DNA of 64,000 nucleotides, taken from contig BQIW01000001.1 in assembly GCA_021604105.1 (NCBI GenBank), positions 1-64,000 of the forward strand, given 5' to 3'. The notes under the pieces are model-generated. The model did no database searches, was not told where the DNA came from, and saw nothing but the letters and a program-made list of their open reading frames with translations. Below are positions 1 to 64,000 of this stretch, one piece after another (the first letter of the stretch is position 1; every line of letters begins with the position of its first letter). This DNA is from Nitrospirales bacterium. Its GTDB lineage: Bacteria > Nitrospirota > Nitrospiria > Nitrospirales > UBA8639. A program made the position numbers and the translations under genes.

Positions 1-787
1 AATTGGAAATGTCGTGGGAAAGTGCCCGCTTAAGCATCCAACTTTCATGAAGCAATTTCCCGAACTCCTCCAACGAACTCGTTCCACTCAACATACCCAA
101 CCCCCTGTCCACCATTTCACGCATGGTTTTCAGTTCGGCAGACCTGAGAGAAAAGTTCTTGGTGACACTTTTTGCAATGTCTGAGCCTAAGCGACTGGTG
201 CCGGTATACAGTAGAACGAGATTTTGCTCCAGTTCAGCCAATCGCCCCAATGATAAGGTGAGCGGTTCGACTTGAATCTGGCCGTCTCGTAGAAAACGAA
301 TAATATTAAATCCGCCGAAGGCCGCGGCGACCTGATCCTGGGAGCCAACTGTTTCTTTTAAGATATCCTGCTCTAAAGTGAAAGCCTGGCGAGCCAGATC
401 CATTTTCCCCAACATTTCTCCCTTCAACCCAGTGAGAGCTTTCACCAGACCAACTGAAAATGAAGAGCTGGATCCAATGCCTGACCGGGCCGGCAGATCA
501 CCCTGATGTTGAATTTCCACCCCCTGAGAATCATCAAAACCCAAAAACCGCAGGCCTTCTCGAACGGCAGGATGAAGAATCTCTCCAATAGTCGAGACCG
601 TTTCAATATGCGACCAGACAATCCGGTGTTTAATATTGAAAAATGGAGGAAGGTATCGACAACTCACATAGCAATATTTGTCAATTGTGGTGGAAAGAAC
701 AGCGCCCTCCTCCCGAAGATACCATTGAGGATAGTCCGTACCTCCTCCGAAAAACGACAACCGATAGGGAGTTCGGGAAATAATCAC
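1..787 (-). CDS. GHMP-family sugar kinase, HddA-like (3' end outside window)
   Basis: The reading frame was translated directly from the minus strand. It opens with VIISRTPYRLSFFGGGTDYP, the N-terminal signature of D-glycero-D-manno-heptose-7-phosphate kinase-like GHMP enzymes, and carries the GHMP phosphate-binding loop SGIGSSSSF around residue 110. About 262 residues are visible; the C-terminus is cut by the window edge. The start is a GTG whose last bases overlap the TGA stop of the upstream dehydratase gene (GTGA overlap), with GAGGAG about 10 nt before it. Family members phosphorylate sugars for nucleotide-sugar synthesis (LPS heptose or other surface glycans). The exact substrate cannot be read from the sequence. 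Confidence 0.85.
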   Translation of the reverse strand, partial: MIISRTPYRLSFFGGGTDYPQWYLREEGAVLSTTIDKYCYVSCRYLPPFFNIKHRIVWSHIETVSTIGEILHPAVREGLRFLGFDDSQGVEIQHQGDLPARSGIGSSSSFSVGLVKALTGLKGEMLGKMDLARQAFTLEQDILKETVGSQDQVAAAFGGFNIIRFLRDGQIQVEPLTLSLGRLAELEQNLVLLYTGTSRLGSDIAKSVTKNFSLRSAELKTMREMVDRGLGMLSGTSSLEEFGKLLHESWMLKRALSHDISN

Positions 788-1761
788 GCAGCTTTGCTCC
801 TCTTGTGGTAACGCCTTCGATAAAAATCCAAAATTCCTTGTAACGTTTCTTCAAAGGGGATGCGTGGCTCCCACCCGGTCGCCGCTTTGAACTTTGACGT
901 ATCGGGAATCTGCAGGGTGACATCCGACGGTCGCAACAATGCGGGATCCACCACATGCTCGATGCGACAGGTGGCCATGCCTTTGAGAATCTCGAGCATG
1001 TCCCGCAGTATCATCGTACGGTTACCTCCGATATTATAAACTTCTCCGGCCGGACACTTTTCCATCAGCACCCAGTAAGCCCTGACGGCATCGCGAACAT
1101 CTGCAAATGTCCGGATACTGTCCAAATTTCCGACCCGGATCGGATTATTCCGAATCCCATACTCCACCTCAGCAATTTGCTTGGCATAGGCACTTTCGGC
1201 AAAGACATCCCCTCGACGTGGGCCGGTATGGGTAAACATCCTGGTGCGGACGGTTCGAATGCCATAGGACAAAAAGTATTGAAAGGCAATCATGTCTTCC
1301 CCGACTTTTGACACCGCATACGGGCTGGCCGGACGAAAGGGATTGGCCTCTGTGATGGGCACTTCATGCGCCAATACCTGTCCATACACTTCAGATGAAC
1401 TGCAGACATGAACCTTGGCATCCACACCGGTAATGCGCAGCGCATCGAGCAAATTGGTCGTTCCGAGCACATTGGTGGACAGCGTGTCGACCGGCGCGTC
1501 GAAACTTGTGGTGACAAAGGATTGCGCCGCCAAATGAAAGATCCAATCAGGTTGGATTTTTTTGATCACGACAATGAGCGAATTCAAGTCCCGAAGATCA
1601 CCATAATGCAGGGCAATACGATCTTTGATGGCCACAAGATGATCAAGAGGGGTTCGCCAGCGAATGAGTCCATGAAGGTCCACGTCCGAGTGATCTGCAA
1701 GGATATACTCCGCTAAGTGACTGCCCACCATTCCTGAAATTCCCGTAATGAGCACTTTCAT
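784..1761 (-). CDS. NAD(P)-dependent epimerase/dehydratase, GDP-mannose 4,6-dehydratase-like
   Basis: A 325-residue extended short-chain dehydrogenase. The Rossmann motif GISGMVG is at residues 7-13, the SSSEVYG strand at 121-127, and the catalytic Tyr148-x3-Lys152 in SPYAVSK. The segment THTGPRRGDVF resembles the substrate loop of GDP-mannose dehydratases and of GDP-4-keto-6-deoxymannose reductases. The likely role is making a 6-deoxy or keto sugar nucleotide for a surface polysaccharide in the cytoplasm. It overlaps the sugar kinase by 4 bp and follows the E1 pair by about 40 bp, so the four genes look like one operon. Dehydratase versus reductase cannot be separated from sequence alone. 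Confidence 0.85.
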   Translation of the reverse strand: MKVLITGISGMVGSHLAEYILADHSDVDLHGLIRWRTPLDHLVAIKDRIALHYGDLRDLNSLIVVIKKIQPDWIFHLAAQSFVTTSFDAPVDTLSTNVLGTTNLLDALRITGVDAKVHVCSSSEVYGQVLAHEVPITEANPFRPASPYAVSKVGEDMIAFQYFLSYGIRTVRTRMFTHTGPRRGDVFAESAYAKQIAEVEYGIRNNPIRVGNLDSIRTFADVRDAVRAYWVLMEKCPAGEVYNIGGNRTMILRDMLEILKGMATCRIEHVVDPALLRPSDVTLQIPDTSKFKAATGWEPRIPFEETLQGILDFYRRRYHKRSKAA

Positions 1762-1799
1762 CTTCGCATTCCTTTGATGAGGTGGTCCGACAATTCTGC

Positions 1800-2936
1800 T
1801 TAAAAAGGGCCTTTGAACCGTTTATACACATCAGCCATTGATTGAGTATCGGGTAAGGGCACACCATGCCCCTGCTTCCCGGTGACGAGAACAGCCAACG
1901 CATCCACTAATTGGCGCAAATCGGGATAAAAGAGATCTTCCAAACACTTGGCCGTAGGACAGGGAGCGGGCTGCATTCCCAAGGTCACCACCGGTGCCTT
2001 CAAAAATCCGGGATTCCTTTCAGCCACCACACGGCACACCTCCGCGCATACGCCATATTCCCGCCAACTCGTATCCGCCACGACCAACCGTCCCGTTTTT
2101 TCAACACTCTGCATGACCAAATCCCAGTCCGGACTGGACACGCAATGCAAATCAATCACCTCGCATTGAATATCGGAAACCAGGGCCAAGTGTTCTGCTG
2201 CTCTCATGGCTTCCAACACCATGATGGAGGTGGCCACAATGGTGACCTCCTCACCCGGCCGCACTAACCGGGACCCGAAGGGTTCGGTCTCCTGTCGCGT
2301 GGATAGAGGCGCCACATAAAATTGTAGATCGTACATCAACCGGTGCTCGAATGAGATGACGGGACCCCGGTAGCGGTCAATCACCGCGGGATAGGTGTCG
2401 AGAATCGATTGAGAACTCGAGGGCATCACAATTTGCAACCCGGGGATATGTGCAAAAAGAGATTGGAGGCTTTGTGAATGTTGCGCACCTTGCCCCCAAC
2501 TTCGTCCCACGATCATGCGAATCAACATGGGCACATCAAACCGGCCACCGAACATATATTTGTATTTGGCGGCTAAATTAATTATCTGATTCATGGCCAA
2601 CAGGGAAAAGTCGGCACGAATATGGGTCTGGATTGGATACAGCCCATTTAACGCGGCCCCTATGGCTACCCCTGTCATGCCTTCTTCGGCAAGCGGCGTA
2701 TCCATCACTCGATCCGCGCCAAACGCTTGACTCAATCCGGTGGTTGAACCAAAAATTCCTTTGTGGTCATCCACACCCTGTCCCAGGATAAGAACGGAAT
2801 CATGCCGCTGTAAGGCGTCTTGCATGGTCCAATGCAGCGCGTCCCGATAGCTTATGATCTCCGTGCCAGCCTGGGCACGAGGACCCGTCGCTGCTTGGCC
2901 GTTCACGCGGGATGTGACCGACGCATTACACAACAT
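1800..2936 (-). CDS. 2-oxoacid dehydrogenase E1 beta-type subunit (transketolase-like)
   Basis: A 378-residue protein of the E1 beta/transketolase pyrimidine-domain family. It has an about 25-residue N-terminal extension, then GQGVDDHKGIFGSTTGL and DTPLAEEGMTGVAIGAA, the region containing the Glu that activates thiamine pyrophosphate. The later SFEHRLMYDL and the C-terminal transketolase fold are also typical. Its ATG lies 11 bp inside the end of the E1 alpha gene, so the two subunits are translationally coupled. No E2 lipoyl transferase or E3 gene is visible nearby, unlike a central-metabolism complex. The neighbourhood of sugar-nucleotide genes suggests a role in sugar modification; this is inference. 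Confidence 0.85.
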   Translation of the reverse strand: MLCNASVTSRVNGQAATGPRAQAGTEIISYRDALHWTMQDALQRHDSVLILGQGVDDHKGIFGSTTGLSQAFGADRVMDTPLAEEGMTGVAIGAALNGLYPIQTHIRADFSLLAMNQIINLAAKYKYMFGGRFDVPMLIRMIVGRSWGQGAQHSQSLQSLFAHIPGLQIVMPSSSQSILDTYPAVIDRYRGPVISFEHRLMYDLQFYVAPLSTRQETEPFGSRLVRPGEEVTIVATSIMVLEAMRAAEHLALVSDIQCEVIDLHCVSSPDWDLVMQSVEKTGRLVVADTSWREYGVCAEVCRVVAERNPGFLKAPVVTLGMQPAPCPTAKCLEDLFYPDLRQLVDALAVLVTGKQGHGVPLPDTQSMADVYKRFKGPF

Positions 2937-3855
2937 CGCGAAGTAATTCCTCCACTGAGGGAAATGGACTGCTCATGGCAAAATGTACCGCTTCATCTAT
3001 TTCTTTCCGGATGCCCGGGCGAAACGTTTCGACTAGGTTCCCATACTGTTCGAGAGGGTCCTGTCGTTTCCAAGCCAGCCACTCTTCAGTTTTGCGATAG
3101 CCACACCTGAAGTCTTCGCCAGGCCCGACATGCTCTTTGTACCGATAGGTCCGAATCTCCACAAATATCGGTTCTCGGGTTAACCGAACATGTTGAATAA
3201 TACCTGACATCGTGTCCGCCACCTTCACAAAATCATATCCCTCCGCAATGTGGTACACCGGAAGGCCATATGATCGTGCATGTTCAAGAATATCGTACCC
3301 CTGTCTGGATTTTTGTGATGAATGCACGGCTAATCCATTATTCTCACACAGAAATACCACGGGCAGGCGATGAAGAACCGCGAAGTTCAATGATTCATGA
3401 TAGACGCCTTCTTCCGTGGCTCCGTCTCCAAACACGCCAACCACCACCTGATCATGACCCAACCGTTTCGCCGCCAATGCTGCTCCCACGGCATGAGGGA
3501 TGGTACTGGCCACCACAGCCGAGGCACCCATCACCCCTACCTCGGGTGCCGCTAAATGCATTGAACCGGCTTTTCCTCGCGCACACCCCGTAACTTTTCC
3601 ATACAATTCGGCGAACATTTCCGCCAGACTTCCCCCTTTAGCCAGGTAAAAAGCATGGCTACGGTAAGTACAAAAGACCAGATCTGTTTTTTTTAAATTT
3701 CGACATGCCCCTACAGCAACAGCCTCCTGTCCAATCGATAAATGCACCGGACTTTGAATACCATCACTAGGATATAATTCGATGATCCGTTCCTCCACCA
3801 GGCGTATACGAAGCGCCTGAAAGAACAATTCACAAAACTTTTGAGAATTTTCCAT
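2926..3855 (-). CDS. 2-oxoacid dehydrogenase E1 alpha-type subunit, TPP-dependent
   Basis: A 309-residue protein with the thiamine-pyrophosphate motif: GDG at residues 143-145 followed by ENN at 171-173. Other family segments are SPVHLSIGQEAVAVGA near residue 35-50, TYRSHAFYLAKG and the activation-loop-like KEHVGPGEDF. It decarboxylates a 2-oxoacid and hands the carbanion to an acceptor. With E2/E3 that acceptor is lipoate, but none is present here. The gene is first in the sugar operon, and a 1.2 kb gap lies upstream. Its last 11 bp overlap the beta-subunit gene. Confidence 0.85.
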   Translation of the reverse strand: MENSQKFCELFFQALRIRLVEERIIELYPSDGIQSPVHLSIGQEAVAVGACRNLKKTDLVFCTYRSHAFYLAKGGSLAEMFAELYGKVTGCARGKAGSMHLAAPEVGVMGASAVVASTIPHAVGAALAAKRLGHDQVVVGVFGDGATEEGVYHESLNFAVLHRLPVVFLCENNGLAVHSSQKSRQGYDILEHARSYGLPVYHIAEGYDFVKVADTMSGIIQHVRLTREPIFVEIRTYRYKEHVGPGEDFRCGYRKTEEWLAWKRQDPLEQYGNLVETFRPGIRKEIDEAVHFAMSSPFPSVEELLRDVV

Positions 3856-4374
3856 ATAATTGCGATTATCCCTCTGCCTGGATCACCAATTTCAGAACAT
3901 GCCTCACAAACCGTGAAGAGCTTCTCGAGTTCTTTATACGATGCAAAGAAGTTCAAGTTTTATGCCATGCAGTTCAAGTTACAACGGCAGGGATCCAGCT
4001 CCCAATGCGGATAAATTCCAGGTCATTCGAAAATTTTTCACTTACTAGGAATTCATTGCTAACCAATCCGGAATTTTTTGCCTAACAAGAGAAACACTGA
4101 TTGAACACGGTTCTGAAGAAACCGGTGGGACCACTTGAGCCATGGACTTTCTGGAACTATGGAATAAGGTCGAATACGATCTACTCGTGCGACGATGATC
4201 CTCAATCCTCTTTCAATCAAGGCCTATGGTGTCTCCATCCCCGTACTGAGCTCACGGCTGGTGATCACGATTTACGAGACTGTGAGGGTATTCCCCTTCT
4301 TGGTCGGTGAAATCCGTGGAGATCTCCCTGGGATAAGACGAACACCTTCTTTGCCTCGTGGATACGCAACCGAC
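3856..4374. other. Gap with no recognisable gene
   Basis: About 520 bp upstream of the E1 alpha gene. Short open frames on both strands show no family resemblance. Codon use is not like the neighbours. The segment probably contains the promoter of the sugar operon, but I could not find a convincing sigma-70, sigma-28 or sigma-54 motif. The decayed transposase lies next to it. Confidence 0.5.
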
Positions 4375-4901
4375 TAAAACTACATGGGCTAGCCTGGAGA
4401 AAGGCCGCAAATTAAGTTCTGGCAAAGCCCCAAAAGCACATACGCTGCATGCGACGCGAATAGATGCGCTCATCGGGTTCCCGCAGATGGGTGGCCCAGC
4501 GATCACGGACTCGATTTCGGGGTTGATGTTATTTCGTTGGATGGCTGAAAGTTGACGGCCGGGGTCGATGGGAGGGTGTAGCATGGGCTACCTTAGTCTT
4601 TATCCCTCTCGATCGCTCCCGGAGAGGGCCAGATATGGTGTAAGCTTTGGGCATTCGGTCGATTGGCGGACGTCGTTGCCACTTTGTGGATCAGGGGTAA
4701 CTGCACATCCACACAGATATATTCCCTCTCCACATACCAAGATTTCTTCTTGCCTTTGCCCCCAATACGGGCTTGCGGATCAGCCGTCACTTTCGGCAAT
4801 ACCGCATTATGGCCATTCTCGATTTTCTGTTGCCGCGACTGATCGTGTCCTTCTCACAAGGTGGCTTTGGCAAACAGAAGGGAGAACTGCTTCGGGCTCA
4901 T
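4375..4901 (-). pseudogene. Degenerate IS5-type DDE transposase remnant
   Basis: The remnant begins with MSPKQFSLLFAKATL then a stop, a usual opening of IS5-group transposases. After a large internal loss it continues with KVTADPQARIGGKGKKKSWY and VQLPLIHKVATTSANRPNAQ. These match the family block with K-Y-E-x-V-D and an ANxTDAQ-like segment. The next stop falls just after GAIERDKD, where a Gly-Tyr normally follows. A further frame gives DRWATHLREPDERIYSRRMQ and CFWGFART-stop-FAAFLQA, the C-terminal signature containing the last catalytic Glu. At least two frameshifts or stops and an internal deletion make it non-functional. No terminal inverted repeats were identified. Confidence 0.75.
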
Positions 4902-5064
4902 GAAGTGCGTCTATCTGGTCCCAGCCAATCCTCGCTTACACTCTTAACCATGCCCTCCGGAACCACTCCTGCTAAAATTGCAGGGGGTATAGTTTTAGGC
5001 AGAACTCACAAGGCTCTGGATTGACCCAATGTGAATCACAACGAAGAACGCGAGCCTGATCTGA

Positions 5065-5316
5065 TTAGGATTGTTCTGGTGGTTTAGCCTGAGGTTTTTT
5101 CTGTCTTGGGAGGTGAGCCAAATGCTTCGGATCCGAGGATACGGCATTCAGATTTTCTTGACGGACGGCTTCATATAATTCTTCACGAAGAACACGGACA
5201 TGCGACGGGCATTCAATCCCAAGTCGCACCTGCCCTCCTTTAATTTGAACGAGGACAATGCGAATGTCATCTCCTAATCGAATGGCTTCGTCAATTTTTC
5301 TGGTGAGTATGAGCAT
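5065..5316 (-). CDS. csrA: Carbon storage regulator CsrA
   Basis: An 83-residue RNA-binding regulator. The canonical MLILTRKIDEAIRLGDDIRI opening, the GGQVRLGIECP core and the HVRVLREELYEAV helix are all present. CsrA dimers bind GGA motifs in mRNA leaders, typically repressing flagellin or metabolic messages. The C-terminal tail of about 25 residues (rich in Pro, Lys, Gln) is longer than the usual 61-70 residue protein. It follows fliW by about 110 bp, the standard pairing in which FliW binds and inhibits CsrA. The Shine-Dalgarno region AAGGAAGG includes GGA, so autoregulation is possible (inference). Confidence 0.97.
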   Translation of the reverse strand: MLILTRKIDEAIRLGDDIRIVLVQIKGGQVRLGIECPSHVRVLREELYEAVRQENLNAVSSDPKHLAHLPRQKKPQAKPPEQS

Positions 5317-5425
5317 GGTGCCTTCCTTGGCTTTGGGGTAAAAATCATGTGAAGAAGAATCGTCCTGACATCATAAGCACCACACCCGTCTGGCCCTATT
5401 GTGCCGGTGGTGTGAGTGCATTTCA

Positions 5426-5902
5426 TTACACCGATGCGGCCTCAGTCGCCACCCCGGAGTAAGTTTGGCATTGAGTAGAATCCTGAAATAATGGATAGCG
5501 CAAGGGGATTGATTCATGAAGAATCAGTTGTTTCCCGTGTCGTGTTCGTTCATTCACAACGAGAGGGGCACGAAGATTCACCGTCGCCTGATCCGGCTGT
5601 TCGGAGGGGATCGTGACGAGGACCATGATTGAAATTGAATCCGTGGAAGTCATGTCTAATTCCGCCAGTCCTTCTTCGGATAGCCTGGTACGGAAATCAG
5701 GCTGCAAGAGATGCACGTTCATAGTCACAAAAGCTAAGCTTGGTTCATCCACGGACTGGAACCACTGATAATCGGCATCCTCCGGCGGATCGAGCACCAC
5801 AAATCGTCGGAAAGCTGGGAACCCTATGAGTCCACATGGGAAAGTTAAAAGGGTGTCATCGGACACATCCAACATACCGAACCGACTAGTCTGAATTTTC
5901 AT
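5426..5902 (-). CDS. fliW: Flagellar assembly factor FliW
   Basis: A 158-residue FliW. The start is set at the ATG giving MKIQTSRFGMLDV, which has GGAGGA 10 nt upstream; the longer open frame (to 5977) adds 25 unlikely residues. Family hallmarks are TFPCGLIGFPAFRRFVVLD, YQWFQSVDEPSLAFV and LRAPLVVNERTRHGKQLIL. FliW binds flagellin and CsrA, coupling flagellin levels to CsrA activity. It sits between the hybrid kinase gene and csrA in the same orientation. Confidence 0.96.
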   Translation of the reverse strand: MKIQTSRFGMLDVSDDTLLTFPCGLIGFPAFRRFVVLDPPEDADYQWFQSVDEPSLAFVTMNVHLLQPDFRTRLSEEGLAELDMTSTDSISIMVLVTIPSEQPDQATVNLRAPLVVNERTRHGKQLILHESIPLRYPLFQDSTQCQTYSGVATEAASV

Positions 5903-5989
5903 GTTGGTATATCCTCCAAATGATTCAAAATTTTCACCTTCATGCTGAAGTGAGCATACCCTCGAGTTCACCTTCAAAAAAATTTATGC

Positions 5990-8344
5990 CTAGCACGTTA
6001 TTCCCGTACTACAGGGTTCGACCCGACTGTCATGTTTCAGGACAACCTGACAGGCATGAGCCAATTCGTCGACATCATACGGTTTTTGGATAAACCCAAT
6101 GACACCTTGATTGAATAAATTCTGCACAGCATGGTTTCGATCATAGCCGGTACATAAAATGACCTTGAGATCTGGTCGAATCATGCGCAATTCTTCAAAA
6201 CATGCCGCTCCCGACATTTCAGGCATTACCATATCCAACAGCACAACATCCACAGGAATCGTCAAGTCCTGACAGATGTCCACTGCCTCCTGCCCGTTCA
6301 ACACAACCGTCACCTGATAGCCAAGGTATTCAAGTATGGCCTGAGCAGCCTCTCCCACATCCTTCTCATCATCGACCACGAGAATATGCCCTGTCCCATG
6401 TGATGGCTCTGTTCGTTGAATTGATTTGGTCTTGAGAGTGGCACAGTGTGCCTCAGGAAGATACACACGCATGGTCGTTCCATCCCCAGGAGAACTCGTG
6501 ACCCCGATATACCCGTGATGGTTTTTGACGATACCATACACCATGGCCAATCCCATTCCAGTTCCCTGCCCTTGCTCTTTCGTTGTAAAAAATGGTTCAA
6601 AAATGTGTCGTTGAGTTTCTAATGACATTCCTGTTCCGGTATCTGTAACCCGAATCAACACATAATCACCTGCACATAGCCCTGGGATACGTGAGGCATA
6701 TTCCGGTGTTACCGTTTCATTTACAGTCTGTACCTGCAATTCCCCACGCTCACCCATCGCATCACAGGCATTGACACCTAAATTCATGAGAATCTGATAG
6801 AGCTGGTTGGGATCCCCCACCACATGAGGCCTCGTAGCCGATAGATCCGCTCGAAAGGTGATCATTTTATGGATCGTCCTTCCGAGCAGGGCAATGACCT
6901 CCTGAATCACTTCATGGGTATTGACCGTCACATGATGATGTTTGCCCTGCCGAGCATATCCCAGGAGCTGAGAAGTCAATTCCTTTCCACGACGAACGGC
7001 TTTTTCGATTACATCGCCCGCTGTCCACAAGGGAGCACTCGCCTTTTGCTGTATTTTCAATAAACTTGCGTGGGCCATAATTGCGGTTAACGTATTGTTC
7101 ATATCGTGTGCAACCCCTGAGGCAAGTCGACCGATAGCTTCCATTTTTTGAACCTGCCGCAATTGATGTTCAAGGGCAATGTTCTCTTCTTCCATGTGCT
7201 TTCGTGCCGTCAAATCGCGGGCGATGAAAAGAGTTTGACGTTGGCCTTGAAACTGGACCGTTCGTTCCATCATCTCTACGGAAAGACTGGTACCATTCTT
7301 TTGGCGAAGGAACGCTTCCTCCCACTTCCGACCCTCATAGGAAAGAGTTGGCTTCGTAAGACCGGATTCTGCGTCTATAGGTTCAGGTTTGATTAAAGAA
7401 AAAGCGTTCCCAATCAAGACAGCCGGGCGATAACCTAATTGCTGTGCTCCGAGTATATTGACGTGGGTGATTATTCCTTGATGATCATAAATCACCAATA
7501 TATCCGGAAGGGTTTCGAACAGCTCTTTAAATTGAGCCTCCGATTCACGTAAATCATCCGTTCGAATATCCAGTAAATGTTCAACTCGAGAGAATGCGCG
7601 CTCCCAGCGCCCTTTTTCACATAATGAAATGATATTCAATGGATCGCACGCTTTTGGTAGATACGCATCGACATGGATCCCCAGAGGAAGTGATCTTCGT
7701 CCCATGGATTCATGACCAAGGACAATACACATGGCCTGAGGATATTGACCTTTGCACCAAACCCCGAACTCTTCGCTTGTCATATCCGGCAGAGGATCGT
7801 CTATGAGGATTATATCCGGGTGAACACGATTTACCGCCACCTGAACCTGTTTTCCCGCTTGCCACTCCACCACCCGCCATCCTCGTTCAACGAATATGTG
7901 ATGAATCCGTTGAATGGCGGAATGGTCAGACGAAACCATCCAGATGTGTGGGCACTGGGGACTTGGAGGACATTCCACCAATTGGCGAACCTGCTGGCGA
8001 AAGCGTTGAGGATCTGTCGGAAGAGCAAGAAATGCCGCGGCCCCTAGATCCTTCAAAATGTCTTGAGCGTCGATTCCAGTATACGTGGCGGAAACGGCAA
8101 GGACAGGGGGCACCGCTTGTGTCGATCCAAAGAGGGAATGCAATAATTCGCAAAAACGCCATCCGCTAATTCCCGGCATATGAAGATCAAGAACAATGAC
8201 ATCCGGCACATTACCCTTTTGAAGCCACCGCCAGGCCTCTTCAGAACAGACGAAACGACTGACCGCAAAGTAGTCCTTCTCAAGCCAACTCGCAAGGAGA
8301 TGGAGTTGGACCGGATCATCATTAATCACAAGAATGGAAGCCAT
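5990..8344 (-). CDS. Hybrid histidine kinase: REC - REC-like - PAS - HisKA - HATPase - REC
   Basis: A 784-residue cytoplasmic protein with no membrane segment. The N-terminal receiver (residues 1-122) has the phosphorylatable Asp53 in VLDLHMPGIS. A second receiver-like region (about 133-245) keeps IDD at 181-183. A PAS domain follows at about 265-385. The HisKA box IGRLASGVAHDMNNTL has His413, then the HATPase N-box NLGVNACDAM and GTGMGLAMVYGIVKNHHG. A C-terminal receiver (about 660-775) has VVLLDMVMPEMSG. It lies 2 bp downstream of the diguanylate cyclase gene, so they are probably co-transcribed. The signal is unknown. Confidence 0.9.
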   Translation of the reverse strand: MASILVINDDPVQLHLLASWLEKDYFAVSRFVCSEEAWRWLQKGNVPDVIVLDLHMPGISGWRFCELLHSLFGSTQAVPPVLAVSATYTGIDAQDILKDLGAAAFLALPTDPQRFRQQVRQLVECPPSPQCPHIWMVSSDHSAIQRIHHIFVERGWRVVEWQAGKQVQVAVNRVHPDIILIDDPLPDMTSEEFGVWCKGQYPQAMCIVLGHESMGRRSLPLGIHVDAYLPKACDPLNIISLCEKGRWERAFSRVEHLLDIRTDDLRESEAQFKELFETLPDILVIYDHQGIITHVNILGAQQLGYRPAVLIGNAFSLIKPEPIDAESGLTKPTLSYEGRKWEEAFLRQKNGTSLSVEMMERTVQFQGQRQTLFIARDLTARKHMEEENIALEHQLRQVQKMEAIGRLASGVAHDMNNTLTAIMAHASLLKIQQKASAPLWTAGDVIEKAVRRGKELTSQLLGYARQGKHHHVTVNTHEVIQEVIALLGRTIHKMITFRADLSATRPHVVGDPNQLYQILMNLGVNACDAMGERGELQVQTVNETVTPEYASRIPGLCAGDYVLIRVTDTGTGMSLETQRHIFEPFFTTKEQGQGTGMGLAMVYGIVKNHHGYIGVTSSPGDGTTMRVYLPEAHCATLKTKSIQRTEPSHGTGHILVVDDEKDVGEAAQAILEYLGYQVTVVLNGQEAVDICQDLTIPVDVVLLDMVMPEMSGAACFEELRMIRPDLKVILCTGYDRNHAVQNLFNQGVIGFIQKPYDVDELAHACQVVLKHDSRVEPCSTGITC

Positions 8345-8346
8345 AG

Positions 8347-9318
8347 TTATTGCTTCAGGGAAATTGGCGAAATCGTGACGCGGGAAAAGGTCTCGTCCGT
8401 ATGCTTATGAAATTGCGCAAACTCCACACCATTTCGCCCGCTATTTTTGACTAAATAGAGGACACCGTCAGCCGATTGTATCAATTGTTCAATGGGAATT
8501 GGACAGGGATCGGTCCACGTCGTGACCCCCTGACTGACCGTGACCGTTAAATCAGCATTGTGAACGCGAAAGGGTTTCTGGGAAACCGCCACTCGAATGC
8601 GTTCAGCGAGCCGCACGGCCTGGGCTGCATCACTATTGGGCAATACCATGAGAAACTCCTCTCCGCCATATCGGCCAATAGCATCATATGAACGCAGGCA
8701 AAAACGCATCCGTCTAGCGACCTCGACCAGCACCTGATCGCCTGAAACATGCCCATAGGAATCATTCACATTCTTAAATCCATCCAAATCCGCCAGGATG
8801 AGACTCAGAGGTTGCTGTTCCCGATGAGCCCGATCAATTTCCCGTAGCAACGTATCCACAATAGCGCCGTGATTCAGGATTTGCGTCAGGGGATCTTGCA
8901 TCGCCTGAATCCGAAGTGTTTCTCGAGTCGAAATCAGTTCATTTTGCAAATCCACAATGCGTTTCCCTGCTCGTAGACGTGCATCCAATTCCCCTAAATG
9001 GAACGGCTTTGTGAGATAATCATCTGCTCCCGCGTCTAATCCGGCAATAAGATCCTCAGGATTATTCCGCCCCGTCAACATGACGATATACACATAGGGA
9101 CAATCGGTTCTCCCGCGGATCTTTTGACACAGTTCAGGGCCGTTTATCCCCGGCATGATCCAATCCACAATAGCCACATTCGGCACGGATCCTCGTTCTA
9201 ACACCTTCCAGGCAGCATCCCCATCAGTACAGGAAATAACATCATGTCCCCACTGACGCAATCGATATACCACCATATGCAATGTAAGAGGATCATCATC
9301 AACAACAAGAATTCGCAT
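8347..9318 (-). CDS. Response regulator diguanylate cyclase (REC-GGDEF)
   Basis: A 323-residue protein from the ATG giving MRILVVDDDP; an in-frame TTG 21 bp upstream is less likely. The receiver has Asp52 in IVDWIMPG and the KPF lysine. The GGDEF domain has an intact active site RYGGEEFLMVLP. An RxxD inhibitory site (RSYD) is placed five residues before GGEEF, so the enzyme should make cyclic di-GMP with product inhibition. It neighbours the hybrid kinase, which may phosphorylate it. Cyclic di-GMP commonly controls the motile to sessile switch, fitting its position between flgL and fliW. Confidence 0.93.
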   Translation of the reverse strand: MRILVVDDDPLTLHMVVYRLRQWGHDVISCTDGDAAWKVLERGSVPNVAIVDWIMPGINGPELCQKIRGRTDCPYVYIVMLTGRNNPEDLIAGLDAGADDYLTKPFHLGELDARLRAGKRIVDLQNELISTRETLRIQAMQDPLTQILNHGAIVDTLLREIDRAHREQQPLSLILADLDGFKNVNDSYGHVSGDQVLVEVARRMRFCLRSYDAIGRYGGEEFLMVLPNSDAAQAVRLAERIRVAVSQKPFRVHNADLTVTVSQGVTTWTDPCPIPIEQLIQSADGVLYLVKNSGRNGVEFAQFHKHTDETFSRVTISPISLKQ

Positions 9319-9386
9319 AGAAATTTTGTACCTATCCAATCAGGGAGCTACACGATTCAGGCCAATAAAAAAGAGGCATTCACTGG

Positions 9387-10538
9387 CTACTTGATAAAAT
9401 CTAATAAATTCGTCTGAAATTGACGCGCCAGTGTGCTCATCGACGCTTCAAGGGTATTTTGTAGTGTAGCCAACTCAGAAGCCACCTGGGCGATATCGGC
9501 ATCCTCAAAATTGGATCGAAGAGTTTGCGTATTCACACTCAACAGATCCAAACCATCTTTGATGGTATCCAGTTGATTGACCCTGGCACCGATCGTAGCC
9601 CTGGCATCGTTTACCTGGGAGAGAGCCGGATCAAACTGACCAATGGCCGCTTGAATACCCGCCACATCATTCGTCACCAAGGCCTGATGAAAATCCTGAA
9701 GATTTTGAAATAGATCCACCGTCGGACCCGAAAAGATTTGATCTCCAGGGACATTACTTTCGACGGTCCGACCATCACCAACTTCGACTTCCACCAGCTC
9801 ACCATCGCCTTGATAGGTATAGCCGACTCGTACAAAAAATTGGTCGCCAGTGGCAGGGGGCCCTCCACCATCCGAAATGGTGACATCCAAACCATCAAAC
9901 GAGATGGTCCCTCCGGATGCATACGTATTGCCGGAGGACACGGTCTGATTCGTTGTCAGATTCAGCACATCAAATTGTGTCGAAGAGGTAAATTGGATTT
10001 GATATGCATCCGGTTGTAAGGCCGGCGCGGACGCCACAGATACGCCAATGTTGGCACCTCCACCGTTGGCGGTACCGGCGGATCCCGTGGCCGAACCCGG
10101 GACAAACGGTTCGGTGTTCGTTTGACTGCCGGCAAACACAAATCGTCCATTAAGGTGAGTATTGGCAATGCCGGCCAAACCTAAGATTAATTGCTGGACT
10201 TCCTGAGCCGCATTCCGTCGCTCCACGGACGTATTCGTGTCGCTCGCCATATTCAACGCCAGTTCTTTCGCCCGCTGGATGGTATTCCCAGCCTGCTCCA
10301 GGACGCTATCGGATAAATTGAGCCGGCCCATTCCTTCATTGACAGTGTTCAACCGATGTTCAGTGGTCCGTAGAACATTTCGAAACTGATTAATCCGTTC
10401 GGATGCCGCAGGATCATCAGATGGTCGATTCACCCGCTTTCCCGAAGAAATTTGTTCCTGGCGATCCCCGATATTTCGCTGCATATCTTGAATCGCCCTT
10501 AGCAGCGCATCAACCTGTTGACGATCAGTCACACGCAT
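9387..10538 (-). CDS. flgL: Flagellar hook-filament junction protein FlgL (HAP3)
   Basis: A 383-residue flagellin-like protein. The N-terminal coiled region QDMQRNIGDRQEQISSGKRV with NRPSDDPAASERINQFRNVL is diagnostic, as is the C-terminal helix QVASELATLQNTLEASMSTL. The central part (about residues 165-250) contains a Gly-rich beta module including TISFDGLDVTISDGG that is also found in FlgK. FlgL caps the hook together with FlgK and is exported by the type III apparatus. It is the last gene of the flgM-N-K-L unit, 80 bp after flgK. Confidence 0.95.
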   Translation of the reverse strand: MRVTDRQQVDALLRAIQDMQRNIGDRQEQISSGKRVNRPSDDPAASERINQFRNVLRTTEHRLNTVNEGMGRLNLSDSVLEQAGNTIQRAKELALNMASDTNTSVERRNAAQEVQQLILGLAGIANTHLNGRFVFAGSQTNTEPFVPGSATGSAGTANGGGANIGVSVASAPALQPDAYQIQFTSSTQFDVLNLTTNQTVSSGNTYASGGTISFDGLDVTISDGGGPPATGDQFFVRVGYTYQGDGELVEVEVGDGRTVESNVPGDQIFSGPTVDLFQNLQDFHQALVTNDVAGIQAAIGQFDPALSQVNDARATIGARVNQLDTIKDGLDLLSVNTQTLRSNFEDADIAQVASELATLQNTLEASMSTLARQFQTNLLDFIK

Positions 10539-10617
10539 ACGATTGTTCGTCCTTATCCGACCGATTTCGACCGGTCATCAATAAGACTTATCTCAAGTGA
10601 ATGCCTCATTAAAAAGC

Positions 10618-12264
10618 TCAACGCCCCATGGCCAGCATCGTCTGCATCAATTCATCCGCTACCGTAATCATCCGGGCTGAAGCTTCGAAGGAGCGCTGGA
10701 AACTTAGGAGATTGGTCAATTCCTCATCCAAAGAAACCCCGGAGACACTTTCTCGCAAGGCCGTCAACTGATCAATTTCAAGCTGTTTACTATGTAGCGC
10801 CTGCGTCGATTGCTGGGTGGCGCTCCCGACATCTCCAATCGTGATCGTGTGGTAATCATTGAGTGTCACATTCCCAAGGTCCACGTGACGATTCGTATGA
10901 ATAGCCACCAGATTTAATGCATTGGTGTTATTTCCGGGAATTCCTGTCACCGTAGACGCAGCCGCGATCTTATCCGTATCCGAGAGGGCCACACCAAATT
11001 GCTGGGCCGCGCCTTTGTGAGCATTGACGTAAAACACATCCCCGGCAGCCGGCGTACCATTAATCACGACATCTAAGCCATCAAAACTCAGGGGCGATCC
11101 GGAGGTATACGCACCAGACGTCACGGTCGCACCGGTCGCCGTATTGACCACAGAATAGGCAGAGGCTCCAGAAAACTGCACCTCATACTCCTGAAAGGTC
11201 GCCAGAGTGGGATCTGCAATCGTGACCGAAACGCCGGAGGCACTTCCCGTATTCCGGTCATGGGCCAGAGGAGCTTGAGGATTTAAGGCGGAGAAGAAAT
11301 TATTATTCGTGGTGCCATCCAGGCCATACCCGGCCTGATGCTGTTGATTGAATTCATTAACTAAAACGGCGGCCAATCGATCTACTTGGTCTTGAAATTT
11401 CACCATATCCCCATCACGCTGGGCGAGTAATCCGCCGATTTTTCCTCCATGAATATTGTGAGAGATTGACAACTCACTCCCATCACTGCGCACAAATGTC
11501 ACATCATGCATTGGAGGATTGTCCGGGTCGGCTTCGGTCGACAACGCATTCGCATGATTCCCCGCTACCAAGAGTTGACCTCCAACATTAATGCCGATGC
11601 CATCGTTCAGGGGCACCTGCTCAATATTGACCAAACCCGCCAAATCATTAATGAGGACCCTTCGTTGATCTAGTAAATCCAGGGCATCACGTCCACTGGA
11701 TTCCGTCTTAAAAATGACATCATTCAGAGAGGCAATCTTTGTTGCCAATCCATTAATGGTATCGACATGCCTGGCAATCTCCCCATCGGCATCCATGCGA
11801 ATTTGATTCAGACTTTGAGCCACCGTCCCAAATTGGTCCGTGAGGGATTGCCCCTTGGCCAACATGACCGTCCGCTGAATGGTACTTTCTGGATTTGTGG
11901 CCACATCTCGAATTGCATTAAAAAACTGCGTCAAACTAAACGATAGTCCGGAATTATCCGTTTCGGTAAAAATCCCATCTGCTTGAACCAAGTATTGATT
12001 CCTGGCGGTTATAGATCCAAGATCCTCATTGACGGAGGTCAATTGGTTTTCCAAGAATTCATCGACAGTCTGACGAATAGCGCCAATCCGGACTCCGCTC
12101 CCAATCGTCCCTTCAGCCGGCCTCGCAGTCTCAAGAACGACTTCCTGACGGGAATAGCCTTTGGTATTAATATTGGCGATATTATGGGACGTGGTTGCGA
12201 GCCCTTGTTGGTTGGCACGAATGCCGGAACGCGCGATATTAAAGATATCACTGATTCCCGCCAT
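10618..12264 (-). CDS. flgK: Flagellar hook-associated protein FlgK (HAP1)
   Basis: A 548-residue protein. The N-terminus is typical (FNIARSGIRANQQGLATTSH, NIANINTKGYSRQEV). The C-terminus ends with LDEELTNLLSFQRSFEASAR and MITVADELMQTMLAMGR. A central insertion around residues 370-430 includes LSFDGLDVVINGTPAAGDVF and resembles the insertion in FlgL. FlgK forms the hook-proximal junction zone for the filament. The gene begins 7 bp after flgN. Confidence 0.96.
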   Translation of the reverse strand: MAGISDIFNIARSGIRANQQGLATTSHNIANINTKGYSRQEVVLETARPAEGTIGSGVRIGAIRQTVDEFLENQLTSVNEDLGSITARNQYLVQADGIFTETDNSGLSFSLTQFFNAIRDVATNPESTIQRTVMLAKGQSLTDQFGTVAQSLNQIRMDADGEIARHVDTINGLATKIASLNDVIFKTESSGRDALDLLDQRRVLINDLAGLVNIEQVPLNDGIGINVGGQLLVAGNHANALSTEADPDNPPMHDVTFVRSDGSELSISHNIHGGKIGGLLAQRDGDMVKFQDQVDRLAAVLVNEFNQQHQAGYGLDGTTNNNFFSALNPQAPLAHDRNTGSASGVSVTIADPTLATFQEYEVQFSGASAYSVVNTATGATVTSGAYTSGSPLSFDGLDVVINGTPAAGDVFYVNAHKGAAQQFGVALSDTDKIAAASTVTGIPGNNTNALNLVAIHTNRHVDLGNVTLNDYHTITIGDVGSATQQSTQALHSKQLEIDQLTALRESVSGVSLDEELTNLLSFQRSFEASARMITVADELMQTMLAMGR

Positions 12265-12271
12265 ACTATCC

Positions 12272-12769
12272 CTATCCCTGGAGATGGACCGAGCTTGGAA
12301 CCGATGGAAAATGTAATGTTCCAGTTCCCTGATACATGGGACCGGTACCTAACCCTGTATACATTACCTGAATGGCCTCACGGACCCTATGATAGATTGG
12401 GAAAATCAGGGCTTCATTCTTTTTGCCTTGTTCCTGAATCAGACGCGCCAGTCGAAGAAGGTCCGTCAACATCCTTTGGGCCAATTGTGCCCGTGGATCC
12501 GGAACGGCTTTCAACCAATTCCAAATTGATTCTTGAGCAGGGGACCCTGCCAACCGGTAAAGCTCACCCTCCACCTGCTGCTCCAGCTGACACATCCTCT
12601 CCAACGCTTGTTCCTTTTGACTGCTTACCTCGACCAACTTAGGCCGATCCATAATCCGAAGACTGTGGGCTTCTTGAAATAACAACACACCATACCGCTG
12701 AAACACCGATTGAGCCTCAGCCAACATTTCCAGCAATCGCTCCCACGTTGCCGATTGGGGATGAATCAT
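12272..12769 (-). CDS. flgN: Flagellar export chaperone FlgN
   Basis: A 165-residue, largely helical protein lying between flgM and flgK, the usual position for the FlgK/FlgL chaperone. Segments such as RPKLVEVSSQKEQALERMCQ match the FlgN pattern of a Leu/Glu-rich coiled coil with a conserved K-x-x-LL/L-E core. FlgN binds the C-termini of FlgK and FlgL and delivers them to the export gate. Sequence similarity in this family is low, so the call depends partly on context. Confidence 0.85.
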   Translation of the reverse strand: MIHPQSATWERLLEMLAEAQSVFQRYGVLLFQEAHSLRIMDRPKLVEVSSQKEQALERMCQLEQQVEGELYRLAGSPAQESIWNWLKAVPDPRAQLAQRMLTDLLRLARLIQEQGKKNEALIFPIYHRVREAIQVMYTGLGTGPMYQGTGTLHFPSVPSSVHLQG

Positions 12770-12802
12770 CAGTCAGCCGTTCCCTTCATGACCATCTGGT
12801 GA

Positions 12803-13123
12803 TTATTTCGAGCCCAGTTCGTTAAGAATCGTCTCTCGGGTCAAGGCATCAGCCACCTGACTTGAGGTCGCGAATGCTTCGCCCGCCTCCCATACCTGCT
12901 GAATCCGCCTGATTTTGTCTTCTCTTAGCTCAGGAACCTGCGCCACTCGAGTGGTATAGTCGCGTATTTCCTGTGCTAAGACCGAAAGATCAACAGGATC
13001 GGCAGAAGAAGAATGCTGGGCGGCCCTTGGTGGTCCGCTCTCCTGCGCCTGAAGGTTTTTAGCTTGGACGTGAAAAAATAGTTTGCTCAGCTCTCCACTG
13101 GGATCAAGGCCCCGTATGGTCAT
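12803..13123 (-). CDS. flgM: Anti-sigma-28 factor FlgM
   Basis: A 106-residue protein. The C-terminal half (EDKIRRIQQVWEAGEAFATS, QVADALTRETILNEL) matches the FlgM sigma-28-binding domain, and DPVDLSVLAQEI is the linker. The N-terminal half is low-complexity and likely disordered, as expected for an exported anti-sigma factor. FlgM holds FliA inactive until the hook is complete and FlgM is secreted. A sigma-28 type promoter lies about 25-50 bp upstream, so FlgM is under its own target's control. Confidence 0.93.
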   Translation of the reverse strand: MTIRGLDPSGELSKLFFHVQAKNLQAQESGPPRAAQHSSSADPVDLSVLAQEIRDYTTRVAQVPELREDKIRRIQQVWEAGEAFATSSQVADALTRETILNELGSK

Positions 13124-13147
13124 GGCATCTTGCCTCCTTCTCTCTAT

Positions 13148-13175
13148 GTATCGGAAGCAACACCGTTAAACTTTA
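13148..13175 (-). promoter_or_regulatory. Sigma-28 (FliA) type promoter of flgM
   Basis: On the minus strand the -35 element TAAAGTTT (plus-strand 13168-13175) is followed after 12 bp by TCCGATAC (13148-13155). The enterobacterial consensus is TAAAGTTT-N11-GCCGATAA, so this differs by one base of spacing and the outer bases of the -10. It lies 24 bp before the flgM ATG. The same element with the same spacing occurs upstream of the HTH gene at 29423-29450, which supports it as the local form of the motif. Confidence 0.8.
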
Positions 13176-13184
13176 CAGAACCTC

Positions 13185-13577
13185 TCAAGATTTCAAAAAA
13201 GGGGGAGCCCCTGCGGGAGTTGGTGTGAGGTCTTCATTCCTGGCTACCGCGTCCAACACATATGCAGAAAGGCCAATCCCTCCCGCCTGAGCGGCACGTT
13301 TGCCAATTTCTTCGTCATAAAAGGAATAATACATGTCCCCCATGGGGTTGGCTGATAACTCGCCTTTAGGGACCGTCTCTCTCATCACCTTCATCAAATA
13401 GGACAAAAAATAGGACTCGAATTCCTGACTCGCACGCAGTAATTCTCCTCGACGAGCGGAATCTTCCACACGATCGATCCTCCCGGTGGTTACGGAGTGC
13501 GACAGACCTGTCATATCCATAGGGAACACGCCAGCACTCATTAACGACATCCTTTCCATTAAATGCTCGTACACCAC
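13185..13577 (-). CDS. flgJ: Flagellar rod-binding protein FlgJ (N-terminal domain only)
   Basis: A 130-residue protein matching the rod-capping domain of FlgJ. It contains SQEFESYFLSYLMKVMRETV, then NPMGDMYYSFYDEEIGKRAA and GGIGLSAYVLDAV. The muramidase domain found in gammaproteobacterial FlgJ is absent, so a separate enzyme must open the peptidoglycan. It lies 21 bp after flgI and before flgM, in the standard order. Confidence 0.93.
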   Translation of the reverse strand: MVYEHLMERMSLMSAGVFPMDMTGLSHSVTTGRIDRVEDSARRGELLRASQEFESYFLSYLMKVMRETVPKGELSANPMGDMYYSFYDEEIGKRAAQAGGIGLSAYVLDAVARNEDLTPTPAGAPPFLKS

Positions 13578-13598
13578 ATGCCGAACTCAGACCCCGAC

Positions 13599-14816
13599 CT
13601 AGATCAATTCCAAGTCAGCCTGAAGAGCGCCTGCTGCTTTAGCCGCCGTTAGTACGGCCACCAAATCAAGGGGAGTGACACCCAATGAATTCAAAGCCTT
13701 TACCAAATCCCCAAGCGTTACGGAACTGTCTACTTGAATCACTCGACCATCCTCTTCTTGCACATCGGTTTGCACATCCGGAGTCACTACCGTTCTACCG
13801 GCACCCTGTCCTCCTCTCCCGATAAAGGCGGTCTCAGGTTGAGAGACATTAAACTGCGTCCCCACCTTGATTGTTAGATCGCCATGGGATATGGCCATCC
13901 TTGCCAAACGAACATGTTCCCCCATGACAATCGTTCCTGTGCGTTCGTTCACCACAACCTTGGCCAGGACATCGACATTCACATCCAGACCTTCAACTGC
14001 AGCAATCATTTGGACAATCTTGCCCTGAAACCGTTCAGGAACTCCCACGTGAATCTGTCCCGAGCTGACAGCTGAAGCCACACCATCCCCAAGATGAGCA
14101 TTAATGGCTTCAGACACCCGTAATGCCGTGATAAAATCAGCCTGATGCATGGTCAAAGAAAACTTGTCCCACGTTTGCATGTCCACATCCACTGCTCGTT
14201 CAACAATCGCTCCACCAGGAATAATCCCCCCGGATTGCTGATTTTTCTTCACTGTGGTCCCTCCAGCACCAGCTTCGAATCCAGATGTGGAGAGTGGCCC
14301 TTGAGCGACGGCATACACCTGTTGATTGGCTGCTTTCAGCGGGGTCAACAATAACGTTCCTCCTCGCAAACTTTTGGCATTGGCCATGGAGGACACCTGT
14401 ACATCCAATTTCATGCCCGGTCTCGCGAACGGCGGCAATTTGGCCGTCACCATCACCGACGCGGTATTTTTCGTTAACAATTGAATGGGATCAATATTGA
14501 GTTTGAGGCCCATAGTATTCAACATAGAAATAATGGCTTGCGCGGTAAATTGACCACCGACCACGGAATCACCGGTCCTGTCCAGACCAACTATCAAGCC
14601 ATATCCCACTAACTGGTTTTCACGCACCCCTTCGATGGAGGCGATATCCTTGATGCGGGCCGCCTGCGTTTCTTCAGGCATGATTACACCCCCGGCACTA
14701 ACCATGAGCCATCCACCGATCAAAACCACGACTCCACCCCATTGAGGAAACCATGCTCGTCCGGACTTTCTTGACCTTTTTCTGCTGTTAAAAAAGGATA
14801 ATGGACGAATCACCAA
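13599..14816 (-). CDS. flgI: Flagellar P-ring protein FlgI
   Basis: A 405-residue periplasmic protein. The N-terminus has a basic stretch followed by a hydrophobic segment (GGVVVLIGGWLMVSAGGVIM), a Sec signal peptide. The mature start is near AARIKDIASIEGVRENQLVG. Other family segments are GYGLIVGLDRTGDS, LKLNIDPIQLLTKNTASVMV and the C-terminal LGDLVKALNSLGVTPLDLVA. FlgI forms the P-ring around the rod in peptidoglycan. The signal peptide is unusually long at about 50 residues, so the true start may be further in. Confidence 0.97.
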   Translation of the reverse strand: MVIRPLSFFNSRKRSRKSGRAWFPQWGGVVVLIGGWLMVSAGGVIMPEETQAARIKDIASIEGVRENQLVGYGLIVGLDRTGDSVVGGQFTAQAIISMLNTMGLKLNIDPIQLLTKNTASVMVTAKLPPFARPGMKLDVQVSSMANAKSLRGGTLLLTPLKAANQQVYAVAQGPLSTSGFEAGAGGTTVKKNQQSGGIIPGGAIVERAVDVDMQTWDKFSLTMHQADFITALRVSEAINAHLGDGVASAVSSGQIHVGVPERFQGKIVQMIAAVEGLDVNVDVLAKVVVNERTGTIVMGEHVRLARMAISHGDLTIKVGTQFNVSQPETAFIGRGGQGAGRTVVTPDVQTDVQEEDGRVIQVDSSVTLGDLVKALNSLGVTPLDLVAVLTAAKAAGALQADLELI

Positions 14817-14862
14817 ATTCTCCTATTAGATCATTGATAAAAATGAACTCATCCCAGAAATG

Positions 14863-15564
14863 TTAAAACGGCGTCAACCAGTCAAATATTCTGGTGGCCC
14901 ACCCCGGTCTCTGGACATCGTCCACCACCCCTAATCCGGTATAGGAAATTTCTGCATCGGCGACTTTGGATGACAAGACCATATTCTGGGTATCCAGATC
15001 GATCCGGCGGACAATGCCCTTAATTGTCATCGTTTGCTTTTCACTATTTACGGTGACCTCCCGCTTTCCCTGAATCCGGAGATCACCGTTGGGGAAGACT
15101 TCAATCACATTGGCGGCAATGGTGCCCGTCAAGGAATCTTCCCGACTCGTCGATCCGTCGCCTTCAAATTCATGGGAAGTCCCAGCATCGATATTAAAAT
15201 ACTCTGCAAACTTCTGGGTGAGAGTGTTAATCCCGAAGAGTCCCCCGCTTACTCCAGCTGATAGGCTTGAATCTCGATCTGCGGTCGTGTTGGCTTTTTT
15301 GGAACCCCTGTGTTGTTCAACGATTTGCACAACGACGATGTCCCCTATCCTACCGGCTCGCCTATCTTCAAACATATAAGCCCGTCCATTTCCTGGATCC
15401 CACAGGGACCCCAGTGAGGGTGGATGGCTCTTTTCAACAAGATTGGCCTCAGCTTCGACCTGCCTCATGGTCTTTTCCTGTGCACATCCCGACCAGCCAA
15501 CCAAGACCATCACCAGCAGCACTTTCCCCGCCCAAGAATTCGTCCTCAACGCGCCTTTGCTCAA
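14863..15564 (-). CDS. flgH: Flagellar L-ring lipoprotein FlgH
   Basis: A 233-residue outer-membrane lipoprotein with a signal peptide ending at Cys27 (LVGWSGC, a slightly unusual lipobox). SLWDPGNGRAYMFEDRRAGR, IGDIVVVQIVEQHRGSKKAN and VIEVFPNGDLRIQGKREVTV are family landmarks. It forms the L-ring bushing in the outer membrane, showing that the host is diderm. Its ATG overlaps the TGA of flgA (ATGA). Confidence 0.96.
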   Translation of the reverse strand: MSKGALRTNSWAGKVLLVMVLVGWSGCAQEKTMRQVEAEANLVEKSHPPSLGSLWDPGNGRAYMFEDRRAGRIGDIVVVQIVEQHRGSKKANTTADRDSSLSAGVSGGLFGINTLTQKFAEYFNIDAGTSHEFEGDGSTSREDSLTGTIAANVIEVFPNGDLRIQGKREVTVNSEKQTMTIKGIVRRIDLDTQNMVLSSKVADAEISYTGLGVVDDVQRPGWATRIFDWLTPF

Positions 15565-16316
15565 AATCCTACCTCCACCAGCCCCGATGCCATGACCGTA
15601 CCTAACACCTCCCGGCCAGATGTCTGATTTTTGACCGGAATTGTTTCTCCTCTTTTACCAGCCGCTTTGGCTATTCCCACGGTCTGAACCAGCAGACCTT
15701 CCCCCCTGACCTCAATCATCACCCGATCCCCCTTATGAATCATCGGCGGATAGTCCAACATAATTTTTCGAATCGGTTGCCTTGGAGGCAATGGACGTAA
15801 GACCTGTTTTCCGATGACTTCGTCAAGATCAAGAATAAAATCATGTGTCAGGGAAGGGGCATCGACCATCATCAGAGACAGGTCCTCACCAGTCACAACC
15901 TCTTTCGGCTTCAACCAGCGGGTTGGGGTTGCCACTTCGACTTGTGCCTTCACCTCCCCAACAACATTGACGGTTCGAAGAAATTGCTGATTAACAAAAA
16001 TGCCAACTCGAAAGGCACGTCGTCCGGTCCTCCCTCCCCCTGACCATTCTCCAATTTCAAGGTGGATTTTTCCTTTGGGAACCTCAACCAATCGCTTAGG
16101 GAACAACACTCGAAAAGACACCTGATGGTGGGAACGTCCATACCGGCGCGTCAGTTCGGCCAAGATCACCCGCTCGAAATCTCTTCCATCCAACGACTGA
16201 CCATCCAGATGGACAGATGTCGATGAGAAAGGCCCTTCCGCCTGGGCTACTCCATCAGATATCCCCCACCCATGCCCCCACAGAACCAATCCTAGAAAAA
16301 TTATAATGATCTTCAA
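15561..16316 (-). CDS. flgA: Flagellar P-ring assembly chaperone FlgA
   Basis: A 251-residue periplasmic protein with an N-terminal signal peptide (MKIIIIFLGLVLWGHGWGIS). The C-terminal SAF-type beta-clip region includes LKPKEVVTGEDLSLMMVD and RVMIEVRGEGLLVQTVGIAK, ending in GREVLGTVMASGLVEVGF. FlgA assists FlgI polymerisation. It sits 11 bp after flgG and overlaps flgH by 4 bp. Confidence 0.93.
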   Translation of the reverse strand: MKIIIIFLGLVLWGHGWGISDGVAQAEGPFSSTSVHLDGQSLDGRDFERVILAELTRRYGRSHHQVSFRVLFPKRLVEVPKGKIHLEIGEWSGGGRTGRRAFRVGIFVNQQFLRTVNVVGEVKAQVEVATPTRWLKPKEVVTGEDLSLMMVDAPSLTHDFILDLDEVIGKQVLRPLPPRQPIRKIMLDYPPMIHKGDRVMIEVRGEGLLVQTVGIAKAAGKRGETIPVKNQTSGREVLGTVMASGLVEVGF

Positions 16317-16327
16317 AACCTTATCCT

Positions 16328-17119
16328 CTAGCGTCTGAGCCCGTTAACGACCTGCATCATATCGTCCGATGCCTGAATGGCTTTCGCGTTCAGTTCATAG
16401 GCCCGTTGGGCGATGATCATATTGACCATTTCATCCGCAATATTCACATTGGATATCTCAAGAAATCCTTGCTGGATATTTCCAAATCCAGTAGAAAAGC
16501 CCGGCGTCCCCTGCTGAGCAGGACCTGAAGACGAACTTTCTGAAAATAAATTATTGCCTTGCGCAATCAGGCCGGACGGATTATCAAACCGGACCAATTG
16601 AATTTGCCCAACCTGGGTGGCTTGGGATACTCCGGGTAACAACACCGACACCGTTCCATCTTGTCCAATATCGACTTGGAGTGCCCCGGACGGAATGGTG
16701 ATGCTCGGGATGAGCTGATCCCCGTCTCCTGAAACCACATTGCCCGTACTGTCTTGTTTAAATGATCCAGCCCGCGTATACATCGTCGTCCCATCAGGAC
16801 GTGTGACCTGAAAAAATCCTACTCCTTCAATCGCCAAATCTAGCGGATTTGTGGTTTGCTTGAGGTTACCTTGAACGTATTCCTTCGCCACGGTGACCGG
16901 CCTCACACCTAACCCGACTTGCATCCCTACGGGAAAAACTCCAACATTCGAGGCACTGGCTCCAGGTAAACGAGAAATTTGATAAAGGAGATCTGCAAAT
17001 TCCGCTCGACTTCGTTTAAACCCTGTCGTATTGACGTTTGCGAGATTGTTCGCAATCGTGTCGATATTTAATTGTTGGGCAAACATGCCCGTTGAAGCGG
17101 TATGCATCGCTCGAATCAT
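16328..17119 (-). CDS. flgG: Flagellar distal rod protein FlgG
   Basis: A 263-residue protein from the ATG giving MIRAMHTASTGMFAQQLNID, preceded by GGGAGAG. The open frame extends to 17179 but those 20 residues are not family-like. Landmarks are NNLANVNTTGFKRSRAEFAD, the FlgG-specific LPGASASNVGVFPVGMQVGL and the C-terminal NVNIADEMVNMIIAQRAYEL with NAKAIQASDDMMQVVNGLRR. It builds the distal rod and is exported by the flagellar type III system. Confidence 0.97.
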   Translation of the reverse strand: MIRAMHTASTGMFAQQLNIDTIANNLANVNTTGFKRSRAEFADLLYQISRLPGASASNVGVFPVGMQVGLGVRPVTVAKEYVQGNLKQTTNPLDLAIEGVGFFQVTRPDGTTMYTRAGSFKQDSTGNVVSGDGDQLIPSITIPSGALQVDIGQDGTVSVLLPGVSQATQVGQIQLVRFDNPSGLIAQGNNLFSESSSSGPAQQGTPGFSTGFGNIQQGFLEISNVNIADEMVNMIIAQRAYELNAKAIQASDDMMQVVNGLRR

Positions 17120-17213
17120 TGTGATCGCTCTCCCTTTATATTTGTATTCCCATGTCCCGGGAACCAGATCAAACAGCAATAGAATCTAAGGGTATTCATC
17201 ATGCGTGATTGGA

Positions 17214-17933
17214 TTACCCTTGAACCCGACCGGCTTGAATGGCCTGGGCGGCCAGTTCATCCATGGCCTTAATCGCTTTTTGCATTTGTTCATATTCTCT
17301 GGTCACTTTGATCAACTCAACCATATCCAGGGATGGATTGACGTTGGATTGTTCCAACATGCCTTGATGCACTGTTGTCTGCTTATCCGGAACGATCTGA
17401 TCTGGAACGGTCCAAAATAAATTTCCCACCTTGGCCGTTTCTTGTCCGGCCCCAATCTTTTCCAACCGTAATTTGTCTACGACCTGATTATTGACCGCAA
17501 GGGTCCCATCCGCGCCAATCACCACTTCACCAGGCGGAAGGGTAATGGCCCCTTTCTTTCCCATAAGTGGATCTCCCGTATGAACTACTAAGTTTCCATT
17601 CGCATTCCGATGGAGTTTTCCGCCCCGGTAATAGCGCAATCCATCTGTCGTTTGAACAACCAAAAATCCATCGCCCTCCAATCCTACGTTTAACGGCTCT
17701 CCTGTATGAGATAAGGTGCCTTGCGATCGATCGGGCGGAAGCGCATCCATCATTGGAAACAAATCTATTCCGGCCACGGAAGGCCCGGAGGTTTGTCCCA
17801 AGATGGTGGCAAAGATCGGCTTATCCTTTTTAAACCCTGTCGTATGCACATTCCCCATATTATGAGAGAGGACTTCCATGCGATGTTCAAGTGTTATCGC
17901 CCCGGCTAATGGCGGATAAATACCTCGGTTCAT
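17214..17933 (-). CDS. flgF: Flagellar proximal rod protein FlgF
   Basis: A 239-residue rod protein from the ATG giving MNRGIYPPLAGAITLEHRME. GGAGG is 6-7 nt upstream. The open frame runs to 18164, but that extension spans a strong sigma-54 promoter, so it is non-coding. HNMGNVHTTGFKKDKPIF, LNVGLEGDGFLVV and the C-terminal SNVNPSLDMVELIKVTREYE are flagellar rod/hook signatures. It is the first gene of the flgF-G-A-H-I-J cluster. Confidence 0.94.
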   Translation of the reverse strand: MNRGIYPPLAGAITLEHRMEVLSHNMGNVHTTGFKKDKPIFATILGQTSGPSVAGIDLFPMMDALPPDRSQGTLSHTGEPLNVGLEGDGFLVVQTTDGLRYYRGGKLHRNANGNLVVHTGDPLMGKKGAITLPPGEVVIGADGTLAVNNQVVDKLRLEKIGAGQETAKVGNLFWTVPDQIVPDKQTTVHQGMLEQSNVNPSLDMVELIKVTREYEQMQKAIKAMDELAAQAIQAGRVQG

Positions 17934-17967
17934 TGCTTCCTCCTTGACATGATTACCTGGGAAATTC

Positions 17968-17983
17968 TGCAACGCATGTGCCA
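17968..17983 (-). promoter_or_regulatory. Sigma-54 (-24/-12) promoter of flgF
   Basis: The minus strand reads TGGCACATGCGTTGCA, matching the sigma-54 consensus TGGCAC-N5-TTGCW at every conserved base, with GG and GC 10 bp apart. It lies 34 bp upstream of the flgF ATG, consistent with a short leader. A sigma-54 activator (FleQ/FlrC type) would be needed; none is encoded in this window. Confidence 0.88.
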
Positions 17984-18259
17984 ATGAGAGCGGGACACCG
18001 GTTCTGACCGAAGAAGTGAGCTGAGAGGAAATATTTTCTACGGATGGGGAGCTTTTTCTCCATAAACCCCGGCACCAGTGGTGCGGCAATGGCAATTGTT
18101 GCCTATTGCACCGTCCTTGTCTAACACTCCCAGCCGTTGTAATCCGGGGCACCCCGCTACACATACGGCATTACTTTCCTCATAGGCCTGATCCTGCCTA
18201 GCAAAAGGCAGGAATCAACCAAGGGATGCTTTGGATATTGTCGGATCGTGAAAAAGATT

Positions 18260-19000
18260 CTAGGGAAGATAGGGGTGTGAGGAGTCTGTGTCGGAATGGG
18301 TATCCTTCAGCACAATGAGTTCTACCCGACGGTTAGAGGCTCGTCCCTGTGGTGTATCATTTAACTCAACAGGACGAGTCCCTGCATAGCCGGTTGAGGA
18401 CAATCGGTAATCAGCCAAATGATGCTGGTCGATCAAATATCTAACTAAGGTATTGGCCCTGGCAGTGGAAAGGTCCCAATTCGAGGGATACAGAGATGAT
18501 CGGATGGGCTGATTGTCCGTATGCCCTTCAACGGCAATAGGATTGGGTAGCTCCTTGACGAGGCTGGCAATAAGATCGATAAATTCTTGAATTTGTGGAT
18601 TCAGGCTAGCACTTCCGCTTTGAAACAATGCGTCGTCTTTAATCCGGATATTCAATCCGCGTTCTGTCGAGATAATCTGCACTCCTTGAGGAATGTTCGC
18701 TGTAGTAATAGCATTGGCCACACTTAAGAAGGCCCGGGCATTGTCCGCTGAGGAAGAATTCGGTTCCCTATGAATGTGGATTTTTTTGTTTATGGGAAGA
18801 TTCACAATGGAAAGTTCCCCCACGGTCTTTTTGTTGTTAAAGGAACTCACTAGGGATTCGCTGAGAACTTTGAACTTCCCTTCATTAACGGAAGAGACCG
18901 AATACATTACAACAAAAAAAGCAAACAGCAAGGTAATAAAATCTGCATAGGAGACCAGCCATCGTTCGTGATTTTCATGTTCTTCATGTTTTTTCTTCAC
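18260..19000 (-). CDS. motB: Flagellar stator protein MotB
   Basis: A 246-residue stator subunit. A short cytoplasmic N-terminus leads into the single membrane helix WLVSYADFITLLFAFFVVMY with the ion-carrying Asp20. A plug/linker region and a C-terminal OmpA-like peptidoglycan-binding domain follow (IAVEGHTDNQPIRSSLYPSN, LSTARANTLVRYLI, GRASNRRVELIV). It anchors the stator to the cell wall. The gene follows motA by 36 bp. Confidence 0.97.
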   Translation of the reverse strand: MKKKHEEHENHERWLVSYADFITLLFAFFVVMYSVSSVNEGKFKVLSESLVSSFNNKKTVGELSIVNLPINKKIHIHREPNSSSADNARAFLSVANAITTANIPQGVQIISTERGLNIRIKDDALFQSGSASLNPQIQEFIDLIASLVKELPNPIAVEGHTDNQPIRSSLYPSNWDLSTARANTLVRYLIDQHHLADYRLSSTGYAGTRPVELNDTPQGRASNRRVELIVLKDTHSDTDSSHPYLP

Positions 19001-19036
19001 ACGCTCCCCCGCACCGGCAGTCCGTCTCTCATCAAT

Positions 19037-19798
19037 TTACTTTTTATTTTTCTCCGCCGAGGGCAGAAACCCACTCAACTTCTCCTCAATCATGCGTGGA
19101 TTTTCCCCTTGAGCCACGGACACCAATCCTTCAATCACCATAATTTTCGCGACAATCAAGGTCTTGGCCTTTAATTTGATTTTATTGCCCATGGGAAGAA
19201 ACAAAAGATTGGCGGCTCCCACCCCATAAACCGTGGCTACAAATGCAACCGCAATCCCGCCACCCAACGCTGAAGGGTCGGCCAAATTTTCCATCACATG
19301 AATCAGCCCTAGTACGGCACCAATAATCCCGACACACGGCGCATATCCGCCAAACGCTTCATAGACCTTACTCGTCGTGCCAAATTCTTCTTCAAAAATT
19401 TCGACTTCTACTTCCAAAATTTCTTTAATTTTGTGCGGCTCCGTTCCATCGACGACCAGTTGCACCCCTTTGGCCATTAGCGGATCGGTCAACGTTTTTA
19501 TTTGCCCTTCCAGGGCCAAGAGTCCCTGCTTCCGACTGATATTTGACAACTCCACAATCTTGGCAATAATACCCTTCATATCCACACGGACATTTCCAAA
19601 CACCATGCTCGCACTGGAAAGAGCTTTCAGGAAAATTGGAAGAGGGAATTGCAGCATCACCGCGCCTAACGTTCCTCCAATGACAATCAAAAAGGCCGTC
19701 CCTTGAAGAATGGAGCTTAAATGCCCTCCCTCCAAATGTTGTCCTCCAACAATGGCCCCCACGGAAACAAGGATGCCCAATACTGATAAAATATCCAT
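19037..19798 (-). CDS. motA: Flagellar stator protein MotA
   Basis: A 253-residue four-helix inner-membrane protein. Hydrophobic segments lie near residues 3-20, 32-52, 145-170 and 180-200. PCVGIIGAVLGLIHVMENL and GGGIAVAFVATVYGVGAANL are the conserved pore helices. The cytoplasmic loop includes EEFGTTSKVYEAFGGYAPCV. It conducts ions and turns the rotor with MotB. The protein is of the short MotA/PomA type; H+ versus Na+ specificity cannot be told. Confidence 0.96.
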   Translation of the reverse strand: MDILSVLGILVSVGAIVGGQHLEGGHLSSILQGTAFLIVIGGTLGAVMLQFPLPIFLKALSSASMVFGNVRVDMKGIIAKIVELSNISRKQGLLALEGQIKTLTDPLMAKGVQLVVDGTEPHKIKEILEVEVEIFEEEFGTTSKVYEAFGGYAPCVGIIGAVLGLIHVMENLADPSALGGGIAVAFVATVYGVGAANLLFLPMGNKIKLKAKTLIVAKIMVIEGLVSVAQGENPRMIEEKLSGFLPSAEKNKK

Positions 19799-19814
19799 GA
19801 TATTTCACTTTTCC

Positions 19815-20303
19815 CTATGAAAAGGACTGATTACTAAACATCCGTTCAAGGTCCAACAACAGCACTAGGGACCCATTCACCCGCCCAACACCCTTGTGAC
19901 AGTCCTCAGCTCCTCCTCGACTTGTGGAAGGTGGGGTTTCAATACATTCTTCAGAAAGGCGTAAGACTTCTTCGACAGAATCAACGATGAATCCTAAAAT
20001 CATATGCGCTACCTCCACGACCACAATTCGGGTATCCTTGGTGGGTTCCGTCCCGGTCAAACCAAAGCGAACCCGAAGATTGATAATGGGGATGACTTTT
20101 CCACGCAGATTCACCACCCCTTCCACATAATGAGGAGCATTCGGAACCTGGGTAATATCCAGCATGCGAATAATTTCCTGAACCACCAATATATCAATGG
20201 CAAAGACTTCGTCCCCCAATTGAAAACTCACCATTTGGAGAACCACTGCACTGTCTTCCTCAAAATCATCCTGAGGCAATACTTTCGTCAAAGTATTCTG
20301 CAT
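19815..20303 (-). CDS. cheW: Chemotaxis adaptor CheW (first)
   Basis: A 162-residue CheW from the ATG giving MQNTLTKVLPQDD; TGGAGGTG precedes it, while the open frame extends 39 bp further. VSFQLGDEVFAIDILVVQEI, NAPHYVEGVVNLRGKVIPII and SLVLLLDLERMF are the family landmarks. It links receptors to CheA. The gene is 16 bp upstream of motA, so it may be co-expressed with the stator. Confidence 0.95.
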   Translation of the reverse strand: MQNTLTKVLPQDDFEEDSAVVLQMVSFQLGDEVFAIDILVVQEIIRMLDITQVPNAPHYVEGVVNLRGKVIPIINLRVRFGLTGTEPTKDTRIVVVEVAHMILGFIVDSVEEVLRLSEECIETPPSTSRGGAEDCHKGVGRVNGSLVLLLDLERMFSNQSFS

Positions 20304-20766
20304 GATCCGTGCACCTCCAGACGCGTCAAGGGTCTCTCTCACGCTCCGTTTCGACCTATGAGAGCCGAAACCTAATCAATAACGCTACAGCCTTTTGTTT
20401 CTCCAATCACCCCAAGAACCTGACTGCTCATCCACTCAACCGGTAATAAGACTGATCCCACTGCCCATAGCATCACTTTCCTTCGTATGGACCGGTCCGT
20501 TTTTGTAAATGCAACCTCCGATAATTCAGCAATATGGTGCCGTCCTTTACCAAATTTCCTACTTGAGGGTTATTGGTTCTCATTGTCTTCCATCAATAGC
20601 CATTAAATATTCTTAGGGGTAGGTAAAAATTTACAGCAATCTGGAGTAAATGTGCACATTTCCTCCCAACCTCCATCGTCCGTGCCTTGAGGCTTCAACA
20701 ACTGCTCTGATAGGGTGAACACCATTATTACTTTATTAGCATGCATCGAAATAAAGGATTCATCAC
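20304..20766. other. Gap between divergent cheW-motAB and a small plus-strand ORF
   Basis: About 460 bp upstream of cheW and of the small plus-strand ORF. It must hold promoters for both. A sigma-54-like element on the minus strand (20528-20542) is one base too short between its GG and GC, so I do not call it. No gene was recognised. Confidence 0.5.
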
Positions 20767-20982
20767 ATGGACAGACGAGCCAGCTCACAAGCAGATCGAT
20801 TACTCCTTGATGCAAAAAAAGCCATCCTCCAAGACCAACATCGACGTTTTCAGGACCTTCAACTTGAAGGGCGCTGGGATGAAGCCTGGAAACAATTACA
20901 TGTCACCTTGGGCTGCGCGGCGGATTTACTCAAAGACTCCGTCAACATGTTAGAAAGGGTTGTCGCCAAGAAGAAATTATGA
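20767..20982 (+). CDS. Small helical hypothetical protein
   Basis: A 71-residue ORF and the only plausible plus-strand gene in the window. The sequence is charged and helical (QADRLLLDAKKAILQDQHRR, WDEAWKQLHVTLGCAADLL) with no signal peptide or membrane segment. AAAGGA lies about 8 nt before the ATG. Its amphipathic pattern and size recall small secretion chaperones, but I do not recognise a family. It runs towards the broken chemoreceptor gene. Absence of low-complexity or stop-rich features makes it more likely coding than the usual shadow frame. Confidence 0.5.
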   Translation: MDRRASSQADRLLLDAKKAILQDQHRRFQDLQLEGRWDEAWKQLHVTLGCAADLLKDSVNMLERVVAKKKL

Positions 20983-21102
20983 CCTCCTTCGACCTCAACT
21001 GACCAATCACGGGGGGCAACTGTCCTGAGCAACCACATTCCCCCATCGGCCCATTAGGGCTGTTTGACGATTCACCGGACATGGAAGTTTCTGAGTTGCA
21101 CA

Positions 21103-22299
21103 TTAATTGATCCGACTAACTTCTGAAGATCCCCAGCCAATAGTCCCAAATCTTGACAGGCTTTGGCCGTTTGAAATACTCCACTTGTTGTCTGACGAGT
21201 TGTTTTGGGTCATGAATTCTAAATCGCCGGCAATTTGTCGCGTTGCAACGGATTGCTCTTCTGTCGCATTGGAATTTTGTTGAATCATCCCAACCATAGC
21301 GTTAACCATAGAATGCATATTTGCCAATTCCTCACCGGTTTTATTCGCTAACACCACCCCATGGCCGACCTGGCTTGAACCTTGATCCATCGACGTAACG
21401 GCACTTGTGTATCTTTTTGAATCTGCCAAATCATATCTCCAATTTCCTTAGTTGCCTTGGTTGTTCTTTCTGCTAACTTCCGCACTTCATCGACAACCAC
21501 AGCGAACCCTCGCTCTTGTTCACCGGCCCGAGCAGCCTCAATGGCAGAGTTGAGCGCCAATAAATTGATCTGATCCGCAATATCTTCATTCACACCAACA
21601 ATTTTTCCAATTTGATCCAAAGACCGCCCAAGTGCGGTAGAAATGTTGGCGGTCTCCACTACCACCAGGGAGACCTGTTACATGCCCAACACGATTTGAG
21701 TCATCTCTTCCTATCCGCCTCGCGCGATCTTGGCTGTTCCTGAGCAATCCGTTCAGCTTCTATAGAATTTTGCGCGATTTCTCCCGCAGTCCTTGTCAGT
21801 TCCTCCACTATGGAAGCTGACCGAAACACACTAACATCTTGCCTTGCGCTAACACTTCTCGCCCATTCTTAATTAACTCAAGAGCCCTTTGTTCAAAGAG
21901 ATTTTTTGGTGCATTGGCTTGATTCTCCGGCTTCCCGCTTACGAGTCGAATCTGATACACCCCTACCACCCCCAATTCCTTGCCGACTTCCTGGATGGCA
22001 GTGGCATGTAAAGGAATGGCATCGTGTTCTGGCTCATCATCGGGAGCCACAGGCAGGTTTGAGTCCCTGGACGATTGTTTGTATTTCCCCACATAACTTT
22101 TGGCAATATAGACTTTCGTGACTTCTAACTGTGCTTGAATAAGCCTTCCTTGTTCTTCCAAAATCATCTGCATACGGCTAAACTCATGTAGGTAAATCAT
22201 CCCTAGACCACAGGCAATGAATCCGACAGCTACCCCCCCCATAATTAATACGAATGTAGGACCAATTTTTAAACGCTGCATGCATTTCTTTATGGACAA
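21103..22299 (-). pseudogene. Broken methyl-accepting chemotaxis protein
   Basis: Fragments of one receptor lie in three frames. The N-terminal part (22299 to about 21840) has a membrane helix and a Tll0287/DUF3365-like sensor start (DAIPLHATAIQEVGKELGVV), homologous to the receptor at 40210-42015. The rest of the sensor, the second membrane helix and HAMP are missing. SIVEELTRTAGEIAQNSIEA then resumes in the signalling domain, which shifts frame and hits stops near 21690-21660. The hairpin tip [20 protein letters not shown] is kept, and another shift near 21400 leads into NSNATEEQSVATRQIAGDLE. It cannot make a working receptor. Confidence 0.88.
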
Positions 22300-22308
22300 A
22301 AGATGGCA

Positions 22309-24414
22309 TTATCTTTTTAGCGTAAAGCGACTAAGAGAGGTTTGAAGGTCCTCAGCCAATGCAGCAAACTGCTTGGTGGCTGTCGCCACCCCCTGAATGT
22401 GGTTTTCATTATCCTGGCTGAGTTGTGCGACCTGTTGAATACTCGTGGAAATTTGTCCGGAGACCGAAGACTGTTGCCTGGTGGATTGGGCAAAATATTG
22501 GATCATATCCACTACCCGCTGAACCCCTTGGACAATCTCCGTCAATCGACTCCCGGCTTCCCTGGACAGCGCCATGCCGGTATGGGCTTCCTCTGTTCCC
22601 GCTTCCATCGAACGAACCGCTTCATGAGTACCAGCCTGTACCGATTCGATAACCGTCGCAATTTCTTTTGTCGCCTTCCCCGTTCGCTCAGCCAGTTTCC
22701 GCACCTCATCTGCGACCACAGCAAACCCTCGGCCCTGGTCTCCTGCCCTGGCAGCTTCAATGGCAGCATTGAGCGCCAAGAGATTCGTCTGTTCCGCAAT
22801 ATCTTCAATGACTCCAATAATGTCCCCGATATCCTTTGAACGTCGTCCTAATTTCTGAATACGGCTCGCAGATTCCTGTATTCGGTTTGAAACCGATTCC
22901 ATCCCATGAATAGAGGAGACCACAATATCCCCGCCCCTGACAGCTGAATCATTGACCCCTGTGGCGGTCGAGGACAGGGCCTGCGTATGCCGGACCATGT
23001 CATTGGCAGTTGCGGACATTTCTTCAACCGCCGAAGCCACCTGAGTGGCTTGGTGTACTTGTGACTGGCTGATCTGAACGACCTGGTGCCCAACCACTGA
23101 TAATTGGACCGACGCTTGAGAAAGGGAGTGAGCAACGTTCCGCGTTTGCAAGAGCATCCGACTTAATTCATCCAACAAGTTATTCAGAGCTAAACCCATT
23201 TGTCCAAGTTCATCTTGCGTGTTCACGGGAACCCGGTGAGTGAAATCCCCCTTCGATGCCTTCGCCGCCACCTCCAAGACAGGTTTCAATCGGCTCACGA
23301 CTTTCCTTCCCATAAAAATTCCAATGGGAACCACCACAAGTAAACCTACCAGCATCTCCAACAGGGTTTTGTTCGTCAAGCTCCTGACATGACTAAACGC
23401 TTCATCCTCTGGAACTTGTACCAACACAGACCAATTTAGTCCCAGAAATCGGCCCCCCCGTGCCATCGGACTGTAGCCAATGACTTGATTCGTAAATTTT
23501 TCTGGGTGAATATTCCTGGCATTTCCAGATTGCCCTTGGACTGCAAATTTTGCGGCATCAAGTCCCAATTGGGCTAGGTTGGCCTTAAATACGACTTTCT
23601 CGAAATCGTGTGTCACTTCTTCTGTTCCATGGACAGCCGGAGCATATTGCATCAAGATCATACCCTGGGCATCCTGGAGAACAAGTTCCGCATGGGGAAA
23701 TCCGGCTTTTTTTAAATTCTGGTATGCCTCTTGAAAGAATTCTTCAATCTTTGAAAATTTCAGACGATGACTCCCATACCCAACCACCCGCCCGTGAGCA
23801 TAGAGAGGAACGGAGAGTCCAATCGTCAAACTACTCTTTTGAGGAAAAAGTGCCTGCACATCCGGATCTACCATGACGTTTTCCACAAAGACCTTTTGGT
23901 TCCCATGTCTTGGTGAAGAAAGGTCTTTCGTGGGATCAGTCTGTCCGGCCTGTTGGAGGGCGCGAAACCACGAAGTGTTTCGATAATTTTTTCCGTATAG
24001 TCCCTCCGTCCGAAGAGGCAGGCCTTCTGCATCATGATTATTCACAGCGATCAGATTACCGTCCAGATCCACCACTTGAACCAGAGAATACATTCCGGTT
24101 GCCTGAACATATGTATTCAATACCTCAACTAATTCGTATGTGGGAATTCCCGTTTGCCCCAATAGCTCCACATCACCAGAGATGGGACTTCGACTTAGAA
24201 GCTGAGCATCGATAGCTCGCTCAGCCAGATAGAGGTGAATTTTTTCAACAATCACTTCTGCCAGCTCTTGGTATTGAACTCCAACTTCTTTTTTCAGAAC
24301 CTCTGAAGTCTGAAACAATGAATAGACTTGGACACTCAGAGGAATCAACGAAAAAAACACAAGAATCCAGACTAATTTGGTTGTTATGCCTACATCCCAT
24401 GCCGACTTCATCAT
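22309..24414 (-). CDS. Methyl-accepting chemotaxis protein with dCache-type sensor
   Basis: A 701-residue receptor from the ATG giving [20 protein letters not shown], preceded by AGAGGA; the longer frame to 24537 is not family-like. It has a first membrane helix (about 12-34), a large periplasmic dCache-like domain (about 35-320) with [20 protein letters not shown], a second helix near 340-360, HAMP and a signalling domain with [20 protein letters not shown]. The C-terminus (SRFTLKR) lacks the aromatic docking tail seen in the two receptors at 40-44 kb. The ligand is unknown. Confidence 0.95.
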
Positions 24415-24518
24415 TTGTATCCTCTGATTAATCTTTTCACATGTTCCATGGTATGGCAGCACTTTCTTCTTACCTCTTCCAACGATACGTCTTCCCTTTA
24501 GGAACGCATTACGACTCC

Positions 24519-25454
24519 TTACGACTTTCCAAGACATTGCACCAATTTGTTACGAAGGTCCGTCGGATGAAATTTGGTCACATAATCTGTCACGCCCAAA
24601 GCCTTGCCTTTATCCACATTGCACTGACCGGACAAGGAGGAATGCATCAAAATCGGAAGGCCCTGCAAACGAGGATCTTCCCGGATAGCCTTTGTCAGGG
24701 AAAACCCATCCATTTCCGGCATTTCGATGTCGGTAATTACACCTACCACAAAATCAAAAATGGTTCGCTCGGTTTTTTCACCCAATTCCGCATACTGTCG
24801 TAATCGGGTGAGCGCCTCTTTTCCCGTTTGCGTTTCTTCGTATTTCATTCCCAATCGTTCTAACGTTTTGGTAATTTGTTTTCTGGCCACCAGGGAGTCA
24901 TCAGCAACCAAGACACGTTTCCCGGCTAACTCCTCATTCAGTTCAATGCCAACGAGGACTTCCTCTTCACTTCGTGGATGTAGCTCGGCCAAGACTTTTT
25001 CTACATCCAAAATTAACACCATTCGGCCATCTTCCAGTTTGGTTATAGCCGTGACCGCCCCTTGCCTGCTTGATTGGACCATCGGTGGAGGAATTTGAAT
25101 GCGTTCCCAAGACATACGAATGATCCGATCGACGCCCGCTACTAAGAATCCTTGTTTGTTATCGTTATACTCTGCAATGATTAACTTGGCGCCAACTGGA
25201 TCCAACGATCCAAGTCCAATCGCCTGCTTCAAATCCACTAAGACAATATTTTCTCCACGGAGATTCACCAGACCTAGGATACGAGGATCGGAGTCGGGAA
25301 TTTTCACCACGGGGGGAATTTTCATGACTTCACGAATTTTAAATACATTAATTCCGTAGGTCTCATTTGTCCCAAAATGAAACATTAAAAGTTCCATCTT
25401 ATTGGCTCCGGCCAATCCCGTCCGTTGATCAATTTCCGACATCCATTTTGCCAT
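24519..25454 (-). CDS. cheV: Chemotaxis protein CheV (CheW-REC)
   Basis: A 311-residue coupling protein. The N-terminal CheW domain (residues 20-165) contains [20 protein letters not shown] and [17 protein letters not shown]. The C-terminal receiver (about 180-305) contains [38 protein letters not shown] with the phospho-acceptor Asp, and [10 protein letters not shown]. CheV couples receptors to CheA and is thought to help adaptation through its receiver. It precedes cheA by 124 bp in gene order. Confidence 0.95.
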
Positions 25455-25578
25455 TACGCTCTCCTCAGTCTTCCACTCAACACCGGAGGGACTATTCGTC
25501 CGGGTTGGCTCTTTGCGTCGCTATCGCTCTGTCTCCGGAAAAACCGTGACCATTCGGATCTAACTCACGCTTGCCGGA

Positions 25579-27483
25579 TTAGCGCATACCGGCAAATGTT
25601 GACACTTGCACTTCTCGCACTAAATCAGCCATATCCAAAATCAACACCACTTTGCCATCTCCGGTAATGGTGGCTCCCGCCACACACTTCACGTTTGCCA
25701 AAAATTCTCCCAACGATTTAATCACGACTTCCTCTTGTGCCCGCAGCCGGTTCACCACAACTCCAAACTGTTGTTCTCCGATCTTCACGACTACCACATA
25801 ACATTCATCATCAGTCCGGTCCCTTGGAATGTGGAAGGTTTCACCAAGATTCAGGAGCGGTAGAATTCGTTCCCGGAGGTTCAATACCGCCTGCCTATTA
25901 ATACTTTTAATTTCATCTTTGGTCACTTTAACGGCTTCGACCACGGAAGCCAGCGGTATGGCAAATGTGGCACATTCCACCTCTACCATGAGCGCTTGAA
26001 TAATGGCCACCGTCAACGGAAGCTTAATCGTCACACGACTCCCTTGACCAGGATCCGAATCTAACTCTAAGCTCCCATTCATTCGACTAATATTGGTTCG
26101 GACCACATCCATACCCACACCACGACCGGACACATCACTCACTTGGTCCGCCGTACTAAACCCTGGAAGAAAAATTAAATTCATAATTTCCCGAGGACTC
26201 ATGGCTTCCAGTTCGGCTTGAGGCACCAATCCTTTTTCGAGGGCTTTCTCAGCAATTTTGTCAACTTGTAACCCACGACCATTATCTTCGATCCGAATCA
26301 CAATACTGTTACCTTCCTGCTGGGCAGACAATCGCACATACCCTTCAGAATTTTTCCCGTGTTTTTTTCGATCAACGGCCGTTTCCAAACCATGATCCAG
26401 GCAGTTTCTCACCAGATGGACCAACGGATCGCTTAATTCATCGGCCACGGACTTGTCGACTTCGGTATCTTCCCCGACTAATTCCAGTCGCACCTGCTTA
26501 CCTAACTTACCGGCCAAATCGCGGACCAATCTTGGAAATCGTGAAAACACCTTGCGAATTGGAACCATCCGTGTTTTCATTACCGCCAATTGCAAGTCAG
26601 AGGTCACCAGGTTGAGCTGCGCCAGCGTCACATTTAATTCGCGGAGAGCTGGATTGATCTCATCTTGCTCTTCCAGACCATTCCCCAGCTTCATAAGACG
26701 ATTGCGATTCAAAACCAATTCTCCGACCAGATTCATGACATGATCTAAACGTTTGGTTTCAACTCGAACGGTCTGGTCTTCTTCCTTACCACTTGATGGC
26801 TTACCAGCCGGAGCACTCGCAGCTTGGACGGAACGGGTCGTCGCTTCTTTCATTTTGTTTAATACATCAGACAGTCCAACGGGGCATTCAGAAACCGGCG
26901 CTGGTTCCGCCTCGCCATCCATTCCTACCGGTCCTTCAACCGGTAAGGCTTCTTGAGGAAAAGGAAAAGAAGAGGTATCAGTCTGCACAACCACAGATGA
27001 AGGTGGTATCTCTGTTGGAGGTGGAGAAAGAGCGTCAGGTATTGTATTCTTCACGGTCGTTTGAGGAGGGGGTATGGACAGCATCAAATCGTCGGCGCTA
27101 TCCATCGTCAATGCCAATTTATTCACAATAACCTGGGTCTCAATATGAGAATCCTCTCCGGTATCCCGGATATCGGACTGAAGCATTTTTACTGCGTCCA
27201 CAGCTTCTAAAATGATATCGATAATGAATGGGGAAACCGATATCTCCCCCTGCCTCAACTTGTTCAATAAACTCTCAGCTTGATGGGCCACTTCAACCAA
27301 ATGGGTAAACCCCAGAAATCCGGCGGATCCTTTCATGCTGTGCATACACCGGAAAATCTCGTTAAGCAATTCAGTGTTGGACGGCTCCGCTTCCAACTTC
27401 ACAAAATGTTGGTCAAGGGCTTCCAGCATTTCAGAACTTTCGGCCAAAAAGTCGTTGAGTATTTCCTTCATTTCCTCATTCAT
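25579..27483 (-). CDS. cheA: Chemotaxis histidine kinase CheA (first)
   Basis: A 634-residue CheA. The ATG is chosen with AGGTGA upstream; a TTG one codon earlier is in frame. The P1 phosphotransfer domain has His48 in CMHSMKGSAGFLGF. A Pro/Ser-rich linker (about 110-235) replaces a recognisable P2 domain. P3 dimerisation starts near VETKRLDHVMNLVGELVLNR, the P4 kinase has HLVRNCLDHGLE, DNGRGL and GRGVGMDVVR, and P5 is CheW-like. Without P2, CheY may dock differently. It heads cheA-cheZ-cheY with the phosphatase and regulator genes just upstream. Confidence 0.96.
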   Translation of the reverse strand: MNEEMKEILNDFLAESSEMLEALDQHFVKLEAEPSNTELLNEIFRCMHSMKGSAGFLGFTHLVEVAHQAESLLNKLRQGEISVSPFIIDIILEAVDAVKMLQSDIRDTGEDSHIETQVIVNKLALTMDSADDLMLSIPPPQTTVKNTIPDALSPPPTEIPPSSVVVQTDTSSFPFPQEALPVEGPVGMDGEAEPAPVSECPVGLSDVLNKMKEATTRSVQAASAPAGKPSSGKEEDQTVRVETKRLDHVMNLVGELVLNRNRLMKLGNGLEEQDEINPALRELNVTLAQLNLVTSDLQLAVMKTRMVPIRKVFSRFPRLVRDLAGKLGKQVRLELVGEDTEVDKSVADELSDPLVHLVRNCLDHGLETAVDRKKHGKNSEGYVRLSAQQEGNSIVIRIEDNGRGLQVDKIAEKALEKGLVPQAELEAMSPREIMNLIFLPGFSTADQVSDVSGRGVGMDVVRTNISRMNGSLELDSDPGQGSRVTIKLPLTVAIIQALMVEVECATFAIPLASVVEAVKVTKDEIKSINRQAVLNLRERILPLLNLGETFHIPRDRTDDECYVVVVKIGEQQFGVVVNRLRAQEEVVIKSLGEFLANVKCVAGATITGDGKVVLILDMADLVREVQVSTFAGMR

Positions 27484-27563
27484 CAATCACCTGCTCTCAA
27501 CTCCCGGATGTTTTAGCCAGTTCCTGACCGGATAACCACACGCTGAGGGCTTGTGCATAAGCA

Positions 27564-28211
27564 TTAAGACATCCCATATTCGGACATAATACTATCGACC
27601 AGATCTTGTTGAAGGGCGGTCGTTTTAGACGATTCCAACTGACGCAGTATTTCATACCCTCGTCCTTCCCTCGATGAACCAACCTCACCCTTTTGTTGCT
27701 GAATTCCAAATATGACGACCAACTTTAACAATTTATGTTGGATTTCATTTAAAATGGCCACCAGCTTTGCCACCCGTTGCGCCACAAGATCCTGAAAAGA
27801 CAGCGCCACATGAATATTCAACAGTCGCGCTTCATCCAACTTCACCAAGGCTACAATTGCATCAAGATCCTTGGCGGCTCTCCCGGCCACATTGGCCCGT
27901 AATTGCTCCAAATGATATTGAATGACCTCTCGGTTCCGTTCAAGTTCTTCTGTCAGACCGAGTACCTTATGCGTTCCGTCTTCAGTCATTTTGGCAAGAT
28001 CATGTAAATGTGATGTGGCTTGAGGCAGCTGATCTGAGGTTGCCGTCACCGGAGATTCCATATCCCGAATTGCTTGAGTAATCACTTCAACATACTTGGC
28101 CAACTCTTCCATTTCCATCTTAATTGAACGCTTTTCATTCACATCCTCGTCGGACATCTCTTCAGCACCTGGCACCTCGGCCTCAATCACCCGGTCCACA
28201 AGCATAAGCAT
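27564..28211 (-). CDS. cheZ: CheY-P phosphatase CheZ
   Basis: A 215-residue helical protein. The catalytic pair is visible in SFQDLVAQRVAKL, where Asp141 and Gln145 have the spacing of E. coli Asp143 and Gln147. The C-terminal LQQDLVDSIMSEYGMS resembles the CheY-binding tail of CheZ. It accelerates CheY-P dephosphorylation. It lies between cheY and cheA, as in many Proteobacteria. A CheD with its own role is encoded separately at 36.9 kb. Confidence 0.92.
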   Translation of the reverse strand: MLMLVDRVIEAEVPGAEEMSDEDVNEKRSIKMEMEELAKYVEVITQAIRDMESPVTATSDQLPQATSHLHDLAKMTEDGTHKVLGLTEELERNREVIQYHLEQLRANVAGRAAKDLDAIVALVKLDEARLLNIHVALSFQDLVAQRVAKLVAILNEIQHKLLKLVVIFGIQQQKGEVGSSREGRGYEILRQLESSKTTALQQDLVDSIMSEYGMS

Positions 28212-28250
28212 CTCCTTTATATCGTTATATTCGGAGGATGGGCTTTCCCA

Positions 28251-28652
28251 TTATGACGTTTTCACCGACTGAACATTAGAAAAGACTTTTTCCAATTTCC
28301 CTTGCAATACTTCTGCGGTAAACGGCTTGACGACATAGTTGCTTACCCCAGCTTGGACTGCCTCGATCAGGTTTTCCTTTTGCGCTTCAGCGGTGACCAT
28401 CAAAAACGGGAGCGTTTTTAAATCCGCATCGGCTCGAATCGCCCGCAAAAGCTCAATTCCCTGCATCACAGGCATATTCCAATCTGACACCACCAACCCA
28501 AAACCGCCGGCCTTCAATTTCGTTAAAGCGTCCTGCCCGTTTTCGGCTTCCACGATGTCCGAAAAGCCGATTTGACGTAACACGTTTTTCACAATTCGAC
28601 GCATGGTAGACATGTCGTCCACCACCAAAACTCTCATCCCAGTATCAATCAT
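28251..28652 (-). CDS. cheY: Chemotaxis response regulator CheY (first)
   Basis: A 133-residue single-domain receiver close to E. coli CheY: acidic pair in [20 protein letters not shown], phospho-acceptor Asp57 in [12 protein letters not shown], a Thr in LMVTAEA and the Lys of VVKPF. AAGGAG lies 7 nt before the ATG. Phosphorylated CheY binds FliM and switches rotor direction. It is the most probable rotor regulator because it is next to cheZ and cheA. Confidence 0.96.
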
Positions 28653-29155
28653 GATGCGCTCCTTACGCCTTGGGCCCTAAAATCCCCGGCCTTTTCGGGT
28701 TTTCCCATCATTAGAATATTTTTTATCCGTGCATATTTTGTTGAACATACGTGGCATATTCGAAATTCGGTTAACTTCCCTTCGATCTTTAGCCGTCACT
28801 GGCAAAATTCCCCTGTCGGCCCAGGTTCATTACTAGAACAACATTGATCTTGCCGGAAGACCATTTTGGCCATACGCCTTTTCCAACAGCCGGAGCTACC
28901 GCGGGGTTCAACCTTGGCCAACCCAACAGATGCTATAGGGCAAATTTAATTGAACGAAAATGAGGGAAAGGAAGGGATTGAATTTTAGAAAGCAAAAGGA
29001 GAGTAGTAAACTTTAATTATTTTTCAAATTTTCGTTATATATTTAAAATGCCTTGCCCATTCCGGGGCATCTTGCCCTCAGAATATGAGCAGGTCATTCA
29101 TGTGGCTCTCGGGGGCTACCCTCTCGCGAGAGAGTCAATGGCTCCCAGCGAGAAC
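28653..29155. other. Gap with inverted repeats, no gene seen
   Basis: About 500 bp between cheY and the HTH gene. It contains a perfect 12-bp palindrome CTCTCGCGAGAG at 29121-29132, just after the HTH stop codon. A short TGCCC/GGGCA hairpin followed by TTTT on the minus strand near 29050-29075 could be a weak terminator for the HTH gene. The AT-rich stretch at 28990-29050 may include a cheY promoter. I found no ORF with family resemblance. Confidence 0.5.
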
Positions 29156-29383
29156 TTAGTTTAAACTAAACCGTTCGCGACCCCCCTGTTGAGACCCAGC
29201 ACCAACCATTACCGAATCTCCTCCAGCATTTTGGACCCAGGCTTCAATTTCTTCCCGAACGAAGCGCCAGTGTTTTCCAACTTTATGCCCTGGAAGTCGA
29301 CGTTCTCTAGCGAGCTTGTAGATTGTCGATTTTGGAACTTTCAAAAACGTCGACACTTCACTTAAGGTCAGCAAATCTTTCAT
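29156..29383 (-). CDS. Excisionase-type helix-turn-helix DNA-binding protein
   Basis: A 75-residue protein with a MerR/excisionase-like winged helix: LLTLSEVSTFLKVPKSTIYK, LARERRLPGHKVGKHWRFVR and EEIEAWV. This is the HTH_17 pattern, in which the GHKVGKHWRF wing contacts DNA. A Gly/Gln-rich tail follows. No integrase or other phage gene is nearby, so it is probably a small transcription regulator and not an excisionase. A sigma-28 type promoter lies 40-67 bp upstream, placing it in the flagellar regulon. Its targets are unknown. Confidence 0.9.
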   Translation of the reverse strand: MKDLLTLSEVSTFLKVPKSTIYKLARERRLPGHKVGKHWRFVREEIEAWVQNAGGDSVMVGAGSQQGGRERFSLN

Positions 29384-29422
29384 TGTGGCACCCTCATTAG
29401 AGTTTGATCTGTAATGTTTGTG

Positions 29423-29450
29423 GTATCGGACTGATCATAGGGAAACTTGA
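29423..29450 (-). promoter_or_regulatory. Sigma-28 (FliA) type promoter of the HTH gene
   Basis: The minus strand has TCAAGTTT (plus-strand 29443-29450), 12 bp, then TCCGATAC (29423-29430). The -10 block and the spacing are identical to those of the flgM promoter at 13148-13175; the -35 differs by one base. It is 40 bp upstream of the HTH start codon. Confidence 0.72.
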
Positions 29451-29572
29451 GACTTCTTCTTTGATAATAGGAAATTGTGGTTTCCTCACCGCCTTATCCC
29501 AGGGATTGTTCCATAGTCATTCTCTGAACCTCCTTAAACGACAAAAATGGGTTCAGAAGACCGCCCAGCCTT

Positions 29573-32536
29573 TTATCCTTGCTGTGCAATCAGGCGTTCA
29601 ATTACACCAGTCAATTGTTTGACATTCCGTTCTAACTCGATCGCCGTTGAATGCAGATAAGAAAAAGTGGCCGAAACAGCCGCAATTTCAAGTTGTGCCG
29701 CCTTCTCTCCTGCATGCGTGGCGTGGATCGCACTCAACGCACCTTTTAGTTGATGAGCGAGTCTTTGAAGCTCTTGACGATTCTCCAAGCGAATGGCTTG
29801 ATGCAGCCATTTAATCAGATCCGGAGCGGTGGCATTGAAAATGTGGAACAAGGAAAACAGCAAATCTTCATCCCCCTCCAGGGCCTGAAGGGCAAAAGAG
29901 ACGTCATAGTGTTCTCCGTCCGCCAGAACCTGAGTAGAAGGTCCTTCCTTGTGTCTGGTCCCTGAGAATCTGTTGGAAACAGCATGATTCTCCGCCCGAT
30001 CAGAATGATCATTTGTCTCTGATGAAGAAGGGTTTTCGGCAATGGGACCAAACCCTACCCATCGCCGAAGAATTCTTTTAAAGTCTCCTAAATGAACCGG
30101 CTTAAAAAGACAATCATCCATGCCATTCTCAAGGCATTGTGAACCATGCTCAGGGAGTGCATGGGCTGTAATCCCAACAATCGGAATGTGGGAAACGGGA
30201 GGAGAGGCCGAGCCATGCTGTCGATGCCAATAGGGAGCCGTATGGACAAATGCTCCAACATGTTCCAATTTCCGAATTCGTTTCGTGATGGCCAATCCAT
30301 CCATGTCGGGAAGCTCCCAGTCCATCACAATGCAATCCACAACTTTCTCTTTCAACAAGGTCAAAGCTTTGCTCCCCGTGTCCACGATGGTCACTTGACA
30401 TCCGAGGTTTCCTAACATGCCGGCCGCAACACGTTGATTCACGGGATTATCTTCCACAACCAGCACCGAAGGTCCTTCCTGAATATTGGGAAAAGATGGC
30501 TCGAAAACCTCAATAGTTTTCTGCACCATCTTTACAGGTTGTTGCTCGGTTGTTTTGGGTAAATTTGACGGTTCTGAAGGTCCTGGTTCTCCTATTACGC
30601 AGTGGAAAAATTGCTTTCGGTGTAAGGGAAGGGTAATCATCCCATCGAACCCCAAACTTCTTTCTTCATCATCATTGCGATACCAAAATGGCTTCAGACC
30701 CCAAACTTTGACGTCTCGAAACCGAGAAGAAGATCGAATTCGTTCAAACCATTCTCGAACAGCCGCTTTCTCCAGACGATCACTGAGAATAACCCCCGCA
30801 ATGGGATGGTCCGATTCGTGGAACCTTTCTAATAAGGTGTTTGCCCCTTTCATGCTGTCCACCTGCACGACCTTGACACGTAATTCTTGAAGAAGATGCG
30901 CCATCACCCACCCTGACGATTCCTGAGGGCCGATAACCCAGACCTCTTTGCCCGCAACCCATGTCGCCTCCGCGCGTGGGAAAGAAGCCGTCCGCGATGC
31001 CCGACAGGGAATGTCACACCAAAATTTCGATCCATGATTGGGTTGACTCTTCACCCCGACGGACCCGTTCATCAACTCCGCTAATTGCTTGCAAATCGCT
31101 AAGCCCAAACCGGACCCCCCAAATTTTCGACTCATGGAACTATCCGCCTGGGTAAACACCTGAAAAATTTTGTGTTGAACCTCCTCTGACATACCAATGC
31201 CAGTGTCTTGGACCGACAGTCGAATCCACAACCGAGTCTCCTCGTCCGGATCACCAGTAGGAGAATGAAGTTCATCCAGAGGACCATCACCTTCGGGACT
31301 TACAGGCTGAATCAGCGAACCACGCAACAACACCGACCCTTCCATTGTAAATTTCAAGGCATTGGAAAGGTAATTACAAAGAATTTGTCGCAAACGGTGG
31401 GGATCGCCCGACAACTCGGAGGGCACATCCGGGTCAATATAGGCAGCCAAATCCAAACCCTTCCGATGAGCCCGTTCTGAGAACAGATCGACGGCCTCTT
31501 CAAATAAAGACGTCACATTAAACCCAATATTTTCCAGGGCCAATTGACCGGACTCAAGCTTTGAAAAATCCAAAATATCATTAATGATGGTAAGCAACCC
31601 CTCGCCGGACATACGGATAATATTGACACATTCCTGTTGCTCGTGACTAAGAGATGAAGCGAGCAGGACTTCTGCCATACCAATTACTCCGTTTAAGGGA
31701 GTGCGAATTTCATGACTCATCACAGCCAAAAACGCGGCCTTGGCTCGAGTAGCAGATTCGGCCTTAATTAACGCCTGATCCAGTTCATGATTTTTCGCCT
31801 CCAGGGTATCCGCAAAGGCCGACAATTCTTCTGCAGCTCGCTTAGGTTCGGTAATATCCATGCCATACCCACGAAGTAATCCCAAATCGGCATGAGGGGC
31901 AAAGGTCCACGAATATTGTCTCCCCCCAACACTCACTTCGTAATGCATCTCTAGATGTCTTTGTGTCAAACAACGCTTAGCTAACTCCAAAAACCGATCC
32001 GGCAATGCCGTGGAAAAACCGTCCTGACCGATATGGGCTTCCTCCATCAGGCGGACCATAGCGGGATTGGCATACAGAAGTTGTCCTTCCGCATCGACTT
32101 CAATCACGGGGAATGGATTTTCCTTCGGAATGAACGATAATCGGCGGGTTTCCTCAGTCAATTTCATTTCGGAACTGAGGTCTCGAAACATCAACAGAAA
32201 TCCAGAAGCCTCAACGTCATCCACCACAATTCCCTTCAACTCTACCCAACACCATGTCCCCTGCCGCATTCGCAAACGGGTCCGGGGTACCCACAGCACT
32301 GTTTTTTCAAGGAGTAACCCCGAAAAAGGGCAGACGTCCGTGCCGTCTTCGTCACAGGAGACTAGACATTCCAAGAGGTCATGACACGAAACATTCGTAG
32401 GACAAGCGGCTCCCCACCCTAACAGGCGTGAGCCGGCTAAATTCATATGAGTGAGTGTTCCCTCTCGATCCACCAGACACACCCCGACCATTAATCCATC
32501 CCAGAGGGTCTGAAACAAGAGAGGATTGGACCACAT
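29573..32536 (-). CDS. Hybrid histidine kinase: PAS-PAS-HisKA-HATPase-REC-HPt
   Basis: A 987-residue cytoplasmic sensor kinase. Two PAS domains (about 5-125 and 135-235) are followed by a short coiled coil. The HisKA box AVMSHEIRTPLNGVIGMAEV has His275. The HATPase domain has DTGIGMSEEVQHKIFQVF and GGSGLGLAICKQL. A degenerate receiver-like segment without an acceptor Asp (about 520-620) is followed by a true receiver (SVLVVEDNPVNQRVAAGMLG, CIVMDWELPDMDG). A C-terminal HPt domain has LAHQLKGALSAIHA. This is a full phosphorelay ArcB/BarA-type protein. It is adjacent to an HD-GYP gene with 3 bp between them. Confidence 0.92.
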   Translation of the reverse strand: MWSNPLLFQTLWDGLMVGVCLVDREGTLTHMNLAGSRLLGWGAACPTNVSCHDLLECLVSCDEDGTDVCPFSGLLLEKTVLWVPRTRLRMRQGTWCWVELKGIVVDDVEASGFLLMFRDLSSEMKLTEETRRLSFIPKENPFPVIEVDAEGQLLYANPAMVRLMEEAHIGQDGFSTALPDRFLELAKRCLTQRHLEMHYEVSVGGRQYSWTFAPHADLGLLRGYGMDITEPKRAAEELSAFADTLEAKNHELDQALIKAESATRAKAAFLAVMSHEIRTPLNGVIGMAEVLLASSLSHEQQECVNIIRMSGEGLLTIINDILDFSKLESGQLALENIGFNVTSLFEEAVDLFSERAHRKGLDLAAYIDPDVPSELSGDPHRLRQILCNYLSNALKFTMEGSVLLRGSLIQPVSPEGDGPLDELHSPTGDPDEETRLWIRLSVQDTGIGMSEEVQHKIFQVFTQADSSMSRKFGGSGLGLAICKQLAELMNGSVGVKSQPNHGSKFWCDIPCRASRTASFPRAEATWVAGKEVWVIGPQESSGWVMAHLLQELRVKVVQVDSMKGANTLLERFHESDHPIAGVILSDRLEKAAVREWFERIRSSSRFRDVKVWGLKPFWYRNDDEERSLGFDGMITLPLHRKQFFHCVIGEPGPSEPSNLPKTTEQQPVKMVQKTIEVFEPSFPNIQEGPSVLVVEDNPVNQRVAAGMLGNLGCQVTIVDTGSKALTLLKEKVVDCIVMDWELPDMDGLAITKRIRKLEHVGAFVHTAPYWHRQHGSASPPVSHIPIVGITAHALPEHGSQCLENGMDDCLFKPVHLGDFKRILRRWVGFGPIAENPSSSETNDHSDRAENHAVSNRFSGTRHKEGPSTQVLADGEHYDVSFALQALEGDEDLLFSLFHIFNATAPDLIKWLHQAIRLENRQELQRLAHQLKGALSAIHATHAGEKAAQLEIAAVSATFSYLHSTAIELERNVKQLTGVIERLIAQQG

Positions 32537-32539
32537 GAG

Positions 32540-33808
32540 CTAGGAGAAAATTTCGCGAAGGTTAATAGAAGAATCTGTAGAATCAAGCACTTTCGTAATT
32601 CTTACTTTATATTTTAATTCTGAATGAGTCCCTAAATTTCTCACCTCGGGATTTTTGAGAATCTCTCCGGTGCATGTCCTCAAAATTTTCACCTGTGGTC
32701 TCACACTCACCTCAGGATTCTGCTTCACCACCACAGCGTCCTCACCCGTGGAAAGTTGAACAAGGGTGCCTACAGGATACACTCCCAACACACGAATCAT
32801 GGCTTCAACAAACCGTGTCGGAAACTTGCCCTTTTGTGCTTCTTGGTAGACACGCCGAATTGCTAAAGCCACAGGAAATGATCCCGAGACATTCCCCCCA
32901 GCGAGCAACTCATCAACGTAATCAGTGAGCCCCAACAAAGTTCCAGAGTCGGAGATCAGAGTCCCCCTTGATATGGGGGGATACCCTGAGCCATCAAGAT
33001 AGGCATGATGCTCCTGTACGATACGAACGATGTCTTCCGAAAATTCAGATTTTTTTTTAATCAGCGCTGCGCTCATATCCACATGTTGCTGCAACACCGA
33101 ATTATCAATTCCGATGCTCCCCCATCGTGCCTGAACAAGATTGAGAGGCAACCGCATATAGCCCACATCATGTAATAGTGCGGCGACAGCGATCTCCTCA
33201 AGTTGGTTCACCTCCCACTTGAGTTGGAGGCCAACTAGAATCGACAACAAGGCTGTATCAACAACATGAGAATAGAGGGTGGGATCGAACTGTCCAAGGT
33301 GCTCAATAAGCATAACCTCAGCGATCAGCGTCGGATGGGCTAACGCTTTCTCCACAAAGGCTTTGGCCGTTTTCTTGAGGGCGACATGTGGAATGACCTG
33401 GCCGGTTTTAACACCTTCGAACATGTCCTCCAATGCCGCAATCGTATCCCCCCGCAACCGTAGTAACGGTTCAAAATGACCATCATCCGGTTTTTTTTGT
33501 TTCTCTGAGGAGCATGACGCGGATGCTTGGCTAAAAGAATCTTCCTGATGAAAAGGGGTGTCCGACTCCAAATGACACTCATGCTTGTCCTCGACCGGAA
33601 AGATTTTCGTGTCGGTCCCCACATCGAGCCCCTTAGCAGTATCAATTTCGACTTCATGGATCCCGGATTGGAGCAATTGCTTCACATCGTGTGAAGACAG
33701 AAGTCGACGGTGACAAAAGAACGGCGACTTCCACCAGGAATCAAGGATTCGAACCAAATACATGCCTGCACATATCTGTGAACAGGCAAGACGCTTTCGA
33801 GTCGTCAT
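32540..33808 (-). CDS. HD-GYP domain protein, likely cyclic di-GMP phosphodiesterase
   Basis: A 422-residue protein with an N-terminal DUF3391-like region (residues 5-65) and an HD-GYP domain. The metal and active-site motifs are visible: HD at 213-214 in LLHDVGYMRLP, HH at 267-268 and DGSGYP at 272-277. The usual HDIGK lysine is replaced by Tyr. The enzyme should hydrolyse cyclic di-GMP to GMP. It precedes the hybrid kinase in transcription with 3 bp between genes, so the two probably share regulation. The window's cyclase at 8.3-9.3 kb could be its functional opposite. Confidence 0.88.
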   Translation of the reverse strand: MTTRKRLACSQICAGMYLVRILDSWWKSPFFCHRRLLSSHDVKQLLQSGIHEVEIDTAKGLDVGTDTKIFPVEDKHECHLESDTPFHQEDSFSQASASCSSEKQKKPDDGHFEPLLRLRGDTIAALEDMFEGVKTGQVIPHVALKKTAKAFVEKALAHPTLIAEVMLIEHLGQFDPTLYSHVVDTALLSILVGLQLKWEVNQLEEIAVAALLHDVGYMRLPLNLVQARWGSIGIDNSVLQQHVDMSAALIKKKSEFSEDIVRIVQEHHAYLDGSGYPPISRGTLISDSGTLLGLTDYVDELLAGGNVSGSFPVALAIRRVYQEAQKGKFPTRFVEAMIRVLGVYPVGTLVQLSTGEDAVVVKQNPEVSVRPQVKILRTCTGEILKNPEVRNLGTHSELKYKVRITKVLDSTDSSINLREIFS

Positions 33809-34095
33809 GGATGAGGGCGCTCCACAGAAAGAGATATCTCTTCAATAATTGCATGATGAAGCAGGAAATGGTCAGACGGCCTCACGCCATCCCTTTTCCC
33901 CATCCGTCGGCATTCCCCACAATGTTTATCTACAATCCATCTTCACCTTTCGGGATGGATCTCCACTTACCACCGACGGAGATGATGAAAACGTGGCTGT
34001 TTTCAACTCTTGTTCTTGACCCTCACATTTCACAATTCATATCACAGTTCCATTGGTGAGGGAGAAGATTTAGGCCGGACAAAGAAAGTTGACGA

Positions 34096-34467
34096 TTATA
34101 CCTCGGAAGACACAACCGACATTTGAGGGACTTCACCCATTGTCTGATAAATGGGTATCATTTTTGCGACATTGGCTAAATCCAACACCTGACGAACATA
34201 CGGTTGTGGATTCACCAGACTGAACGGGATTTTTTTACTTTTTAAAGTTTGGTGGGCAATCACCAAAATACCAAGGGCAGAACTATCTACAAACGATACT
34301 TGCCCGAAATCTAAGACAATCGGTAACTCTTCCTTCATTGCCTCACCTAAGCTATCTTTAAAGATTTTTCTTGTGCCAAAATCAAACCGTCCGGCCAAAT
34401 GCACGACCACGGCTTTCTCACTCTTTTCATGCGTGACATTCATAGACTCCTCCATGGTGTATGCCAA
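34096..34467 (-). CDS. STAS-domain anti-sigma factor antagonist (first)
   Basis: A 123-residue STAS protein with VVVHLAGRFDFGTRKIFKDS and the phosphorylatable serine region FVDSSALGILVIA. Two starts are possible: a TTG at 34467 with AAGGAGA upstream, or an ATG at 34443 with GGAGGA upstream; the second gives MNVTHEKSEK. Proteins of this kind are released from a partner-switching kinase when dephosphorylated by a PP2C phosphatase. Candidate partners are encoded at 49.9-52.2 kb. A 1 kb gap lies upstream. Confidence 0.9.
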   Translation of the reverse strand: MAYTMEESMNVTHEKSEKAVVVHLAGRFDFGTRKIFKDSLGEAMKEELPIVLDFGQVSFVDSSALGILVIAHQTLKSKKIPFSLVNPQPYVRQVLDLANVAKMIPIYQTMGEVPQMSVVSSEV

Positions 34468-35507
34468 GAAATCTCCTTGACTATCCTTTGATTATCCAAC
34501 ACTTCTTATCGGAGAGGTTTAGCGAAGAATTAAACTTTCCTGCACAATAGCTTCAACGTCTAATTGTTTTTGTTAAGGCAGTCGAAAACAGCGGTTGGGG
34601 CCTATAGGTCGGCATCATGTATCAACTATCCCATATTCTAAAAATCCGTAGACAACACAACTTGGAGAATATCGGTGGCGGCCAAGCCAGCCGTTTGTGG
34701 TGAGGCAGTCGAACGGAGTTCTGGTCCTAACGAGGGGTACCAACGATACCTATGAGAAAAGTTCCGCCATTCAACTCTCGCAGTACTTACCGGTCAATCC
34801 AAGGACCACACACCCCACAAATCATTCTTGACTCGGTACGAAAACTTAAAAAGGTTTCTGTCCGCTTAACCCGGCCCCACACCCAATATGTAATCGCTTG
34901 ATGTCCATATTCCTTTAAATCACTTCCGGCAGTATCCAGTCTTTACGGCTTAAAATGGAAGGCAATCACGAAAAAAGCTTGTTTTTTTGGTGAACAGGCT
35001 TTACACAAACCGCTTGTGCCAAGGCCCATAGTAAGTTGAGGTGAGAAACCAAAACAGCCATTGATCTAAAACTTCATATTTGGCAAACGGCTCGAGCCGT
35101 GATGGCATTAAATAGATTTCCTCCAGCTCTAAAACCATGGCCGACTGCACCCGGACCAGATTCTGGTATGTAGGCCACATCTACTAAGGTAATTCCTTAG
35201 GTTTTTTCGGCCATGTGGCTCATACCAGGTCAGCTCATCGAATAAAGCCCATATACGGGAATGCACATCTTCCAGATTGGGAGGCCAGAGGCAAGACGGA
35301 GGCAGAATGTTTTCTATGAATATTCGTTAAAGCCAAAAAAGAAGAGAGAAATGAGATGGATAGCTCACAAGCCTTTTGGACCGATCTCAACGACCGCGAA
35401 TTAAAAAAAGACAGAATTTCAGTCTCCCAAAGGCAAAAAAACCACAGGAACGGTCGAAAAGATCATGGTGTCCAGGACTCGGGTACTACCTATCAAGAAG
35501 GCTCCCG
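34468..35507. other. 1 kb gap between cheB and the STAS gene, no gene seen
   Basis: No ORF on either strand resembles a known family. Frames are short and interrupted, and a small plus-strand frame at 35376 is Lys/Arg-rich without a ribosome binding site. A FliA-like pair (AAAGTTT and CCGATAA on the minus strand, 34506-34539) has 18 bp between its elements and is too widely spaced to call. The size and decayed look suggest a lost gene. Confidence 0.5.
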
Positions 35508-36575
35508 TTACCGCGGAGCCAGCATTTTCAAATGAGCCAGCATAGCTGCCGGTATGTCATTTAACGGAAGAATTTTGTCGACTCCTCCAACCTTGATGGC
35601 TTCTTTTGGCATTCCGAAAACGACACAGGATGCTTCATCCTGGGCAAAATTACAGGCTCCAGCTTGTTTCATCTCCAGCATACCGGCAGCTCCGTCATTC
35701 CCCATTCCGGTCAGAATCACCCCTAGACTATTCCCCCCGGCAAATCGGGCGACCGATCGAAACATAACATCGACTGAAGGACGAAATCGGTTAACCGGTG
35801 CGGCCTGATTGAGTGAAACATAATAGCGTGCACCGCTTCGGCGAAGTTCCATATGATTATTTCCCGGGGCCAGCAAAGCCTGCCCGGGTAGGACGCTGTC
35901 ACCTTCCTGAGCTTCTTTCACGTGAATCTGGCACAATTCATTCAACCGGTTCGCAAACGATTTCGTAAATTGCTCTGGCATATGCTGCGTCATAATAATA
36001 GGTGGAGTATTCGGGGGCAGCACTTCCAATAATTCCCGAAGCGCTTCGGTCCCACCCGTTGACGCACCAATGGCTATAATCGTGTCAGTGGTTTTAATCA
36101 TCGCGGATTGGGCAGCCAAGGCTTTAATCCGTTCAGTACAGTCAGTAGGGGGAGTTCGTTTTTTCACGCTGGCTTGAGCGGCAATCTTTACTTTACTGAT
36201 AATTTGATGAGCTAAATCAGACAGGCCATGTTGAATATCCACTGTGGGCTTCGTTATAAAATCTACCGCACCGGCTTCCAAAGCCTGTAGCGTTGTGGCA
36301 GCCCCTTGTTCGGTTAACGAACTCACCATCACCACCGGCATCGGCCGCGCGGCCATGATTTTCTGCAAGAAAGTGAGCCCATCCATTTTTGGCATTTCCA
36401 CATCTAATGTTAGGACATCAGGATAAAGGACCTTCATCCTATCTCTTGCGACATACGGATCAGGAGCCGCTCCAACCACCTCAATTTGGGAATCCTGCGA
36501 TAGAATTTCCGTCATGATATTTCGAATTAACGCCGAGTCATCAACAATCAACACGCGTATTTTTTTCTCATTCAT
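35508..36575 (-). CDS. cheB: Chemotaxis methylesterase/glutamine deamidase CheB
   Basis: A 355-residue protein. The receiver (residues 5-125) has Asp58 in VLTLDVEMPKMDGLTFLQ. The methylesterase domain has the catalytic Ser in IGASTGGTEALRE, His in MTQHMPEQFTKSFANRL and Asp in GMGNDGAAGM. It demethylates receptors when phosphorylated by CheA. It is encoded with cheD and cheR, which form the only methylation set in the window. Confidence 0.97.
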   Translation of the reverse strand: MNEKKIRVLIVDDSALIRNIMTEILSQDSQIEVVGAAPDPYVARDRMKVLYPDVLTLDVEMPKMDGLTFLQKIMAARPMPVVMVSSLTEQGAATTLQALEAGAVDFITKPTVDIQHGLSDLAHQIISKVKIAAQASVKKRTPPTDCTERIKALAAQSAMIKTTDTIIAIGASTGGTEALRELLEVLPPNTPPIIMTQHMPEQFTKSFANRLNELCQIHVKEAQEGDSVLPGQALLAPGNNHMELRRSGARYYVSLNQAAPVNRFRPSVDVMFRSVARFAGGNSLGVILTGMGNDGAAGMLEMKQAGACNFAQDEASCVVFGMPKEAIKVGGVDKILPLNDIPAAMLAHLKMLAPR

Positions 36576-36885
36576 ACGGTTCCCTTTTGTTACAGATTTT
36601 TCATCTTCTAATGAGAGAACAGGAGTGAGTTAGGAGGTAAATCACTCGAAGCTTTTTGATCCCTGAATAGTCATTTTCCCTCCCTGGACTCCTTACTGGG
36701 CATATCCTTCTTTCTTACTCTTTCCCCGTCATTCCCGAAAAGTTTCATTCGAAATCCGTCTTTTGTGCATGAATAGCCTCAAGCCGCCTCGAGGTATGCC
36801 AAAGAATACCTTTCCTTCTCATGCCTTGGGCTTCTTCCTTCACCTTTTCCTGACTAACGATTCATTCTGGACCTCTCCTTTAATT
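36576..36885. other. 310 bp gap between cheD and cheB, no gene seen
   Basis: Pyrimidine-rich on the plus strand, with short direct runs of CTTTCC/CTCC. No ORF, promoter motif or strong hairpin was recognised. It may hold the cheB promoter or a leader region. Confidence 0.45.
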
Positions 36886-37494
36886 TCAAAATAGCGTGAC
36901 ATCCGATTGCATAGGAGCATGTTGAAGCTTCCTCCTATATTGCCCTTCCTCCTGCGCGATCTCACTTGCCACGACACGGTCGAGTTTTTTCATAAGCACT
37001 TTCCCCGAATCGGTGAAATAGTACACCTTCCGAGGACAGACATCTCCAATATCCGCTTTGATAGGCGACAAACCCTCCTGTTCCAGAAAGGCGAGAGCCC
37101 AAGCGGCATTTTGGGCTCCAATATCAATGGTGCCATCATAAATCTTCCCCCCCCCAAAGACCTTTGCTTCGAGTCGCTCCTTTTTTCCACCGCATTTGAA
37201 AATATCATTCATCAGCATTTCCATGGCAAAACTTCCGTATCGTCCAGAATCCGCCCAATTATCGTGTCCTTCAGTATTAGAAGGAGCCGCCAACATGAAA
37301 TGATTCATCCCTCCCACGCCGGCAAACGGATCTCGCAAACACACCGAGATACAGGAACCCAGCACCGTATAGACGACTTTGGGCTCCCGACTCACAAAAT
37401 ATTCACCGGGGAGAATGACGGCCACTTCATAAGGAAAGCGGGTATCCTGCATGCGGCGAATATGTCCGAATTCCATCAAAGCAGTCGATGACAT
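36886..37494 (-). CDS. cheD: Receptor glutamine deamidase CheD
   Basis: A 202-residue CheD. The catalytic Cys48 and His65 are in VYTVLGSCISVCLRD and GGMNHFMLAAP. AKVFGGGKI is another landmark. It deamidates Gln residues of chemoreceptors and, in other bacteria, works with CheC. The protein ends in SDVTLF, close to the end of the cytoplasmic receptor at 48.1 kb (DNITLF). It lies between cheR and cheB. Confidence 0.95.
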   Translation of the reverse strand: MSSTALMEFGHIRRMQDTRFPYEVAVILPGEYFVSREPKVVYTVLGSCISVCLRDPFAGVGGMNHFMLAAPSNTEGHDNWADSGRYGSFAMEMLMNDIFKCGGKKERLEAKVFGGGKIYDGTIDIGAQNAAWALAFLEQEGLSPIKADIGDVCPRKVYYFTDSGKVLMKKLDRVVASEIAQEEGQYRRKLQHAPMQSDVTLF

Positions 37495-37571
37495 AATTCT
37501 CTTATCTTAAGGATTGCACAGACAGAAGCCGGAGAAACGGAATGCATGTTATCTTCTCCACTTCTCACGCC

Positions 37572-38429
37572 TCACATCTTACTGTTCACGCCGACCGGTT
37601 TTTGATAAATGGTGGGGCGCAAATACGTAAATTGATGATCGATCCATTGCAAACTTTCCGAATGTCCGATAAATAAATACCCCCCAGGCCGGAGGTACCG
37701 GAAAAACTTCTCCATGAGCTTGGCTTGGGTGGGACGATCAAAATAAATCATGACATTTCGACAAAAAATCACATCAAGTTGACTGCGTATAGGAAATATT
37801 GAATCCATTAAATTAATCCGTCGAAAGGCCACAAGACGGGCGACTTGAGGGCGCACCTGAAGTTTTCCTGCTTGCGGACCGTTCCCTCGGAGAAAATGTC
37901 GTTTCACCAGATCATCGGGAAGCTGGCTTACCCGCTCTTCCTCATAGATTCCCGAAGAGGCCTTCGCCAACACTCGCGTAGAAATATCTGAGGCGAGAAT
38001 TTTAATGTCCCATCGTTTGATATCGGTAATAGCATCAGACAGCGTCATGGCAATTGTATAGGGTTCTTCCCCGGAAGATGACGCAGAAGACCAAATCCTC
38101 AAGGTCTTAGACGATTGCACCTCTGGAAGGACCTGGTCCCGAAGAAAATCAAAATGCACCGGCTCCCGATAAAACTCCGTCTTATTCGTCGACACAAGAT
38201 CCAGCAATTTTATCAACTCCTCTTCCCCGCCTTTCCCACTTACACAGTCAAAATAGGCCTGATAGGAGGAAAGGTGAAGATCGCGAAGCCGCTTTCCCAA
38301 ACGAGACACCAAGAGGGTTTTCTTTGGCGTATCAAGTGTAATACCGACCTGCTGATAAATCAGATGCTTAAATAGTTCAAATTCCTTGTCGGTCAATATG
38401 GCTGGCATCATCTTGTCCTTTATGGTCAA
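37572..38429 (-). CDS. cheR: Chemotaxis methyltransferase CheR
   Basis: A 285-residue SAM-dependent methyltransferase. The N-terminal helical domain (LLVSRLGKRLRDLHLSSYQA) is followed by the SAM-binding region LRIWSASSSGEEPYTIAMTL, and by DVIFCRNVMIYFD and GGYLFIGHSESL. It methylates receptor glutamates. It is the only CheR visible in the window, so it probably serves both chemosensory sets. Confidence 0.97.
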   Translation of the reverse strand: MTIKDKMMPAILTDKEFELFKHLIYQQVGITLDTPKKTLLVSRLGKRLRDLHLSSYQAYFDCVSGKGGEEELIKLLDLVSTNKTEFYREPVHFDFLRDQVLPEVQSSKTLRIWSSASSSGEEPYTIAMTLSDAITDIKRWDIKILASDISTRVLAKASSGIYEEERVSQLPDDLVKRHFLRGNGPQAGKLQVRPQVARLVAFRRINLMDSIFPIRSQLDVIFCRNVMIYFDRPTQAKLMEKFFRYLRPGGYLFIGHSESLQWIDHQFTYLRPTIYQKPVGVNSKM

Positions 38430-39245
38430 TTGTACAAAGTTCCCCGGTGAGGGAGCGGGTGACGAAGAGGATGCAGTAAATATTTAGGAGTAACAAGGGA
38501 ATAATCAGAACTTCCCTTACGACTTAGCTCTCACTCCTTTTTCCTCATTTTTCATTCAGCTAGAACCAATATCACAACATCCCCTAGACCACCTACGCAG
38601 GGAGAAAGATTTCTCCAAAGATTCATTCCATCCCAAGTCCTAAGCGAGGATAGCGGGAGACTTAGCCCTTCATCGCTCCAACCCTCGTTCCATAGCGAAA
38701 ATTCCGGAGTTTACCCATCCTATTCCTGGCTTCCAATTCTATAATGGTAGTCCCGGAGACGGAGCACAAAAAGAGAACCGGCATACAAAAAGACTCATCT
38801 TGCTCAACTGTTCTACCAATCCCGTCACCCCAGATACGCCATTGTTTGATGACATACGCCACCAGCCATCGACCTATCTGGCCGCAGATGCCCGTCATCA
38901 CATTTCCGTCCGACGTTACATCATGTCGCGTGCCGGCACGGATTCCCAAAATGACAGGACATCCTCATACTCAGGCCAACCAGAACCAACTCCTCAAAAA
39001 CATTTTTGATGGCCATATTTTCTGCTGAAAGATTTTATTCCAGGGACTCAATGACAGAAAAAACAAGCGGTAAGGAATAAAATAGGAGAATTTCTTCATA
39101 TGGTGTGAAAAGATAGACTATTTACGTGACCCTTACCCTTTAGCCTACTTCTTCCCTTGTTTTCTTCCATTTCACCTTATCGGCACACCTATGACCGAAT
39201 GTAAGGACCGGAGATACTTTTCAAAGAAGGGAAACCCGGGGTGGG
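38430..39245. other. About 800 bp gap, no gene seen
   Basis: Between cheR and the terminator of the c-haem protein gene. A 95-codon minus-strand frame and two overlapping plus-strand frames (38662-39028) show no family resemblance and no clear ribosome binding site. A GTGCCGGCAC palindrome occurs near 38935. No promoter could be called with confidence. Confidence 0.5.
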
Positions 39246-39290
39246 AAAAAAAAGGCGGGGAGGGTTTAACAACCCTTCCCGCCTTTCTCC
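39246..39290 (-). terminator. Rho-independent terminator of the Tll0287-like gene
   Basis: On the minus strand AAAGGCGGGAAGGGT pairs with the downstream half ACCCTCCCCGCCTTT with one mismatch around a short loop, followed directly by a run of Ts. The stem is strongly GC-rich. It lies 24 bp after the stop of the periplasmic c-haem protein gene, so that gene is a monocistron or ends its unit. Confidence 0.92.
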
Positions 39291-39313
39291 AGACGAATAG
39301 ATTTAAAACACAA

Positions 39314-39853
39314 TTATTTCAGTCTGACAACAATGGCTCCCATAAAGTCACCCTTTTTCCAATCTTTTTTGGTAGTCTTTGGGTGCTTGTTATGGCAATC
39401 CGCGCAACTGTCCGCAATCGCATAATCAGCGGACATCCCAACGGTTATCCCTCCATCATTCGTCACGATCATTTTTTCTTTTCCCTTGGCTAATTCCGCT
39501 AATATTTCTTTTTCTTTTGCGCTCTTGGGTGCATTAGAAGCATACAAGGGATCGGTTCCCACTAATGACAAATCAAATTCTTTTAATTCCTTTCCAACCT
39601 CTTTCACGAATTGAGCTGGAAGCATAATGCCGTGGTCATCCTTCACCCAATCTTCATTAGGTTTCATGCCACCTTTGGTCGCATCGGCCACCACACCCTT
39701 GACGTACACCGTTCTGGCAGCCTTCGCCGTTGCCAGGATGTACTTCGCTGCTAATTCCTTGGCCGCGTCTGCGGCTTGGCCCACTGGCACCATTAAGGCG
39801 AGCCCGATCATGAAGACGACAAACATCATTGCGAATGCAGACCATCTTCTCAT
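39314..39853 (-). CDS. Periplasmic Tll0287-like (DUF3365) c-haem protein
   Basis: A 179-residue exported protein from the ATG giving MRRWSAFAMMFVVFMIGLAL, preceded by AGGAGGGG. A signal peptide ends at about VGQA27. The mature domain contains IMLPAQFVKEVGKELKEFD and a single c-type haem site CADCH (Cys150, Cys153, His154) near the C-terminus. The fold matches the Tll0287-like sensor domain of the adjacent chemoreceptor at 40210-42015, with the CxxCH at the same relative place. It is likely a soluble redox or gas-sensing haem protein; the ligand is not known. Confidence 0.88.
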   Translation of the reverse strand: MRRWSAFAMMFVVFMIGLALMVPVGQAADAAKELAAKYILATAKAARTVYVKGVVADATKGGMKPNEDWVKDDHGIMLPAQFVKEVGKELKEFDLSLVGTDPLYASNAPKSAKEKEILAELAKGKEKMIVTNDGGITVGMSADYAIADSCADCHNKHPKTTKKDWKKGDFMGAIVVRLK

Positions 39854-40156
39854 AACAACCCCCCTCCTGTGAGTGTTGAAAAACACAACGTGAACGGCTC
39901 AAATCTACATTTTCGGTGCCGCACAGTATCCGACATAACCAGGAACAGTCAATATTCCAGTAACCTTACACTCCTTGATAAGACATTAAGTGGGCGCTAG
40001 GGAAAGGTGAAGAAGAGCCTGCGGCAGCAAAACTACCAACCCCAAGAGGGGAAAATGACACAATGAAAGCAAAATAAAGAAGGATCAGGAGAGAAAAGGA
40101 AAACTCCTTTGTCAGCTACAAAATTAGGAAAATGCCGGCGGAAAAATCATGTAGAA
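39854..40156. other. Gap upstream of the c-haem protein gene
   Basis: About 300 bp between the receptor gene and the c-haem protein gene. It is AG-rich near 40040-40110. It should include the promoter of the c-haem gene, but no clear -35/-10, sigma-28 or sigma-54 element was found. Confidence 0.45.
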
Positions 40157-40194
40157 GGGGGGAAGGCAACGGAGAATCCCTTGCCTTCCGCCCC
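40157..40194 (-). terminator. Stem-loop after the haem-domain receptor gene
   Basis: On the minus strand GGGGCGGAAGGCAA pairs with TTGCCTTCCCCCC around an 11-nt loop, just after the receptor stop codon. The downstream T-tract is weak (a TTTTT lies about 10 nt further), so it is a probable rather than certain terminator. Confidence 0.7.
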
Positions 40195-40209
40195 ACGTTT
40201 TACGGGTTT

Positions 40210-42015
40210 TTAGAATTCTTCAAAGAAATCATCCGCCGACTTTTTATGCCCGTTGGATCCCGAACTCCCAACACCCACAGCAATCTCTTTTTTATTGGGC
40301 GAATGCTTCCCCTGAGATGTCGCAATAATAGACGAGACGGTACGAGGATATTGAGACCCCGTTCCGCTGGTCGGTTGAGCATGAACCGAAGAGCGGGTTT
40401 TTATGATCTCCGAACGTTGAGTCCCGGACTCAATCTGGACCTTAAAAAATTCAACCTGCCTCAACAGATCCTCAGCTTGTTGCGCCATCGACTGGGACGC
40501 CGAAGTCGCCTGTTCCACCAAGGCTGCATTTTGTTGTGTGCCTTGATCCATTTGCATCACGGCCTTGTTCACTTGATCGATCCCAGCCGCCTGCTCCTGG
40601 GACGCCGCGCTGATTTCGGAAATAATGTCCGTCACCCGTTTAACCGAATTCACAATCTCGGCCAACGTCTGGCCCGAACGATTCACTAACTCACTTCCCC
40701 CGCCAACTTTTTGCACCGATTCGTTGATCAGTGTCTTAATCTCTTTGGCCGCCGTAGCTGAACGTTGCGCCAGATTCCGCACTTCCGAGGCCACTACGGC
40801 AAACCCTCGTCCCTGCTCGCCAGCCCGGGCCGCTTCCACGGCGGCATTCAAAGCGAGGAGATTCGTTTGAAAGGCGATTTCATCGATCACATTAATAATA
40901 TCCGCAATCTTCTTGCTACTCTTATTAATCTCATCCATGGCCTCTACCGCCTTGTCCGTTACCGCCCCACCCTTCTCTGCTACTTCCCGGGCGGCCACCG
41001 CCAATTGGTTTGCCTGTTTGGCATTATCCGCATTCTGTTTAATAGTGGAGGTCATTTCCTCCATGGATGCACTGGTTTCTTCTAAGGCTCCTGCTTGCGC
41101 CGAAGTTCGCCCCGCCAGATCCGAAGTTCCAGCGTTAATTTCGGAAGTCCCGGTCGTAATTCCGGACACAGCTGTTTTCACTGACGCAATGACTTCACTC
41201 ACCCGGTCAAACATCATATTAAACGATTCACTGGTTCGGCCGATTTCGTCCTGACTATTGACGCCCGCCCGACCGGTGAGATCTCCTTCCCTAGCCCGCA
41301 CGGCCATAGACTCCAGACTCTTCATCGGCTTGACCACCAACTTCGCAATCATTAGATACAACAGCCCCATCATCAACACACCCACGGTCAGAATCCCCAT
41401 GTACATATTACTGAGATTTCCTTGTAATTGTGCTGCGGGACCATCCATGGGAATCTGTACTGATACCGCTCCTAACATATCCCCGATTTTTTTGCCCTCA
41501 TGACAGCCTATACAGGCTTGACCGGACGCCCGATCCGGGGTCGCACGGCGGAACATCATTTTCCCATTCACGGTATCGTTTTTGGTATATTCTTTTTGAC
41601 CGCTGGCGAGGGCAGCAAGGGCTTCTTTCTCAAAGGAATCTTGCGGAGCATTTTTTGGATTCAAGGGCGTGAGACTCACGATCCTGGCATTAAAGACGCC
41701 ATCCTCAGCTAAGCGCTCAGAGGTTTCACGAGCAAATGTGGCCGGAAAGGGAATGGTATCGGGTGCACTATGATCCACGCCGGTATTCATCCCAGCCGCC
41801 TTGGCTTTGACTACAAACTCTTTAGTCACATAGGCACGAGTGACCTCTATTTGTTTTTGTACAATATACGCCTGATCGGATAAGACCCGTTCAAGATCCG
41901 AATGCAACTGCTGACCGAGCAAATAGGCTCCCGCAGCCAGCAACCCCGAGAAGACCACCATAATAGTCATCACCACTTTTGGACCTATGCCTATTGAATT
42001 CCAGACTTTTCCCAT
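40210..42015 (-). CDS. Methyl-accepting chemotaxis protein with Tll0287-like c-haem sensor
   Basis: A 601-residue receptor. The first membrane helix is at about 13-35. The periplasmic sensor (36-200) is Tll0287/DUF3365-like with a c-haem motif CIGCH (168-172). The second helix is at about 203-225, followed by HAMP (226-280) and a signalling domain whose tip reads [20 protein letters not shown]. The C-terminal linker ends in ADDFFEEF, fitting the aromatic-x-x-aromatic CheR/CheB docking pentapeptide. The signalling half is nearly identical to that of the next receptor. The haem suggests redox, oxygen or NO sensing (inference). Confidence 0.94.
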
Positions 42016-42054
42016 GCGACCTCCTAATCCTTGTTAAATGATCAATCTGATATG

Positions 42055-44283
42055 TTAAAATTCTTCAAAGAAATCTTCCTCACGTTGACGGCGATCATGG
42101 CCATTCGTGCTGCCCAACCCAACGGGTTGAGACTTAGCTGCTGGAGAGACAGCCTTCTCCGAATGTACAGTCCTACCCATAGCAAAAGACTTTTTGCCAT
42201 GTGTTATGGCAAACGTGTTTCCAGGTCCTCCATGCATACTTGAAAACTGTCGGTGTTTCGTCTCTTCTAATTTAAAAAATGCGACCTGATTCAACAGCTC
42301 CGCTGCCTGCTGCTTCATGGACTGGGAAGCCGATGTGGCTTCTTCCACCAAGGCGGCATTCTGCTGCGTGCCCTGATCCATCTGCATCACTGCTTTATTC
42401 ACTTGATCGATCCCAGCCGCCTGCTCCTGGGACGCGGCACTGATTTCGGAAATAATATCCGTCACCCGTTTGACCGAATTCACAATCTCAACCAGCGTTT
42501 GCCCGGAGCGATTCACTAACTCACTACCGTCACCAACCTTTTGCACCGATTCGTTGATGAGGGCCTTGATCTCCTTTGCAGCCGACGCCGAACGTTGCGC
42601 CAGATTCCGCACTTCCGAGGCCACCACCGCAAAACCTCGGCCTTGTTCACCCGCCCGTGCTGCTTCAACCGCCGCGTTGAGTGCTAAAAGGTTAGTCTGG
42701 AATGCGATTTCGTCGATCACATTGATAATATCCGCGATCTTCTTGCTGCTCTTGTTAATTTCATCCATAGCGACCACGGCCTTGTCCGTCACCGCCCCAC
42801 CCTTCTCCGCCACTTCCCGGGCAGCGACGGCTAATTGATTGGCCTGCTTAGCGTTATCCGCATTTTGCTTAATGGTGGACGTCATCTCTTCCATCGACGC
42901 GCTGGTCTGCTGCAAAGCGCCCGCCTGGGCCGAGGTGCGTTGAGAAAGATCTTCATTGCCTTGAGTGATTTCACCAGACGCGGAGGAGACATGTTCCGCC
43001 GCTTGGCGGACTTCAGACACCACCTTCCCCAGATTATCCAACATGGCATTCATCGCCTTACCCATGCTTCCTAATTCATCATTGGATGTCACGGTGACGC
43101 GCCGACTCAAATCTCCGTCAGCCGCTCGTTGGGCCACCTCGCTGATGTGAACCAGATTCTTTGCCCCACGACGCCCAACCCACAATCCGACAACCAAAAT
43201 CAGGACCAGACATATAATGGCGGTCATGGTTAAATTTCGATTAAATGCGATGGCCGCAGCAGTCGCTTCGGCTTTAGGAACTCTGACCAGAACTGACCAA
43301 TTCATCCCCGGATAGCCCAAGGCGCCTTTCAGATGGGTATATCCAACCATTTGCCAGATGTTCTTCCTATCATGGAGAGCCAATTGATATCCTGTTTTCC
43401 CGGCAACGGCAAATTTTGCGCTTTCTACCCCGGTTTCGGCGAGATTGAGTGTAAATAGAGTTTTTTCAAAATCATGAGTCATGTCCTTTGTGCCTTGATT
43501 GGAAGGATCGTAGTCCACCAGGACCTGCCCCTTTTCGCCGAGCAGAGAAATTTCCGACCCTGGCCATCCGGCCCCATTCAGCTCCTGATACGCGGTTTGC
43601 ACGATTTCTTCTACCAGAGAAAACTTGACCCGATTGCTCCAATACCCGATTAAGTCGCCATCCACATACACCGGAGCAGAAAAACCCAAAGTTAACCCGT
43701 CATCTCCCGAATACACCGACTTCACATCTTCATCGATATGGACGTCTTCAATGTAGGTCCCGGTCGCCGTATCATTACCGGGAGCCGTAAAAGGTTGTCT
43801 CGTGGTAAATGCTTTAGCTTCCACCGCCTTAAACCACGGAGCGTCCGTATATTTTTTGGAATAAATTGCCGTGGTGTCAATCGGATTCCCTTTCGCATCT
43901 TTGGAGTTCACGGCCATGACATCTCCAACGGGATCTACCAATATTGTCAAATAATAAATACCGGAAGTCGCAACATATTGGTTCATGGCACTCGCTATGG
44001 CGTTATTCTCCTTGCTATACCAATGATAGCGTTCACCCACGATCCTATTAAGACCAAAAGATTGAGGATCTCCATACCGTTCGAACAAATTCCGATCGAT
44101 TTTATCTCCAATAGTCTCCGCCACAGCTTGCACACGCAGACCGGCGGCTGATTCCATTTCCCCGGTAGCCGAAGACCCTAGGTATCCCACGGCGGCCATC
44201 GGCACAATGCCAAAGATGGCGAACAACACCACCAACTTGGTTGCAATTCCCAACCTGAAAATTGTGTTCCCCATCCTGTTCAT
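42055..44283 (-). CDS. Methyl-accepting chemotaxis protein with dCache-type sensor and FFEEF tail
   Basis: A 742-residue receptor. A membrane helix near residues 13-35, a periplasmic dCache-like domain (about 40-330; VDPVGDVMAVNSKDAKGNPI, GLTLGFSAPVYVDGDLIGYW), a second helix (about 350-370), HAMP and signalling domain follow. From [20 protein letters not shown] to the end of the signalling hairpin it matches the haem receptor almost residue for residue. It ends in REEDFFEEF, the same docking tail. Its sensor is related to that of the receptor at 22309-24414. The ligand is unknown. Confidence 0.95.
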   Translation of the reverse strand: MNRMGNTIFRLGIATKLVVLFAIFGIVPMAAVGYLGSSATGEMESAAGLRVQAVAETIGDKIDRNLFERYGDPQSFGLNRIVGERYHWYSKENNAIASAMNQYVATSGIYYLTILVDPVGDVMAVNSKDAKGNPIDTTAIYSKKYTDAPWFKAVEAKAFTTRQPFTAPGNDTATGTYIEDVHIDEDVKSVYSGDDGLTLGFSAPVYVDGDLIGYWSNRVKFSLVEEIVQTAYQELNGAGWPGSEISLLGEKGQVLVDYDPSNQGTKDMTHDFEKTLFTLNLAETGVESAKFAVAGKTGYQLALHDRKNIWQMVGYTHLKGALGYPGMNWSVLVRVPKAEATAAAIAFNRNLTMTAIICLVLILVVGLWVGRRGAKNLVHISEVAQRAADGDLSRRVTVTSNDELGSMGKAMNAMLDNLGKVVSEVRQAAEHVSSASGEITQGNEDLSQRTSAQAGALQQTSASMEEMTSTIKQNADNAKQANQLAVAAREVAEKGGAVTDKAVVAMDEINKSSKKIADIINVIDEIAFQTNLLALNAAVEAARAGEQGRGFAVVASEVRNLAQRSASAAKEIKALINESVQKVGDGSELVNRSGQTLVEIVNSVKRVTDIISEISAASQEQAAGIDQVNKAVMQMDQGTQQNAALVEEATSASQSMKQQAAELLNQVAFFKLEETKHRQFSSMHGGPGNTFAITHGKKSFAMGRTVHSEKAVSPAAKSQPVGLGSTNGHDRRQREEDFFEEF

Positions 44284-44360
44284 AAAATCCTCGCTGACTG
44301 CTCTAATGTTGATATTCGCCCATGGAGCCCTGGACCATCCCTGGCCTTAGTTCCTTCCGG

Positions 44361-44900
44361 TCAGGCATGGATCTCAGCGTTTTCTTCAACGTCTTGAATT
44401 TTTCCCACGACGGTTACTTCCTCCTCAGTAAGAACTCGATCAATGTCCAACAGGGTCACTAAGCGATCCTGGGCATTACCAATGCCGGCGATAAACGTGA
44501 CATCGACCGAAGTGCCCATGTCCGGAGGGGCCTGAATATCCTTGGCATTCATATCCAACACGTCGGACACCGCATCGACCAGAAAACCCATCACACGATT
44601 CCGGACATTGACCACAACAACAACGGTAAACGACGTGGGTTCGGTCACCCCCATGCCGAATTTCATGCGTAGATCCACAATGGGCACAATTGTGCCACGA
44701 AGGTTGAGGACCCCTTTAAGAAATTCCGGGGTATTGGGAATCCTGGTCACGGTGGTATATCCCTTGATCTCCTGAACTTTTAAAATATCCACTCCGTAAT
44801 ATTCATCCGCCAGATTGAAGGTCAGATATTGTTGATGGTCGCTGGCATACGTTGTTCGAATCGAGCGTTGCTCTTTCGGTTCAACCGTTGCGGTCGTCAT
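44361..44900 (-). CDS. cheW: Chemotaxis adaptor CheW (second)
   Basis: A 179-residue CheW with TFNLADEYYGVDILKVQEIK, FLKGVLNLRGTIVPIVDLRM and RLVTLLDIDRVL. Short charged tails flank the domain. It lies between the two-receptor group and cheA of the second chemosensory set, and probably scaffolds that array. It is clearly distinct from the first CheW at 19.8 kb. Confidence 0.95.
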   Translation of the reverse strand: MTTATVEPKEQRSIRTTYASDHQQYLTFNLADEYYGVDILKVQEIKGYTTVTRIPNTPEFLKGVLNLRGTIVPIVDLRMKFGMGVTEPTSFTVVVVVNVRNRVMGFLVDAVSDVLDMNAKDIQAPPDMGTSVDVTFIAGIGNAQDRLVTLLDIDRVLTEEEVTVVGKIQDVEENAEIHA

Positions 44901-45033
44901 AATCAGGCTCCTTTGTCATAATTTTTTGATATCCACCCTCATTTACCCGGCAAGAAGTGAGCATAAGGCGCAAGAAAGAATTCGGGCCATTTTTTCTCTC
45001 CCTACTCTTTACGCTTTACCTTTTACCTCTTCC

Positions 45034-47139
45034 TTACGCCGCCGCAATGTGCCCAACCCGGGCTAATTTGGCTAATCCCGGTATATCCAATATCAAGGCA
45101 ACTTGCCCGTCCCCCAGAATTGTGGCTCCGGAAATCGCCTCAACCTTGCGAAAATTCTGCTCTAAACTCTTAATGACTACTTGTTGTTGCCCCGTCAGTT
45201 CATCCACTAGCACGGCCAATCGCCGACCATCGGTTTCCACAATCACCAACAAGGCCTGTGAAGGATCAGTAAACTCGGGCGTGAGGTTAAAAGCCTCATA
45301 AAGTTTAACCACCGGCACCCATTCTCCACGAAGACTGACCACCTCGCCTTTCCCCACGATCCGTTGCAACTCATTGGGTTTGGGGCGAATGGATTCGGTG
45401 ACCGCAATCAGCGGGATAATGTAGTTATCCCGACCGACCCGGACACTCATCCCATCAATGATGGCCAGCGTCAGAGGCAATTTCAGCGTGAGACGAGAGC
45501 CCTTGCCCATTGCGCTCTGAATGTCCACTGACCCGCCAAGACCTTCAATATTCCGCTTCACCACATCCATACCCACCCCTCGACCTGACACATCGGTGAT
45601 GGTCGCTGCAGTGGAAAACCCGGGGCGAAAAATCAGTTGATACACGGCCTCATCCGACAAATTGCTGCCATCGGCAATGATCCCCTTTTCTACAGCTTTT
45701 TCAATGATCTTTTCCCGGTTCAAACCTCGCCCGTCATCTTCCACAGCGATACAAATATTCCCGCCATCGTGATACGCATGAAGACGAATGGTTCCTCGTT
45801 CAGACTTGCCTTGAGCCACCCGGTCTTCGGGTAACTCCAAACCATGATCCGCCGAGTTACGAATCAGATGGGTGAGCGGATCGCCAATCGCTTCAATCAG
45901 CGTTTTATCCAATTCTGTTTCCTCGCCCGACATGACCAATTGAATCTGCTTCCCACTTTTCCCTGCGAGATCCCGAACCAACCGTGGGAATCGGTGGAAT
46001 GCACTGCCGATCGGCATCATCCGAATGGACATGACCCGTTCCTGTATCTCTCGGGTATTACGTTCCAATTGGGTAATCCGTTCCTGCAGAACCGGGAGTT
46101 GTGCGAGAGTAAATTTCTCACTCAGATCGGTGATCATCGATTGAGTAATCACCAATTCTCCGACTAGATTAATTAATTTATCGATTTTTTCTGTATCAAC
46201 CCGGATAGACGCCACTTCATTTTTTTTCAATTGCTGCTGCTTCTGAAGCGCCTTATCGACTTGTTGGGGAGACACCTTTTTCTCCTCCACCAGAATTTCG
46301 CCAAGAGGCTTTTGCTTAGCGAGACTTTCTGCGACTTGCTCCGGAGTCACCACCCCTTCTTCCACCAGAATATCCCCCACCCGTTTATAGGATTCCGGTT
46401 TTTTCGGTGCGCAATCGATGATGGTGAGCTCACTCCCATCCCGGACAAACGCAAACACCTCCTCGACCTGTGCAATAGGTGCATCCGTTTCCAATTCCAC
46501 CTTCCAACTGAGATAACATCGTTCAGGATCGAGTAAGTTCAAAGCGGGAAGACCATCGGTTCTCACATGCAGCAATTTCACCATTCCCAACTCATGCAGT
46601 TCCTTAAATAGTTGAGCCGGATCCATTCCCCGTTGAAATAATTCCGGCAAGGGGGTCCAATCAATCTGGACCCTTCGCCACGTGGCCACTTGAGGCGGAG
46701 AACCCTGGGAAGCGGTTTCAGCTATAGACCTCTGTAGTGCAGGAGCGGTCGCTCCCTTCTGACAGGCCTCCAATTCTTCTTCTAAGACGTGAATGGCGGT
46801 CTCATCGGCTGCCTCACCCCCTTGCGCCGCGTCCAAAAGACTTTTTAAACCATCCAACGCCCGTAACAACACATCGATGACATAAGGGGTTACCGGCATT
46901 TTCTCATTCCGGAGGTCATCCAGAATGTTTTCCATTTTATGAGTCAACTCGGCAATAGCGGTAAAATGAAACATCCCCGCGTTGCCTTTAATTGAATGGG
47001 CACCCCGAAAAATACGATTCAGTAAGTCCAGGTCAGTCGGACGTTGCTCTAACGCCAATAAACCGGACTCGATGGTTTCCACATGTTCCGCCGATTCAGT
47101 AAAAAATGACTCTTGAAACCGCGAGAGATCAACCGTCAT
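45034..47139 (-). CDS. cheA: Chemotaxis histidine kinase CheA (second)
   Basis: A 701-residue CheA from the ATG giving MTVDLSRFQESFFTESAEHV, with AAGGAG upstream. P1 has His48 in GAHSIKGNAGMFHF. A P2-like module lies at about 155-245. A tandem repeat of about 23 residues (VGDILVEEGVVTPEQVAESL at 254-273 and LGEILVEEKKVSPQQVDKAL at 279-298) precedes P3. P4 motifs are HLIRNSADHGLELP, DDGRGLN and GRGVGMDVVK, and P5 is CheW-like. It differs from the first CheA in P2 and the repeat, so the two kinases belong to different arrays. Confidence 0.96.
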   Translation of the reverse strand: MTVDLSRFQESFFTESAEHVETIESGLLALEQRPTDLDLLNRIFRGAHSIKGNAGMFHFTAIAELTHKMENILDDLRNEKMPVTPYVIDVLLRALDGLKSLLDAAQGGEAADETAIHVLEEELEACQKGATAPALQRSIAETASQGSPPQVATWRRVQIDWTPLPELFQRGMDPAQLFKELHELGMVKLLHVRTDGLPALNLLDPERCYLSWKVELETDAPIAQVEEVFAFVRDGSELTIIDCAPKKPESYKRVGDILVEEGVVTPEQVAESLAKQKPLGEILVEEKKVSPQQVDKALQKQQQLKKNEVASIRVDTEKIDKLINLVGELVITQSMITDLSEKFTLAQLPVLQERITQLERNTREIQERVMSIRMMPIGSAFHRFPRLVRDLAGKSGKQIQLVMSGEETELDKTLIEAIGDPLTHLIRNSADHGLELPEDRVAQGKSERGTIRLHAYHDGGNICIAVEDDGRGLNREKIIEKAVEKGIIADGSNLSDEAVYQLIFRPGFSTAATITDVSGRGVGMDVVKRNIEGLGGSVDIQSAMGKGSRLTLKLPLTLAIIDGMSVRVGRDNYIIPLIAVTESIRPKPNELQRIVGKGEVVSLRGEWVPVVKLYEAFNLTPEFTDPSQALLVIVETDGRRLAVLVDELTGQQQVVIKSLEQNFRKVEAISGATILGDGQVALILDIPGLAKLARVGHIAAA

Positions 47140-47581
47140 TGAATGAACTCCTTTTGGTAAGGAGTGAATAGTGAGGAGCGCGTGCCTCTTCTCCCTCACC
47201 GTTTCACTGTAGATTTCCTTCTTGATTCGCTCTGACTAGTGAAGCGTTATGGCTAATTTCCTCTACTTGCTTGATGGGCCCAGTGATCATCATATTGATT
47301 GGAAGGGGTTGGAATTTCATGACTCTTGAGTGAGATATCGTAGACCATGGACCAACTCGTCCAGCCATTCTTTCTCGCTCACTAAACGCTGGGAATTAGG
47401 TAGGATCTGCATTAACTCTTTTTGGGGATTGTTTATCAACCCATTCAGTTTTCTTTGCCCGCATTCCTGTGCATCTGATCAAATATCCAATATTATTCAT
47501 GTGATGAAACGCCTTTTATGAGTCTATAAGGCATCACGGCAAACACCCATTCACGCTCCACGACTTTCTCACCAACTCTTC
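47140..47581. other. 440 bp gap upstream of the second cheA, no gene seen
   Basis: Lies between cheY2 and cheA2. The only open frames are short and without family resemblance. No consensus promoter was found; a weak AT-rich stretch lies at 47330-47420. Confidence 0.45.
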
Positions 47582-47953
47582 TCAACCTGGTAGAACTTTC
47601 TTAATCGTGGCTAACATTTGTTCTGGATTAAACGGTTTCACGACCCACCCCGTCGCTCCGGCGCTTTGCCCTTCTTTCTTTTTGTCATCAGATGATTCAG
47701 TGGTTAACATGAGAATCGGGGTGAACTTATGGGCGGCCATGCCCCGCACGGCCTTAATCAGAGAAATCCCATCCATGTTCGGCATATTCAGATCCGTAAT
47801 CACCAAATTTGGCTTCGCCCCTCCATTGAGTTTATCCACGGCTTCTTTTCCATCTCCAGCCTCGACCACTTCATAGCCGGCACCAGTCAGCGTAAAGCTC
47901 ACCATTTGACGCATCGAGACGGAATCGTCCACGACTAAAACTGTCTTGCCCAT
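47582..47953 (-). CDS. cheY: Single-domain response regulator CheY (second)
   Basis: A 123-residue receiver with TVLVVDDSVSMRQMVSFTLT, phospho-acceptor Asp54 in VITDLNMPNMDG, LTTES and VVKPFNPEQML. It resembles the CheY that accompanies CheA in second chemosensory sets of delta-type bacteria and is less like the rotor-binding CheY at 28.3 kb. It may act as a phosphate sink or a regulator of the partner-switching module nearby (inference). Confidence 0.92.
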   Translation of the reverse strand: MGKTVLVVDDSVSMRQMVSFTLTGAGYEVVEAGDGKEAVDKLNGGAKPNLVITDLNMPNMDGISLIKAVRGMAAHKFTPILMLTTESSDDKKKEGQSAGATGWVVKPFNPEQMLATIKKVLPG

Positions 47954-48110
47954 AACTTTACCTCACTTTGATTCTGTGAATTTCTCAGTTGACCCTGTAC
48001 AATCAGATTTGACTTGCGACCTCCTCACAAATTTTTTCTTAAAGGAGTAAAGATGAGACGTAAGGGAGAAGAAATTCACCTTCACACATGTCCCTTCCTC
48101 CTTCACCTCT

Positions 48111-49247
48111 TCAGAATAACGTGATGTTATCTCCTTCATCCGAGCCGGTTCCGATCATCACCGTCCCTTGACCGGAACGCGCAGACTGCATCGTGAGTCG
48201 TTCAGACTCCATGGTGTAGGTGTGCTCGAGATTCCGGATTTCTTCGAGCACCTTCGGCATCATGTCTAGCCCGTCGGTATCGTCGGCAACCGCTTGGAGC
48301 GGCGCATGGATTCTCTCCAATGGCTGGTAGACATGCTCCAGCTTTTGACGGGTGATATCTTGAAATTGCATGGACATCACAATTTGGCCGATATCCTTGC
48401 CCAGTTCTTTGGTTCGCCCCGAATTGTGTCCAACGCTCTTTTTTAAGGTTTCATTTTTTTGACCCATGATCTTAATCATCTCCAGAACCTGGTTCTGAGC
48501 TTCTACCGTTTCCGATAAGTCTAAAGACGCCAACACCTGGAGTTCCGACATGGCCGATTCGGTTGTACCTTTGACCGTCGTCGCAAGAGTACGGATTTGT
48601 TCTGAAGCCTGCGCGGACCGATTCGCCAATTTCGTGACTTCGTCCGCCACTACAGCAAACCCCCGGCCATGCTCTCCTGCCCGAGCGGCTTCAATGGCCG
48701 CATTGAGTGCTAAGAGTCGTGTTTGATCGGCAATGAATTCGACTTCCTCCACTACCTCTGAAATTCGAGAGGTGGTTTCCAAGGCCTGCTCCATCACGTT
48801 CACTGTTGCAAGGGTCACCGTGGTTGTCTGGGTGACTTGTTTGACGAACATTTCTATGGTCTTTTGTGTGTCATGAAGGATCCGGTCGACCGTGTAGTCA
48901 TCCTTCCCGCCATGCCCCTCTGCCATAAGTAACAACGCTTCAGTTTCCTCCACCTGCTCTCTGGCATTTCGTGAAATTGCCTGAAAGCGTTGAATCAGGC
49001 CATCGGCCGCTTGTCCCGTTTCTTGAATGACCGCCTTGATCTGTCCAACAAAAACCGGAAATACCGGCGCCAGACACTGGCAAAATGCCTTCCAGTTCTC
49101 CAACCAACATCGCTGAGCCTTAATGGCTTCCTGTAGTTGCTTTTCCAGCCGATGGATGTGCATCTGCCTACTCCTGGCGCCCAAGGCATATCCCATCCCT
49201 ATACCCGCCACCACGATACCTATCCATATCATCCAATCACCGTTCAC
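48111..49247 (-). CDS. Membrane-anchored cytoplasmic methyl-accepting protein
   Basis: A 378-residue receptor-like protein. A single N-terminal membrane helix ([20 protein letters not shown], residues 5-24) leads straight into a coiled coil without periplasmic domain or HAMP. The signalling tip is [20 protein letters not shown]. The signalling region is short and the C-terminus is DEGDNITLF. It presumably senses an internal or membrane state. It lies in the cheY-receptor-STAS-kinase-phosphatase group, so it may feed partner switching and not the rotor. Confidence 0.9.
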
Positions 49248-49305
49248 ACGTCACCTCATTCTTGGATCTCGATGAATATCTACTTCGTTAGCAATTGGTC
49301 CTGTG

Positions 49306-49602
49306 TTACGACTCCTGGGTCGGGAGAAACTGTGCAAATCCAATTTGCTCAAACTTGTCCCGGATACGACTGGAATACCCCTGCAGGGTGACCCGCCCGG
49401 AACGGGTCGCCGCTACCAACAGCTGGACACAAGAAGAATCCATATAGTTCACGGCCCCTAAATCAATCCGGAGAGGCCCTTCCTGTTGATGTAAGGACAT
49501 TAAATCGGCATGAAATTGTGCCGCCTCAAAAATGGTGAGATCGCCTAGTGGCCTGAGAACGGCGTCCTCAGGATTCAATGACGTGACTTGGCATTCTTCC
49601 AT
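49306..49602 (-). CDS. STAS-domain anti-sigma factor antagonist (second)
   Basis: A 98-residue STAS protein. VLRPLGDLTIFEAAQFHADL and IDLGAVNYMDSSCVQLLVAA include the phosphorylatable serine. The helix after DSS is MlaB/SpoIIAA-like. It sits between the cytoplasmic receptor and the receiver-HATPase gene, the natural substrate position for kinase and phosphatase. Confidence 0.9.
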   Translation of the reverse strand: MEECQVTSLNPEDAVLRPLGDLTIFEAAQFHADLMSLHQQEGPLRIDLGAVNYMDSSCVQLLVAATRSGRVTLQGYSSRIRDKFEQIGFAQFLPTQES

Positions 49603-49869
49603 AGTACCCTTTCATCTTTCGTAGGAGAAAAACGTGAACATTCCAACAACCGTTTCTGGCTGGCCTGACGCGTCCATTCCCAGGTAGTGTCCTTAAACAT
49701 GTCAATAAAAAAACAGGAGACAACGAAACCTTTCGGAGTCCATTGGACCTTACTTTAGATGGACGCAATTTTTCCTTGGTGTACCCTTAACAGTGAGGGG
49801 TGAAGGGTCTCGGGCCACGTTTCCAATTACTGGCATCGTCACTTCTCCTCATTCTTAACGCTTTCCCAC

Positions 49870-50841
49870 TCACGCCCGATCGGATTGGTGAGCGGCCATA
49901 GGGATTTCAGCTGTCATACCGCTCTCTTCTTTATCGATCATTGAGTCAGTCTTGATGACGCACACGACCTGATTGCCTTTCCCTCGATATTCGACTCTGG
50001 AGAAACTTAAGGCCTTGGCCATCGCAATACCTCGTCCATGGCTTTCCAAGATTCGATCCGGGTTGATCTGCTCATACTTCCGCCAGTCGAAACCTGATCC
50101 TTGGTCGGTTATGGTTACCTGGATACTATCCACACACCGTTCAAACAACACGTCGACTACCTTATGGATATACTCAGGTAGTCTCGCCCGATGTTGAATT
50201 TCTTCCTCCCACCCTCCACTCTTCTGGAGGGCGGTTTTTTCATCGAATCCGATTCCCAAATTTCCATGTTCCACCCCATTGGCCAACAATTCATTCAATC
50301 CGAACACGACTTTTTCTGAATTTGGACAAGCTCGCCCTAACAAGAATGCCAGGTCATACGCCTCTTCCATGGTTCGAACGTGAAAACGGCCGTGCTGCAA
50401 TAATTCAATAATCTGAGATTGCTGGTTAAGGTTTCGGAATATCCGTCTCCATTTCGATCCCTCTTCAACCGCGGCATTCACAATCCGCAATAACAACTGC
50501 CGGTCAAAAGGCTTGACCAGATAAAAAAAGACTCCCGCTTCAATACCGTCACCGATTTCTTTCGGCGATCCTGCTGCGGTTTGCATCACAACCGGAAGCC
50601 ATCGAAGGCGTTCATCAGCTTTCAGATACCCCAAAAGGTCAAGACCATTCATCCCCGGCATCATTCGATCCAACACCATGGCATGAAAATCTTGTCCTTC
50701 CTTTCGTAAGAACGCTAAGGCCTCTTCCCCATTATGTGCCTGAACAAGTTCATAGGGTTCATCCTTAAGACATTCGACAAGAACTTCCAGGTTTAGCTCA
50801 TCGTCGTCAACCAACATGATACGAGGGTAAGGGTTTTTCAT
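49870..50841 (-). CDS. Receiver-HATPase (RsbW/SpoIIAB-like) kinase
   Basis: A 323-residue protein from the ATG giving MKNPYPRIMLVDDDELNLEV; the frame extends 90 bp further without family resemblance. The receiver (5-125) has an acceptor Asp in MVLDRMMPGMNG. The C-terminal domain is HATPase_c_2-like with the N-box FGLNELLANGVEHGN, the G1 box DQGSGFDW and SHGRGIAMAKAL. This fold phosphorylates STAS serines and can bind sigma factors. Being fused to a receiver, it could be switched by a histidine kinase or CheA. Confidence 0.9.
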   Translation of the reverse strand: MKNPYPRIMLVDDDELNLEVLVECLKDEPYELVQAHNGEEALAFLRKEGQDFHAMVLDRMMPGMNGLDLLGYLKADERLRWLPVVMQTAAGSPKEIGDGIEAGVFFYLVKPFDRQLLLRIVNAAVEEGSKWRRIFRNLNQQSQIIELLQHGRFHVRTMEEAYDLAFLLGRACPNSEKVVFGLNELLANGVEHGNLGIGFDEKTALQKSGGWEEEIQHRARLPEYIHKVVDVLFERCVDSIQVTITDQGSGFDWRKYEQINPDRILESHGRGIAMAKALSFSRVEYRGKGNQVVCVIKTDSMIDKEESGMTAEIPMAAHQSDRA

Positions 50842-50971
50842 ACATGCCAACCTGACAACGACCAATCGTGAGGGGTCAAATCTGAAACAGAAGGGGTAAG
50901 CATAAGGGGTCAATAAGGAAGATACACCCAACTCCCGTCACCTGACGTTTCATTCCTTACGTCCTGCTCTC

Positions 50972-52195
50972 TCACCCACAAAACTCCACTCCGAGTAAGG
51001 CGACGTCATCCTCAAATCCACTATGGGCATTCCATGTCCGGCTCTGGTCGATAATACGGGACAATCCCGATCGCATCGATTGACTGGAGACTTCCTCAAG
51101 TGCTTGCTGAAGTCTTGTTCTCCCCCAAATCTCTTCCTGAAGATTCATCACCTCATAAATCCCATCGCTAAAAAGGTACAACCGATCACCGGGATTTACT
51201 CTGATGAAATCCGTCCCATACTCCTCGTCAGGCGAAAAGCCAATAGGCCAGGATTCATGGCCCAACACCATTGAAGACCGATCCTTTTTCACAACAATTG
51301 AACCGGGGTGTCCCGCAGTCGCATATCGAAGAAGGCGCGTGGAGCATTGCCATACCCCAACCCAGATCGTGAAATACTCCCCCTCATCGCTCATGGGATA
51401 TAGTTGGTTCAGACTCGTCAGGATCTGGCCTGGATCGTACGAGGGAAACATTTGTTGGATGTGTTCTCCCTTAAAAAAGAGAGATAACGACACGGCACGT
51501 AACGCAGGCCCAATCCCATGTCCTGACATGTCCAACACCATGAGACCGAGATGGTCGTTTCCCCATCGCGCAACCTGAAAAAAATCCCCTCCCAATTGCG
51601 AGGACGGCAAAAATTCCCAGTCGACCCGCACTTCGGGAATCACTTCCCCCGCCCGGGGAAGCAGACCTCGCACAAAGGTTGAAGCCGAGCGGAGCTCAGA
51701 ATGTAATTCCTCCTGCTTTTGTGATAACAAACGATTGGACTCTTCCACATCCAGCATTAACTGGCGCGCTCGTAGGCCCGCGCACACTCTAGCGACAATT
51801 TCATGATCGGAAGCGCTCTTGGATAAGAAATCATCCGCCCCCCGGCTGAGCCCTTCGGCAATTTGCGTCGGGTGGTCCAATGCCGTCATGAGAATAAAAT
51901 GGATCGTGCGATAGCGCTCATCTTGTTTAATCGCTTCACAAAGTCCAGGACCATCCAGACGGGGCATCACCCAATCCGACAGGATGAGATCCACCGGTTC
52001 CTGATCAAGAATGGCTAGAGCTTCTTCTCCATTATTAGCCTCCAATAATCGATACGGCAGTTTGGCCAAACGCTTCTTGGCGACCATCCGAACAACTATT
52101 TCATCATCCACAAGGAGAATAGTATAAATAGGATCGTTGGTCCGCCCTTTCACATCCAAGTTTTTTTCCATCGTCATCGGCTTCATTGAACCCAC
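50972..52195 (-). CDS. Receiver-PP2C (SpoIIE/RsbU-like) serine phosphatase
   Basis: A 407-residue protein. The N-terminus may begin with the GTG at 52195 or the ATG three codons later. The receiver (about 25-145) has Asp in LILSDWVMPRLDGPG. The PP2C-type domain (about 185-405) shows metal-binding Asp residues in SQLGGDFFQV, VLDMSGHGIGPALRA, LFSDGIYEVMN and FEDDVALLGVEF. It should dephosphorylate a STAS protein, opposing the receiver-HATPase kinase encoded 130 bp further on. Confidence 0.92.
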   Translation of the reverse strand: MGSMKPMTMEKNLDVKGRTNDPIYTILLVDDEIVVRMVAKKRLAKLPYRLLEANNGEEALAILDQEPVDLILSDWVMPRLDGPGLCEAIKQDERYRTIHFILMTALDHPTQIAEGLSRGADDFLSKSASDHEIVARVCAGLRARQLMLDVEESNRLLSQKQEELHSELRSASTFVRGLLPRAGEVIPEVRVDWEFLPSSQLGGDFFQVARWGNDHLGLMVLDMSGHGIGPALRAVSLSLFFKGEHIQQMFPSYDPGQILTSLNQLYPMSDEGEYFTIWVGVWQCSTRLLRYATAGHPGSIVVKKDRSSMVLGHESWPIGFSPDEEYGTDFIRVNPGDRLYLFSDGIYEVMNLQEEIWGRTRLQQALEEVSSQSMRSGLSRIIDQSRTWNAHSGFEDDVALLGVEFCG

Positions 52196-52405
52196 AGAGA
52201 TATTTGGTGATTACGGAACAAGGGAAAATTGAGGAGTCAGTTGATAGAAAAAAGATTTTCCTCGCCTTACTGACCGGCCTCACCCTTCACACTAGGAATA
52301 TGGGTCATAAACCAGAGAAAGATGTCCGATAGGCAATGCAGGCATGACGGAAAAATCTTTACCGCCTTATGCCTTACTCCTCACGCCTGACCCCCACACG
52401 CATTT

Positions 52406-53200
52406 CTATGGACCGAGCCGGGTATGAAGAAGGGCCTTCAGACGAATCATGGCTTGTGCATGTAACTGACAAATTCGGGATTCCGTGACGTGCAACACGA
52501 CTCCAATCTCTTTCATGGTCAACTCTTCAAAATAATAGAGGGTCAGCACCAGCCGTTGCCGTTCCGGCAATCGCTCAATGGCATCGACCAACGCATGGCG
52601 GGCATCCTCCGACACCAGGGTCTCCAACGGCGAGGGTTGGTCTCGATCCGCCAGCGCATCCAAGATGGGATGGGAGTCTTCATCATTGGTGCCCAAATCA
52701 TCCAAACTTAACACGACGGCTCCTTTGGCCTGCAGGAGAGTCTCGTCCACCTCTTGAGCTTCCATGCCTAAGGATTCTGCGAGCTCTTCCTCCGTCGGCG
52801 GCCGCCCTTTTCGTTTCGTCCATTCATTGGCCGCATGCTGAATTTTCCCGATACGTTCCCGAAGAGACCGCGGCACCCAGTCCATCGCCCGAATTTCATC
52901 CAGCATCGCTCCACGAATACGGAACTCGGCATAGGTGCGAAATTTAATTTCCCGTGAGGGATCGAATTTCGTCAGGGCGTCCAAAAGCCCGACCATTCCC
53001 GCACTCATGAGATCTTCCACATTGAGCCCACTCGACGCTCGCATGGCCATTCGCATGGCCATGTATTTAATCACCGGCAAAAACTCCTGAACCAACGTCT
53101 CACGTTCCTGGGTGGAAAGCGAAAGTTTCGTCGGAATGGACGATGCCGGTTTCTCCGAAACCGGTCTCTCTGAAACCGTTGTTACCGCGCCACGTTTCAT
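52406..53200 (-). CDS. fliA: Flagellar sigma factor FliA (sigma-28)
   Basis: A 264-residue sigma factor. Region 2 has VEDLMSAGMVGLLDALTKFD and RTYAEFRIRGAMLDEIRAMD, region 3 has RKGRPPTEEELAESLGM, and region 4 has RLPERQRLVLTLYYFEELTM. The FliA-specific WVPRSLRERI is present. It directs late flagellar and chemotaxis transcription and is held by FlgM. It follows flhG by 3 bp, at the end of the fliL-fliA cluster. Its promoters are predicted at flgM and the HTH gene. Confidence 0.97.
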   Translation of the reverse strand: MKRGAVTTVSERPVSEKPASSIPTKLSLSTQERETLVQEFLPVIKYMAMRMAMRASSGLNVEDLMSAGMVGLLDALTKFDPSREIKFRTYAEFRIRGAMLDEIRAMDWVPRSLRERIGKIQHAANEWTKRKGRPPTEEELAESLGMEAQEVDETLLQAKGAVVLSLDDLGTNDEDSHPILDALADRDQPSPLETLVSEDARHALVDAIERLPERQRLVLTLYYFEELTMKEIGVVLHVTESRICQLHAQAMIRLKALLHTRLGP

Positions 53201-53203
53201 ACG

Positions 53204-54136
53204 TTATCCTTCCGTCACAGTTCGAGTGGCTCCCAAGGCAGCAGGACCGAACAGTTGAAAGCCCCCCTGCCAGGAACAATCTCCTCTCCAATCATTGAGG
53301 GTCTTCACCAACGAAGAAAAGGCTCGACTCGCCGGTGCGCGCGGATAGACATCGCACACCGCGCGTTGTTGAGCCACGGCCATCGCCACATAGTCGTCTG
53401 CGGGAACACAGCCGAGGTAATCGAGCGAAATATTCAAAAACCGATCCGTCACCAGACTCAACTTCCGAAACACATCTTTACCTTCCTGTATATGTTTTAC
53501 TTTATTGACCAGCATGCGGAATGTCCGCAAGTGATATCGAGTAGATAGAATTTTGACCAGAGCATACGCATCCGTCAGCGACGTCGGATCGGGCGATACG
53601 ACTACCAGTGTTTCGTGAGCCACTAAACTAAAATACAAGACATTCGCTGAAATCCCGGCTGCACAATCAATGAGCAGCAAGTCCGGGGGAGACGCCAACT
53701 GAAGAAAAGCCGATTGTAAATGGAGTTGCTGCTCATGCGTTAACTGAGTGAAGGCCTGGCCACCGGACGTTGCCGGCAACAGGCGAATACCTTCGGGCCC
53801 GGGTACAAGGACTTCCTTCAAGCTTCGTTGCCCGGAGAGCACGTCCTCAATCGTATACTGCGGAGTCAGACCCAAGAGAATGTCGACATTGCCTAATGCG
53901 AGGTCCGCATCCATGATCAATACCTTGCGCCCCTGGCGAGCCGCAGCCACCGCTAAATTTGCAACGACATTACTTTTTCCTACCCCCCCTTTTCCCGAAC
54001 TGACCGCAATTACCTGAATCCGTGATGGTTCCTGTGGGGCAGAGGTCATGGCGGCACGTAGCCCACTGGCTTGATCCAATCGTCGTTGAGCCGGGACGCC
54101 AGGTACCAGCACCGGTGTGGATAATGATCCGCCCAT
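53204..54136 (-). CDS. flhG: MinD-like ATPase FlhG (flagellar number control)
   Basis: A 310-residue ParA/MinD ATPase. The start is the ATG that overlaps the flhF TAA (TAATG), with GGGGGTGG upstream; the frame extends further without family resemblance. The deviant Walker A SSGKGGVGKSNVVANLA and switch regions IMDADLALGNVDILLG and LLIDCAAGISANVL are present. FlhG limits flagellar number with FlhF. It is followed immediately by fliA. Confidence 0.95.
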   Translation of the reverse strand: MGGSLSTPVLVPGVPAQRRLDQASGLRAAMTSAPQEPSRIQVIAVSSGKGGVGKSNVVANLAVAAARQGRKVLIMDADLALGNVDILLGLTPQYTIEDVLSGQRSLKEVLVPGPEGIRLLPATSGGQAFTQLTHEQQLHLQSAFLQLASPPDLLLIDCAAGISANVLYFSLVAHETLVVVSPDPTSLTDAYALVKILSTRYHLRTFRMLVNKVKHIQEGKDVFRKLSLVTDRFLNISLDYLGCVPADDYVAMAVAQQRAVCDVYPRAPASRAFSSLVKTLNDWRGDCSWQGGFQLFGPAALGATRTVTEG

Positions 54137-55470
54137 TAGTGCGCCACCCCCGTCAACGGAACAGCTTCTTGAAGATTCTGGCCTGGTGAGTGGCCCCAAG
54201 CCAATTCAACGAGGCGTGTTCTGGTGGCGACTTCTAAATCTTCAGGCACACGCTGCCCGGAAGAGAGATAGGAGACCGGCAGGCCCGTCTGTGACAAAAC
54301 GTTATACAAACCGCCTCCCATCGCCACCTCATCCAATTTCGTAATGAGGAGCTTATGGATAGGAACTGCCTGATAGCGGCGAATGGTTTCCATCTGCACC
54401 GACTCAGCCATCGGGGCGGCTAACACCAGATGCGTTTCCACATGTAATTGTCCTCTGGTGATCGCGAGTAATTCATCGTACCCGGCTTGATCTTTGGGGC
54501 TTCGCCCCGCCGTATCAATCAACAGCAAATCCGCATGCTGATGTCGTCCCATGCACTCCATGAAATCCTTATGGGAGACCGCCACTTCAAGGGGAATTTT
54601 TAAAATTTTCGCAAACACTCGAAGTTGTTCTACCGCTGCCACACGATACGTATCCAACGTAATCAACACGGTTCGCCGATGCTCATCCTGTTGACGGGCC
54701 AACCCTGCCAACTTGGCAATGGTCGTCGTTTTTCCCACGCCTGTCGGCCCAACCATCATCATCACTTTTTGGCCATACTGCTTGGACACCGCTGGACCCG
54801 AGACGGCTACCCCCTCTTCCATCCGTTCCCACAACAGACTTTTCATCGCCTCGCGATTCCCCACACCGGCAGTCCCGAGCGTTTCCACTACTGCACGAAC
54901 CAGATGATGTGCAGTCTGAGGATTCACGCCCTGACTCACCAACGACTGGTAAACGTCCATCACATCTCCGGGTAACCCTTCAACCCGTTTGTCCATCTGA
55001 CTTCCCAATACTTGTCCCACCACAATCCGCAAACCTTCCAATTCCTGTCGCAAGGGCCCTAACACCCGTTCAGGGTCTTGTTGTTCTTCCCGCAACCGCT
55101 GAATTTCCTGGCGCATTTCATGGAGGTTCTGAGTCACCGGATCGAGCACTGTCGCCACCTGAAGAGCTTCCGAAAAACTGGAATCAGTTTTGGGTTGCCC
55201 CGGTTGACGAACCGGCACATCAGGCACGATACGTTTGGCCATGAGGGACTGAAGGGATCGATCAACACGTGCGGCAGGGGCTTCTTCCACTTGGGCCGAA
55301 CGATCCACCGCCGCGGTGACTTCAATGACGGATTGACTTAGCAGACCGAACAAGCCTCCCCCTTTTTGAATGCGGCGGGACGAGACAATGACCGCCTCAG
55401 GTCCCAGTTCGGCTTTCACCGCTTGGAGAGCTTCTTGTAATGAAAGGGCTTCAAACCGTTTCAGCTTCAT
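54136..55470 (-). CDS. flhF: SRP-type GTPase FlhF (flagellar placement)
   Basis: A 444-residue protein. The N-terminal B domain begins MKLKRFEALSLQEALQAVKA. The NG domain has the P-loop GPTGVGKTTTIAKLAGLARQ, LLIDTAGRSPKDQAG and ITKLDEVAMGGG. It sets the site of polar flagella and interacts with FlhG. It overlaps flhA by 20 bp and flhG by one base. Confidence 0.96.
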   Translation of the reverse strand: MKLKRFEALSLQEALQAVKAELGPEAVIVSSRRIQKGGGLFGLLSQSVIEVTAAVDRSAQVEEAPAARVDRSLQSLMAKRIVPDVPVRQPGQPKTDSSFSEALQVATVLDPVTQNLHEMRQEIQRLREEQQDPERVLGPLRQELEGLRIVVGQVLGSQMDKRVEGLPGDVMDVYQSLVSQGVNPQTAHHLVRAVVETLGTAGVGNREAMKSLLWERMEEGVAVSGPAVSKQYGQKVMMMVGPTGVGKTTTIAKLAGLARQQDEHRRTVLITLDTYRVAAVEQLRVFAKILKIPLEVAVSHKDFMECMGRHQHADLLLIDTAGRSPKDQAGYDELLAITRGQLHVETHLVLAAPMAESVQMETIRRYQAVPIHKLLITKLDEVAMGGGLYNVLSQTGLPVSYLSSGQRVPEDLEVATRTRLVELAWGHSPGQNLQEAVPLTGVAH

Positions 55471-57574
55471 GTGGCATCCTCACAACTTCAATAGCTTGAA
55501 TTTGGGTCTTAGGGTCCAACTCGTTCGGAGAAAGTACCGCCAGCGCATGCACGCCCGGCGAAACTAAGCGATACAGTTGGGATCGGATCGACTGGGAACA
55601 TAACAGCACGGGTTGATATCCTTGGCTTACGACTCGCTCTATGGCCTGACGGACCGATAGAATTACCTGATTCAACAAACTGGGAGGCAACCCACCTGGC
55701 TCTCCATTACCACTCGGACGCATCGCCTCCATCAAACGACGATCCAGCATCGGATCCAGGCTAATCACCTGCAGTAAACCGTCGGGGTTGGCGTATTGGG
55801 ACGAAATCGTTCTGGATAAATTTTGCCGAGCATATTCGGTCAGGGTGTCAGGATCCTTACTCTGAGTGGTGTAATCCGCAACAGTTTCCAGAATGGTCCG
55901 CAAATCGCGGATGGACACCCGTTCTCGTAAGAGATTTTTGAGGATTCTCACCACCGCTCCTAACGATATTTGAGTCGGAATCAAGTCATCCACCACTTTG
56001 GGATACGTCTTAGCGAGATTATCCAGCAAATTCTGGACCTCTTGCCGACCCAGCAATTCATGCCCATTGGTTTTAATAAATTCGGTCATATGCGTGGCAA
56101 TAATGGCCGGGCCATCGACGACGGTGTATCCCTCCATTTGAGCACGCTCTTTTTCTGCCGGGGTAATCCAGACGGCCGGCAATCCGAAACACGGATCTTT
56201 TCCCGGCTTTCCTTGTAGGCCCTTTTTTGCATGACCGGGATTGATGGCCAATAAATGCCGAGGCATTAATTCTCCCTTGGCCACCTGAATCCCCTTCAAC
56301 AAAATATTGTACTCGTGCGGTTTGAGCTGAAGATTGTCCCGGATATGCACGGCCGGCACGACAAATCCCATATCAAGAGCCGTTTGACGCCGGATAGCCC
56401 GAATCCGTTCTAACAGCTCCCCTCCCTGGGCTTGATCAACAAACGGCACAAGTCCATAACCGACATGCAACTCCAGAAGATCCGGAGGGGTGACCGAATC
56501 CACCGATTCCGTGCTGGAAGAGATCGACGGAACTTTTTTCTTGGGGAGATGTTTCAGACGAGCGGCTTCTTGCTTCTGATGCCACAACACATAGGCGAGG
56601 CCGGCGGTCATCGATCCCAGCAACAAAAAGGCGACATGCGGCAGCCCGGGAAGAAATCCTAAAAAAAACAGCATGCCGGCCACCGCAGCCACAAGATGGG
56701 GATTAAAAAAGATTTGATCGGTTAAATCACGCCCAAGGCTGGTCTTGGTCGAAACCCGCGTCACAATGATGCCGGCGGCAGTCGACATAATCAGAGCAGG
56801 GATTTGCGCCACAATGGCGTCTCCCACCGTCAGCAGCGTAAAGCGTTTGGCGGCTTCAATAATGGACATTCCATGCTCCAATACGCCGATGCCCAATCCA
56901 CCAATGACGTTGATAAAAATAATGAGTAGGGCGGCTATCGCATCGCCACGAACAAACTTACTGGCACCGTCCATGGATCCGTAAAAATCGGCTTCCTGCG
57001 AAATAGCCTCCCGGCGCTTCCGTGCTTCTCCTTCGTCAATTATTCCCGCATTCAGATCCGCATCAATACTCATTTGCCGGCCGGGCATCGCATCCAGAGT
57101 AAACCGCGCGGCGACTTCCGCAATACGGGTGGCGCCCTTGGTGATCACGACAAAATTGATGATGACCAGAATTGAGAAAACCACGATGCCCACCGCATAG
57201 TTTCCTCCGACTACAAATTCCCCAAACACGGCAATGACCTGCCCGGCGGCGGCCGGGCCCTCATTCCCATGCATGAGAATAGCCCGCGTCGAAGCAATGT
57301 TCAGCGCAAGCCGGAACAACGTGGTGAGCAACACCACAGATGGGAAGACGGAAAACTCGGCGGGACGACCGGCATGCATGGTCACCAACAAAATCAGGAC
57401 AGCCAGGGTAATGCTAAAGGATAAAAAAAGGTCCAGAAGAAATGGGGGGAGAGGTAAAAGCATGAGGAGGAGCATCCCCACCACCCCGATCGGCAAAAGC
57501 ACATCCCCATAATGCGCGGGAGTCAATTCGTCTCGTAATTTTTGAGAATCAAATGCCATGAGTGCCTTGATCAC
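55451..57574 (-). CDS. flhA: Flagellar export gate protein FlhA
   Basis: A 707-residue export-gate protein. About eight membrane helices fill residues 25-320, with the FHIPEP-type loop including LDAMPGRQMSIDADLNAGII and ISQEADFYGSMDGASKFVRG. The cytoplasmic domain runs from about 370 to the end. Six or so extra residues precede MAFDSQKL, and either ATG could be used. It lies between flhB and flhF. Confidence 0.97.
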   Translation of the reverse strand: MIKALMAFDSQKLRDELTPAHYGDVLLPIGVVGMLLLMLLPLPPFLLDLFLSFSITLAVLILLVTMHAGRPAEFSVFPSVVLLTTLFRLALNIASTRAILMHGNEGPAAAGQVIAVFGEFVVGGNYAVGIVVFSILVIINFVVITKGATRIAEVAARFTLDAMPGRQMSIDADLNAGIIDEGEARKRREAISQEADFYGSMDGASKFVRGDAIAALLIIFINVIGGLGIGVLEHGMSIIEAAKRFTLLTVGDAIVAQIPALIMSTAAGIIVTRVSTKTSLGRDLTDQIFFNPHLVAAVAGMLFFLGFLPGLPHVAFLLLGSMTAGLAYVLWHQKQEAARLKHLPKKKVPSISSSTESVDSVTPPDLLELHVGYGLVPFVDQAQGGELLERIRAIRRQTALDMGFVVPAVHIRDNLQLKPHEYNILLKGIQVAKGELMPRHLLAINPGHAKKGLQGKPGKDPCFGLPAVWITPAEKERAQMEGYTVVDGPAIIATHMTEFIKTNGHELLGRQEVQNLLDNLAKTYPKVVDDLIPTQISLGAVVRILKNLLRERVSIRDLRTILETVADYTTQSKDPDTLTEYARQNLSRTISSQYANPDGLLQVISLDPMLDRRLMEAMRPSGNGEPGGLPPSLLNQVILSVRQAIERVVSQGYQPVLLCSQSIRSQLYRLVSPGVHALAVLSPNELDPKTQIQAIEVVRMPHEAETV

Positions 57575-57714
57575 TTACCGCGTTCGCAACCGTTTATCCT
57601 CTATTTTCACACGACTTTCCTCAACCTCGTGAAGCGTGATGGGAAGAGAGGGAGGAGACAGAAGACAGAAATTCTTGACCCATCCAGACTCTCTGCCTGT
57701 CACACAATATGTCA

Positions 57715-58791
57715 TCACGTTCCCTCTTGCATTTTCTTCAAGCGATACACGTAGGCCAAGACCTCGGCAGCCGCCTGATACAACGCACTCGGCACTTCCT
57801 GACCGATTTTCACTGCTTTATACAGACCGCGAGCCAAACTGCGGTTTTCAATTATCGGGACGTCTGCATGACGCGCGATTTGCTTAATCTTTTCAGCCAT
57901 AAACCCTGCGCCTTTCGCCACCACCACTGGAGCGTCCATTTTTCCCGTTTCATACCTGAGCGCCACGGCCACGTGAGTAGGATTGGTAATCACCACATCG
58001 GCTTTAGGCACCGCCTGCAACATCCGTTGTCGGGCACGTTCCCGTTGTAAACTGAGCCGGCGCGATCGAATCTGCGGATCACCTTCCACATCCTTTGACT
58101 CGTCTTTAACTTCCTGTTTGGTCATCTTGTGATCTTCTGTATGCTGCCACCGCTGATACACGAAATCGATGATCGCCAAGAGAAGCAGGGACCCTCCGAC
58201 CGACCACATAATAGTCTCCAACAGACCCCATACACCCCCCACCGCCTCCGTCAACTGAAGGAGAGGAAGCTGAAGAATCGCGAGCAGGTTATGAGACAGA
58301 ACCAGATAGGCAATTCCACTCACGCTCGCCAATTTGAGTAAGGACTTTAAAAGGTCGACGACCCCTTTCCAGGAAAAAATACGCTTCAACCCATTGGAGG
58401 GATTCAATTTGGAAGGCTTGGGCTTCAAGCCCTCTTCAATCCAAAGCGGCCCCGTTTGTAGAATGATGGCGAGAAAGGCGAACACTCCAACCAGGAGGCC
58501 GAACGGAATAAGGGGAACAAAAGCCTGGGAAGCAATATCTAACAACAAGATATGCGTGGACTGAGCATCTAACTGAAGGGTTCCAGCTTGCCCCAACCAC
58601 TTTTGGTAATGATTAAAAAATTGAGTGAACGCGTGAGGCGCCCACAGAGAAAGCAGCCCCACACCACCCAACAAGACAAACAACGAGGGCAATTCCCGGG
58701 TCATCGGCACTTGGCCCTTGCGACGAGCCTCTGCTAAACGTTTCGGACTCGGTTGCTCTGATTTATCCGCCCCGTCTTTATTCTCAGCCAT
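57715..58791 (-). CDS. flhB: Flagellar export switch protein FlhB
   Basis: A 358-residue protein with four membrane helices (about 33-55, 90-115, 150-175, 190-212). The self-cleavage motif NPTH is at residues 270-273. DKSEQPSPKRLAEARRKGQV near the N-terminus is typical. Cleavage switches export from rod/hook to filament substrates. The gene overlaps fliR by 8 bp. Confidence 0.97.
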   Translation of the reverse strand: MAENKDGADKSEQPSPKRLAEARRKGQVPMTRELPSLFVLLGGVGLLSLWAPHAFTQFFNHYQKWLGQAGTLQLDAQSTHILLLDIASQAFVPLIPFGLLVGVFAFLAIILQTGPLWIEEGLKPKPSKLNPSNGLKRIFSWKGVVDLLKSLLKLASVSGIAYLVLSHNLLAILQLPLLQLTEAVGGVWGLLETIMWSVGGSLLLLAIIDFVYQRWQHTEDHKMTKQEVKDESKDVEGDPQIRSRRLSLQRERARQRMLQAVPKADVVITNPTHVAVALRYETGKMDAPVVVAKGAGFMAEKIKQIARHADVPIIENRSLARGLYKAVKIGQEVPSALYQAAAEVLAYVYRLKKMQEGT

Positions 58792-59569
58792 GCCCTAATT
58801 CCTGTAATAAATCCCACAAGACTGTTTCCATCCCGATAATAAAGTCTTGAAAAACCAAGGCGATGAAGGGCAAGCCCAGTCCTAACACCAATAATCCGAC
58901 CGCAATTGTTATGGGAAAACTGGTGAGCATCACGTTCATTTGAGGAACCAGCCGGCCAAGAATCCCCATAATAAAATGAACTAAAAATGTGGCCCCCATC
59001 ACCGGGAAGGCCAGTTTCATTCCCGTGTCGTAGGTGCGTTGAATCACTCCAGTCACATCGCTCAGGAGGGGGGCGCTTAAATGGGCGCCAAAGGGGGGGA
59101 TCAACAGGAAACTACTGCCCAACGCCAACAACACCAAATGATGCCCATCGACTTGAAAGTACAGAAGGGTTGCCAGAATGGTCAGTAACTGTCCAAACAC
59201 CGGGGTTTCCACTTGGGTGACAGGATCCAACACTCCGGCCATAGCAAACCCTACTTGAAAACCCATCACACTTCCCGCGAGTTCCACCGCTGTCATGAGT
59301 AATCGCAGAGCCAAGCCTAAGACCAGACCCACAAGCAATTCGGCACCCAACGCGATGACCAGATTTCCGGGTTCCAACCAATTGGGTGGAAGGGTAAATG
59401 TGACGATAGGCATCAGGAGGATGGCGATGATCACCGCCATTCCGATTTTGATGCGACTCGGAACCGATCGTCCTCCCAGCAACGGTAACGCCGACAGGAT
59501 AACGGCCGTGCGCACGAGCACGACCACGAATTGCCACACTTGCTGAATCGCTACATCCCAGTGAACCAC
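58784..59569 (-). CDS. fliR: Flagellar export protein FliR
   Basis: A 261-residue multi-helix membrane protein. VVLVRTAVILSALPLLGGRS, GLALRLLMTAVELAGSVMGF and LTILATLLYFQVDGHHLVLL are family landmarks. FliR completes the FliP5-FliQ4-FliR1 export gate. It ends 8 bp inside flhB and begins 48 bp after fliQ. Confidence 0.96.
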   Translation of the reverse strand: MVHWDVAIQQVWQFVVVLVRTAVILSALPLLGGRSVPSRIKIGMAVIIAILLMPIVTFTLPPNWLEPGNLVIALGAELLVGLVLGLALRLLMTAVELAGSVMGFQVGFAMAGVLDPVTQVETPVFGQLLTILATLLYFQVDGHHLVLLALGSSFLLIPPFGAHLSAPLLSDVTGVIQRTYDTGMKLAFPVMGATFLVHFIMGILGRLVPQMNVMLTSFPITIAVGLLVLGLGLPFIALVFQDFIIGMETVLWDLLQELGHG

Positions 59570-59617
59570 CGGTTACCGAGCATCTTTCTCATACATGTCG
59601 CAGGTCGATTCCATGGT

Positions 59618-59887
59618 TTATTGGGCAAAATCGGGTATTCTTGCCCATACCCCTGTCATGAATCCCACAAGAATTTCCACCATCCAGGGAAACATGACCA
59701 AGAGCACGACAAACATTGTGGCAATCTTTGGCAAAAAGGTGAGGGTCATTTCATTAATTTGAGTCATGGCTTGGAAGGCACTCACGCAGAGTCCGACCAG
59801 TAAGCTGAGACCCAACATTGGACCCGCCACAAGCAGGATGGTTTGAATCGCCTCCTGACCGATACTCAACACACTTTCGGCTGTCAT
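59618..59887 (-). CDS. fliQ: Flagellar export protein FliQ
   Basis: An 89-residue two-helix protein from the ATG giving MTAESVLSIGQEAIQTILLV; the longer frame to 60001 is not family-like. The second helix includes TFLPKIATMFVVLLVMFPWM. It is an export-gate subunit encoded between fliP and fliR. Confidence 0.95.
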   Translation of the reverse strand: MTAESVLSIGQEAIQTILLVAGPMLGLSLLVGLCVSAFQAMTQINEMTLTFLPKIATMFVVLLVMFPWMVEILVGFMTGVWARIPDFAQ

Positions 59888-60050
59888 GTCCGTAACCCTT
59901 TCAACCCTGCCATGAAGGATAAACGATGCGTTGTGAGGAAAAACCGCGATGCGTAAAGCAGCGGGAAGCGGAGGAGAAAACAAACCGTGGCAACCCGGCA
60001 TTCCATACCTGCCTTACGCCCCAGGGTTTACGTCTTACGGATTTTTCTTA

Positions 60051-60827
60051 TCAAAAACTATTCATCAGCGCTCCCACGACCAAAAACCAGCCATCAGCCA
60101 ACACAAACAGCACCAACTTAAACGGCAATGAAATCATGATTGGTGGCAACATCATCATACCCATGGACATTAAAATACTGGCGACAATCATATCGATCAC
60201 GAGAAACGGCACATAAATGAGAAAGCCAATTTGAAACGCCGTGCGCAATTCACTCGTGACAAACGCCGGCACCAGGACATGGAACGGAACATCATCAGGC
60301 GTCTGAGGGTGAGGAACTTTCGCCATTTCCACAAACAAGGTTAAATCCTTTTCCCGTACTTGTTTCAGCATGAACATTCTTAACGGAATTTTGGCCCGAT
60401 CCAGCGCCACTTCCTGTGTCACCTGCTGTTCCAATAGGGGGTTCAGGGCCTCCACCCGAATTTGTTCCCACACCGGCATCATAATAAACAGCGTTAAAAA
60501 CAGGGCCAATCCAATCATCACCTGATTGGGTGGCGCATGCATGGTCCCCAACGCCTGTCGAAGCAGACCCAGAACAATCACGACGCGTGTAAATGCCGTC
60601 ACCAACATCAACAGGGCTGGCGCAAGGGTTAAGGCCGTCAGGAGAAAGAGGATGCGAAGCCCAAAAGTCCATGGTTCGGTGCCATCCAATCCGGACACCT
60701 GTAAGCTGATCGACGGATCCTTGGTGGCCTGGGCAAAAGCCGAAGTCGGCAGCCCCATGGCCAGAATCAGGCCAAACAGTCGCCACCGGTCACGTCCTCC
60801 ACGAAACCCGCAAAAGGGGGTGATCAC
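60051..60827 (-). CDS. fliP: Flagellar export protein FliP
   Basis: A 258-residue protein. The start is taken as the GTG overlapping the fliO TGA (GTGA); a longer frame to 60932 lies inside fliO. A signal peptide includes FGLILAMGLPTSAFA. AFTRVVIVLGLLRQALGTMH, APPNQVMIGLALFLTLFIMM and SMGMMMLPPIMISLPFKLVL are FliP landmarks. It is a core of the export gate. Confidence 0.95.
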   Translation of the reverse strand: MITPFCGFRGGRDRWRLFGLILAMGLPTSAFAQATKDPSISLQVSGLDGTEPWTFGLRILFLLTALTLAPALLMLVTAFTRVVIVLGLLRQALGTMHAPPNQVMIGLALFLTLFIMMPVWEQIRVEALNPLLEQQVTQEVALDRAKIPLRMFMLKQVREKDLTLFVEMAKVPHPQTPDDVPFHVLVPAFVTSELRTAFQIGFLIYVPFLVIDMIVASILMSMGMMMLPPIMISLPFKLVLFVLADGWFLVVGALMNSF

Positions 60828-61258
60828 GACCTTTCTTCTCCCCTCACCCGTACGACGCCTTTGGACAATCGTATAGGAGGTTCGGAGGTCGTCGATCCCC
60901 TTTCGGACTTCCCAAACGCCTGCCGGGTCCACTGTCCCAACCAGGCGCCAACCGGCCCGGCAAGCGGGTTCCCAATAGAGCGGAGCCGATCAATCCGGTC
61001 AGCATCCGCCACTGTCGTCAGTAATGTCATCTCTCGTGCCGTCGTCCCCAACACCAACACTTCTCCGGCCACCTCCACGAGCATGATATGCTTTCCCGTC
61101 CCGACCCGGAGCCCGCCTAGAATGCGCATCACCGGATCACCGCTCTTTCCCGGCAATTCCCCGAATGTGCGCCGAACCCAGGCTAATCCTCCAAGAAGAA
61201 CCAGGACCACCAGGGCCAGGGTGCCCGCCATTTTGAGCGCTTCATGGGTGAGATCCAT
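60824..61258 (-). CDS. fliO: Flagellar biosynthesis protein FliO
   Basis: A 144-residue protein from the ATG giving MDLTHEALKMAGTLALVVLV. A single membrane helix (about 10-27) is followed by the SpoA-like cytoplasmic segment LRVGTGKHIMLVEVAGEVLV. FliO aids FliP assembly. It lies between fliN and fliP with a GTGA overlap to fliP. Confidence 0.9.
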   Translation of the reverse strand: MDLTHEALKMAGTLALVVLVLLGGLAWVRRTFGELPGKSGDPVMRILGGLRVGTGKHIMLVEVAGEVLVLGTTAREMTLLTTVADADRIDRLRSIGNPLAGPVGAWLGQWTRQAFGKSERGSTTSEPPIRLSKGVVRVRGEERS

Positions 61259-61343
61259 ATTGTTCCCGTGAGGCATGCAGTGGTGAGGCCGGAAACAGCC
61301 TCTCTCTCACGCCTTTCTCCTTACACCAGACGGCCTGACGTCC

Positions 61344-61769
61344 CTATCGAAGTTTATTCACACGTTCGGTCGGGCTAATCACATCCGTGAGACGGATGCC
61401 GAATTTCTCATTCACCATCACCACCTCACCACGCGCGACTAACCGTTCATTCACCAACACTTCCAACGGTTCACCGGCGAGTTTATCCAATTCCACAATG
61501 GAGCCCGGCCCTAATTGCAACAAGTCCTTAATCAACATTCGGGTATTACCCAGTTGCGCGGAAAGCACCAACGGAATATCTAAGATGCGATTTAAATTCT
61601 GATCGTGAGACGTATGCAATTGTGGCGTTGGACTGGTGCTACTCGCCGCCACCTCATGTTTGTTGGCCACTGCGTTCTGTTCCTTTTCAGCCGCTTCCTG
61701 CGCTAACGCCTCCATCATTTCCTTTTCAGCATCAAACGTGTTCATATCGATGTTATCGTCTTCACTCAT
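61344..61769 (-). CDS. fliN: Flagellar motor switch protein FliN
   Basis: A 141-residue switch protein. A Glu/Ala-rich N-terminal segment precedes the SpoA domain ILDIPLVLSAQLGNTRMLIK, DLLQLGPGSIVELDKLAGEP and ARGEVVMVNEKFGIRLTDV. It forms the C-ring with FliM. It begins about 60 bp after fliM. Confidence 0.96.
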   Translation of the reverse strand: MSEDDNIDMNTFDAEKEMMEALAQEAAEKEQNAVANKHEVAASSTSPTPQLHTSHDQNLNRILDIPLVLSAQLGNTRMLIKDLLQLGPGSIVELDKLAGEPLEVLVNERLVARGEVVMVNEKFGIRLTDVISPTERVNKLR

Positions 61770-61830
61770 CGCTCATCTCCAGGTTTTCACCGTCAGTGAC
61801 TGGCCGGCATCTCATCGAGTTCACCGGCCA

Positions 61831-62820
61831 TTATTCTCTTGCCAGAATGATGTCGTTGATCTGAAATGATTGGACCCCCTTTGTCGTTCCCGGAGATCCA
61901 AGAAACTTTGGAACCCCTTCCACCGTGGCTGTGAGCTGCTGGGTGGTCCCTTGATTTAACCCGATGACATCGCCAGGTGAAAATTGCATTAATTCCTCCA
62001 CCGAGATTTCGGTTTCTCCCAGACATACGGACATGGTGACATAGGCTTCCTTCAGCCTGGCCGAAAATCGTTTCAACCAGCCATGGTCCGTTTCAAACGA
62101 GTCTCCCTGGAAACTCACCTGCAGACGTTCTCGAATCGGTTCCAACATCGCGTAGGGAAGACAGAGGTGGAGATCCCCCACCGAATTGCCTAATTCAATG
62201 CCCAAGGTGACCACAATGACAATGTCCGCCGGCAATACAATAGCGGCCAACTGAGGATTCATTTCTACCCGAACCGCATTGATGAGGAGTTTTTGAACAG
62301 GGTCCCAGGCTTTTTGAAGATTCCCCAACCCCATCAGCATGACCTTCTTCATCACGCGTTGCTCAATGATGGTAAAATCCTGCCCTTCCGGCTTCACATG
62401 GGTCTGCCCGGCCCCCCCGAAAAAATGGTCGACCAGCAAATACACCGTCGCCGCATCCGTGGCGATCATCGCTAAACCGCGAAGAGGCTCCATGGAGATA
62501 ATCTGGAGATAGGCCGGGATAGGAAGACGTTTGGTGAACTCTCCGAACTTCATGACCGTCTGATTCGTGACCGTGATCTCAGCGGTTTTACGAAGCACGT
62601 CGCTCAGAGAGAGGCGGAACCCACGCGAAAATTGCTGGTGGATGACATCCAGGGTCGGCATTCGCCCGCGGACCACCCATTCCTGATTCCCCAAATCATA
62701 TGGGATCGGTCCCTCCTGTGGTCCGGCATTGACGGGTTCTTCAGGTTCCGTCTCCACGTCGCCATCGGAAACTCCCCGAAGAAGGGCATCAACTTCATCC
62801 TGACTAAGAATTTTTTCCAT
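61831..62820 (-). CDS. fliM: Flagellar motor switch protein FliM
   Basis: A 329-residue protein from the ATG giving MEKILSQDEVDALLRGVSDG, the CheY-P binding peptide. The middle domain includes GGAGQTHVKPEGQDFTIIEQ and a C-terminal SpoA domain includes LMQFSPGDVIGLNQG. CheY-P binding to FliM changes rotation. No strong ribosome binding site precedes it, and the frame extends 15 bp upstream. It follows fliL by 93 bp. Confidence 0.96.
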   Translation of the reverse strand: MEKILSQDEVDALLRGVSDGDVETEPEEPVNAGPQEGPIPYDLGNQEWVVRGRMPTLDVIHQQFSRGFRLSLSDVLRKTAEITVTNQTVMKFGEFTKRLPIPAYLQIISMEPLRGLAMIATDAATVYLLVDHFFGGAGQTHVKPEGQDFTIIEQRVMKKVMLMGLGNLQKAWDPVQKLLINAVRVEMNPQLAAIVLPADIVIVVTLGIELGNSVGDLHLCLPYAMLEPIRERLQVSFQGDSFETDHGWLKRFSARLKEAYVTMSVCLGETEISVEELMQFSPGDVIGLNQGTTQQLTATVEGVPKFLGSPGTTKGVQSFQINDIILARE

Positions 62821-62913
62821 GGTGAGACGCGGCACAAAGAAACAGTTCTGCTGTCTCTTCTCTCCTCTTTCTAATTCCTGACTCCGGACTCCTGACGGTT
62901 TTCCGGTCAGGCT

Positions 62914-63408
62914 CTACTGAATAATAAAATCAGTAAAATACACATTGGCGACTTTCCCCTTACTCATGACGCCATTGACCCGCGTCATGATTTCCTCTCG
63001 AACCCGACGCTTCCCGTTCACTGATCTGAGTAACTGCGATTCTTTACTGCTCAGTAGTACCAGCAACGCGTCGCGAATAGCCGGGATTTTGTGTTGATAA
63101 TCGGTTTTGTCTTCAGGACGATCTAATTCGAGCTTGATACTTACTTTTAAAAATCGCAGCTCCTCCCGATCCGCTAAATTCAGGAGAAAGGGGTCTAACT
63201 CCATCACCGGCCCGGGCTCTTCATGACCGGTCTCGGCTTTGGCATGCTCGTTGTGCTCGCCTGAGGTTTCCTCCTGGCCACTCATGAAATACCAAGCTGC
63301 GCCTCCTCCCCCACCGAGAAGAAGGACGCCCGCAATAATGATCAACAGCATTTTTTTTCCGGACCCGGCTTTAACCGGTCCTTCCTCTTTGGAATCGTCT
63401 TCAGCCAT
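62914..63408 (-). CDS. fliL: Flagellar basal body protein FliL
   Basis: A 164-residue single-pass membrane protein. The helix KKMLLIIIAGVLLLGGGGGA is near residues 19-38. The periplasmic stomatin-like part includes MELDPFLLNLADREELRFLK and ends KGKVANVYFTDFIIQ. FliL supports stator function. It is the first gene of a cluster running to fliA and has a sigma-54 promoter upstream. Confidence 0.95.
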   Translation of the reverse strand: MAEDDSKEEGPVKAGSGKKMLLIIIAGVLLLGGGGGAAWYFMSGQEETSGEHNEHAKAETGHEEPGPVMELDPFLLNLADREELRFLKVSIKLELDRPEDKTDYQHKIPAIRDALLVLLSSKESQLLRSVNGKRRVREEIMTRVNGVMSKGKVANVYFTDFIIQ

Positions 63409-63789
63409 GCCTCAACCTCACACGCTAAGAAATTTTTGGACCCTCACGTTCCCCTTCCCAAGTCAGCAACCTTTGTGCCACTCCACTTTTCTACGTAAAC
63501 ACGATGTCGTTCAGTCTGTAATACACTGAATTCGCATATGTTTCCTTCACGGTCGTGCCATTAATCGCTGTGGCCCTGAACCAAGATGAGACCTATCTTT
63601 TCGTCATTTTCCTGGCAAATCGCGGGAACCTTTGACAGGTTCTTCTGTGGGGAACCGGAGGAGTGAGACGTAAAGATCAAGGCCTACGGTGTATGGCATA
63701 TGAAGCCATAAAATTGAAACGGATCATGTCTCTTCACCCTTCCCAATTGGCAATTTGCGAGACAAGGGTTTCCACCCTATCCTTAAACC
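63409..63789. other. Upstream region of fliL
   Basis: About 380 bp with no gene. It includes the sigma-54 promoter described separately, and ends at the terminator of the upstream flgE unit. Short frames show no family resemblance. Activator sites for a FleQ/FlrC-type protein might lie here; none can be identified by eye. Confidence 0.55.
63465..63480 (-). promoter_or_regulatory. Sigma-54 (-24/-12) promoter of fliL
   Basis: The minus strand reads TGGCACAAAGGTTGCT, matching TGGCAC-N5-TTGCW at all conserved positions with GG and GC 10 bp apart. It is 56 bp upstream of the fliL ATG. It probably drives fliL through fliA as one operon, since the gaps are short and several starts overlap. Confidence 0.9.
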
Positions 63790-63828
63790 AAAAAAAGCCC
63801 CCAGGCAGGAACACCTACCTGGGGGCTT
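63790..63828 (-). terminator. Rho-independent terminator of flgE
   Basis: On the minus strand AAGCCCCCAGGTAGG pairs with a downstream CCTGCCTGGGGGCTT around a short loop and is followed by seven Ts. It lies 26 bp after the flgE stop codon and separates the flgE unit from the fliL operon. Confidence 0.95.
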
Positions 63829-63853
63829 AATCGGTCACCTCCTACGTCAAAAT

Positions 63854-64000
63854 CTAACGAGCCAGATTCACCAATTCTCCGAGTAAATCGTTGGTGGTGG
63901 TAATAATGCGGGAATTCGCCTGGAAGCCCCGCTGCATAGTGATCATATTCACTAGCTCTTCACCCAAATCCACATTGGAGGCTTCGAGGGTACTTGCCGA
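63854..64000 (-). CDS. flgE: Flagellar hook protein FlgE, C-terminal end (partial)
   Basis: Forty-eight C-terminal residues and a TAG stop were read directly. TLEASNVDLGEELVNMITMQ and RGFQANSRIITTTNDLLGEL ending VNLAR match the C-terminal helix of FlgE (the ITTT..L.ELVNL ending separates it from FlgG). It is the hook protein, exported and assembled on the rod. The gene continues beyond the window. Confidence 0.88.
   Translation of the reverse strand, partial: SASTLEASNVDLGEELVNMITMQRGFQANSRIITTTNDLLGELVNLAR

Follow-up and report, generated by a model that had tools for sequence, protein, structure and literature searches.

A split receiver-kinase and receiver-phosphatase partner switch behind fliA in Nitrospirales, with possible feedback on FliA

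Gene content of the locus

The window, by which we mean the whole analysed stretch of 64,000 nucleotides (positions 1 to 64,000 of contig BQIW01000001.1, Nitrospirales assembly GCA_021604105.1), carries on its minus strand the gene of the sigma factor FliA and, in a row behind it, genes for a phosphatase, a kinase, a STAS protein, a receptor-like protein, CheY and CheA; a flgM gene lies elsewhere in the window.

52406-53200, minus strand: FliA (sigma-28; FliA_WhiG 264.6 bits against a cut-off of 189.6, 7.5e-79)
50972-52195, minus strand: receiver-PP2C (SpoIIE) phosphatase (Response_reg 1.5e-22, SpoIIE 1.3e-34)
49870-50931, minus strand: receiver-HATPase_c_2 serine kinase, LvrC-like (Response_reg 1.8e-22, HATPase_c_2 1.2e-07)
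49306-49602, minus strand: STAS1, of the anti-anti-sigma type (STAS_2 1.5e-12; predicted phosphorylation site Ser56)
48111-49247, minus strand: membrane-anchored MCP-signal protein (MCPsignal 2.8e-27; C-terminus NITLF)
47582-47953, minus strand: CheY (Response_reg 1.7e-26)
45034-47199, minus strand: CheA (Hpt, dimerisation, HATPase and CheW domains)
12803-13123, minus strand: FlgM, divergent, candidate partner of STAS1 (PF04316 26.3 bits, cut-off 25)

The row that a sequence-only reading had described after fliA (CheY, a membrane-anchored receptor, a STAS protein with a DSS motif, receiver-HATPase_c_2 and receiver-PP2C) was recovered with every member in place, and domain profiles agree with that reading in assigning the kinase and the phosphatase to different proteins, both of which carry a receiver. 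FlgM is a weak match, whose TIGR03824 score of 29.1 bits stays under the cut-off of 40.75 and which is missing at E 1e-5. The MCP-signal protein has, as judged by eye, a single N-terminal hydrophobic segment and no periplasmic domain. Its homologues and those of CheD (36886-37494) carry a C-terminal [IV]TLF in 14/16 and 9/9 cases, respectively, and 19 of 21 MCPs end in FFEEF.

Catalytic residues and identity of the kinase

The kinase gene is listed with a TTG start, while its homologues favour an ATG at 50841 as the likely start. The N, G1 and G2 boxes of the protein are intact and conserved, its HATPase_c_2 match lies above the cut-off, and alignment with relatives shows that its receiver has kept every phosphorylation residue. 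Likewise, the metal-binding acids of the PP2C domain (GGD, DMSGHG, SDG, DD) are conserved in the phosphatase, and D55-S56-S57 of STAS1, the DSS motif, is intact and conserved in relatives. We consider it very likely that kinase, phosphatase and STAS substrate form the biochemical core of a switch. The earlier proposal that both receivers could take up phosphate fits the residues in the window, where the phosphatase receiver is intact too (DD/D/T/K), but sits poorly with three congeners, in which this receiver is degenerate and has lost metal-binding acids (DN, NN, NN).

An AlphaFold model of the kinase reached a pLDDT of 38 from the single sequence and of 82 with alignment A2. The model retrieved LvrC of Leptospira (PDB 9qih) at rank 1 in Foldseek (E 1.1e-15), with a TM score of 0.40 and an rmsd of 23 that probably reflect differing domain placement. 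A profile of the kinase matched LvrC at E 1.4e-35 over residues 5-302, thus spanning both the receiver and the HATPase domain. RsbW (6m36) was a profile hit at E 0.003. The top VIA-align matches were to the receiver domain only and are uninformative for the HATPase half, and further weak HATPase_c_2 matches exist elsewhere in the genome. LvrC is a Rec-Bergerat protein that was proposed in 2026 to be a receiver-regulated anti-sigma factor, with its sigma partner reported as unknown (PMC13269768).

Comparison with known switches

The module looks like a known type of switch in split form. In the HptB-HsbR-HsbA system of Pseudomonas aeruginosa, in which HsbA binds FlgM and HsbR binds RpoS (PMC5085249, PMC6482189), receiver, PP2C and HATPase activities likewise act on a STAS protein with a conserved phospho-serine (here the predicted site in DSS 55-57) and are linked to flagella. 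Different from HsbR, however, which combines receiver, PP2C and kinase in one chain, the activities are here divided between two chains that each have a receiver, and the module genes of the window include no separate Hpt gene. With LvrC (PDB 9qih, SenB) the kinase shares the combination of receiver and Bergerat HATPase in one chain, the full-length profile match and likeness in the stretch behind the EHG motif; it differs in sequence (about 21% identity) and in that its gene stands behind fliA together with genes for a receiver-PP2C and a STAS protein. The RsbW/RsbV/RsbU(RsbY) and RbaW/RbaV/RbaY systems resemble the module in having kinase, STAS protein and PP2C on separate proteins, and RbaY is a receiver-PP2C as well, whereas a HATPase is the only domain described for RbaW and the kinase here has a receiver in addition. 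SiaABCD of P. aeruginosa likewise divides PP2C, kinase and a STAS-type protein between chains, with SiaA and SiaB compared by description; there a c-di-GMP enzyme is linked to the switch, whereas no diguanylate cyclase gene lies within 47582-53200. We found no literature on this module in Nitrospira.

Conservation and co-inheritance with flagella

In relatives of the same family with covering contigs the order FlhB-FlhA-FlhF-FlhG-FliA-receiver-PP2C-receiver-HATPase-STAS1-MCP-CheY-CheA is kept, as the synteny comparison suggested in the sequence-only reading brought out. A chance neighbourhood is thereby ruled out. Of the genomes searched in the family, 11 have contigs that span the region, counting the window's own, and in all 11 the fliA, receiver-PP2C and receiver-HATPase genes follow one another; receiver-PP2C and receiver-HATPase were read behind fliA in L003, L004, L005, G369, G253, G191, G321, G231, G243, G303, G137, G206 and G379. 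In G206 a stretch with similarity to a histidine kinase also intervenes between fliA and receiver-PP2C. STAS1, receptor, CheY and CheA come next as far as the contigs extend.

The kinase is inherited together with FliA and FlgM: all 14 kinase-bearing genomes of the family have both and all 15 kinase-free genomes lack both (Fisher 1.3e-08, a value behind which stand related genomes and few independent losses). In G125, which belongs to the 14, the sole FliA-family factor is of a second kind and is not adjoined by the kinase. In a set of 70 genomes, which was drawn from the search list and is hence non-random, 48 have both FliA and the kinase, 2 FliA only, 2 the kinase profile only and 18 neither. 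The module was thus not found mainly in genomes without flagella, the outcome that the sequence-only reading had named as refuting it; its association with flagella is strict. Together the parts very likely make up a partner switch under two-component control that is reserved for flagella and chemotaxis.

The window's genome also encodes a second sigma factor of the FliA/WhiG family (C23:50673-51329), by eye downstream of LptF/LptG-like genes, and a second FlgM (C2:15147-15308). Both FliA/FlgM pairs recur in almost every motile genome of the family.

Sigma-28-type promoter-like elements

The upstream regions of flagellin genes and flgM share, at the level of the order, the motif T.AAGT-N14/15-CCGA or one close to it. 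Elements of this type precede STAS1 and flgM in the window.

49730-49757, minus strand: sigma-28-type promoter-like element TAAAGT-N15-CCGAAAG, 155 nt before STAS1, in a block conserved in congeners
13148-13175, minus strand: sigma-28-type element TAAAGT-N15-CCGATAC before flgM, conserved at -52 in seven genomes

In 17 of 17 genomes, drawn from two families, the 300 nt before STAS1 contain the motif with one mismatch or none (14 exact). In its relaxed form the motif lacks full specificity, as it is also present in 28 of 210 control upstream regions from 15 gene families and precedes CheY28 in 9/18, receiver-PP2C in 6/18 and CheR in 5/14 cases. The difference between STAS1 and the controls is also clear with the E. 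coli consensus (p 6e-08), and in both comparisons the species are not independent. Across genomes no consistent FliA-type element was seen before the kinase or phosphatase genes. The exact motif has three sites in the window (flgM, STAS1 and a 75-residue HTH gene) where about one is expected by chance. The E. coli consensus, run over the full window, hit 17 sites where shuffled sequence yielded 11.8; this alone is not significant, and the lineage motif and a comparison across genomes were required. A general search of the region for promoters and terminators returned nothing above shuffles.

Arrangement in a second family

In a second family the flagellar cluster contains fliA without the module. 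STAS1 there follows MotA and MotB and precedes receptor, CheY, CheA and CheW, and a paralogous STAS-STAS-receiver-PP2C-receiver-HATPase set follows CheR-CheD-CheB in most of the loci read. Since STAS1 has stayed beside receptor-CheY-CheA even though the module is not adjacent to fliA, adjacency to fliA is specific to the window's family and the link to chemosensing is the wider one. In one locus of the second family (L118) a gene for a 140-residue Hpt protein lies between the phosphatase and the kinase of the paralogous set. This STAS-STAS-receiver-PP2C-Hpt-receiver-HATPase set matches HptB-HsbR-HsbA part for part and is a split version of that system, which strengthens the likeness to HsbR and HsbA that had been noted from the window alone.

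Source of the phosphate

But what would phosphorylate the receivers? We expect the main input to enter through the receiver of the kinase, that of the phosphatase being optional. Seven relatives (G137, G243, G379, G381, G125, G153, G333) carry a histidine kinase gene next to that of the receiver-HATPase; in other genera of the family it stands between receiver-HATPase and STAS1. Close matches to it were confined to these seven (44-100% identity to the query), and a search with controls found best matches of only 37-40% in the window's genome, G253, G303 and G271. A similar histidine kinase, receiver-HATPase and receiver-PAS-PP2C lie in a row in the Rhodocyclaceae loci L006, L008 and L009. The window encodes two CheA proteins (25579-27486 and 45034-47199) and therefore probably two chemosensory systems.

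The sequence-only reading had named CheA or a hybrid kinase as possible donors; with CheA, chemosensory activity would set kinase and phosphatase jointly through both receivers. The presence of a cheA gene farther down this cluster and the lack of a close homologue of the dedicated histidine kinase in the window's genome speak for such an input. We nevertheless hold it to be improbable, as the dedicated histidine kinase sits beside receiver-HATPase in the seven relatives and in Rhodocyclaceae, the set of the second family contains an Hpt gene of its own, three congeners have a degenerate PP2C receiver, and the window's genome holds many other histidine kinases.

Output of the switch

We favour a split switch of the HptB-HsbR-HsbA type inside the flagellar and chemosensory regulon whose output is feedback on FliA, and assign to this reading a probability of about 0.45. 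The LvrC-like Rec-Bergerat kinase would phosphorylate STAS1 at Ser56 and the receiver-PP2C would take the phosphate off again. Unphosphorylated STAS1 might then free FliA from inhibition by the receiver-HATPase itself, in the way that RsbW or HsbR bind sigma factors, or alternatively from inhibition by FlgM, as HsbA does. The kinase and phosphatase genes come after fliA, and STAS1 would head a FliA-dependent receptor-CheY-CheA unit. The case is built on the parts, their intact catalytic residues, gene order, co-inheritance with flagella and promoter-like elements, from which we infer the biochemical steps and the target. The coupling to FlgM/FliA that had been suggested is plausible. The narrower proposal that the LvrC-type protein serves as a receiver-controlled anti-sigma factor for FliA, beside FlgM, we regard as unlikely; if true, FliA would have two inhibitors, and FliA-dependent STAS1 would close a positive feedback loop.

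Against feedback on FliA it must be said that a sigma-28 promoter before STAS1 is to be expected of any chemotaxis operon. Chemosensing may moreover be the real target, because in the second family the sets lie away from fliA and STAS1 keeps its place at receptor-CheY-CheA. STAS1 might feed into the chemosensory array, with its state of phosphorylation altering the adjacent receptor-like protein and so tuning CheA, and FliA would only drive the operon. In both families STAS1, MCP, CheY and CheA form one group, also in genomes where kinase, phosphatase and fliA have another location, the adjacent receptor appears to lack a periplasmic domain, and a path from REC-PP2C-kinase through STAS to a chemoreceptor has been predicted for Campylobacterota (PMC9239204). 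However, kinase and phosphatase stand directly behind fliA in the window's family, and we found no experimental precedent in the literature. We rate this array input as a tentative explanation with an appreciable chance of being right.

An LvrC relative stands directly behind fliA with a phosphatase and a STAS partner across a bacterial family, which places the LvrC-type switch with flagella and chemotaxis in Nitrospirales and singles out one sigma factor, one STAS protein and one receptor as candidates for an LvrC-like switch. For comparison, Nitrospirales offer two paralogous arrangements and the loss of a dedicated histidine kinase.

The STAS2 locus and cyclic di-GMP

The second STAS gene that had been placed at 34.1 kb is present.

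34096-34467, minus strand: STAS2 (STAS 1.7e-21; predicted phosphorylation site Ser62)
34532-34506: weaker sigma-28-like element before STAS2, conserved in congeners
32540-33808, minus strand: DUF3391-HD-GYP protein downstream of STAS2, candidate STAS2 effector (HD_5 7.9e-14, DUF3391 7e-13)
29573-32536, minus strand: hybrid histidine kinase, candidate phosphate donor (HisKA, HATPase_c, receivers and Hpt)

STAS2, whose neighbours are an HD-GYP protein and a hybrid kinase, does not obviously belong to the module, and in G137, G206 and G381 its locus has a receiver-HATPase of its own between the hybrid kinase and an HTH gene; this second receiver-HATPase is absent from the window (28653-29572). 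The switch could also control cyclic di-GMP, STAS1 or STAS2 binding a c-di-GMP enzyme, for which the HD-GYP protein is a candidate. In the window, as in g1 and g5 relatives, the DUF3391-HD-GYP gene comes after STAS2, and there is precedent in SiaC, thought to bind SiaD, and HsbA, thought likewise to bind HsbD (PMC7647112, PMC5085249). Yet the linkage holds for STAS2 and not for STAS1, and no HD-GYP gene was seen at the G381 locus, so that we give this output a low chance.

The 75-residue HTH_17 protein (29156-29383) has a flagellin-type element at 29450-29423, about 67 nt upstream, which is kept in eight other genomes of the family.
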